NCBI GenBank assembly: GCA_030016635.1
Contig: JASEJQ010000016.1
Span: 1-43,741, forward strand
Length of the DNA: 43,741 nucleotides
DNA from: Thermoanaerobacteraceae bacterium
GTDB taxonomy: Bacteria; Bacillota; Thermoanaerobacteria; Thermoanaerobacterales; UBA4877
Reading direction: 5' to 3'
The notes below the pieces were generated by a model, which saw only the letters and a program-made list of their open reading frames with translations, ran no database searches and was not told where the DNA came from. A program made the position numbers and the translations under genes. Below are positions 1 to 43,741 of the stretch, piece after piece. Each line of letters opens with the position of its first letter. Positions within the stretch are counted from its first letter, which is position 1.

Positions 1-250
1 CATGGACCTCATAGAGGCCAATGAAGCATTTGCAGCCCAGTCTGTAGCAGTAGCAAGGGAGCTTAAATTTCCCATGGACAGGGTCAATGTAAATGGAGGA
101 GCCATAGCATTGGGGCATCCCATAGGAGCGTCAGGATGCAGGATACTGGTGACGCTTTTATATGAGATGCAGAAGAGAGACTCTAAGTATGGTCTTGCTA
201 CGCTTTGTATAGGCGGCGGCCAGGCCTGCGCAGTTGTTGTAGAAAGATAA
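1..250 (+). CDS. Thiolase (acetyl-CoA acetyltransferase), C-terminal part only
   Basis: This is the 3' end of a thiolase gene whose start lies left of the window. Thiolases condense two acetyl-CoA to acetoacetyl-CoA, or cleave the product, in the cytoplasm. The visible 82 residues carry the family's C-terminal landmarks in order: NEAFA, then [14 protein letters not shown] with the catalytic His, and CIGGGQA with the second catalytic Cys. The reading frame ends at TAA 248-250 and is followed by a good intrinsic terminator, so this is the last gene of its transcript. I cannot tell a biosynthetic from a degradative thiolase from this fragment. Confidence 0.93.
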
Positions 251-269
251 AAAATATATTCTAAAATTT

Positions 270-293
270 GGGGTCATGATATGGCCCCTTTTT
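270..293 (+). terminator. Intrinsic terminator after the thiolase gene
   Basis: An 8-bp stem (270-277 with 281-288, one G-T pair) closes a 3-nt loop and is followed by five T. It begins 20 bases after the thiolase stop codon. Confidence 0.8.
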
Positions 294-602
294 AGAGGTG
301 TGATATATGATTGCTGAGTACCGTATCTTTGTATTTCGCCCTTTTGGGGATTAATATGCAGAATGCAGAGTATGATATAACCTAAATGATGAGTGTTTGT
401 AAATGGATAAATTGGAGAAAATAAATGCCTGGCTTGAGTTTGCTACAGTTTAAAAGATTGATATACAACCCATGTTTTTTTACTTATTGAGAGTACTTAA
501 GAGGTGACAACTTGTTTATGCAGGAAATCAAAAATACAGGGTTTTAAATAGTTTGGGCTTGAATCAAACGTAAACCCTCCAAAGGTACACAACATAACAC
601 TT

Positions 603-791
603 TTGATAAATTTATGCAGCAAATTAAAAAAGGACTTTGCTGATTTTAAAAGTGACGCATATGTTATTGACATGTTTTATATCCCGTCCCGATATCCGGA
701 CATGGCGGTTGGTAGTCTACCACATGATATGCCAGATAAAGAAGATGCAGAAAAGGCACTCCAGATAGCAGAAAAATCTATAAATTTATAA
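603..791 (+). pseudogene. Remnant of a HEPN-domain protein (C-terminal end)
   Basis: A 62-codon frame opens at a TTG with no Shine-Dalgarno sequence. Its sequence resembles the C-terminal part of HEPN-domain proteins, which are often paired with MNT nucleotidyltransferases in toxin-antitoxin-like modules. The resembling part is FYIPSRYPDM, then a SLPHDMP-like turn, then a final helix EDAEKALQIAEKSI. Full HEPN domains are about 110-130 residues, so roughly the first half is gone. No partner nucleotidyltransferase is visible nearby. I infer a dead remnant. A very small functional protein is possible but unlikely. Confidence 0.5.
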
Positions 792-1009
792 GAAAATTAA
801 TTAAATAACGATGATATCAATTAGAATGATGCGGTAATAGAATTATGATGCATATATTCATCAATGATAGTATAGTTTTATACTCCATTTAGACTTCATA
901 ACTGCATCATACATAAAAACTATCTAATAAGGTCAAGGAACACAACTCTGTTTCGATGTAGGGCTTCGTTGATGAAGAATGTTCCTAATTCCATAGTAGC
1001 AAAAGTAGC

Positions 1010-1131
1010 AGGGGCATCTAACAAAGCGGTAGGTTAACATACGGAAAGACTGTGATGCCAGATGTAGGCGTACCCGGCGAAATGCATAACGAATGTTAGA
1101 ATATCATGGGAACGTCAGGGACAGAGATGTT
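1010..1131 (+). repeat. Degenerate repeat, copy A (related to the copy at 15621-15693)
   Basis: The stretch 1062-1131 aligns, by eye, at about 80 percent identity with the reverse complement of 15621-15693. A 14-nt core (AGGCGTACCCGGCG) is identical at 1066-1079 and at 15676-15689 on the minus strand. Flanking bases are more weakly similar on the left. No intact reading frame crosses it. The family is not identified. A decayed insertion element is the likeliest source. Confidence 0.5.
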
Positions 1132-1223
1132 ATTGACACGCAAATATCGATATGAGGTTGCAGAGGATGGAAAAGCGCCAGTTGTGTGAATGTCGTAGAA
1201 CCATCAATGGCCTGAAACACAAG

Positions 1224-1252
1224 TTGACTTTGAATATAAAAAGGTATAAAAT
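1224..1252 (+). promoter_or_regulatory. Candidate sigma-A promoter of the V/A-ATPase operon
   Basis: TTGACT (1224-1229) and TAAAAT (1247-1252) are separated by 17 bases. It is the best promoter-like pair upstream of the ATPase operon and would give a leader of about 170 nt. A second TATAAT at 1281-1286 lacks a convincing -35 box. Confidence 0.45.
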
Positions 1253-1432
1253 TCATGTATAAAAGTTTTTTTGACTTTAGTATAATAATCTAAGAAGTAA
1301 ATATATACAGCAACAAACATAATTAAATATTAGCTGATAAAATTTTAACAAAAAAGAAGGATTTTAAAAGTTGGTGTCGAATTAGTATATTATGTAGCCT
1401 TTTAGGCTATTTTATTTTAGGAGGTGAGATGG

Positions 1433-1741
1433 TTGAATGATATAGTAAAGGATATCAGAGAAACGGAGGATGAGGCAGAGGAAATTAAAAAAGAAGCCAG
1501 AGCAAAAGCTAAAGAAATTTTAAAGGAAGCTAATAATAGAGCCTCTAATATGTTTACTGAATACAATGCGAAGGCAGAAAAAGAGGCTGCAAGGTTAAAG
1601 GATGAGGCTGAGAAAAAGGCTTCCGAGGAGATTAACAGGCTTAAGTTGGAACATGAAAAAGAATTGAAGGAGATAGTGGAAAGAGGCCAGGCCAGAATCG
1701 ACGAGGCTGTGCAGATGATTGTTGGAAGGATAGTGACATGA
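1433..1741 (+). CDS. V/A-type ATPase G/H-like peripheral stalk subunit
   Basis: A small (102 aa), highly charged, almost entirely helical protein rich in Glu, Lys and Ala. It is a coiled coil of the kind that pairs with subunit E in the peripheral stalk of bacterial V/A-ATPases (AtpH/NtpG-like). I chose TTG at 1433 because AGGAGG (1419-1424) lies 8 bases upstream; the upstream GTG at 1424 overlaps that sequence. It is the first gene of the operon and ends one base before the ntpI start codon. Assignment rests on position, size and coiled-coil character, not on catalytic motifs. Confidence 0.8.
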   Translation: MNDIVKDIRETEDEAEEIKKEARAKAKEILKEANNRASNMFTEYNAKAEKEAARLKDEAEKKASEEINRLKLEHEKELKEIVERGQARIDEAVQMIVGRIVT

Positions 1742-1742
1742 T

Positions 1743-3638
1743 ATGGCAGTAGTTAATATGAAAAAGATGACTCTTGTTGGGCTTAAAGATAATATGGATG
1801 ATATTATTGATACATTACATAAATCAGGGTCAGTTCAAATTATTGAAATAACTGAAGAAGAGGATAATGCATCCTTCTATCAAAAAGGTTTATCTGATAT
1901 AGAGGATAGGTTAAATGAGTATAAGTTTGCCATTGATCTCCTGAAGAGTTTTAATCCCCATAAAAAAGGCATGTTTGAGCAAAAGCCATTAATCAATGAT
2001 GAGACCTTCAATGAACATTTAAAAGATGAGCTAAAATATTTAGATGATATTAAAAATCTGCATCATCTTGAAGAAAAACAGAATGAATTAAACAACGAGA
2101 AGGCAAGGTTGGAGGGTAGGATAGAGGTATTAACGCCGTGGAAGGATATAGGTATTGCCCTTAGAAGACTGGGTAAGGGGAAATATGCTACCATAAAACT
2201 CGGTACTATTGAAACAAAAAACCTACCTGATTTCCAGAAAGGTGCTGAAGAGCTTACTTATTTTGGCTATGAAGAACTAAAACGGGTGAAAAACACCGTC
2301 TTTATGGCTATATCTTACCTGAACAATTTAGAGGAAAGTGCAAATAATTTATTGATGCAGTCTGGATTTTCCGCCCTTGCAGATGAAGGATCTGGGACGC
2401 CGGAAGAGATTATAAACAGTTTAAATAAGAGGATTAATGCAATAAATGAAAATTTAGCCGAAGTTGAGACAAATATAAAAGACATCGATAAAGACTGGGA
2501 AGCATTTACTGCGCTATATGATTATTATTATATACAGAAAGAGAAATTTGAAAAATACGATGATCTGCTTATGACCAGAAAGACATTCTGTTTACAGGGA
2601 TGGGTACCTGAAACTTATTGTGAGCAGGTAAAAGACTCTGTTGAAAGCACATCTCCCTATTGTTATGTAGAGTTTAAGGACCCGGCTGAAGAAGATAACC
2701 CGCCAACACTACTTAAAAACAATGCATTTGTAACGCCATTTGAGCTTATTACTGAGTTATTCAGTCTACCGCATAAAGGAGAAATTGACCCAAACCCCAT
2801 AATGGCACCATTCTTCTTTGTGTTTTTTGGCATTATGTTAGGTGACGTCGGGTATGGCATAGCGCTTTCAGTATTAATGTGGTTAGGTGAGCGTCTTATA
2901 AAGCCATCAGGGCAGGGTAAAAAGTTGATGGACCTGCTGCTTTTATGTGGTATATCCAGCGCCATATGGGGAGCTGTATTCGGAGGATGGTTTGGCGACC
3001 TGTTTGGTATTCCGGCGCTGTGGTTCAATCCGCTGAATGACCCCATGACCATGTTGGTGTTCTCCCTTGCATTAGGTGTAATTCAGATATTTACGGGTTT
3101 GGGTATGAAAGCCTATATAAACGTAAAAAATGGGCATGTAATAGATGCAATTTTTGACCAGGGATTCTGGTTGGTATTTCTTACAGGGCTTTTAATGTTA
3201 GCCATACCAAACTTCAGAAATATAGCTGCTATTGTAGCTTTGATAGGTGCTTTAGGGCTTGTACTTACTCAGGGTAGAAGCAAAAGTGGAGTTATAATGA
3301 AGTTTTTATCAGGACTGGTAAGCCTTTATGGCTTATCTGGATATTTGAGCGATGTACTTTCATATTCCAGACTTCTGGCATTGTGTCTTTCAGGAAGTGT
3401 CATAGCTATGGTAATGAATACACTGGCACGAATGTTTGGAGGTGGAGTGCTGGGTTTCATTATAGGGCTTATAATTTTAATCGTCGGACATGTGTTTAAC
3501 CTTGCCATCAGTGGTTTGGGCTGTTATGTCCACTCCAGCCGTCTTCAATATGTGGAGTTTTATGGTAAATTCTATGAAGGCGGAGGTAAGCCATTTAATC
3601 CGTTTAAGTTATCTTTAAAATATTATAACTATCAATAA
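1743..3638 (+). CDS. ntpI: V/A-type ATPase subunit I (a-subunit)
   Basis: Membrane stator subunit that, with the K ring, forms the ion path of the ATPase. The 631-aa length is typical. Residues of about 1-330 form a charged, helical cytoplasmic arm. From about residue 350 there are several hydrophobic segments (around FFFVFFGIMLGDVGYG, LLLLCGISSAIWG and later helices). The family motifs PFFFVFFGIMLGDVGYG and SYSRLLALCLSG are both readable, the second carrying the conserved Arg that faces the rotor carboxylate. The C-terminal part ends with HSSRLQYVEFYGKFYEGGG, typical of this family. It sits between the stalk gene and ntpK with almost no spacing. Confidence 0.95.
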   Translation: MAVVNMKKMTLVGLKDNMDDIIDTLHKSGSVQIIEITEEEDNASFYQKGLSDIEDRLNEYKFAIDLLKSFNPHKKGMFEQKPLINDETFNEHLKDELKYLDDIKNLHHLEEKQNELNNEKARLEGRIEVLTPWKDIGIALRRLGKGKYATIKLGTIETKNLPDFQKGAEELTYFGYEELKRVKNTVFMAISYLNNLEESANNLLMQSGFSALADEGSGTPEEIINSLNKRINAINENLAEVETNIKDIDKDWEAFTALYDYYYIQKEKFEKYDDLLMTRKTFCLQGWVPETYCEQVKDSVESTSPYCYVEFKDPAEEDNPPTLLKNNAFVTPFELITELFSLPHKGEIDPNPIMAPFFFVFFGIMLGDVGYGIALSVLMWLGERLIKPSGQGKKLMDLLLLCGISSAIWGAVFGGWFGDLFGIPALWFNPLNDPMTMLVFSLALGVIQIFTGLGMKAYINVKNGHVIDAIFDQGFWLVFLTGLLMLAIPNFRNIAAIVALIGALGLVLTQGRSKSGVIMKFLSGLVSLYGLSGYLSDVLSYSRLLALCLSGSVIAMVMNTLARMFGGGVLGFIIGLIILIVGHVFNLAISGLGCYVHSSRLQYVEFYGKFYEGGGKPFNPFKLSLKYYNYQ

Positions 3639-3653
3639 AGGAGGAGTTTATAA

Positions 3654-4133
3654 ATGGATATCACTTTAGGACAGGTATTTGGACTGGCTGCTGCAGCAAT
3701 AGCCATAGCATTTCCAGGGATTGGTTCAGCAATTGGAGTCGGTCTTGTCGGTGAGAGTGCATCGGGACTGATTTCGGAAGACCCCGACAAGTTTGGTCAA
3801 TCACTGTTGCTTCAGGCACTACCAGGTACTCAGGGCATATATGGTCTTTTGACAGGGTTCATAATAATGTCAAGGATTGGTTTATTAGGAGGTAATCTGG
3901 TTGCTTTAACTACGTGGCAAGGACTCCTTTTCCTTGGCGCAGCGCTCCCAATCGCTATTGTCGGATGGTTTTCTGCTATAGCACAGGGAAGGGTTGCCGC
4001 CAGCGGTATAGGCATACTGGCTAAAAGACCTCAAGAATTAGCAAAGGCTTTGACCTATGCAGCTATGGTTGAGACATATGCAGTGTTAGCCCTCCTAGGT
4101 TCAGTCCTTCTGGTATTTGGCATAAGGATATAG
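3654..4133 (+). CDS. ntpK: V/A-type ATPase rotor subunit K (proteolipid), Na+-type ligands
   Basis: Membrane rotor ring subunit that carries the coupling ion. At 159 aa it is the double-hairpin (four-helix) form, as in Enterococcus hirae NtpK. The residues known to bind Na+ there have visible equivalents: Leu56, Thr59 and Gln60 in LPGTQGIYG, Gln111 in AQGRVAA and Glu140 in VETYAV. The first hairpin has Gln60 where a second carboxylate might be expected, again as in NtpK. I infer a Na+-translocating enzyme. A strong AAAGGAGGAG precedes the ATG. Confidence 0.95.
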   Translation: MDITLGQVFGLAAAAIAIAFPGIGSAIGVGLVGESASGLISEDPDKFGQSLLLQALPGTQGIYGLLTGFIIMSRIGLLGGNLVALTTWQGLLFLGAALPIAIVGWFSAIAQGRVAASGIGILAKRPQELAKALTYAAMVETYAVLALLGSVLLVFGIRI

Positions 4134-4146
4134 GGGAGTGGCCACT

Positions 4147-4743
4147 ATGCTTAATCTTGATAATATCTTAGAAAAGATAAAAAGTGATGCTGATAATGAG
4201 GCTAAAAGTATACTGGATGAGGCTAAGGAAAAATATGATGAGATATTAAAAAAGGCAAAGGCAGAGGCTGAAAAAGAATTTGATGCATCTATGGCAAGGG
4301 CTAAAAGAGATGCAGAGGAGCACTACAGGAGACTTATATCTATGGCTCAGCTTGATATGAGAAAGGAAATACTTACTGCTAAGCAGGAGCTTATAGACAG
4401 GGCCTTTAAAGAGGCGGGCGATGTATTAATAAACATGAATAAAGAAGATTATGTAGAGTTATTGTTTAAGCTGCTATTAAAGAGTGAGCTTGACGGCAAT
4501 GTTAAGATTATTTTTTCTAAAAAGGATAGAGAAAACATGCCGGATTTCATTGAGAGGGCCAATGAATATCTTAAGTTAAACAATAAACAGCTTACATTAA
4601 ATCTATCAGACGAGAGTTTTGAGGGGGATGGAGGTTTTATTCTATCCAGTAAAGGTATTGAGGAGAATTACAGGATAAAGACTCTTATCGAAGAGAAACG
4701 GGAAGAGATAGAGCCTGATGTAATCTCCATATTGTTTGAGTAG
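4147..4743 (+). CDS. ntpE: V/A-type ATPase subunit E
   Basis: Peripheral stalk subunit joining the catalytic head to subunit I. The 198-aa protein has a long N-terminal helix rich in Lys, Glu and Ala (about residues 5-80), then a mixed C-terminal domain containing the family's GGFILSS-like strand (about residues 160-170). ATG 4147 was chosen because GGGGAG lies 8 bases upstream; an in-frame GTG at 4138 overlaps that sequence and would add three residues. It sits between ntpK and ntpC, the standard order. Confidence 0.9.
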   Translation: MLNLDNILEKIKSDADNEAKSILDEAKEKYDEILKKAKAEAEKEFDASMARAKRDAEEHYRRLISMAQLDMRKEILTAKQELIDRAFKEAGDVLINMNKEDYVELLFKLLLKSELDGNVKIIFSKKDRENMPDFIERANEYLKLNNKQLTLNLSDESFEGDGGFILSSKGIEENYRIKTLIEEKREEIEPDVISILFE

Positions 4744-4754
4744 AGGATGATCTT

Positions 4755-5750
4755 ATGAAAAGAGATACAGATTATCTTTTTGCTATAAATAAAATAAAGG
4801 TCCTTGAGAACAGGATGTTAAGTAAAGGCATATTAAGCAGGATGATTGATGCCCCTGATGCGTCTGATGCTTATAAAATGCTTCAGGAAACTCCGTATGG
4901 TGAGTTTCTCAATGAATATGACTCTCCATATGATTTTGAAGCTGTTATAAGTAAACATATTGAGGATGTTTACAGAACCGTGGATGAAGCGACCGGTAAC
5001 GCATCTTTTACACGGTTTTTCAGGATAAGGGAGGATTATTTAAACTGCAAGATACTTTTAAAAGCAAGAAATTTTGATGGTGACAATTATCATCTATCAT
5101 CTATGGGTACCATTCCACCCGAGACATTAAGTAATTGTTTTAAAAATGAGGATTTCTCAGAGCTACCTGAGTATTTAAAGGTTGCTGTAGAAGAGTCAAA
5201 GGAACTGTTCAGTCAAACAGGCATACCTGGTTATATTGATTTTGCCATGGACAGATTTATGTATGAGCATCTGTATGAAATGGCAAAGGCAGACAGCTTT
5301 TTGAAGGATTATATTGAGAGAGAGGTCGACCTTATCAATATACGGTCTTTTATAAGGATAAAACTAATGGATGAGTCCGTAGATTTTTTAAAGGCTGTCC
5401 TCCTGAACCATGGTAAATTGGATAGAGACTTTTTCTATAATGTCTTTAATGAACAGCTTGCAGGTCTGCCTGACAGGCTCAAATTTACCGACTATGCATC
5501 AGTTGTGGAGCAGGGGGTAAAATCCTGGCTTGAAAGCGGTAGTTCCATGGAGATGGAAAGGCTGTGCGATAATTATCTCCTTGAATATGCAATGCAGGGT
5601 AAGTTTGCAGCTTTTGGCACAAAACCCATATGGGGTTATATACTGGGGAAGTTAAACGAGGTAAGACTTTTGCGAATAGTCATGGTAGGAAAACTCAATG
5701 ATATAGCTAAAGATTTGATTTCAGAAAGGTTAAGGGATGTCTATGTATAA
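4755..5750 (+). CDS. ntpC: V/A-type ATPase subunit C
   Basis: Subunit C (subunit d of eukaryotic enzymes) forms the funnel that couples the central stalk to the K ring. The 331-aa length fits the family. Visible features are an N-terminal VLENRMLSK-like segment, helical repeats throughout, and the C-terminal region KPIWGYILGKLNEVRLLRIVMVGKLN, the most conserved stretch of this family. The 3' end overlaps the start of ntpF by 14 bases, indicating translational coupling. Confidence 0.93.
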   Translation: MKRDTDYLFAINKIKVLENRMLSKGILSRMIDAPDASDAYKMLQETPYGEFLNEYDSPYDFEAVISKHIEDVYRTVDEATGNASFTRFFRIREDYLNCKILLKARNFDGDNYHLSSMGTIPPETLSNCFKNEDFSELPEYLKVAVEESKELFSQTGIPGYIDFAMDRFMYEHLYEMAKADSFLKDYIEREVDLINIRSFIRIKLMDESVDFLKAVLLNHGKLDRDFFYNVFNEQLAGLPDRLKFTDYASVVEQGVKSWLESGSSMEMERLCDNYLLEYAMQGKFAAFGTKPIWGYILGKLNEVRLLRIVMVGKLNDIAKDLISERLRDVYV

Positions 5751-6075
5751 GATTGGTGTAATGGGTGACACAGATACAGTACTTGCGTTTAAAGCCCTGG
5801 GTATTGATACTTTTCCTGTAAAAGAAGATGATGATCCAGATAGGATGTTAATGGACATTGTGAAGAAGGATTATGCTGTTATATTTGTGACGGAAAATAT
5901 AGCTGAACGTATAGACGATACCATAAAAGAATTCAGTGCAAAACCGCTTCCTTCAATTATCCTTATACCCAATAATCAGGGCAGTAGAGGTATTGGTATA
6001 ACCTCTCTGAAGTATTCTGTAGAAAAGGCCATAGGAACGGATATAATATTTAGGAAGGAAGGAGAGACAAGTTGA
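5737..6075 (+). CDS. ntpF: V/A-type ATPase subunit F
   Basis: Small central-stalk subunit (112 aa) that binds the A3B3 head and influences its activity. The N-terminus carries the family pattern [19 protein letters not shown]. The middle contains the [11 protein letters not shown] segment and the IILIPN strand typical of the Rossmann-like F fold. Two starts are possible: ATG 5737 (AAAGG seven bases upstream) and ATG 5743 (AAGGG six bases upstream). The second gives the usual MYKIGV beginning. The stop codon overlaps the ntpA start. Confidence 0.9.
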
Positions 6076-7838
6076 AAGAAGGTAGAGTAGTAATGGTTTC
6101 AGGTCCTCTGGTTATTGCGGAGGGGCTGGACGATGCTAAGATGTTTGACGTGGTAAGGGTAGGAAAAGAAAATCTTATTGGCGAAATAATTGAAATGAGG
6201 GGCGGCAGGGCCTCTATTCAGGTCTACGAGGAGACTTCAGGACTTGGACCTGGTGAGCCTGTTGTATCTACAGGGGAACCATTGAGTGTAGAACTGGGGC
6301 CTGGCCTTATTGAGTCTATCTTCGATGGTATACAGAGACCCTTGACAATAATTCAGGACAAGGTTGGCAGCTTTATAACAAGAGGAGTATCAGCTGACCC
6401 GATTGACCATGGTAAAAAATGGGCTTTTGAAGCGGCAGTGAAACCTGGAGACCATGTGGTAACTGGTGATATCCTGGGTACAGTTAGAGAGACAAGCCTG
6501 GTTGTCCATAAGATTATGGTGCCATATGGCATAGAGGGTATTGTAAAGGAAATAAACAGTGGTGAATTCACTGTGGTCGATGTCATAGCAAAAGTTGAGA
6601 CGGCGGACGGTATAAAGGACATCACCATGCTGCAGAAATGGCCCGTAAGACGTAAAAGGCCAATAAAGGAAAAATTGGACCCCACAGAACCGCTGGTGAC
6701 CGGACAGAGGGTAATTGACATGCTCTTTCCCGTGGCAAAGGGCGGGACAGCTTGCATCCCTGGGCCCTTTGGCAGTGGTAAGACTGTTGTGCAGCATCAG
6801 CTGGCAAAATGGGCAGATGCTGAGATAGTGGTTTATGTTGGCTGCGGTGAGAGAGGAAATGAGATGACGGATGTTCTGATGGAGTTTCCGGAGCTCAAGG
6901 ACCCTAAGTCTGGCGAGCCATTGATGAAGAGAACTGTGCTTATTGCAAATACCTCCAATATGCCTGTGGCTGCCAGGGAGGCATCCATGTATACAGGCAT
7001 CACTATAGCTGAATATTTCAGAGATATGGGTTACAGCGTGGCAATAATGGCTGACTCCACTTCAAGATGGGCTGAAGCCTTAAGGGAAATGTCCGGCAGG
7101 TTGGAAGAGATGCCTGGTGAAGAGGGATACCCAGCATATCTGGGCTCCAGGATTGCAGAATACTATGAAAGAGCAGGCAAGACAGTATGTCTTGGCACCG
7201 AAGGAAGAATCGGGTCTATCACTGCAGTAGGTGCTGTGTCGCCTCCGGGTGGAGACCTTTCAGAACCTGTTACACAGAATACATTGAGGGTTGTTAAGGT
7301 GTTCTGGGCACTGGATGCACAACTCGCATACAGCCGTCACTTCCCGGCAATAAACTGGCTTACCAGTTATTCCTTATATATAGATAACATAAAGGACTGG
7401 CTTGAGAAAGACATTGGCAAAGAGATTATCGATATGCGTCAGGAGGCCATGCGTCTTTTACAGGAAGAGGCTGAACTGCAAGAGATTGTCAGGCTGGTTG
7501 GTATAGATGCACTTTCATATAGAGACCGGCTTGTCATGGAGGTTGCAAGGTCCATAAGGGAAGACTTTCTGCATCAGAATGCCTTTGACGATGTTGATAC
7601 ATACACTTCTCTTATAAAACAAAAGAAAATGTTGGGTCTTATACTGGAGTTCTATCATGAGGCATTAAAGGCAATAGATGAAGGAGCTCAATTTAATAAG
7701 CTAACATCGCTTCCGGTAAAGGAAAGGATAGCAAGGGCCAGGTTTATCTCTGAAGATCACTTAGATGAGTTTGATGATATTGAAAGAGAAATTAAGCAAG
7801 AGGTAGAAGAACTTTATGAAAGTGGGGGTGAGGAATAA
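6072..7838 (+). CDS. ntpA: V/A-type ATPase catalytic subunit A
   Basis: Catalytic nucleotide-binding subunit of the ATPase head. The 588-aa length is typical. The P-loop GPFGSGKT is at residues 231-238. The GCGERGNEM segment with the catalytic Glu follows, as do [23 protein letters not shown] and the A-subunit-specific non-homologous region between residues of about 110 and 180. Translation starts at TTG 6072, preceded by GGAAGGAGAG, and overlaps the ntpF stop by 4 bases. It is coupled to ntpB by TAATG at its end. No key residue is missing. Confidence 0.97.
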
Positions 7839-9220
7839 TGCCTAAGGAGTATAAGACCATAAGAGAGGTAGCAGGCCCCCTGATGTTGGTTGAAGGTGTG
7901 GAAGGTGCAAAATACAATGAACTGGTAGAAATAGAACTGGTGGACGGCTCGGTACGCAGGGGTCAGGTCCTTGAGGTGGAAGAGGACAAGGCATTGGTTC
8001 AGCTCTTTGAAGGTTCTTCCGGTATAAATCTAAATACAAGTAAAGTCAGGTTTTTAGGTAGAGGTATAGAGCTTGGCGTATCCATGGATATTCTGGGCAG
8101 GGTTTTTGATGGTTTTGGTAGGCCGAGGGACAATGGCCCCAGAATAATACCGGAAAAAAGGCTGGATATAAACGGCAACCCTATAAACCCTGTATCAAGG
8201 GATTACCCATCAGAGTTTATACAGACTGGTATATCAGCTATAGATGGATTGAATACGCTGGTAAGAGGTCAAAAGCTTCCTATATTCTCAGCTTCAGGGT
8301 TGCCGCATTCAAGACTTGCAGCACAGATAGCAAGACAGGCAAAGGTCTTAGGTGCTGAGGAGAAGTTTGCTGTTGTATTTGGAGCTATGGGCATAACCTT
8401 TGAGGAGGCCAACTTCTTTATAAATGATTTTCAGAGGACAGGGGCTATAGACAGGGCGGTACTTTTTATGAATTTGGCCGATGACCCCGCTATTGAAAGG
8501 ATAGCTACACCCAGGATGGCCCTTACAGCTGCAGAATATCTTGCTTATGAAAAAGACATGCATGTGCTGGTTATCTTAACTGATATGACAAATTACTGCG
8601 AAGCATTGAGGGAAATTTCTGCAGCGAGAAAAGAGGTACCAGGAAGACGAGGGTATCCGGGTTATATGTATACAGACTTAGCCTCAATATATGAGAGGGC
8701 AGGGCGTATACGCGGAAAGATTGGTTCCATTACCCAGATACCTGTGCTCAGCATGCCGGAGGATGATATTACCCATCCTATACCGGATCTTACTGGATAC
8801 ATTACCGAGGGGCAGATAATATTGTCCCGTGACCTTCACAGGAAGGGAATTTATCCACCCATTAATGTGCTTCCTTCCCTTTCACGTCTTAAGGACAAGG
8901 GTATTGGAAAGGGCAAGACGAGGGAGGACCATGCTGATACGATGAACCAGCTTTTTGCATCTTATGCAGCAGGTAAGGATGCAAAGGAACTTTCAGTAAT
9001 ACTGGGAGAGTCTGCATTGAGTGATGTGGATAGATTGTGTTTACATTTTTCTGATGAGTTTGAGGATAAATATGTCAAGCAGGGTGAGTATGAAAACAGG
9101 ACGATAGAAGAAACCCTGAACATAGGGTGGGAGCTTTTGAGTATATTGCCTAAGTCTGAGCTTAGAAGAATCCATGATGAGTATATCGAGAAGTACCTTC
9201 CCGAAAAGAAAGAGGTGTAA
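7838..9220 (+). CDS. ntpB: V/A-type ATPase regulatory subunit B
   Basis: Non-catalytic nucleotide-binding subunit that alternates with A in the hexameric head. At 460 aa it matches the family. In place of a P-loop it has [18 protein letters not shown] (about residues 148-165), the hallmark of B subunits. [37 protein letters not shown] follows in segments typical of the family. The start codon overlaps the ntpA stop, so A and B are likely made in equal amounts. Confidence 0.97.
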
Positions 9221-9223
9221 CAT

Positions 9224-9853
9224 ATGCCTCAACAGGGTAGCTTAAGGGCAACAAGGATGGAGCTTATGCAATTTAAGGCCCGTCTTAAAACGGCTACAAG
9301 AGGGCATAAGCTACTGAAGGACAAACAGGATGGCCTTATCCGGTCTTTTCTGGACCTTGTGAAGAAGAATAGAGAGTTACGGGAAGAAGTGGAGACTGAA
9401 CTTGTAAAGGCACTCAAGAACTTTTTGATGGCCAGGGCAGTCATGAGTCCTGAGGTTATAGAAGAAAGCCTTATTTATCCTGCCAGGAGCATTGACATAA
9501 AGGTTACAACGCGTAATATAATGAGTGTAAATGTCCCCAAAATAACATTAAAAGAAGAAGAAAAGTCAAATGGGTTGTCCTACGGCCTGGCAACAACCTC
9601 TGCAGAACTGGATGATGCAATAAAGGTCATGGGGGAGGTACTCCCAAAGCTTTTAGAACTGGCCGAGATAGAAAAGACCTGTCAGCTCCTGGCCGATGAG
9701 ATAGAAAAGACCAGGAGAAGGGTGAATGCCTTAGAGTATGTAATGATACCTCAACTGAAGGGAAATATTAGGTTCATTAACATGAAGTTAGAGGAAAATG
9801 AAAGGGCAAACACCGCAAGACTTATGAAGGTAAAGGAGATAATAGCAAAATAA
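9224..9853 (+). CDS. ntpD: V/A-type ATPase subunit D
   Basis: Central rotor shaft subunit (209 aa). It has a long N-terminal helix starting LRATRMELMQFKARLKTA with GHKLLKDKQDGL, which is the family signature. A short central domain follows, and then a long C-terminal helix containing ETCQLL-like and RRRVNALEYVMIPQL motifs. It is the last gene of the operon and is followed directly by a bidirectional terminator. Confidence 0.95.
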   Translation: MPQQGSLRATRMELMQFKARLKTATRGHKLLKDKQDGLIRSFLDLVKKNRELREEVETELVKALKNFLMARAVMSPEVIEESLIYPARSIDIKVTTRNIMSVNVPKITLKEEEKSNGLSYGLATTSAELDDAIKVMGEVLPKLLELAEIEKTCQLLADEIEKTRRRVNALEYVMIPQLKGNIRFINMKLEENERANTARLMKVKEIIAK

Positions 9854-9876
9854 AAGAGGGCATCCGCCCTCTTTTA
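9852..9876. terminator. Bidirectional intrinsic terminator between ntpD and the symporter gene
   Basis: A perfect 10-bp stem (9852-9861 with 9866-9875) with a 4-nt loop, GC-rich at the top and A/T-rich at the base, lies between two convergent genes only 23 bases apart. A runs on one side and T runs on the other let it serve both strands. Confidence 0.85.
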
Positions 9877-11220
9877 TTAATGACACTCAAAGTATTCTTT
9901 GGTGAGCTTATGGACTACACCACTTAATAGCAGGACACCTATGAGGTTGGGTATGGCCATCAAACCGTTTAATGTATCAGCGAGGTCCCAGAGTTCGGTG
10001 AGGCCGCCCACAGCGCCTATTACTATGAAAGGCAGCCATATAATTCTGTATGGCAATCTTGCCTTATAGCCGAATAGGAACTCTATACACTTTTCTCCAT
10101 AATATGACCAGCCTATAACAGTGGAGTAGGCAAATAATGCAAGGCCAATAACCACAATAAACTTACCCCACGTACCAGGCAGACCGGTCTCAAAGGCCAG
10201 CATAGAAAGCTCTGAACCTGTTTTACCGCTGTTCCACACACCGGTTGAGAGTATCACAAGGGCTGTCATTGTACATATTACAATTGTATCCATAAAGACC
10301 TCAAAAACACCGTACATAGCCTGCTTAACAGGGTGGTCTACTGTGGCTGCCGCATGGGCAATAGGAGCACTACCAAGGCCAGCCTCATTGGAGAATACAC
10401 CCCTGGCTACGCCATATCTCATGGACATCATTATTGTTGCTCCTGCAAAACCTCCGGTTGCTGCGGCGGGTGTAAAAGCATTGCCGAATATCAATGCAAA
10501 GGCTTCTGGTATATTACCTATATGCAGCAAAAGTATAACTATAGCTCCTATAACATATACTACGGCCATAAAAGGAACCAAGTATTCTGTTACCCGACCT
10601 ATACGCTTAATACCGCCTATAATGACAAGCCCGGTTAATATAGCCATAGCTATACCTGTATATAATTTTGGTATTCCAAATCCAGCCTCAAGGGCTGCTG
10701 CTGTTGAGTTTGCCTGTACCATGTTGCCTATACCAAATGCAGCTAATGCGCCAAATATGGAAAATATCACAGCCAGCCATTTTGCATTTAAGCCCCTGGA
10801 TATATAATACATAGGGCCGCCGGAGAATGAGCCATCAGGGTTTTTGACACGATAATTTAAAGACAGACATACCTCTGAGTATTTTGTCACCATGCCAAAG
10901 AATGCAGAAAGCCACATCCAGAATACAGCACCAGGTCCGCCAAGGAATATGGCTGTTGCCACACCTGCTATATTACCCGTTCCGACGGTTGCTGCCAGGG
11001 CTGTTGCCACTGCCTGGAAAGGGGTTATGTCGCCCTCACCGGTGGTCTTCTTAGAAAAGGCCTTAAGCAGGGTATTTTTCATGATATAGCCAAACTTTGC
11101 TACCTGTGGGAACCCAAGATATAATGTCAGGAAGATACCGGTGCCAACTATAAGGATTAACATTGGTGGTCCCCATACTATGCCGTTTACTACCTTGTTG
11201 ATGTTTAAAAGCCACTCCAT
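9877..11220 (-). CDS. Sodium:alanine/glycine symporter (AGCS family)
   Basis: Inner-membrane Na+-coupled carrier of small neutral amino acids, 447 aa, with about ten hydrophobic helices. Family landmarks are ATVGTGNIAGVATAI (about residues 75-90), GGPGAVFWMWLSAFFGM, then GGPMYYISRGL, and SNEAGLGSAPIAHAAA near the middle. GGAGGAG lies just upstream of ATG 11220. The gene diverges from the glycine-riboswitch-led grd operon, which points to glycine, or alanine as Stickland electron donor, as the substrate. The substrate is an inference from context; the family transports alanine, glycine or glutamine. Confidence 0.93.
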   Translation of the reverse strand: MEWLLNINKVVNGIVWGPPMLILIVGTGIFLTLYLGFPQVAKFGYIMKNTLLKAFSKKTTGEGDITPFQAVATALAATVGTGNIAGVATAIFLGGPGAVFWMWLSAFFGMVTKYSEVCLSLNYRVKNPDGSFSGGPMYYISRGLNAKWLAVIFSIFGALAAFGIGNMVQANSTAAALEAGFGIPKLYTGIAMAILTGLVIIGGIKRIGRVTEYLVPFMAVVYVIGAIVILLLHIGNIPEAFALIFGNAFTPAAATGGFAGATIMMSMRYGVARGVFSNEAGLGSAPIAHAAATVDHPVKQAMYGVFEVFMDTIVICTMTALVILSTGVWNSGKTGSELSMLAFETGLPGTWGKFIVVIGLALFAYSTVIGWSYYGEKCIEFLFGYKARLPYRIIWLPFIVIGAVGGLTELWDLADTLNGLMAIPNLIGVLLLSGVVHKLTKEYFECH

Positions 11221-11599
11221 AAATTCTCCTCCTTCATTTATTGGATGCGGGACTTTTTATACATATATAATACCTACCTTTTCCATCACCTCCGGTTATA
11301 TAAAATTAGAAACATTTACATATTTTATATTCTACATTTTTTTAATATTTCCTTCATAGTTGTGAATAATAATATTAAATCATTTTTTTAACAAATATTG
11401 ATCGGAGTTGTAGCGATATTCATGCAATGCAATAATGAAGTTAATTCATATTTATAAATTAATCTGATTATATATGCTTATTGTCTACGATTACCATGGG
11501 AAAAAGGATATTGAAAAAGCCAATTTGGTATGTTAAAATAGTTAATGAAATAACAAACAAAATATAGTTAATTTATAGACAATTAAATATATTTTAGAT
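11221..11599. other. Divergent intergenic region between the symporter gene and the grd leader
   Basis: AT-rich sequence of about 380 bases without a gene. Near its right end is a candidate promoter for the grd operon (next entry). No clear promoter for the minus-strand symporter gene stood out among many AT-rich candidates. Confidence 0.5.
11565..11593 (+). promoter_or_regulatory. Candidate promoter of the grd operon
   Basis: TAGTTA (11565-11570) and TATATT (11588-11593) lie 17 bases apart. Transcription would start near 11600, exactly where the riboswitch begins. Both boxes are weak matches, so the position is the main support. Confidence 0.4.
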
Positions 11600-11769
11600 G
11601 AGGGGCCAGGAAGAGACCCTTAAGAGGGGAGCCGAAGGAGCAAGCCACATCAGCCACGGGATATGGCAAAACTCTCAGGCGAAAGGACCTGGTCCGGATA
11701 AAACTCTGGAGAGCTATATGGCACCGAAGGGGAAATCCTTTATGGATAATCTCTCAGGTAAAAGGACAG
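11600..11769 (+). ncRNA. Tandem glycine riboswitch
   Basis: Two glycine aptamers in a row. The first spans roughly 11605-11695 and shows the conserved pattern GGGAGCCGAAGGAGCAAG ... ACTCTCAGGCGAAAGGACC. The second spans roughly 11700-11770 with CTCTGGAGAG, GGCACCGAAGGGG and ATCTCTCAGGTAAAAGGACAGAG. Two half-sites joined by a short linker are the classical cooperative arrangement. It is followed directly by a terminator hairpin and then grdX, so glycine probably allows transcription of the reductase genes, as known for gcv operons. ON-type logic here is inference. Confidence 0.95.
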
Positions 11770-11804
11770 AGTAATAGTGGGGTTTTCCTGCTATTACTTT
11801 TTTT
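11770..11804 (+). terminator. Riboswitch expression platform: intrinsic terminator
   Basis: A stem of about 12 bp (11770-11781 with 11787-11798, including G-T pairs) is followed by seven T (11798-11804). Its left arm begins at the last bases of the second aptamer (GGACAGAGTAATAG), so aptamer folding and terminator formation can compete. Confidence 0.85.
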
Positions 11805-11817
11805 ATTGGGGGTGTAT

Positions 11818-12156
11818 ATGGAGTACATTATTATTACTAATAATGACCTGGTGCTTGAAATACTTGCACAAGAAAACGTTATTTTTATTAATTCTGGAGT
11901 AAAAGAGGTTTTTGAGACCGCCCGGGATTATATAAATCGTGGCTATCACTTCTATGTTCATCCACTCTCACTTAATATTGAGGTGCATAAAATTCCGGTC
12001 AGGTCTCTTGTAATGACAAAACAATACCAATCAATTATGGATGAGGTTTCAATGATTGACAATGTATTGAAGAAAGAGTTTTGTCCATTTGAGGGTACTA
12101 TTAATGACTTTAAAGAGATTGACGCAAATTTCATAAAAGAAGCATTACGGAGGTGA
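11818..12156 (+). CDS. grdX: GrdX family protein
   Basis: Small protein (112 aa) of the GrdX family, found at the head of glycine reductase operons; its function is not known. The N-terminus EYIIITNNDLVLE and the central GYHFYVHPLSLNIEVHKIPVRS fit the family as I recall it. There is no transmembrane segment or signal peptide. ATG 11818 was preferred because GGGGGTG (11808-11814) precedes it; an upstream TTG at 11806 lies in the terminator T-tract. It is the first gene after the riboswitch and lies 4 bases before trxA. Confidence 0.85.
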   Translation: MEYIIITNNDLVLEILAQENVIFINSGVKEVFETARDYINRGYHFYVHPLSLNIEVHKIPVRSLVMTKQYQSIMDEVSMIDNVLKKEFCPFEGTINDFKEIDANFIKEALRR

Positions 12157-12160
12157 GGAT

Positions 12161-12475
12161 ATGTTAATTGTGGATAAGGACAATTTTGATGCAGAGGTGC
12201 TAAGCCACAACGGCCCTGTACTGGTAGACTTCTGGGGGCCCAAGTGTGAGCCATGCAAAGAATTAATGCCTCAGATGGAAGAATTGGAGAAAGTCTATGG
12301 TGACAGGGTAAAGTTCTGCAAATTGGACACATCTGCAAACAGACGGCTTGCCATAAGCCAAAAGGTGCTTGGTCTACCAACGATAGCAATATACAAGAAC
12401 GGCAGTAAGGTGGATGAGGTTACTCAGAATGTCACTATTGAGATGGTGGAGGATATGATTAAAAGAAATTTGTAG
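12161..12475 (+). CDS. trxA: Thioredoxin of the glycine reductase system
   Basis: Electron donor that reduces the selenoprotein component of glycine reductase in the cytoplasm. At 104 aa it is a single thioredoxin domain: VLVDFWGPKCEPCKELMPQ holds the redox pair Cys29 and Cys32, and the cis-proline region GLPTIAIYKNG follows. The active site is CEPC instead of the usual CGPC. Grd-associated thioredoxins are known to have altered motifs. No thioredoxin reductase gene (trxB) is next to it, although many grd operons have one. AGGTGAGG precedes the ATG. Confidence 0.93.
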   Translation: MLIVDKDNFDAEVLSHNGPVLVDFWGPKCEPCKELMPQMEELEKVYGDRVKFCKLDTSANRRLAISQKVLGLPTIAIYKNGSKVDEVTQNVTIEMVEDMIKRNL

Positions 12476-12487
12476 GAGGTGAAAATT

Positions 12488-13774
12488 ATGAAACTGGAGT
12501 TGGGATATGTTCCTATTAATAATATTCAGTTTGGCCAGGAAACTTGTATAACAGGGACAGCCCTCCATGTTAATGCAGATGAACTTGCTACGATTCTCCG
12601 AGAGGATGAGAGGATCACCTCACTGGAGGTAGATATAGCAAGGCCTGGTGAAGAGGTGAGAATAATACCTGTAAAGGATGTTATTGAGCCCAGGGTAAAA
12701 GTCGAAGGCAAAGGTGGAATTTTTCCGGGATTTATGAGCAAGGTGGATACTGTGGGCTCAGGCAAAACGCTGGTCTTAAAGGGTGCTGCTGTGGTCACAT
12801 GTGGAAGTATAGTGGGCTTTCAAGAGGGCATTATAGATATGACAGGGCCGGGAGCTGAATATACTCCTTACTCAAAGACATGCAATCTGGTCCTCAATAT
12901 CACTGTAAAAGACGATATAGAAAGACATGAAAAGGAAGAATGTATAAGGCTGGCTGGTCTTAAAGCAGCCAAATACCTGGGGGAGGCTGCTAAGGAAGCA
13001 GTTCCATCATACGTGGAAACATATGAGACCCCTTCATTGATAGAAGGACACGAAATTTATAAAGACCTGCCGAGGGTAGCATATGTATATCAGCTTCAGA
13101 GCCAGGGTCTTTTACATGACACCTATGTGTATGGGGTAGATGCAAAAAGAATACTGCCCACTTTCATATATCCCACTGAGGTTATGGATGGGGCAATAGT
13201 CAGTGGCAACTGCGTCTCGGCATGCGACAAGAACACTACCTATGCCCATATGAATAACCCCATAATAAAGGAACTGTATTCACGACATGGCAGGGATATA
13301 AACTTCGTAGGCGTGATATTGACTAATGAAAATGTTACTCTGGCAGACAAGGAGAGATCGTCAGAATTTACCTCAAAACTTGTTGAGTTCCTTGACCTTG
13401 ATGGGGTCATTATAAGCGAGGAGGGGTTCGGCAATCCGGATACTGACCTAATAATGAACTGCAGAAAAATAGAAGAAAAAGGTATAAGGACTGTTTTAGT
13501 AACTGATGAGTATGCTGGACGGGATGGTGCTTCTCAGTCGCTGGCTGATGCTCATTCACTGGCAAATGCAGTGGTCACCAGTGGTAATGCCAATGAGGTT
13601 ATAGTGTTGCCGCCGATGAAGAAGATTATTGGGAACCATGAAGCTGCTAATGTAATCGCAGGTGGTTTTAACGGCAGCCTCAAAGAAGATGGAAGCATAG
13701 AGGCAGAGATACAGGTTATTACAGGGGCTACCAGTGAACTTGGTTTTACAAAATTAAGTGCTGTAGGATATTAA
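12488..13774 (+). CDS. grdE: Glycine reductase component B, proprotein GrdE (pyruvoyl)
   Basis: Substrate-binding component of glycine/sarcosine/betaine reductase. The 428-aa proprotein is cleaved in the family to give two subunits, with the new N-terminal Cys converted to a pyruvoyl group that forms a Schiff base with the amino substrate. The cleavage site SGN/CVSACDKNTTY is present with Cys242, the same number as in the characterised Eubacterium acidaminophilum protein. ATG 12488 was chosen since AGGAGG lies 8 bases upstream; the in-frame GTG 12479 overlaps it. It is followed by the selenoprotein genes grdA and grdB. Confidence 0.95.
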   Translation: MKLELGYVPINNIQFGQETCITGTALHVNADELATILREDERITSLEVDIARPGEEVRIIPVKDVIEPRVKVEGKGGIFPGFMSKVDTVGSGKTLVLKGAAVVTCGSIVGFQEGIIDMTGPGAEYTPYSKTCNLVLNITVKDDIERHEKEECIRLAGLKAAKYLGEAAKEAVPSYVETYETPSLIEGHEIYKDLPRVAYVYQLQSQGLLHDTYVYGVDAKRILPTFIYPTEVMDGAIVSGNCVSACDKNTTYAHMNNPIIKELYSRHGRDINFVGVILTNENVTLADKERSSEFTSKLVEFLDLDGVIISEEGFGNPDTDLIMNCRKIEEKGIRTVLVTDEYAGRDGASQSLADAHSLANAVVTSGNANEVIVLPPMKKIIGNHEAANVIAGGFNGSLKEDGSIEAEIQVITGATSELGFTKLSAVGY

Positions 13775-13789
13775 AGGAGGTTAATAGAT

Positions 13790-14254
13790 ATGTTTGAAAA
13801 TAAAAAGGTAATCATTATTGGGGATAGAGACGGCGTACCAGGACCGGCTATTGAAAGCTGCATAAAGACAACAAAAGGGGAACCGGTGTTTTCTGCTACT
13901 GAATGCTTTGTTTGAACAGCTGCGGGAGCGATGGATCTGGAGATCCAGCAGAGAGTAAAAGACATGGCAGAAAAGTATGGGCCGGAAAATGTGATTGTAA
14001 TGCTGGGGAGTGCCGAGGCTGAGGCTGCTGGCCTGGCTGCCGAGACGGTGAGCAACGGCGATCCGACGTATGCAGGTCCTCTGGCAGGGGTATCATTGGG
14101 TCTTGCCGTATATCATATACTGGAGCCGGAAGTAAAAGCGGAGATTGACCCAACAGTATATGACAATGAGGTAGGCATGATGGAAATGGTCTTGGATGTT
14201 GATGCAATTTCTAAAGAGGTTAAATCAATAAGAGAGCAGTACAGCAAATATTAA
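13790..14254 (+). CDS. grdA: Glycine reductase selenoprotein A (in-frame UGA = selenocysteine)
   Basis: Protein A carries the carboxymethyl group as a selenoether between components B and C. The frame runs from ATG 13790 (AAAGGAGG upstream) to TAA 14254 and crosses a TGA at 13913-13915, codon 42. The residues around it, CFV-Sec-TAAGAMD, are the conserved GrdA redox motif in which Sec is paired with a nearby Cys. The full product is 154 aa. Standard gene finding would see only the part after the TGA. A hairpin suitable as a SECIS follows the codon. The stop overlaps the next upstream ATG of grdB. Confidence 0.96.
13913..13951 (+). promoter_or_regulatory. SECIS-like element in grdA
   Basis: Directly after the UGA (13913-13915) there is a hairpin: CTGC (13920-13923) with GCAG (13948-13951), an 8-nt bulge on the 5' side, then TGGATC (13932-13937) with GATCCA (13942-13947) closing a TGGA loop. 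Distance and G-containing loop fit bacterial SECIS elements read by SelB. Location inside the coding region is normal for bacteria. Confidence 0.7.
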
Positions 14255-14268
14255 TGAGGGGGGATAAC

Positions 14269-15573
14269 ATGCCCTATAGGGTAGTCCATTATCTAAACCA
14301 GTTTTTTGGTCAGATTGGTGGAGAGGATAAGGCAGGCACGAGACCCTTTGTAAAAGAAGGGATAGTGGGGCCTGGCCTGGCGCTGCAGGGTGCTCTGGGA
14401 CAGGATGCACAGGTTGTTGCCACAGTTATATGTGGTGACGGATACTTCAATGAGAACATGGAAGTGGCAAAAAAGGAAATTCTCTCCATGATAAAATCAT
14501 ATTCTCCTGATATCCTCATTGCAGGACCTGCCTTTAATGCAGGAAGGTATGGTGTAGCTTGCGGCGCCATCTGCAAAGAGGTGAAGGATGAGCTTGGCAT
14601 ACCTGTGGTAACCGGTATGTATCCTGAGAACCCAGGTGTGGAGATATACAAAAAAGACATATACATTGCTAAAACATCAGATTCGGCTGCAGGCATGAGA
14701 AGTGCTGTGCCTGTTATGGCCAAACTGGCTTTAAAGCTATTAAAGGGTGAATCAATAGCCTCTCCCGATGAAGAGGGATATATCGAGAGAGGGATAAGGA
14801 AAAATGTTTTTAAAGATGAACTGGGAGCTAAAAGGGCAGTGGATATGCTGATTGCCAAACTGAATGGCAGGGAATTTAAGACAGAATATCCAATGCCGGA
14901 TTTTGACAGGGTAACACCCAATCCTCCGGTAAAGGACATGAGCAAAGCAAAGGTAGCCCTGGTTACATCTGGCGGCATAGTACCAAAAGGGAACCCCGAC
15001 AAGATAGAATCTTCCAGTGCATCCAAATATGGTAAATACAGCATAGCAGGTGTTGAAGTCCTTACCCCAGATAAATATGAGACAGCCCATGGTGGGTATG
15101 ACCCTGTTTATGCAAACAGCGACCCCAACAGGGTACTCCCTGTGGATGCTATGAGGGAACTGGAGAAAGAGGGAGTTATAGGCAAACTTCATGACTACTA
15201 TTATGCCACAGTTGGCAATGGGACATCGGTGGCCAATGCAAAGAAGTATGCTCAAACCATAGCAAAAGAGCTGGTGGCTGATGGCGTCCAGGCGGTTATA
15301 CTTACATCTACCTGAGGTACCTGTACTCGTTGCGGTGCAACGATGGTAAAAGAAATTGAGAGGGCAGGTATACCTGTCGTCCATGTATGTACCATAGTGC
15401 CTATATCTCTTACGGTTGGGGCCAACAGGATAGTACCTGCTGTAGCCATACCACATCCTCTGGGAAATCCAGCCCTATCTAAGGAGGAAGAGAAGTCCCT
15501 TAGAAAGAGCCTGGCCCTTAAAGCACTAAAGGCGCTGGAGACACCTGTGGATGGTCAGACCGTTTTTGAATAG
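14269..15573 (+). CDS. grdB: Glycine reductase component B, selenoprotein subunit GrdB (in-frame UGA)
   Basis: Larger subunit of the substrate-specific component B. It removes the amino group and passes the two-carbon unit to the selenium of protein A. The gene runs from ATG 14269 (AGGGGGG five bases upstream; the ATG at 14254 lacks a site) to TAG 15573, 434 aa, and is read through TGA 15313-15315 at codon 349. The motif TST-Sec-GTCTRCG matches the known Sec-containing site of GrdB. VVHYLNQFFGQIGGEDKAG at the N-terminus marks the glycine-type subunit. Downstream lies an unusual 320-base gap before grdC. Confidence 0.96.
15313..15347 (+). promoter_or_regulatory. SECIS-like element in grdB
   Basis: After UGA 15313-15315, a perfect 7-bp stem TCGTTGC (15327-15333) with GCAACGA (15337-15343) closes a GGT loop. 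An outer ACC/GGT pairing (15319-15321 with 15345-15347) extends it across a bulge. The loop lies 18 bases after the UGA, as expected for a bacterial SECIS. Confidence 0.75.
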
Positions 15574-15850
15574 ACCTAAGGATTGATTCCAGTGTAAGAA
15601 GTCCATATCAGCAAGCCTGCAACATCTATGTACCTGAGCACTCGGCTTGATACTCTAATATTCGTGGCTGCATTCCGCCGGGTACGCCTCCATGCGGTGT
15701 TCATGCCAAGGCTTAAGCTCAGCAGGCGTACATGCCTGCTGCCCCGGCTGCATTTGCCCCAAATCTAAGAGTATCATGGACTCGCTTTAAGGATGCATTT
15801 GATATTGCATGTCATGCTCCCATTAGTTCTTATACTAAAATCGAATTTCA
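15574..15850. other. Gap inside the grd operon holding decayed sequence
   Basis: About 280 bases without an intact gene separate grdB and grdC, which are normally close. The segment contains repeat copy B (15621-15693, minus orientation) and a perfect 8-bp hairpin with 6-nt loop (15720-15741). On the minus strand it has protein-like but stop-interrupted frames. It looks like an insertion that was later degraded while the operon stayed in use. Confidence 0.5.
15621..15693 (-). repeat. Degenerate repeat, copy B (related to the copy at 1062-1131)
   Basis: Read on the minus strand this segment aligns with 1062-1131, sharing an identical 14-nt core at 15676-15689. Similarity by eye is about 80 percent over some 70 bases, and the surrounding 100 bases keep the same order of short matches. 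Neither copy encodes an intact protein. An old insertion sequence end is a reasonable guess; I could not assign a family. Confidence 0.5.
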
Positions 15851-15874
15851 ACTGCCTCCTTTAAAGGAGGCAGT
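15851..15874 (+). promoter_or_regulatory. Perfect 24-nt palindrome in front of grdC, containing a Shine-Dalgarno-like arm
   Basis: ACTGCCTCCTTT is followed immediately by its exact reverse complement. The right arm contains AAAGGAGG; the true grdC Shine-Dalgarno AAGGAGGG lies just downstream at 15883-15890. The left arm can pair with either. There is no T-tract, so it is not a standard terminator. It may tune grdC translation or protect an mRNA end. Confidence 0.6.
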
Positions 15875-15897
15875 ATCTGAATAAGGAGGGTATAAAG

Positions 15898-17418
15898 ATG
15901 TATCCTGTAATAAAAGCAGCAAGTTATATACTGGTCCATACCCCCAATATAATGATAGAGGGAGGGACAACCCAACAGCTTGAAAGAGATAGCCAGAGCG
16001 ATTATATGGATCAGGCATTAAAGCACATAAGGAGTTTTCAAGAAGCAGTGTTATATGCGCCCAATCAGGCATATATAGGCAACATTACCCCAGAAGTCCT
16101 GGAAAATATACCCAGACCATGGTACAAAAATCCTTTAGATAATTCATCCAGGTATTCTAAACATGGAGAAATAATGCCCGAAGATGAATTTTATATACTT
16201 ATGCAGATATGCGATAGTTTTGATTTAGTTAAGCTGGATAAGGATTTTGTCGAAAACATGGCCTCTAAAATCTCTCAACATCCAGTATTGAGGGATTATG
16301 CTGATAAAATAAAACCTGGCATAAACAAGGGAGAGATAGAGGCTTTTATAGGTAATGGAGCAGTGCCGCTTAGGATAAATGGCAATCTTGTCGGATGCGT
16401 AAGAAAAGCCCACGACAAAGATATAAACCTTTCATCACACGTAATGCTGGAGAATATTGCTACCAAGGCATCTGCTGTACTGGCCCTCAGGCATCTAGTG
16501 CAGGATAATAACATTGATGCGGATTCTATAGAATATGTGATAGAATGTTCTGAAGAAGCCTGCGGAGATATGAATCAGAGGGGCGGAGGCAATTTTGCTA
16601 AGGCTGTTGCAGAAATAGCCGGCTTTTCTAATGCCACAGGTTCGGATACCAGGGCCTTCTGTGCAGGGCCAACCCATGCACTGATAAATGCATCTGCCCT
16701 TGTAAAGGCCGGTATCTATAAGAATGTGGCAATAGTGGGTGGCGGTGCTGTTGCCAAGCTTGGGATGAACGGCAGAGACCATGTAAAGAATGACATGCCT
16801 CTCCTGGAGGATGTTCTTGGTGGTTTTGCCATACTGGTCTCGGAAAATGACGGAATTAATCCCATCGTCAATACTGATATAATAGGAAGACATACAGTAA
16901 AGACAGGTTCTTCCCCTCAGCAGGTAATTCAGTCCATAGTTGCTGATCCATTGGACAGGGCAGGTATGAGCCTTACCGACATCGACAAATACTCTGTAGA
17001 GATGCAAAATCCGGAGATTACCGAGCCCGCAGGGGCGGGAGACGTACCAAAATCGAACTATAAGATGATTGCAGCACTGGCAGTGAAAAAGGGCCAGCTT
17101 ACCAGAGCGGAAATGGATGGTTTCATAGATGCCCATGGCCTTCCGGGGTTTGCGCCTACTCAGGGGCATATACCGTCCGGTGTACCTTATGTTGGCCCTG
17201 CAAGAGAAGCCATACTCAGTGGTGAGATAAAAAATGCCATGATAATAGGGAAGGGCAGTCTCTTCCTGGGGCGCATGACAAACCAGTTTGACGGCGTATC
17301 AGTTGTATTGAGTAAAAATCCAGGTATTGCAGAAGAAAGCCCTATCAATGAAGATAAAATAAGAAAGATAATTGCTTCCGCATTGAGAGACCTTGCATCT
17401 CACCTGGGGGAGGATTAG
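15898..17418 (+). CDS. grdC: Glycine reductase component C, subunit GrdC
   Basis: Component C takes the carboxymethyl-selenoether from protein A and, through an acetyl-thioester, releases acetyl phosphate. The larger subunit GrdC (506 aa here) is related to beta-ketoacyl-ACP synthase III and is typical in length. Visible segments are ASYILVHTPNIMIEGGTTQQ at the N-terminus, and SIEYVIECSEEACGDMNQRGGGNFAKAVAE with the conserved Cys residues at about 220-245. GIYKNVAIVGGGAVAKLGMNG and GHIPSGVPYVGPAREAI follow. AAGGAGGG lies 7 bases before ATG 15898. It ends one base before the grdD start. Confidence 0.96.
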   Translation: MYPVIKAASYILVHTPNIMIEGGTTQQLERDSQSDYMDQALKHIRSFQEAVLYAPNQAYIGNITPEVLENIPRPWYKNPLDNSSRYSKHGEIMPEDEFYILMQICDSFDLVKLDKDFVENMASKISQHPVLRDYADKIKPGINKGEIEAFIGNGAVPLRINGNLVGCVRKAHDKDINLSSHVMLENIATKASAVLALRHLVQDNNIDADSIEYVIECSEEACGDMNQRGGGNFAKAVAEIAGFSNATGSDTRAFCAGPTHALINASALVKAGIYKNVAIVGGGAVAKLGMNGRDHVKNDMPLLEDVLGGFAILVSENDGINPIVNTDIIGRHTVKTGSSPQQVIQSIVADPLDRAGMSLTDIDKYSVEMQNPEITEPAGAGDVPKSNYKMIAALAVKKGQLTRAEMDGFIDAHGLPGFAPTQGHIPSGVPYVGPAREAILSGEIKNAMIIGKGSLFLGRMTNQFDGVSVVLSKNPGIAEESPINEDKIRKIIASALRDLASHLGED

Positions 17419-17419
17419 G

Positions 17420-18562
17420 ATGAAGGACATAGAAATAATTAAGAAAGTTATAAATGAAGCTGCAGATTTTATTGAGACAGGGAGAGGAAGAAAAAAAATT
17501 AAAGTTGGACTTACCCTGCTTGGTTCGGAACACGGTCCGGAAGTCCTTCTGAGGGGTGCTTTAGATGCGGCTAAGGATTTTGAGGACATTGAGATAAGTC
17601 TTATCGGCCCAAAACTTACAGAGGACTTTAATACCTATGAGGTTTACTGTGAGAGTGATGCCCACGACATTATGGAAAAGCTTCTGGAGGAGGGAAAACT
17701 GGATGCGGTAGTGACCATGCACTATAACTTCCCTCTTGGAGTGGCTACAGTAGGGAGGCTCATATCTCCAGCCAACGGTAAGGAATTTTTACTTTCTACT
17801 ACAACCGGGACATCATCATCTGACAGGGTAACAGCACTGACCTTAAATGCCATTTATGGCATGGCAGTGTCAAAATCCCTTGGATATATCAATCCTGCTG
17901 TTGGCATTTTAAACATTGATGGGGCAAGACAGGCTGAAAAAATCTTAAGGCAGTTAATGGATAGGGGATATACCCTGAACTTCGGCGAGAGTGTAAGAAA
18001 GGATGGAGGGTGCATACTGAGGGGGAATGATGTCCTTACAGCCTCTACAGAGGTCATAGTCGCTGATACCCTTACAGGTAATATATTAAATAAAATAATG
18101 TCCAGCTTTACGAGCGGTGGGACCTATGAGGTGATAGGTTATGGATATGGACCGGGGGTAGGGGAGAACTTTGATAAGACGGTGCTCATACTTTCCAGGG
18201 CATCCGGTGCGCCAGTAGTAAAGAACGCCATAAAATATGCATCAGACCTTGTCAGGGGCAATTTCAAGATGCATGTAGTCGAGGAAATGCAGAAGGCCAG
18301 GGCGGCAGGACTATTTGATATCCTGAGCAGCATATCCAGTGCAAAGAAAGAGGGCATAAAAGAGATAGAGGTGCCAGGAAAGGTCGTTACAGAAGAAATA
18401 GCCGGTGTGGACATACTGGTGCTTGAGGATGCAGTAAAAATACTCAAGGCACATGGAATATATGCAGAAAGCGGCATGGGGTGCACGGGCCCTGTCATTC
18501 TTGTGGCACCTGATGATGAAGAGTCAGCAAGGGAAATCTTAAGGAATGAAAATTATTTATAG
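17420..18562 (+). CDS. grdD: Glycine reductase component C, subunit GrdD
   Basis: Smaller subunit of component C (380 aa), related to PlsX/phosphotransacetylase-like acyl-phosphate enzymes. It carries the Cys that holds the acetyl group before phosphorolysis to acetyl phosphate. That site is visible as ESGMGCTGPVI with Cys355. Central segments GILNIDGARQAEKIL and GYGYGPGVGENFD are also family features. ATG 17420 follows GGGGGAGG; the frame extends upstream into grdC but without a ribosome site. It is the last gene of the operon. I see no good terminator behind it. Confidence 0.96.
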   Translation: MKDIEIIKKVINEAADFIETGRGRKKIKVGLTLLGSEHGPEVLLRGALDAAKDFEDIEISLIGPKLTEDFNTYEVYCESDAHDIMEKLLEEGKLDAVVTMHYNFPLGVATVGRLISPANGKEFLLSTTTGTSSSDRVTALTLNAIYGMAVSKSLGYINPAVGILNIDGARQAEKILRQLMDRGYTLNFGESVRKDGGCILRGNDVLTASTEVIVADTLTGNILNKIMSSFTSGGTYEVIGYGYGPGVGENFDKTVLILSRASGAPVVKNAIKYASDLVRGNFKMHVVEEMQKARAAGLFDILSSISSAKKEGIKEIEVPGKVVTEEIAGVDILVLEDAVKILKAHGIYAESGMGCTGPVILVAPDDEESAREILRNENYL

Positions 18563-18625
18563 ATTAAATTATATAGCGGTGTGTAAAGCTCATAGATATA
18601 TAGGGTAATGTTTAGAGGTTGATAA
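18563..18625. other. Spacer after grdD
   Basis: Short AT-rich spacer before the convergent gerAC remnant. No hairpin with a T-tract is visible, so termination of the grd transcript probably occurs further on or is factor-dependent. Confidence 0.4.
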
Positions 18626-18860
18626 TCATACAGGGCTGCCAGGGCCATAATATAGCCCAGGCAGCTCAGAACTACTGCATGGGGATATATTGGTTGGATT
18701 TAGTATTTGCAGCGTGACTTTTATGCTGCCATCAGGTGTTCTATCAATGGCCATTGCTGTTGATATGCCTATATCTTCTATCTCTTTTTCGTCCCAACAG
18801 CCTGCAGCTGTAATTGCAATTAAAAGTATCAAAACATAACAAACATAATAAATTCCTCAT
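18626..18860 (-). pseudogene. Remnant of a gerAC-type spore germination lipoprotein gene
   Basis: On the minus strand an ATG at 18860 starts MRNLLCLLC. The reading then has to shift by one base near 18832 to continue as ILLIAITAAGC-WDEKEIEDIGISTAMAIDRTPDGSIKVTLQI. This is the lipobox and N-terminus of Ger(x)C proteins, inner-membrane-anchored subunits of germinant receptors. Only about 70 of the usual 370-400 residues remain and the tail no longer resembles the family. I infer a frameshifted, deleted gene. It follows the gerAA remnant in the normal gene order. Confidence 0.75.
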
Positions 18861-18912
18861 TAAATATCATCCCTTTGGTGTCTGAGGTTTCAGATTCTCT
18901 GACATGCGTTTC

Positions 18913-19251
18913 CTATTTTCTGCAAGATATGACGGCCTTGTCCTTATATACCACCATGTCTCCAGTAAGTATATGGGATACTACCTCCTTAAAGGATGTT
19001 AGTTCCTGGACCTCCACATTGGACAGTACTGAATTCTTTAATTCATAAAACAGTCTTTTTCCAGAACTGTTATCTATTTTTGCCTCTATCATTATAGACT
19101 TCAATATGCTATCAAAGAGGGAGGCCTTGTCTGAAAGCCCGTCCATATTTATTACTGTAGCACAAACAGAATCCTCTCTACCTATCTTTATTTCACGCAG
19201 GTTGAAGTTGGAGCAGTTTTTAAATATTCAATCCTAAAAGCTCAAAGACAT
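18913..19251 (-). pseudogene. Remnant of a gerAA-type spore germination receptor gene
   Basis: A Shine-Dalgarno sequence (GGAGGTGTG on the minus strand) and ATG at 19251 remain. The frame has TAG at codon 6 and TGA at codon 8, then continues in the same frame with a GerAA-like domain: FNLREIKIGRED, then VINMDGLSDKASLFDSILKS and EVVSHILTGDMVVYKDKAVIS. Normal GerAA proteins are near 500 residues with membrane helices; only about 110 remain, and no gerAB lies between this and the gerAC remnant. The combination of stops and deletion shows decay. Confidence 0.75.
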
Positions 19252-19337
19252 CACACCTCCTGTATTGTTATATATTTTTTCTCATTGATAAAAAAAATTT
19301 AGATTTTAAGAAGGATTTTTTAGATCCGTGTAGAATA

Positions 19338-19343
19338 TATAAT
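19338..19343 (+). promoter_or_regulatory. Possible -10 box of the BMP lipoprotein/ABC operon
   Basis: A consensus TATAAT lies 63 bases before the lipoprotein start codon. The matching -35 region (around 19315-19320, ATTTTT) is poor, so this is a weak call. Confidence 0.3.
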
Positions 19344-19406
19344 AACGTAAGTAATAAGACATCAGACAACCGGCACTTCAAAAATTAAAAGAGGAGGAAT
19401 GGATTA

Positions 19407-20555
19407 ATGAAGAGGATTTTTGCATTAGTACTGACATTGGTAATGGTGCTTTCGTTGGCCGCCTGTGGCTCACCGACACCTCAGACAACACCAGATAATA
19501 CAAAACCATCAGACAATTCCTCGACAGCAGTTGAGGACAAATTTGAACTGGCAATGATTACCGATATTGGTACCATCGATGACAAATCATTCAACCAGGG
19601 TACCTGGGAAGGCGTAAAGAAGTATGCCGAGGAAAAGGGTATCACCCACAAGTATTACAAACCTACAGAAAAGAGCAACGATGCATATCTTTCTGCAATT
19701 GATCTGGCAGTCAAAGGCGGTGCAAAGGTAGTTGTTACCCCTGGCTTCCTGTTTGAAGAGCCGATTTACATTGCACAGGATCAGTATCCGGATGTAAACT
19801 TTGTTTTGATTGATGGCAATCCGCATGATGCTAACTACAACTATCGTACCGAAAAGAATACGGTTGGTGTTCTCTTTGCGGAGGAGCAGGCCGGCTTCCT
19901 GGCAGGCTATGCAGCTGTTAAGGACGGTTATACAAAGCTCGGCTTTATGGGCGGCATGGCAGTTCCAGCTGTTGTGCGTTACGGTTATGGGTTCGTCCAG
20001 GGTGCTGAGTTTGCAGCCAAAGAAATGGGTCTTGCACCTGGCTCTATCACAATAAACTACCACTATACAGGTGGATTTGATGCAACCCCTGAGGTACAGA
20101 CGTTGGCTGCTTCCTGGTATCAGTCAGGCATAGAGGTTATCTTTGCCTGCGGTGGTGCACTCGGTAACTCTGTAATGGCTGCGGCAGAGCAGACAAATGG
20201 CAAGGTAATCGGCGTTGACGTTGATCAGTCATATGAGAGCAACACGGTAATTACCTCTGCAATGAAGGGTTTAGGAGAAGCTGTTTATGCTATACTTGAC
20301 CAATACTACAAAGGTACATTCCCTGGCGGACAGGGCCTGATATTCTCTGCCAAGAACAAAGGTGTTGGATTACCAATGGCCACCTCCAAGTTTAATAAAT
20401 TCACACAGGCTGATTATGATGCGATCTATGAGAAGCTTGCTAACGATACAGACGGCATCGCATCCAATCTTGTAAAAGATACTGATGCAAGCGGCAAATC
20501 TGTTGCAGTAACAGATTTGAAGACATCAGCAGTTGTATTGAAGGTTGTAGAATAA
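19407..20555 (+). CDS. BMP-family (PnrA-like) substrate-binding lipoprotein, probably nucleoside-specific
   Basis: Extracellular lipid-anchored receptor for an ABC importer, 382 aa. A type II signal peptide ends at LSLAAC, with Cys20 as lipid anchor, followed by a Ser/Thr/Pro linker. The mature part has family motifs: AMITDIGTIDDKSFNQGTWEG (about residues 50-70), then GGMAVPAVVRYGYGFVQGAE and VDVDQSYE. BMP proteins known in detail bind purine nucleosides. The order lipoprotein, double ATPase, two permeases equals the nupNOPQ-type guanosine importer of Bacillus. AGAGGAGG precedes the ATG. Confidence 0.93.
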   Translation: MKRIFALVLTLVMVLSLAACGSPTPQTTPDNTKPSDNSSTAVEDKFELAMITDIGTIDDKSFNQGTWEGVKKYAEEKGITHKYYKPTEKSNDAYLSAIDLAVKGGAKVVVTPGFLFEEPIYIAQDQYPDVNFVLIDGNPHDANYNYRTEKNTVGVLFAEEQAGFLAGYAAVKDGYTKLGFMGGMAVPAVVRYGYGFVQGAEFAAKEMGLAPGSITINYHYTGGFDATPEVQTLAASWYQSGIEVIFACGGALGNSVMAAAEQTNGKVIGVDVDQSYESNTVITSAMKGLGEAVYAILDQYYKGTFPGGQGLIFSAKNKGVGLPMATSKFNKFTQADYDAIYEKLANDTDGIASNLVKDTDASGKSVAVTDLKTSAVVLKVVE

Positions 20556-20571
20556 AATATCCTTTTGGTGA

Positions 20572-20604
20572 AAACCAGGAGGGGTACTCAGCCCTTCCTG
20601 GTTT
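20572..20604 (+). terminator. Hairpin between lipoprotein and ATPase genes (partial terminator)
   Basis: A 13-bp stem (20572-20584 with 20592-20604, one G-T pair) with a 7-nt loop, followed by only TTTAA. It may lower expression of the membrane genes relative to the abundant receptor. Two more short stems follow (20659-20687 and 20688-20704). Confidence 0.5.
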
Positions 20605-20728
20605 AATCGGATTGCTGTCAGGTTAAAAATGCTGTTAAAAAGATTTCTACTACATTACAGGCATTTATATAAGAGAGTAAAATGCCTCATATTTTAAAAA
20701 TATGCAATTATATAAGGGGTAATAAAGA

Positions 20729-22255
20729 GTGGATTACATTATCGAAATGTGCAATATAACCAAGAAATTTCCTGGTGTCATAGCTAATGACGATGTAACT
20801 CTCAGGCTCAAAAAGGGAGAAATTCACGCCCTTCTCGGGGAGAACGGTGCGGGGAAATCGACGCTGATGAGCATTCTTTTTGGAATGTATCAGCCTGACC
20901 AAGGTGTTATCAAAAAAAATGGGGAGGTAGTAAAAATTAATGACCCTAATGATGCTAACCGCCTTGGGATCGGTATGGTACATCAGCATTTTAAATTGGT
21001 ACAAAATTTTACGGTACTTGAAAACATCATTTTAGGAGTGGAAACTACAAAACACGGGATGCTCAAGATGGACGAAGCGCGCGCACGTGTTTTAGAACTT
21101 TCTGAGCGTTATGGTCTAAGGGTTGATCCCGATGCACTCATCGAGGATATAACGGTCAGTATGCAGCAGCGTGTTGAGATACTCAAGATGCTCTACCGCA
21201 GCAATGAAATTTTGATTTTTGATGAACCAACAGCGGTTTTGACTCCACAGGAAATAGAAGAACTTATGAAGATTATGAAGGGGTTGGTGAGTGAGGGTAA
21301 ATCAATTTTATTCATCACCCACAAGTTAAATGAAATCAAGGCGGTTGCCGACCGCTGCACCGTTTTGCGCAAAGGCAAATGCATTGGTACTGTCGACGTT
21401 GCAAGTGTCTCCAAAGAGGAGCTTTCTGAGATGATGGTTGGGCGCAAGGTTGACCTTATAGTTGAAAAAGAGAATAAGGAGCCTGGTAAAGTTATCTTTG
21501 AAGTGGAGAACCTGACGGTTAAAGACAGGGCAACCGGCAAGAATGTAGTGAATAACGTGTCTCTAAATGTGCGTGCCGGTGAGATTGTCTGTATTGCAGG
21601 TGTTGATGGAAATGGACAGTCAGAGCTGGTTTATGCGTTAACCGGACTGATTACCCCTGACGATGGAAAGATTAGACTCAATGGTAATGACATCACCAAA
21701 GCATCAATTCGTCAGCGCAATATCGGCGGTATCGGACATATTCCTGAAGACAGGCAGCGCTATGGGTTAGTTCTTGACTACAACCTTGCATACAATCTTG
21801 TTCTACAAAGCTATTTCACACCACGTTTTCAAAAGCATGGATTTTTAAAATATAGCGAAATATACAAATACGCCGATGAACTTATAGATAAGTTTGATAT
21901 TCGCAGTGGGCAGGGCGCTAGGACCATTACCCGCAGCATGTCTGGAGGAAATCAACAAAAAGCAATTATAGCACGCGAGATAGACCGTGATCCTGACCTG
22001 TTAATTGCAGTGCAGCCTACACGCGGATTGGATGTCGGCGCGATTGAATATATATACAAAAAGCTGATTGCAGAGCGCAACAAGGGCAGAGGTATTCTTC
22101 TTGTATCTCTCGAATTGGATGAGGTTATGAATGTAAGCGACCGTATTCTTGTGATATATGAAGGTGAGATTGTAGCGGAACTTGATCCAAAAACTACAAC
22201 AGTACAGGAGCTTGGCCTGTATATGGCGGGTTCGAAAAGGGGTATAGTTGCATGA
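20729..22255 (+). CDS. ABC transporter ATP-binding protein with two nucleotide-binding domains (nucleoside type)
   Basis: Cytoplasmic ATPase of the importer, 508 aa. Domain 1 (about 1-240) has Walker A GENGAGKST and Walker B ILIFDEPTAVLTP. Its signature reads TVSMQQRVEI, less canonical than the SVGMQQ usual in relatives. Domain 2 (about 250-508) has a degenerate Walker A (GVDGNGQSEL), the signature SMSGGNQQK and LLIAVQPTRGLD. Double ATPases with one weak site are the rule for ribose/nucleoside importers. The start is GTG 20729 after AAGGGG. The stop overlaps the first permease. Confidence 0.93.
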   Translation: MDYIIEMCNITKKFPGVIANDDVTLRLKKGEIHALLGENGAGKSTLMSILFGMYQPDQGVIKKNGEVVKINDPNDANRLGIGMVHQHFKLVQNFTVLENIILGVETTKHGMLKMDEARARVLELSERYGLRVDPDALIEDITVSMQQRVEILKMLYRSNEILIFDEPTAVLTPQEIEELMKIMKGLVSEGKSILFITHKLNEIKAVADRCTVLRKGKCIGTVDVASVSKEELSEMMVGRKVDLIVEKENKEPGKVIFEVENLTVKDRATGKNVVNNVSLNVRAGEIVCIAGVDGNGQSELVYALTGLITPDDGKIRLNGNDITKASIRQRNIGGIGHIPEDRQRYGLVLDYNLAYNLVLQSYFTPRFQKHGFLKYSEIYKYADELIDKFDIRSGQGARTITRSMSGGNQQKAIIAREIDRDPDLLIAVQPTRGLDVGAIEYIYKKLIAERNKGRGILLVSLELDEVMNVSDRILVIYEGEIVAELDPKTTTVQELGLYMAGSKRGIVA

Positions 22256-23397
22256 ATATATCAATAAAACGATTTTTAAGCAGTGAAGGAGTGGCAAACT
22301 TTGCCTCTTCATTAATGGCTATTATAATAGGGCTTCTGGTTGGGTTATTAATTCTTTTGGTAAGCAACCCCCGGCAGGCGTTGAATGGTTTTGGCGCTAT
22401 CTTATTCGGTGGTTTTACTGATATGAAAAACTTAGGACAGGTATTTTACTTTGCAACTCCAATAATTTTAACCGGGCTTTCGGTGGGTTTTGCAAACAAG
22501 GCGGGGCAATTTAACATTGGTGCATCAGGCCAGTTCATTGTGGGCGCCTTTGCCGCTGTCTATGTTGGTGTAAAGTGGACGTTCCTTCCAGGTGCGTTGC
22601 ACTGGGGCGTAGCTTTAATCATGGCAATGCTTGCAGGTGCGCTGTGGGGATTAATTCCAGGGATTTTAAAAGCATTCTACAACGTGAACGTGGTTATCTC
22701 CTGCATCATGATGAACTATATAGGGATGTATCTGGTAAATGTTCTTGTTACCAATACGGTTTTCGATTCACTTAAAAACCAGTCCCAGCGTGTTGCTTCA
22801 ACTGCTGTTATTCCTAAAATGGGGCTCGACAATATCTTCCGTGCAGGCAACAGCCCGTCAAGTGTAAATGCAGGTATTTTTATTGCTATTATAGCAGGTA
22901 TCATAATTTATATTATTGTTGAAAAAACTCAATTCGGTTTTGAATTAAAGGCATGCGGTTTAAATCCTGATGCCTCCAAATATGCAGGTATTAATTCACA
23001 CCGTACCATTATCATTTCTATGATGATTGCTGGTGCTCTTTCAGGTCTGGGTGGTGCATTGCTTTACCTTGCAGGTTCTGGTAAAAGTATTGAAGTACTT
23101 GATGTGCTTGCACCTGAGGGATTCAATGGTATTCCCGTTGCACTGCTTGGGCAGGGTAATCCTATTGGTATTATATTTGCCGGTATATTTGTGGCGTATC
23201 TTACCGTCGGAGGCTTTAATATGCAGCTATTTAATTTTGTACCACAGGTTACCGAGATCATTATAGCTGTTATTATATACTTTAGTGCATTTGCCCTGCT
23301 GTTTAAAGACTTCATCAGGTCGCATTATGCAAAAGATGAAGATAAATTAACTAAAACCAGGCCAGTTAGCCAGGGGAGCTTGGGGGGAGATAAATAG
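22252..23397 (+). CDS. ABC transporter permease 1 (nucleoside/BMP type)
   Basis: Inner-membrane channel subunit (381 aa) of the BPD_transp_2 family, related to RbsC and to NupP/YufP of Bacillus. It has a hydrophobic N-terminal helix (IIIGLLVGLLILLV), then NKAGQFNIGASGQFIVGAF, the conserved segment of this family. Near residue 240 is FELKACGLNPDASKYAGIN, the cytoplasmic coupling loop to the ATPase. About 8-10 membrane segments are expected. The ATG overlaps the ATPase gene by 4 bases and the stop overlaps permease 2 by 1. Confidence 0.93.
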   Translation: MNISIKRFLSSEGVANFASSLMAIIIGLLVGLLILLVSNPRQALNGFGAILFGGFTDMKNLGQVFYFATPIILTGLSVGFANKAGQFNIGASGQFIVGAFAAVYVGVKWTFLPGALHWGVALIMAMLAGALWGLIPGILKAFYNVNVVISCIMMNYIGMYLVNVLVTNTVFDSLKNQSQRVASTAVIPKMGLDNIFRAGNSPSSVNAGIFIAIIAGIIIYIIVEKTQFGFELKACGLNPDASKYAGINSHRTIIISMMIAGALSGLGGALLYLAGSGKSIEVLDVLAPEGFNGIPVALLGQGNPIGIIFAGIFVAYLTVGGFNMQLFNFVPQVTEIIIAVIIYFSAFALLFKDFIRSHYAKDEDKLTKTRPVSQGSLGGDK

Positions 23398-24350
23398 TGG
23401 ATACAATATACTTTCTTGTGCAGCAGATGATGTATTTCTCAATTCCACTGCTTGTCGTTGCACTGGGTGGAATGTTCTCAGAGCGCAGCGGTGTGACAAA
23501 CATTGCGCTTGAGGGCATTATGATTATTGGTGCGTTTACCGGCATTTTATTTATTAATATGTTTCAAGGAATGCTGCCTGGCCAGCCGATACTGATTCTG
23601 GCGATTATTATTGCAGCGGCAACGGGGATAATTGTATCTCTAACACATGCCTTTGCTTCAATTAATATGAAGGCAGATCAGGTCATCAGCGGTACAGCAA
23701 TCAATATGTTTGCACCTGCATTTGCAATATATGTGGCGCGTATGATTCGCACTGTACAGCAGATACCTTTTGTTAACCAGTTCAGAATAGAAAAAGTACC
23801 GGTGCTGGGTGATATTCCATTGCTGGGTGGCCTATTCTTTCGCAATGCATACATTACCACCTATCTTGGGTTTGCAATTCTCATAATCTCATGGGTGGTT
23901 TTATATAAAACCAGGTTTGGCTTGCGTTTGCGTGCCTGTGGTGAACACCCTCAAGCAGCGGATTCCGTAGGTATTAATGTTTACAAGATGCGCTATATAG
24001 GTGTTGCAATCTCCGGTGCGCTTGCGGGGATTGGCGGGCTTATATTCGTTATTCCAACATCAACCAATTTTAATGCAACTGTGGCAGGCTATGGTTTTCT
24101 TGCTTTAGCGGTGTTGATTTTTGGCCAGTGGAATCCATTTAAAATTTTATTGGCTGCATTCTTCTTTGGTTTGATGAAGACAATTGCATCGGCGTACTCA
24201 GGTATACCTGTTCTTTCTGCGCTGGATATACCCAACGAGGTCTATAAAATGATTCCATATATCGCTACGCTGATAGTACTGGCTTTTACATCTAAAAATT
24301 CGCAGGCACCGAAAGCTGAAGGTATTCCTTATGATAAAGGTTCGCGTTAA
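23397..24350 (+). CDS. ABC transporter permease 2 (nucleoside/BMP type)
   Basis: Second membrane subunit (317 aa), related to NupQ/YufQ. Features are FSERSGVTNIALEGIMIIGAF near the N-terminus and the coupling loop GLRLRACGEHPQAADSVGINVYKMRY at about 180-205. GVAISGALAGIGGLIFV follows. It starts at GTG 23397 with GGGGGGAG upstream inside permease 1 and overlaps the previous stop. As the last gene of the importer it is followed by an intrinsic terminator at 24443. Confidence 0.93.
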   Translation: MDTIYFLVQQMMYFSIPLLVVALGGMFSERSGVTNIALEGIMIIGAFTGILFINMFQGMLPGQPILILAIIIAAATGIIVSLTHAFASINMKADQVISGTAINMFAPAFAIYVARMIRTVQQIPFVNQFRIEKVPVLGDIPLLGGLFFRNAYITTYLGFAILIISWVVLYKTRFGLRLRACGEHPQAADSVGINVYKMRYIGVAISGALAGIGGLIFVIPTSTNFNATVAGYGFLALAVLIFGQWNPFKILLAAFFFGLMKTIASAYSGIPVLSALDIPNEVYKMIPYIATLIVLAFTSKNSQAPKAEGIPYDKGSR

Positions 24351-24442
24351 AAAATCTGTTGAAGTTTTTTAAGGTTAATAACTATGCTGAAAGATTAGAG
24401 ATTGATAAGATTTAGATTCAAGCAACTGCTTAATGATATTTG

Positions 24443-24460
24443 GGGGCTTTGCCCCTTTTT
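24443..24460 (+). terminator. Intrinsic terminator after the nucleoside ABC operon
   Basis: GGGGC (24443-24447) and GCCCC (24451-24455) close a TTT loop, followed by five T. Confidence 0.8.
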
Positions 24461-24517
24461 CATGGAGAAAATGTACTGGTCTTAACAATCATGAGAAATG
24501 AAACGGGGTGAGTGAGC

Positions 24518-25246
24518 GTGGGTTTGATACAGGGAGAAAGGAGACCCCTATACGATCTGGCTTTAAGAAAAATGGAAGAGTTGATTGGAAACGGTGATTG
24601 GCCTCCAGGGTATCGACTGCCGTCAGAGGCAAAGCTTTCAAAAGAGTTTGGAATAAGCCGCATGACTTTGAGAGAGGCATTGAGGGTATTGGAAGAGGAG
24701 AACCTCATTGTAAAACAGCAGGGGATTGGTACTTTTGTAAGGACCAGGCCTGTTATCAAGAGCGGCATCGAAGAACTTTATAGTGTAACCAAGGCTATAG
24801 AGAGAGAAGGCATGACAGCAGGGACCACCGATTTCTCTATGAGTGTACTGCCTGCTAATGATGAAGAAGCAGAGAAGCTCAAAATAGAAAAAAATGAGTT
24901 AATATACAGGGTAGACAGGGTGAGGACTGCTAATGGTGAACCAGTGGTCTACTGCATAGACAGGATACCTGTCAGGATACTGGGTGAGGACATGGATAAG
25001 TTTCCAGAGTCTCTTTTCAGTTTTTTTGAGGAGAGGTTTAATATCAGGATAGCCTACGCTGTTTCAGATATAATACCTATAAGCTATCACCCTGTGGCAT
25101 CAAAAAAGCTGGGTCTTGGTAAAAATCACGCTATTCTGCTCTTAGAGCAGGTACACTATGATCAGGATGACAGGGCTATCCTTTATTCATCCAACTTTTT
25201 TAAACCCGATAAATTTAGATTTTATGTCTTAAGGAAAAGAGTTTAA
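24518..25246 (+). CDS. GntR/HutC-family transcriptional regulator
   Basis: DNA-binding repressor-type protein (242 aa). The N-terminal winged helix (about residues 5-75) shows the GntR pattern: YDLALRKMEELI, then LPSEAKLSKEFGISRMTLREALRVLEEENLI and GIGTFV. The C-terminal UTRA ligand domain (about 90-240) includes ANGEPVVYCIDRIP and AILLLEQVHYD. GTG 24518 is preferred because GGGGTG lies 7 bases upstream; GTG 24512 is too close to it. Standing between the nucleoside importer and deoB-pdp-deoC, it likely controls one or both. The ligand is unknown. Confidence 0.9.
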   Translation: MGLIQGERRPLYDLALRKMEELIGNGDWPPGYRLPSEAKLSKEFGISRMTLREALRVLEEENLIVKQQGIGTFVRTRPVIKSGIEELYSVTKAIEREGMTAGTTDFSMSVLPANDEEAEKLKIEKNELIYRVDRVRTANGEPVVYCIDRIPVRILGEDMDKFPESLFSFFEERFNIRIAYAVSDIIPISYHPVASKKLGLGKNHAILLLEQVHYDQDDRAILYSSNFFKPDKFRFYVLRKRV

Positions 25247-25331
25247 TATTGTGACAGGTGCCGTTGAATAATTTGGTGTATATCTTAGATGAGAAACATA
25301 TGGATTTTAATAGCTTAACCGGGGTGATTTG

Positions 25332-26510
25332 ATGGGTTATTTTAAAAGAATTATTTTGATTGTACTGGATAGTGTAGGTATTGGTGAACTGCCTGACGCT
25401 AATCTTTTTGGCGATAAAGGCTCTGATACATTGGGGCATATATGTGAGGTGACGGGAGTAGAACTTCCCAATATGGGTAGGCTGGGTCTTGGCAATATAA
25501 GGCCGCTAAAAAGCGTACCACCTGTTGAAACTCCTATAGGGTTTTACGGTAAAATGGCTGAAAAATCAGCAGGAAAAGATACTACTACCGGACACTGGGA
25601 AATAGCGGGAGTATGGTTAAATAAACCATTTCCGACATATCCCGATGGATTCCCCGAAGAGATTATAAGTATCTTTGAAAAGAGGATAGGGACAAAAGTC
25701 CTTGGCAATAAGGCTGCTTCAGGTACAGAGATTATAAAAGAATTGGGTGAACGGCATATAGAGACCGGATATCCAATAGTTTATACATCGGCAGATAGTG
25801 TTTTCCAGATAGCTGCCCATGAGGATATAATACCATTGGAAAGACTTTATGAGATGTGCCGCATTGCGCGGGAGATAATGATGGGGGATCATGCTGTAGG
25901 TAGAATTATTGCAAGACCATTTACAGGGACGCCAGGAAATTTCGTCAGGACAGAACACAGGCGTGATTTTTCCCTGGAACCACCAGAAGAAACTGTGCTG
26001 GACAGGATTGTTGCTAAAGGTCTTGAGGTTTATGCGGTGGGTAAGATTGAGGATATTTTTGCACACAGAGGCATCACGAGGAGCAATCACACCGGGAATA
26101 ACCGTGATGGGATAGCAGCCACAATAAATTATATGAATGAACTAAAAACTGGCCTCATCTTTACCAATCTTGTGGATTTTGATACACAATTTGGCCATAG
26201 AAACAATGCAAAGGGATATGCAGATGCTTTAAAGGAGTTTGATGATGCCATCCTGGAGATTATATCAAAAATGAATAGCAATGACCTTTTGATGATAACG
26301 GCTGACCATGGGTGTGATCCGACGACAACAAGTACAGATCATTCAAGAGAATATGTACCACTGCTGGTATACACTCCTTCCAATCAAAACGGCGCGTCTC
26401 TTGGCATTAGAGATACTTTTTCTGACATTGCACAGACCATAGCTGAAAATTTTGACCTTGAAGCTTTTGAACATGGCAAGAGTTTTCTTGGTGACGTAAG
26501 GGGGTTATAA
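25332..26510 (+). CDS. deoB: Phosphopentomutase
   Basis: Converts (deoxy)ribose-1-phosphate to the 5-phosphate in nucleoside breakdown; a cytoplasmic metalloenzyme of the alkaline phosphatase superfamily. At 392 aa it has the expected size. Metal-binding motifs are [15 protein letters not shown] at the N-terminus and [22 protein letters not shown] at about 315-340. The phosphoacceptor region [12 protein letters not shown] is at about residues 75-90. ATG 25332 follows GGGGTG by 5 bases. It leads a run with pdp and deoC that is spaced by only a few bases. Confidence 0.96.
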
Positions 26511-26513
26511 GTC

Positions 26514-27839
26514 ATGAGGATGGTTGACCTCATAAAAAAGAAGAGGGATGGACAGGAACTCAGCAAAGAAGAGATTGAGTATATTATAAAGGGATATACA
26601 GCTGGAGATATACCGGATTACCAGATGTCTGCGCTTACAATGGCTATTTATTTCAGGGGTATGAGTGAGTCTGAAACAACCAACCTTACACTTTCAATGG
26701 CACGATCCGGCGAGATTGCTGATCTTTCCGCTATTAATGGCATTAAGGTGGATAAACACAGTACTGGTGGTGTGGCAGACACTACCACCCTTGTTTTAGT
26801 ACCTCTGGCAGCAGCCTGCGGTGCACCCGTAGCGAAGATGTCCGGCAGAGGACTGGGGCATACAGGCGGCACACTTGATAAACTCGAATCTATACCGGGC
26901 ATGAGGGTATCCCTATCCATGGATGAGTTTGTTAATAATGTAAACAATGTTGGCCTGGCTGTCATTGGTCAAACCGAAGACCTGGCCCCTGCTGACAAAA
27001 AACTGTATGCCCTGAGGGATGTTACAGCCACAGTAGACATTATCCCCTTGATCGCCAGCTCCATAATGAGCAAGAAGTTAGCCGGGGGTTCCGATGCCAT
27101 AGTTCTGGATGTAAAGGTCGGAGATGGTGCATTTATGAAGGATTATGACAGTGCTTTAAAGTTAGCAGAGATTATGGTAAAGATTGGCGAAAGTGCAGGT
27201 AAAAGGACCGTTGCAGTGATTACAGACATGAACCAACCCCTTGGCCTGGCCATAGGAAATTCACTGGAGGTAATAGAAGCCTGTGAGACATTAAAAGGCC
27301 GCGGGTGCAAAGATTTGCTGGATGTATGCATGTTTCTTGGCAGCTATATGCTCATGCTTGCTGGCATTGCCAGAACCAGGGAAGAGGCTGTATCAAAACT
27401 GGAGTCTGCACTTAAGTCTGGCAGTGGTTTTAAAAAGTTTAAGGAAATGGTTAAAGCCCAAGGGGGAAATCCTGAGGCACTGGATGATTATTCTCTTTTG
27501 CCTGAAGCGAAAATTAAATATGAAATTAAAGCCGAAAAGGATCTATATATATCTGCCCTCCATGCAGAGGAATTGGGCCTATGTGCCATGAGACTGGGCG
27601 CAGGCCGCGCAACGAAAGACGATGTTATAGATCTTTCTGCTGGTATTATGCTTAACAAAAAGGTAGGAGATTTTGCTCATAAGGATGAAGTAATAACTAC
27701 TGTATATGCCAATGATGAACAAAGATTAAATGAGGTCTTGCCTGATATCCTGAATTCCATTGAAACATCAGAGGAAATGGTTGAAAGACCCAGATTAATT
27801 TATGCGCTGGTTACCAGGGATGGTATAGAATCATTTTAG
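26514..27839 (+). CDS. pdp: Pyrimidine-nucleoside phosphorylase
   Basis: Phosphorolyses uridine, thymidine and deoxyuridine to base and pentose-1-phosphate, the substrate of the upstream deoB product. The 441-aa length is typical of bacterial Pdp and thymidine phosphorylase. Family motifs are MRMVDLIKKKRDG at the N-terminus, then KHSTGGVADTTTLVLVPLAA (phosphate binding, about residues 81-100), SGRGLGHTGGTLDKLESIPG and SSIMSKKLAGGSD. The archaeal AMP-phosphorylase-type N-terminal extension is absent. Confidence 0.95.
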   Translation: MRMVDLIKKKRDGQELSKEEIEYIIKGYTAGDIPDYQMSALTMAIYFRGMSESETTNLTLSMARSGEIADLSAINGIKVDKHSTGGVADTTTLVLVPLAAACGAPVAKMSGRGLGHTGGTLDKLESIPGMRVSLSMDEFVNNVNNVGLAVIGQTEDLAPADKKLYALRDVTATVDIIPLIASSIMSKKLAGGSDAIVLDVKVGDGAFMKDYDSALKLAEIMVKIGESAGKRTVAVITDMNQPLGLAIGNSLEVIEACETLKGRGCKDLLDVCMFLGSYMLMLAGIARTREEAVSKLESALKSGSGFKKFKEMVKAQGGNPEALDDYSLLPEAKIKYEIKAEKDLYISALHAEELGLCAMRLGAGRATKDDVIDLSAGIMLNKKVGDFAHKDEVITTVYANDEQRLNEVLPDILNSIETSEEMVERPRLIYALVTRDGIESF

Positions 27840-27856
27840 AAGGGAAGTGATGACCT

Positions 27857-28528
27857 ATGGAAATAACGAAGGAAAAGTTATCATCCATGATTGACCATAC
27901 TTTATTAAAGCCAGAGGCTAAAGAAGATGATATAAGAAAACTTTGTGACGAGGCCAGAGAATACAACCTTCATGCAGTCTGCATTAATCCTTCCTATGTA
28001 GACCTGGCAAAACAATGTCTTAATGGTTCAGAGGTTAAAATATGCACTGTTATTGGCTTCCCTCTTGGGGCTACCACTACAAATGTTAAAGTTGAAGAGG
28101 CCAAAGAGGCAATCTTAAATGGCGCGGATGAACTGGATATGGTATTAAACATAGGAAAACTGAAAAGTAAAAACTATGAATATGTATTGTATGACATAAA
28201 AAGGGTAGTGGAAGAATCCAAAAGCATCAAATCCGATGTTGTTATAAAAGTAATACTTGAGACATGTCTTTTGAGTGACGATGAGAAAAAGAAAGCCTGT
28301 GAACTCGCTGTTAAGGCCGGCGCAGATTTTGTCAAAACAAGCACGGGTTTCTCTACAGGTGGAGCAACAGCCGATGATATAAGACTGATGAGGAATGAGG
28401 TTGGCCCCAATAAGGGAGTAAAAGCCTCAGGCGGGATAAGAGATTTGAAAACGGCAATAGAAATGGTTGAGGCTGGAGCAAACAGGATAGGTACCAGCTC
28501 TGGCGCAAAGTTAATAAATGAGTTATAA
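27857..28528 (+). CDS. deoC: Deoxyribose-phosphate aldolase
   Basis: Class I aldolase that splits deoxyribose-5-phosphate into glyceraldehyde-3-phosphate and acetaldehyde, linking nucleoside salvage to glycolysis. At 223 aa it has the compact bacterial size. The Schiff-base Lys160 sits in DFVKTSTGF, with VIGFPLGA and ADELDMVLNIG upstream and KASGGIRD downstream. GAAGGGAAGTGATG-type spacing places a ribosome site just before ATG 27857. It is last in the operon; a terminator follows. Confidence 0.97.
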   Translation: MEITKEKLSSMIDHTLLKPEAKEDDIRKLCDEAREYNLHAVCINPSYVDLAKQCLNGSEVKICTVIGFPLGATTTNVKVEEAKEAILNGADELDMVLNIGKLKSKNYEYVLYDIKRVVEESKSIKSDVVIKVILETCLLSDDEKKKACELAVKAGADFVKTSTGFSTGGATADDIRLMRNEVGPNKGVKASGGIRDLKTAIEMVEAGANRIGTSSGAKLINEL

Positions 28529-28530
28529 TG

Positions 28531-28562
28531 ATGATAGGGTCCAAATTCCCTATCATTTTTTA
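28531..28562 (+). terminator. Intrinsic terminator after deoC
   Basis: A 9-bp stem (28531-28539 with 28548-28556), 8-nt loop and a run of seven T, starting 3 bases after the deoC stop. Confidence 0.85.
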
Positions 28563-28633
28563 AAAAGAGGATTTATTTGATTTGCAGAGAATATATAATA
28601 TTGTAGAATTAAATTTAGAGGGCTGGGATATCT

Positions 28634-29977
28634 ATGGCGATAGATATGAATCTTATATTAAACCAGACACAAAAACTTATAATGACCCCCGAGTTGAAAC
28701 AGGCTCTAAATATCCTGCAGCTTAACATTGCGGAGTTGAGCCAGTATATAGAGGAGCAACTTGAAATAAATCCGGTGCTGGAAGCCTCTGAATATGACGA
28801 AATGGATATAATTGAATGGAATGACTATATAAGTCGGGATGAACAAGAGGATAATAATTATGACGATGAGGATGATGACATATCCTTTGAGAGTTTTGTG
28901 CCTTCCAGACCATCTTTAAGGGACCACCTGATGTTCTAGCTGCACCTGACACCCGTTACCATGAGGACCAGGAAGGTATGTGAGTACATCATTGATAGCC
29001 TGGATGAAAACGGTTACCTCACTGTTAGCTTAAACGATATCGCCCTTAACGTTAATGAGAATATGTATATTGCCGAGAGGGCATTGAGGATAATACAGGA
29101 ATTTGACCCGCCGGGAGTTGGTGCCAGAGACCTTAAGGAATGCCTTCTTTTACAGCTAAAGGCCAGAGATATTTTAAATGATGACATAAGGAATTTAGTT
29201 GAACATCATCTTAAGGATATAGCCGAAAACAAGCTGACACTTATAGCTCGCAAAATGAATATTGATGTATTGAAAGTACAGCATATGATTGACATTTTGA
29301 AAACCCTCAATCCAAGGCCTGGCTGTAATTTTTCCGGGTATAACGACATGCGGTATATTGTACCAGATGCAATAGTAAGAAAGATTAAGGGGAACTTTGA
29401 GATTATTATAAATGATGGTGATATACCGAGACTGCGGATTAATAAGTTTTACACGCAAATATTGCAAAATAACGGTAGAAATTCAGAAGAATTTAAATAT
29501 TTAAATGATAAGCTTCAGTCAGCCTTTTGGCTTATTAAAAACATTGAACAGAGAAAGAATACCCTCTACAATGTGATAAAGGCCATAGTAGAATACCAGT
29601 GCGACTTTTTTGACTCCGGTATAAATGGGTTAAAACCATTAACATTAAAACAGATAGCAAAGACCTGTGGCATCCATGAATCCACTGTGAGCAGAGCTAC
29701 CAACGGGAAATATGTGGATACTCCTAAAGGAGTGTATGAACTTAAATTTTTCTTCAAAAACGGGGTTACAAATGATGGTGGGGAGGTTTCTTCAGAATCA
29801 ATCAAAAATCTTATTTCAGGTATTATTGCCAAAGAAAATCCCCGTGCACCATTAAGCGATCTAATAATAACCAAAATGTTAAAAAATGAAGGAATAGATA
29901 TATCACGAAGGACAGTGGCTAAATACAGGGATGAACTTGGAATTCCGTCTTCAAATAGAAGGAAAAGGTTTGATTAA
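28634..29977 (+). pseudogene. rpoN: RNA polymerase sigma-54 factor, interrupted by one in-frame amber codon
   Basis: Encodes sigma-54, which directs transcription from -24/-12 promoters with enhancer-binding activators. The frame spans 447 aa, the normal length, but codon 102 (28937-28939) is TAG. Before it lies region I (MNLILNQTQKLIMTPELKQALNILQ, shortened here in mind to its Gln-rich start) and an acidic linker. After it the same frame continues with the core-binding domain and the C-terminal RpoN box RRTVAKYRDELGIPSS. A single C-to-T change from CAG would explain it. It could be a real mutation, suppression or a sequencing error. Position before cggR is as in related Clostridia. Confidence 0.85.
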
Positions 29978-29989
29978 AAATTTAAGGTA

Positions 29990-30018
29990 TTGTTATGGCC
30001 CTTATTTTGGTATAAAAT
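29990..30018 (+). promoter_or_regulatory. Candidate sigma-A promoter of the cggR-glycolytic operon
   Basis: TTGTTA (29990-29995) and TAAAAT (30013-30018) are 17 bases apart, 60 bases before the cggR start. An inverted repeat, CCCTTATTT (29999-30007) and AAATAAGGG (30021-30029), followed by TTATTTTTT, overlaps it and may also terminate rpoN transcription. Confidence 0.6.
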
Positions 30019-30046
30019 ATAAATAAGGGTTATTTTTTAGGGGCAT

Positions 30047-30082
30047 AGGGACATTTTGAGGCCATGGGGGACTATAAATGAA
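30047..30082 (+). promoter_or_regulatory. Candidate CggR operator
   Basis: AGGGAC (30047-30052) and GGGGAC (30067-30072) are repeated at a 20-base step. This is the same period as the CGGGAC-N6-TGTC-N4 direct repeats bound by Bacillus CggR, downstream of the promoter as there. The TGTC halves are poorly kept. The second repeat overlaps the cggR ribosome site. Confidence 0.4.
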
Positions 30083-31109
30083 TTATCTTATTGAAATGCA
30101 GAAGAGAATTCTACCAGAGCTGGTAAGTGTTGTTGAAAAGAGATATCATATACTCTATACAATTTACTATAATCAGCCCATTGGCAGGAGGATGCTCAGC
30201 TCTATAACAGGTATGACCGAGAGGGTCATAAGAGATGAAGTTAATATACTTAAGGAACAGGATCTGGTGTCAATTTCTGCTGAGGGCATGAGGGTAACTA
30301 AAGATGGTGAAGCTGTACTGGAATCCTTGAGGGGTTTTATTCATGACCTCAAAGGTTTGCCAGAACTGGAGGAACTTCTGCAGCAAAAACTTGGTGTAAA
30401 AAATATAGTTATTGTACCCGGCGATGTGGATAAAAACCATCTGCTTTTAAATGAAATGGGTAAGAGGGCTGCAGGCATTCTTGCAGATATGCTTCATGAT
30501 GATTTGATAATAGCAGTAGCAGGTGGTTCAGCGGTTGCAGCCATGTCTGATGTTCTTCTAATAGATAGAGAATATAAGAATTTAACTGTGGTGCCTGCCC
30601 GGGGCGGTCTTGGCAGGGAGGTGGAATTCCAGGCCAATACCATTACAGCTACTCTCAGCAAGAAGCTCAATGCCAACTACCGATTTCTTCATATTCCCGA
30701 TGACATAAGTGCTGACACATTAAAGGTGTTGCTAAATGAACAGGGAATAAAGGAGGTTATTGAATTTGTTAAAAAAGCTGATATCCTGATATATGGGATA
30801 GGCCGGGCAGATATTATGGCTTCCAGAAGGCATTTAAATAATGAAATAAAAAGATTTCTTCAGGATTCTGGTGCAGTAGCAGAGACGATGGGGTATTATT
30901 TCAATATAAATGGAGAAATAGTATATACAGCAGGTACTATAAGTCTAAATATTGATGAGATGTTAAAGGTACCCCATAAACTGGCTATATCAGGCGGTAC
31001 TTCAAAGGGTGAGGCTATACTTGCTTCATGCCGGGTAATACCACCAGAAAATCTGGTCATAGATGAAGGAGCCGCACAAAAGATAATTGAGCTAATTAAT
31101 TCACCATAA
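30078..31109 (+). CDS. cggR: Central glycolytic genes regulator CggR
   Basis: SorC/DeoR-type repressor that in Bacillus senses fructose-1,6-bisphosphate and controls the gap operon. The 343-aa protein has an N-terminal winged helix (about residues 20-75, with SSITGMTERVIRDEVNILKEQDLV). A long C-terminal sugar-phosphate-binding domain follows, with VVPARGGLGREVEFQANTI at about 170-190 and LAISGGTSKGEAI near 310. It heads cggR-gap-pgk-tpiA-gpmI-eno, so autoregulation through the nearby operator is likely. Confidence 0.96.
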   Translation: MNYLIEMQKRILPELVSVVEKRYHILYTIYYNQPIGRRMLSSITGMTERVIRDEVNILKEQDLVSISAEGMRVTKDGEAVLESLRGFIHDLKGLPELEELLQQKLGVKNIVIVPGDVDKNHLLLNEMGKRAAGILADMLHDDLIIAVAGGSAVAAMSDVLLIDREYKNLTVVPARGGLGREVEFQANTITATLSKKLNANYRFLHIPDDISADTLKVLLNEQGIKEVIEFVKKADILIYGIGRADIMASRRHLNNEIKRFLQDSGAVAETMGYYFNINGEIVYTAGTISLNIDEMLKVPHKLAISGGTSKGEAILASCRVIPPENLVIDEGAAQKIIELINSP

Positions 31110-31116
31110 ATGGTGA
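31101..31116 (+). promoter_or_regulatory. Hairpin over the cggR stop codon, possible mRNA stability element
   Basis: TCACCA and TGGTGA close a TAAA loop that contains the cggR stop. In Bacillus the cggR-gapA transcript is cut near this point and a 5' stem-loop stabilises the gapA part. The same function here is inference. Confidence 0.4.
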
Positions 31117-31119
31117 TAA

Positions 31120-32166
<1,047 letters not shown>

Positions 32167-32174
32167 TCTTACGG

Positions 32175-32193
32175 GCAGGGATATATTCCCTGC
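32175..32193 (+). terminator. Hairpin between gap and pgk (possible partial terminator)
   Basis: GCAGGGA and TCCCTGC form a perfect 7-bp stem with a TATAT loop, followed by TCTTT. The T-tract is short, so it is more likely an attenuator or stability element that separates gap from pgk expression. Confidence 0.4.
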
Positions 32194-32213
32194 TCTTTGA
32201 AGGAGGGTTTGAA

Positions 32214-33398
32214 ATGGTCAAGAAAACCATTAGAGATATAGATGTAAAGGGCAAGAGGGTTTTTGTCCGTGTCGATTTCAATGTGCCGATTGATAAAAAT
32301 GGGGAAATTACAGATGATACCCGTATAAGAGCAGCTATTCCCACTATTAAGTATCTTATTGATAATGGTGCAAGGGTAATACTGGCGTCTCATCTGGGAA
32401 GGCCAAAGGGCGAAATTAATTTAAAATATAGTTTAAAACCAGTGGCTGAAAGACTTTCCGAGCTTCTAAACCAAAAGGTTGAATTTGCAATGGACTGTAT
32501 TGGTACCGAGACCAAGGACAAAGCCATGGAACTAAATGATGGCGAGGTAATGCTGTTAGAGAATTTACGGTTCCATAAAGAAGAGGAAAAGAATGACCCT
32601 CAATTTGCAAAGGAATTGGCGTCATTGGCTGAGGTGTATGTGAATGATGCATTTGGGACTGCACACAGGGCTCATGCTTCAACAGCAGGGATAGCATCAT
32701 ATTTACCAGCGGTTGCTGGTTTCCTGATGGAGAAGGAAATAACTACGATGGGCCAGGCCCTTGAAAATCCGGAAAGGCCATTTGTAGCCATATTAGGCGG
32801 AGCCAAGGTATCAGATAAGATAGGTGTTATAAAAAACCTCATTACCAAAGTGGATACACTGCTTATAGGTGGGGGTATGGCATATACATTCATAAAGGCA
32901 CAGGGGTTTGAGATAGGCAAATCCTTGCTTGAAGCCGATAAGATAGAGCTGGCGGAGGAATTGATAAAGGAAGCTGATGAAAGAAAAGTAAAGTTCCTTC
33001 TCCCGCTGGATACTGTAATTTCAAGTGAACTGAGTGCCAATGCCGAATACAGGACAGTTGACATTGAGGAAATGCCAGCCGACATGATAGGTGTTGATAT
33101 AGGCCCCAAAACCATAGAGTTATTTGCTAAAGAAATTAAAAATGCAAGGACTGTAGTATGGAACGGCCCAATGGGTGTTTTTGAAATAGAACCCTTCGCT
33201 TATGGGACTAGAAAGATAGCAGAAGCCATGAGTGAATGCAACGGTACCACAATAATAGGCGGGGGCGATTCTGTTGCAGCTATAGAACAAATGGGATTTG
33301 AGGACCGTATGACTCATATATCAACAGGCGGCGGCGCTTCTCTTGAATTTCTGGAAGGGAAAGAACTTCCGGGAATAAGTGTCCTTCAGGATAAATAG
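32214..33398 (+). CDS. pgk: Phosphoglycerate kinase
   Basis: Transfers the acyl phosphate of 1,3-bisphosphoglycerate to ADP. The 394-aa monomeric enzyme shows [13 protein letters not shown] at the N-terminus, then ASHLGRPKG and [30 protein letters not shown] and the nucleotide-binding [11 protein letters not shown] near residue 350 follow. It is the single-domain Pgk form, not the Pgk-Tpi fusion known in some thermophiles. GAAGGAGGG precedes the start. Confidence 0.98.
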
Positions 33399-33409
33399 GT
33401 GGTGAGAAA

Positions 33410-34150
33410 ATGAGAAAACCTCTTATAGCCGGTAACTGGAAAATGAATATGACACCCACAGAGGCTAAGACTTTTATTGCAAATTTCATAAACCAGAATT
33501 TAGATAGCGATATAGAAGTGGCGGTAATACCACCATTTGTAGACTTAGAAATTATTTCCAGGGAAATAAAGGGTACTAAAATAAAACTCGGTGCGCAAAA
33601 TATGTGCTGGGAGGACAACGGAGCATATACTGGCGAGATATCTCCACTCATGTTGAAGGAGATAGGGGTTGAATATGTCATAATAGGCCATTCTGAAAGA
33701 CGTGGTTATTTCAAAGAGGACGACACTATGCTAAACCTCAAGATGAAAGCATGCCAGAAGCATGGTTTAAAACCTATTCTATGCGTTGGAGAGACCCTAG
33801 AAGAAAGAGAAAAAGGAATGACACTGGATAGGATAGGATATGAGCTGACAGAGGATTTAAAAGACATAACATTAAAAGAACTTGTAATAGCGTATGAGCC
33901 GATATGGGCCATAGGGACAGGTAAAAATGCTTCACCTGAGGATGCACAGGCTGTAATAGAGTATATTAGAAAAAAAGCGGATGAACTTCTTGGAATAGGT
34001 GAGGATATCAGGATACTCTATGGTGGAAGTGTAAAATCCGACAACATAAAAGGATTTATGGCCAGGGAAGGTATAGACGGGGCGCTGGTCGGTGGTGCCA
34101 GCTTAAAAGTAGATGAGTTTACCAGGATAGTCAATTTTAAGGAGGTTTGA
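33410..34150 (+). CDS. tpiA: Triosephosphate isomerase
   Basis: Interconverts dihydroxyacetone phosphate and glyceraldehyde-3-phosphate. At 246 aa it is a standard TIM barrel with the N-terminal GNWKMN (Asn and Lys of the active site), His94 in IIGHSERR and catalytic Glu163 in [12 protein letters not shown]. The phosphate-binding YGGSVKSDN and [10 protein letters not shown] are near the end. It sits 11 bases after pgk and one base before gpmI. Confidence 0.98.
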
Positions 34151-34151
34151 A

Positions 34152-36988
<2,837 letters not shown>

Positions 36989-37051
36989 TAAAGGATACTA
37001 TATTTTAAAAATAAGACATACATTTAGGTTCAAATATTTAAATAGTATGTA

Positions 37052-37088
37052 ATAAAATGGGCCATAAATCCTTGATGGCCCATTTTAT
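37052..37088 (+). terminator. Intrinsic terminator after eno
   Basis: A perfect 14-bp stem (37052-37065 with 37075-37088) with a 9-nt loop; TTTTAT closes the 3' arm. It ends the glycolytic operon. Confidence 0.8.
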
Positions 37089-37090
37089 AG

Positions 37091-37119
37091 TTGTAAACTT
37101 AATTTTAATGTGCTAAAAT
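37091..37119 (+). promoter_or_regulatory. Candidate sigma-A promoter of secG
   Basis: TTGTAA (37091-37096) and TAAAAT (37114-37119) are 17 bases apart, just after the eno terminator and about 40 bases before secG. Confidence 0.6.
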
Positions 37120-37164
37120 ATTGGTGTCAAGTTACGAATAAATAACTAGAAAGGTGGGATGACA

Positions 37165-37398
37165 TTGGTTACAGTACTGAAAGTAATACACCTTATAATT
37201 GCTATCGTACTTACTTTGACAGTATTGCTGCAGTCTGCTAAAGAGTCAGGTGTACAGGGGATGGTGGCCGGTGGTGCCGAAAGCCTCTTTGGGAGAAATA
37301 GGGCCCGTACTCTTGATGCTGTTTTTGCCAGGATCACTACGGTAAGCGCCATAGCTTTTATTGTAACTTCGGTTGCTCTTACAATATTAATAAAATAA
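37165..37398 (+). CDS. secG: Preprotein translocase subunit SecG
   Basis: Small membrane component of the SecYEG protein export channel, 77 aa. It has two hydrophobic helices (about residues 2-20 and 52-75) separated by a cytoplasmic loop LLQSAKESGVQGMVAGGAESLFGRNRAR, with the GxxxxGGA-type pattern typical of SecG. TTG 37165 is preferred because AAGGTGG lies 7 bases upstream; ATG 37159 is only one base from it and would add two residues. It has its own promoter between eno and hppA, a common neighbourhood for secG. Confidence 0.93.
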   Translation: MVTVLKVIHLIIAIVLTLTVLLQSAKESGVQGMVAGGAESLFGRNRARTLDAVFARITTVSAIAFIVTSVALTILIK

Positions 37399-37422
37399 TA
37401 TATTAGATAAAGGAGGTTAAAA

Positions 37423-39381
37423 ATGGGCTTTTTATACCTTGCTCCGGTTGCTGGTATTGTGGCCCTGATATTCGCATTTTATCAAGCCTCCCGGGTATTA
37501 AGAGAGGATCCTGGCAATGAAAGGATGCAGGAACTCTCTAATTTTATACATGAAGGTGCGATGGCATTTCTCTTCAGCGAATACAGGGTAATTGCAGTAT
37601 TTATGATTGTAATGATTTTTGTTCTGGGATTTGTTATAAACTGGCTCACTGCTTTATGCTTTATTGTGGGAGGACTTTTTTCTGTTTTATCAGGGTACAT
37701 AGGTATGAGTGTTGCCACCAGGGCAAATGCAAGGACAACCAATGCAGCTAAAAGCAGCATGAATAAGGCGCTTAATATAGCGTTTTCTGGCGGTTCTGTA
37801 ATGGGGATGGCTGTTGTGGGGCTTGGCCTTCTTGGACTCAGTATACTGTATATAATTTTTAATGACCCGAATATAATTACAGGTTACAGCCTGGGCGCCA
37901 GCTCTATTGCTCTTTTTGCTAGGGTTGGTGGTGGCATATATACCAAGGCCGCTGATGTGGGTGCTGACCTTGTAGGAAAGGTAGAGGCTGGCATTCCAGA
38001 GGACGATCCGAGAAATCCAGCTGTTATTGCCGACAATGTAGGAGATAATGTGGGTGATGTGGCAGGTATGGGTGCTGACCTCTTTGAGTCTTATGTGGGG
38101 TCGATAGTATCAGCTATTACTATAGGTGCCCTGGTAATAAAAGATGTAAACTATGTCTTGTTCCCATTCTACATTGCAGGCATAGGCATCCTGGCTTCAA
38201 TCATAGGCAGTATGTTTGTGAGAAGCGGGGAGGGCGGTAATCCGCAGAGGGCCCTGATGATGGGTACTTATGCCAGCAGCATTATAGTAATAATAGCTAC
38301 ATTCTTCCTCAGCAATTCAATGTTTGGGAGCCTGAATGCTCTCTGGGCAGTCATTTCCGGGCTTGTTGTAGGTGTGGCTATTGGCCAGATAACTGAATAC
38401 TATACTTCTGCAGATTATAGTCCAGTAAAGCATATTGCCCAGCAGTCTGAAACAGGGCCTGCTACAACCATAATAAGTGGCCTGGCTGTTGGTATGACGT
38501 CTACTGCATTTCCTCTGATATTGATTGCGGTGGCTACAATACTGGCGTATAAGTTCATGGGAATATACGGGATAGCCCTTTCTGCGGTTGGAATGCTGGC
38601 TACTACAGGTATGACTGTATCAGTTGATTCTTATGGACCAATATCAGACAACGCTGGCGGCATAGCCGAGATGGCAGAACTGCCTGAAAGCGTAAGAAAT
38701 ATAACAGATAAACTGGACTCAGTAGGCAATACGACTGCAGCTATAGGCAAAGGGTATGCCATTGGTTCCGCAGCCCTAACAGCACTTGCATTATTTGTAT
38801 CATATTCACAGGCTGTTGGGCTTAAAACTATAGACCTCTTAAATCCATATGTGATTGCAGGTCTATTCATCGGTGGCATGATGCCGTATCTCTTTGCATC
38901 AATGACTATGGAAGCAGTTGGCAAAGCAGCCTATAAAATGATAGAAGAGGTAAGACGTCAGTTTAAAGAAATACCTGGAATAATGGAGGGTAAGGCAAAA
39001 CCTGAGTACGGGAAGTGTGTTGCGATAAGTACGGACGCAGCAATAAGAGAAATGATCGTACCAGGTCTGATTGCAGTCATAGTACCTATAGTAGTAGGTG
39101 TTGTACTGGGCAAAGAAGCTCTGGGTGGTCTTTTGGCCGGTGCTGTTACAACCGGCGTGCTGATAGCTATACAGATGGCCAACTCCGGTGGTGCCTGGGA
39201 TAATGCCAAGAAATATATTGAGTCTGGTAACCATGGCGGTAAAGGGAGCGAAGCCCATAAGGCTGCTGTGGTCGGTGATACCGTAGGTGACCCGTTTAAA
39301 GATACTGCAGGACCATCCTTAAATATATTGATAAAATTAATGACAATAGTTTCGCTGGTTTTTGCACCACTTTTCTTATAA
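37423..39381 (+). CDS. hppA: Membrane-bound ion-pumping pyrophosphatase, K+-dependent type
   Basis: Couples pyrophosphate hydrolysis to pumping of Na+ or H+ across the cytoplasmic membrane. The 652-aa protein has some 16 hydrophobic helices. The substrate site includes the DVGADLVGK motif at about residues 177-185, and [20 protein letters not shown]. Late motifs are [14 protein letters not shown] and [21 protein letters not shown] with Ala439 at the position that is Lys in K+-independent enzymes places it in the K+-dependent class, which includes the Na+ pumps. The pumped ion cannot be fixed from these motifs alone. AAAGGAGG precedes the ATG. Confidence 0.96.
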
Positions 39382-39403
39382 GCACCGAAAGGTGCTTTTT
39401 TTA
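39380..39403 (+). terminator. Intrinsic terminator after hppA
   Basis: AAGCACC and GGTGCTT (39380-39386 and 39391-39397) with a GAAA tetraloop and a run of T. The stem begins at the hppA stop codon. Confidence 0.9.
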
Positions 39404-39406
39404 AAT

Positions 39407-39435
39407 TTGTAATTTGCACTTTATTTTATTATAAT
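39407..39435 (+). promoter_or_regulatory. Candidate sigma-A promoter for the HD protein-rnr genes
   Basis: TTGTAA (39407-39412), 17-base spacer, TATAAT (39430-39435), starting just after the hppA terminator and 31 bases before the next gene. Confidence 0.7.
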
Positions 39436-39466
39436 ATTTGTAACATACTAATATGGAGGTCTGAAG

Positions 39467-40018
39467 ATGAATAGGAAAGAAGCTTTACAAAAGGTACAGG
39501 AAAATGTATTTTCAAGAAATTTAATTGATCACATGATTGCCACCGAGGCTATAATGAGAGGCCTGGCTAGAAGACTTGGGCAGGACGAGGAAAAATGGGC
39601 CCTTACAGGGTTACTGCATGATATAGATTATGAGCAAACTGCAGATAATCCAGAGGCTCACAGCCTGATAGGAGCTGAAATGCTTGAGAAAATGGGTTTA
39701 GATGACGAATTGACATATGCTGTCAAGGTCCACAACGAAATCCATGGTCTGCCCAGGATAAGCCTGCTGGATAAGGCGCTTTATGCAGCAGATCCGCTTT
39801 CCGGCCTTATCACCGCCGTGGCCATGGTTATGCCATCAAAGAAACTGGAGGACGTAAAGGTTAGTTCGATAAAAAAGAAGTTTAAGGACAAAGCCTTTGC
39901 CAGGGGAGCCAACAGAGAACAGATACAGTCTTGTGAAGAGCTTGGGCTTACCATGGATGAATTTTTTGAAATAGCGTTAGAGGAGATGAAAAAAATAGCC
40001 GGCGAGATCGGCTTATAG
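39467..40018 (+). CDS. HD-domain protein (putative metal-dependent phosphohydrolase)
   Basis: A 183-aa cytoplasmic protein of the HDIG-type HD superfamily. Metal-binding residues are visible as His22 in LIDHMIA and the HD pair in GLLHDIDYE (about residues 50-53). A His follows in EAHSLIGAEML and in KVHNEIHGLP, and an Asp in LYAADPLSGLI near residue 110. Substrate is unknown; relatives act on nucleotides or cyclic dinucleotides. It lies 5 bases before rnr, with which it is probably co-transcribed. GGAGGTCTGAAG precedes the ATG. Confidence 0.85.
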   Translation: MNRKEALQKVQENVFSRNLIDHMIATEAIMRGLARRLGQDEEKWALTGLLHDIDYEQTADNPEAHSLIGAEMLEKMGLDDELTYAVKVHNEIHGLPRISLLDKALYAADPLSGLITAVAMVMPSKKLEDVKVSSIKKKFKDKAFARGANREQIQSCEELGLTMDEFFEIALEEMKKIAGEIGL

Positions 40019-40023
40019 AGTTT

Positions 40024-42144
40024 ATGGGTATTAAAGATAAAATTCTTGATTATATGAACGGGGAGTCATATAGACCGCTGAGCATCAATGAGTTGATGAA
40101 ATCTTTTGATATACACAAAAGCGAGAAACAGCAGATAGAAAAATTACTTAAAGAGCTGGAAAAAGAGGGGAAGATTGTAAAAAACAGCAAAGGATTCTAT
40201 GGACTTCCACACCATATGGATATGCTCCCCGGGAAAATCCAGGGGAATGAAAAGGGTTTTGGATTTCTCATCAGGGACGATGGAGAAGCGGATATTTTTA
40301 TATCCTCATCCAATATGAATGGCGCAATGAACGGGGACAGGGTCCTCGTAAAATTGATAAGCGACGGTGAAGAGGGCAAGAGACAGGAAGGAGAGGTTAT
40401 AAGAATACTCAAGAGGGCTGTGACAAAGGTCATAGGTAGGTTTGAGTATAATAATAACTATGGATTTGTTGTGCCTGATGACAGGAGAATGTACTATGAT
40501 GTATTCATACCAAGAGATGGCTTTAACGGGGCAAAACACGGCTATAAGGTAGTGGCTGAAATTACAAGATATCCAGAACCACGCAGAAACCCTGAAGGCC
40601 GCATTGTGGAAATATTGGGGAATGAAGATGACATCGAGACCGAGATGATGGCAATAATCAAGATGCATGACCTTGAGGTGGAGTTTCCTGAGAAGGTGAT
40701 AAGGCAGGCTGAGGATATTGAAAATGAGGTTAAAGAAGAAGATATTGCAGGGAGACTTGACCTCCGGTATGAAAAAATTGTCACTATAGATGGGGAAGAT
40801 GCCAAGGATTTTGATGATGCTGTTTCCATAAAAAAACTTGATAATGGCAACTATCTCCTGGGGGTGCATATTGCGGACGTATCTCACTATGTAAAAGAGA
40901 AGTCTGCTATTGATAAAGAAGCCAGGAAACGTGGCACCAGTGTATATATGCCAGGACATGTTATACCTATGCTTCCTTTCAAGCTGTCCGATGGCCTGTG
41001 CAGCCTTAGGCCGGGTGAGGTAAGGTTAACGTTAAGCTGCATTATGGAAATAGATTCAAAAGGCAATGTCGTGAGGTATGATATAAAAGAAAGTGCTATA
41101 AAGAGCAAAGAAAGGATGACTTATACCCAGGTCTATAAAATCCTTGAGGAAGAGGATAAAGACTTAATGACAAGATATGATTACCTTGTGGACGATTTCA
41201 AGCTCATGAAGGAATTAGCCCTTATATTGAATGATAAAAGGCTCAAAAGGGGCAGCATAGAATTTGAAATACCTGAAACTCAGGTATTGCTGGATGAAGA
41301 TGGCTATCCTGTGGATATAACAAAACGAGAAAGGAATATAGCGCATCGCATTATAGAGGAATTTATGCTGGTATGCAATGAAACAATTGCTGAGCATGTA
41401 TTCTGGCTGCATTATCCGTTTATATACAGGATTCATGAAAATCCAGATATAGAAAGACTGTTGAATTTTAATAAGTTTATCCATAATTTTGGCCTTAGCA
41501 TAAAAGGCCTGGCCAGTGGAGAGGTGCACCCAAGGTCGCTTCAAGAACTCTTAAATAAGGTGAAAGATACGCCGGAGGAACTAGTAATAAGCACCCTTCT
41601 GCTGAGGTCTTTAAAACAGGCCAGGTATTCCCATGAACATGCCCCGCATTTTGCCCTGGCAGTAAAGTATTATACACATTTTACATCGCCAATAAGAAGG
41701 TATCCAGACCTTCAGATTCACAGGATTATTAAGGACATAATAAACGGCAGGATGGATGAAAAGAGAGTGAGATTCTATGAAAAGACCCTTGAAAAGATTG
41801 CCCAGGTAAGCTCAGAGATGGAGAGGGTGGCCCAGTCTGTAGAACGGGAATGTGATGACCTGGAAAAGGCAGTCTATATGAAAGATAAGATTGGTATGAC
41901 CTTTGACGGAGTCATATCCAGTGTAACCAATTTCGGTTTCTTTGTAGAACTCCAGAACACTGTGGAGGGACTGGTCACTTTGAGCAGTCTGAAGGATGAC
42001 TACTATCATTATATTAATGACCAGCATATTCTGATAGGGGAGCATACCAAAAAGATTTTCAACATTGGTGATAAGGTTAAGGTAACTGTATCTGCAGTAA
42101 ATGTGTCAAGAAGGCAGATAGATTTTGTATTGGAAGATGAGTAA
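40024..42144 (+). CDS. rnr: Ribonuclease R
   Basis: Processive 3'-to-5' exoribonuclease of the RNB family that degrades structured RNA and, in known systems, nonstop mRNA with the trans-translation machinery. The 706-aa protein has an N-terminal winged helix (about 1-65). Cold-shock domains follow (GNEKGFGFLI, and NYGFVVPDDRR). The RNB catalytic centre is TIDGEDAKDFDDAVS with HIADVSHYV. A C-terminal S1 domain has GVISSVTNFGFFVEL. The short spacer before ATG 40024 has no strong ribosome site, so translation may be coupled to the upstream gene. Confidence 0.97.
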   Translation: MGIKDKILDYMNGESYRPLSINELMKSFDIHKSEKQQIEKLLKELEKEGKIVKNSKGFYGLPHHMDMLPGKIQGNEKGFGFLIRDDGEADIFISSSNMNGAMNGDRVLVKLISDGEEGKRQEGEVIRILKRAVTKVIGRFEYNNNYGFVVPDDRRMYYDVFIPRDGFNGAKHGYKVVAEITRYPEPRRNPEGRIVEILGNEDDIETEMMAIIKMHDLEVEFPEKVIRQAEDIENEVKEEDIAGRLDLRYEKIVTIDGEDAKDFDDAVSIKKLDNGNYLLGVHIADVSHYVKEKSAIDKEARKRGTSVYMPGHVIPMLPFKLSDGLCSLRPGEVRLTLSCIMEIDSKGNVVRYDIKESAIKSKERMTYTQVYKILEEEDKDLMTRYDYLVDDFKLMKELALILNDKRLKRGSIEFEIPETQVLLDEDGYPVDITKRERNIAHRIIEEFMLVCNETIAEHVFWLHYPFIYRIHENPDIERLLNFNKFIHNFGLSIKGLASGEVHPRSLQELLNKVKDTPEELVISTLLLRSLKQARYSHEHAPHFALAVKYYTHFTSPIRRYPDLQIHRIIKDIINGRMDEKRVRFYEKTLEKIAQVSSEMERVAQSVERECDDLEKAVYMKDKIGMTFDGVISSVTNFGFFVELQNTVEGLVTLSSLKDDYYHYINDQHILIGEHTKKIFNIGDKVKVTVSAVNVSRRQIDFVLEDE

Positions 42145-42154
42145 ATATAATCCC

Positions 42155-42182
42155 TTGACAAAATGTTTAACCCTGTTATAAT
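42155..42182 (+). promoter_or_regulatory. Strong sigma-A promoter upstream of smpB
   Basis: TTGACA (42155-42160), 16-base spacer, TATAAT (42177-42182): both boxes are perfect consensus. Transcription would begin near 42189, that is, at or after the only in-frame ATG (42187) of smpB. This decides the start discussed for smpB. It may also drive ssrA. Confidence 0.8.
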
Positions 42183-42210
42183 ATAAATGCATGATAAGGG
42201 GGTAATCCAT

Positions 42211-42672
42211 ATAGAAGAAATCAAGATTATTGCCCAAAATAAAAAGGCATTTCATGATTATTTCATAGAAGAAACTTATGAGGCAGGTATCGTGCTTTCA
42301 GGTACGGAAGTAAAATCAATCCGCATGGGTAAGGTTAACATTCGGGACAGCTATGCGAAGATAGAAAACGGTGAGTTAGTCCTGTATGATATGCATATAA
42401 GTCCCTATGAAAAGGGCAATATCTTTAATAAAGACCCTTTGAGGCCCAGAAAGCTTCTTCTTCATAAAAGAGAAATATCCAAGCTAATAGGATATACCTC
42501 CAGAGAGGGCTTTACCATAGTACCGACGAAGGTATATCTGAAAAATGGCTTAGTTAAAGTAGAAATTGCTATAGCCAAAGGTAAAAAACTTTATGATAAA
42601 AGGGAAGCTATAGCAGAAAAGACTCTAAGAAGAGAGACAGAAAGAGAGTTTAAGGTTAAAAACCTCTATTAA
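42211..42672 (+). CDS. smpB: SsrA-binding protein SmpB, apparent AUA start
   Basis: Binds tmRNA and delivers it to stalled ribosomes. The core is standard: [32 protein letters not shown] in segments, then [10 protein letters not shown] and [12 protein letters not shown], and the basic C-terminal tail RREFE-like ([13 protein letters not shown]). No ATG, GTG or TTG lies where the protein should begin. AAGGGGG (42196-42202) stands 8 bases before ATA 42211, giving [13 protein letters not shown] as in relatives. The in-frame ATG 42187 is upstream of the ribosome site and about at the transcription start, so it would need a leaderless message. It ends 3 bases before ssrA. Confidence 0.93.
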
Positions 42673-42675
42673 TAT

Positions 42676-43027
42676 GGGGGCGTGCTGGTTTCGACGGGGG
42701 TAGCTTGAGATAGGAATAGCGGGTCGAGGTTCCATCAGCTCGTTAAACGGTGGGCATAAATATAAACGCAGACGATAATTTAGCTTTAGCTGCCTAATTT
42801 AAGGTAGCCGTCCACTTCAGGCATCCCGCCTCCTGAATGTTGGGCGTCGACGCGGCGGGGAACGGTTCTATCAAAGCTTTGAGATAGGATTGTATCTATG
42901 AAGCTAACCAATCTGGAATCCTGTCCCTGGGAGTCCGGTGCGGTGAATTCTAAATCAGGGACTGCACTCGGAGAAGTTCCTATCGGGGCACCTTCGGACA
43001 GGGGTTCAATTCCCCTCGCCTCCACCA
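42676..43027 (+). ncRNA. ssrA: tmRNA (transfer-messenger RNA)
   Basis: Rescues ribosomes stalled on broken mRNA and tags the product for proteolysis. The 352-nt gene starts GGGGGCG and ends CGCCTCCACCA, which pair as the tRNA-like acceptor stem; the 3' end has the T-arm GGGGTTCAATTCCCC and an encoded CCA. The GTGCTGGTTTCGACGG 5' block is diagnostic. The tag frame begins at GCA 42768 and reads ADDNLALAA, stop TAA 42795-42797. smpB lies immediately upstream and rnr before that. The small open frames inside it are not genes. Confidence 0.97.
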
Positions 43028-43480
43028 ACCTTATCACTGTCCATAAGATTAATTTTAAAAACGATATTTATTTTATCAGGATAGATTATTATCCTATCTA
43101 CGAAATTTTTAATGACATCCCTCTTTTTTTCAGGTTCACCGGTCAGTAGAATTTCTTTTGATTTTTGGAAATAATTTATTATGGTTTCTTCAGTAACCCA
43201 AGAATAATCTGCATTATTCAATTCTACCAGCCGCTGCTGGTATTGAGTCAGTTCAATCTTATATTGGTCCATTCTTTGTCTTGTAAGATTTTTGTCAGCA
43301 GTGCCATCTTCTATGGCATCTAAAAGTTTGTTAACTCTGGTATTTATTCCTTTTATTTTATCTTCTATGTGTTTTTTTCACTAACTGCTTTCTCAGAATA
43401 AGTTGTTACATATCCCATAAGCTTTTCGGTAATCATTTCCATACTTGTATTGCTAAAAATATTTTCCTGACTTTGACACT
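43006..43480 (-). pseudogene. C-terminal remnant of a large serine recombinase
   Basis: On the minus strand about 150 residues resemble the C-terminal coiled-coil end of large serine recombinases: EDKIKGINTRVNKLLDAIEDG, then ELTQYQQRLVELNN and GEPEKKRDVIKNFVDRIIIYPDKI. The upstream part (NIFSNTSMEMITEKLMGYV) is in another frame, with the shift near the seven-T run at 43372-43378. The catalytic N-terminal domain is absent. The frame ends inside the 3' end of ssrA. Such enzymes excise and integrate phages and conjugative elements, so this marks an old integration next to ssrA. Confidence 0.7.
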
Positions 43481-43523
43481 TGCAGCCTCAAAAAACCACT
43501 TTAAGGACTTAGAAACCGCATGA

Positions 43524-43741
43524 AATCAAGACCAGCATCTTGAAAATTTTAAAAAGGTAAACGGCGTCACAAGGCATGAAGTCCTCTTAAACCTCGGTAG
43601 AAAGAATGAGATTGAAAATAACCCCATGTATCAAAAGCTTGCTAAAAAGCTTCTGGAACTTTCGGGGATAGAAGAACACATCTTCTATCAAAACTATAAT
43701 CTCCTCAATATGAAAGTCGATGTAGTATTCTATGATGTAAC
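43524..43741 (+). mobile_element. Transposase fragment (IS1634/IS4-like), runs off the window
   Basis: An open frame begins after TGA 43521-43523 and continues past the right edge, without a usable start codon. It reads ENFKKVNGVTRHEVLLNLGRK, then MYQKLAKKLLELSGIEEHIF and NMKVDVVFYDVT. The VFYDVT strand with the first catalytic Asp is typical of IS1634-type DDE transposases. The N-terminus appears truncated, and the junction with the recombinase remnant is near 43490. Family assignment is from memory of the motif. Confidence 0.6.

Follow-up and report, generated by a model that had tools for sequence, protein, structure and literature searches.

The only rpoN gene of this genome is interrupted at codon 102 by an in-frame TAG, and we interpret this, with a probability of roughly 0.7, as a genuine and very recent nonsense (null) mutation. 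The gene lies in the 43,741-nucleotide stretch of DNA analysed here (the window), which is contig C22 of a draft assembly of 2,351,550 bases in 114 contigs. It is flanked by what we take, by recognition, to be a deoC-like gene and a cggR-like gene, the latter followed by lower-glycolysis genes. The relevant features are listed below; G001 is the nearest relative, a member of the same family with identity at 363 of 447 aligned residues.

28617 to 28622, + strand: AGAGGG, likely ribosome-binding site of rpoN, found by eye; the G001 rpoN has the same
28634 to 28939, + strand: first part of rpoN, 101 codons plus TAG, encoding region I (residues 7-50, the activator-interacting domain) and the acidic linker
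28937 to 28939, + strand: in-frame TAG, codon 102
28940 to 29977, + strand: second part of rpoN, 345 codons plus TAA, encoding the DNA-binding domain in full and the core-binding domain for the most part
28961 to 28963, + strand: nearest in-frame ATG beyond the stop, lacking a ribosome-binding sequence 5′ to it; the Met is common to G001
29495 to 29968, + strand: Sigma54_DBD (PF04552), including the RpoN box (about 29903-29932)

The first-pass annotation had described a sigma-54 gene intact except for the amber codon, reading as normal RpoN in the same frame on both sides, with an acidic linker ahead of the stop and a conserved C-terminal RpoN box, and each of these points held. Counted from ATG 28634, the rpoN frame (28634-29977) comprises 101 open codons, the TAG at 28937-28939, and a further 345 open codons up to the TAA at 29975-29977, with no other interruption. 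A match to Sigma54_AID (PF00309, 62 bits) precedes the TAG, and matches to Sigma54_CBD (190 bits) and Sigma54_DBD (201.5 bits) follow it. When the TAG is read across, the protein matches TIGR02395 over its full length (1-434 of 434) with 454.1 bits (cut-off 277.35), and the second part alone still exceeds the cut-off, with 385.6 bits. Region I and the core-binding and DNA-binding domains are thus all present, the TAG cutting the first off from the other two. The acidic stretch (about residues 69-82) sits 5′ of the stop. The RpoN box reads SRRTVAKYRD, with R316, R317, T318, V319, K321, Y322 and R323 invariant in an alignment of six sequences.

A genome-wide search, one of the checks proposed at first pass, yielded no second full rpoN in the 2.35 Mb draft. 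One candidate, a PF04552 match of 24.1 bits on contig C25, was rejected as a second copy; it belongs to a LevR-type activator (L099:9606-12569, minus strand), in whose N-terminal domain residues 29-80 match the profile (E 3.2e-6) and contain an RpoN-box-like sequence. G001 and several g3 genomes likewise have long frames, of about 980-1050 codons, with a weak match of this sort (positions about 380-434). Judging by sequence, it is possible that the LevR-type activator and the sigma factor have a DNA-binding fold in common.

To see what codon 102 encodes elsewhere, we searched 61 genomes (this one and 60 relatives) for rpoN, with a match in 36, and compared the loci of 29 relatives, in 27 of which the codon was readable. 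It encodes Gln in 26 of these (18 CAA, 8 CAG) and Glu in the remaining one. Gln is very likely to have been the ancestral residue, since almost all relatives carry it and G001 has CAA. A stop occurs here in none of the 27, and there is therefore no conserved recoding. The first-pass annotation had proposed a recent change of CAG to TAG; the recency is upheld by the data below, while a CAG ancestor is not, as G001 has CAA and both codons are found among the relatives. In the sampled long open reading frames of this genome, Gln is encoded by 1607 CAG vs. 460 CAA codons.

The possibility that TAG is decoded was examined from several sides. Release factor 1 is present and intact (564 bits), and TAG terminates 49 of 201 sampled long open reading frames. 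PylS, the one pyl gene product searched for, gave no match above cut-off in the genome. The tRNA model gave 42 matches, 41 of which were read by ARAGORN; the last, a tRNA-Tyr at a contig end, has the anticodon GTA by eye. No CTA anticodon occurs among these 42, a set that is incomplete, some expected isoacceptors being missing from the assembly. The checks for pyl genes and for an amber suppressor tRNA that had been suggested at first pass thus turned up neither of the two marks of a recoded TAG gene, PylS or a CTA-anticodon tRNA. All seven tRNAs whose anticodon differs from CTA by one base occur in their normal form, and the genome has a tRNA-Gln with anticodon CTG.

We also scanned 416,741 bases (the window and 20 stretches picked partly for their activators) for stops within coding-like sequence that are flanked on either side by 60 or more open codons. 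Of 38 such stops, 23 had a start codon with a ribosome site within 15 codons. Among the remaining 15, only the rpoN TAG and a TGA at 15313 in a grdB-like gene interrupt a single gene; the others lie in antisense frames or at gene borders, as judged by reading the translations. No other TAG-interrupted gene was found in the bases scanned, and TAG recurs neither at the same place in relatives nor within these other genes. Because the grdB TGA is the only other lone interrupting stop, the rpoN TAG belongs to no recoding habit, and stop-making errors are rare here. Genome-wide recoding of TAG was rejected on the lack of a PylS match above cut-off, the use of TAG as a normal terminator, the intact release factor 1 and the lack of other TAG-interrupted genes in the bases scanned. 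The grdB-like glycine reductase gene (window 14254-15570), in which the TGA at 15313-15315 is followed by GTCTRCG, served as a positive control in the scan; from the identity of the gene, we take this TGA to be a selenocysteine codon. A second release-factor match (C41:22646-23686, L127) lies below the prfA cut-off and has one TGA inside; it is presumably prfB with its known programmed frameshift.

The regulon that would depend on sigma-54 appears to be still in place. A search for activators and -24/-12 promoters, likewise proposed at first pass, brought both to light: the genome encodes 19 sigma-54 activators, 15 of the PAS, GAF, PrpR or similar type and four of the LevR type, and has eight perfect -24/-12 sites, vs. 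one in a reversed control. A twentieth PF00158 match was discarded as a Clp-type ATPase. Three of the LevR-type activators were only partly read in the Pfam scan; their frames are open over 906-920 codons. Six of the eight sites precede a gene of the same orientation, four of them by 25-37 nt and the other two by 158 and 261 nt; an activator domain is found no more than 2 kb from five of the eight. Eighteen of the 19 activators look maintained. The exception, encoded on contig C106 (4.5 kb; L041:1024-2406), is broken by two frame shifts, which an alignment to relatives places about 250-300 nt from each other; it adjoins a perfect -24/-12 site and is without a close counterpart in G001 (best match 45%). 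It is either a pseudogene or the product of a poor small contig.

We then asked how old the loss might be. On the 3′ side of the stop dS is saturated, and on the 5′ side dN/dS is 0.15; because dN/dS said little on relaxed selection, we used polarised amino-acid changes. After the stop, 16 changes fall on this branch vs. 11 on the G001 branch (34 unresolved; p = 0.44 for 16 vs. 11), and before the stop, 5 vs. 8 (8 unresolved). The RpoN protein has not changed faster on this branch. The gene presents the picture of a recent pseudogene, an inactivating change in an otherwise conserved sequence, and the loss, if real, would be very recent because the regulon is still in place. A separate observation concerns codons 1-90 (window 28634-28903), where the codon is identical to that of G001 at 45 of 66 conserved residues, vs. 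132 of 285 elsewhere (p = 0.0016); this excess is perhaps a 5′-end effect.

Interrupted rpoN genes are also found in other members of the order. Of 24 genomes searched, three have no rpoN and 21 do; the gene is uninterrupted in 16 and interrupted in five, each differently. In G012, a one-contig genome, it is broken by an insertion of 1393 bp that carries a transposase-like frame, and the remainder shares 99.7-100% identity with an intact relative. G013 has a single-base shift at a run of seven C and G023 one within a short T run, while in G006 the gene is split across two contig ends that continue into sequence unlike rpoN. In G012 and G023, a flagged TAG accompanies the split rpoN match. The neighbouring gene cggR is unbroken in 23 of 23 genomes of the order, the 24th, G011, having no cggR; a flagged TAA in the cggR of eight genomes is the last codon, i.e. 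the natural stop, in the seven that could be checked. With G006 taken as unbroken, rpoN is broken in 4/21 genomes vs. 0/23 for cggR (p = 0.044), a comparison that uses a single neighbour gene as control and small counts.

The phylum sample outside the order contains 128 genomes with rpoN, from which two contig-end splits (G114, G154) were set aside; two genomes with fragments only (G069, G092) were not counted. In this sample, 2 of 126 rpoN genes are broken, by a 20-bp tandem repeat in G040 and by a 1393-base insertion with a transposase-like frame in G200. The proportion is higher within the order (3/20 vs. 2/126, p = 0.019, leaving out the genome studied here and taking G006 as unbroken), an excess that disappears if both single-base shifts are taken as sequencing errors (1/20 vs. 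2/127, p = 0.36). These data are suggestive of recurrent loss of rpoN in this order. A search of the class (37 genomes) and of the phylum sample (199) yielded one other full-length rpoN with a lone in-frame stop, a spare copy in G077. This genome has three rpoN copies (loci C16:11676-13004, L211, and contig C26), and the extra one has a TGA in the linker region.

The best explanation of these data is that a single nonsense mutation has struck the genome's only rpoN. Translation from ATG 28634, where both frame and stop are observed, would be terminated by release factor 1 after 101 residues. The product would consist of region I and the acidic linker, with neither core-binding nor DNA-binding domain, and no sigma activity would be expected of it. 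The strain would then be functionally devoid of sigma-54, and its 19 activators could no longer switch on the genes behind -24/-12 promoters. As there is no visible decay yet in the remainder of rpoN, in almost all of the activators or in the promoters, such a loss would be a late event that took place either recently in the history of the strain or while it was being cultivated. The differently caused interruptions in other genomes of the order further suggest, on small numbers, that losing sigma-54 is repeatedly tolerated or favoured there.

The main rival to a genuine mutation is a base-call or assembly error, in which case rpoN would be intact in the living strain and its sigma-54 regulon ordinary. 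One wrong base in a draft of many contigs would suffice, and the maintained state of the rest of rpoN, of the activators and of the promoters is what an intact gene would also predict. However, stop-making errors are rare here (grdB TGA aside, the scanned bases have no other lone interrupting stop), and one would have to have struck the sole rpoN. The TAG is, moreover, a substitution and no homopolymer slip, and relatives have independently caused rpoN breaks, one of them the insertion in a one-contig genome. We consider an error of this kind rather unlikely. Read-through of the TAG, giving some full-length sigma-54, could be brought about by an unseen suppressor tRNA, the gene for which might hide in an assembly gap since expected isoacceptors are missing, or by the near-cognate tRNA-Gln with anticodon CTG, and would be in keeping with an otherwise undamaged rpoN. 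It is made improbable by the failure to find a CTA anticodon, by the normal form of all seven one-base neighbours, by the frequent use of TAG as a terminator in the presence of release factor 1, and by the absence of further TAG-interrupted genes from the sample.

The first-pass annotation had also raised a restart at ATG 28961, with no clear ribosome site, giving a protein without region I. The ATG is indeed in frame, 21 nt past the stop, and no Shine-Dalgarno-like sequence was seen 5′ of it by eye; the loss would not be confined to region I, however, as positions 1-27 of the 185-position core-binding profile would go too. The 338-residue product would keep positions 28-185 of this profile and the whole DNA-binding profile, and might support activator-independent or altered transcription. 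If the strain is thermophilic, which is a guess on our part, activator bypass at elevated temperature could matter for such a restart. In E. coli, sigma-54 deleted for region I is reported to permit some bypass at glnAp2, about four-fold more at 42°C, but to be largely inactive in vivo (PMC4551910). The restart product is not simply this known deletion, because the first 27 of 185 core-binding positions are also gone. In PMC10666635, reinitiation is reported to drop to almost nothing at gaps of about 20 nt, and older work on reinitiation with longer gaps is cited there as well. The Met at 28961 is, furthermore, inherited rather than a new start. Restart at this codon is unlikely, and an active sigma-54 arising from it very improbable. 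Least probable of all is a split sigma-54, in which the 101-residue and ATG 28961 products of one mRNA would cooperate, with region I acting in trans. Recent loss of sigma-54, the reading favoured at first pass, is the best supported: the rpoN is the sole copy, no decoding route was found and the regulon is still in place.

If a nonsense mutation has indeed occurred, the one factor required by all 19 sigma-54 activators of this genome is gone, and the regulon has been caught just ahead of decay. Phenotypes of the sequenced strain, such as substrate range and fermentation products, may then misrepresent the species. The differently broken rpoN genes within one order also raise a testable question, whether repeated loss occurs in isolation and culture or in nature. 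More generally, our data caution against inferring sigma-54 regulation purely from activators and promoters.

A search of the open-licence literature brought to our notice no paper on a naturally occurring nonsense allele of rpoN in a relative among the clostridia; loss of rpoN is named as a route to new expression patterns in PMC4551910. Among the genomes compared here, G006, G012, G013, G023, G040 and G200 likewise have a well-kept rpoN with one interruption, whose causes differ from the lone TAG described here. The extra copy in G077 has a lone linker-region stop as here, but it is a TGA, and two other copies are retained. Campylobacter jejuni is reported to have lost rpoN during laboratory evolution (PMC7677240), and a Clostridium beijerinckii DSM 6423 mutant to carry a point mutation in sigL, encoding sigma-54 (PMC6510779). 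The former resembles our case in that rpoN function was lost quickly with the regulon otherwise in place; there, however, a deletion was observed arising in culture, whereas here a point nonsense codon is found in an unrelated anaerobe (PMC7677240). The latter resembles it as one base change in a clostridial sigma-54 with viable cells, but the C. beijerinckii mutation is a missense change obtained after mutagenesis and allyl alcohol selection, with a phenotype proven by complementation, while ours is a nonsense change read from the gene sequence (PMC6510779).
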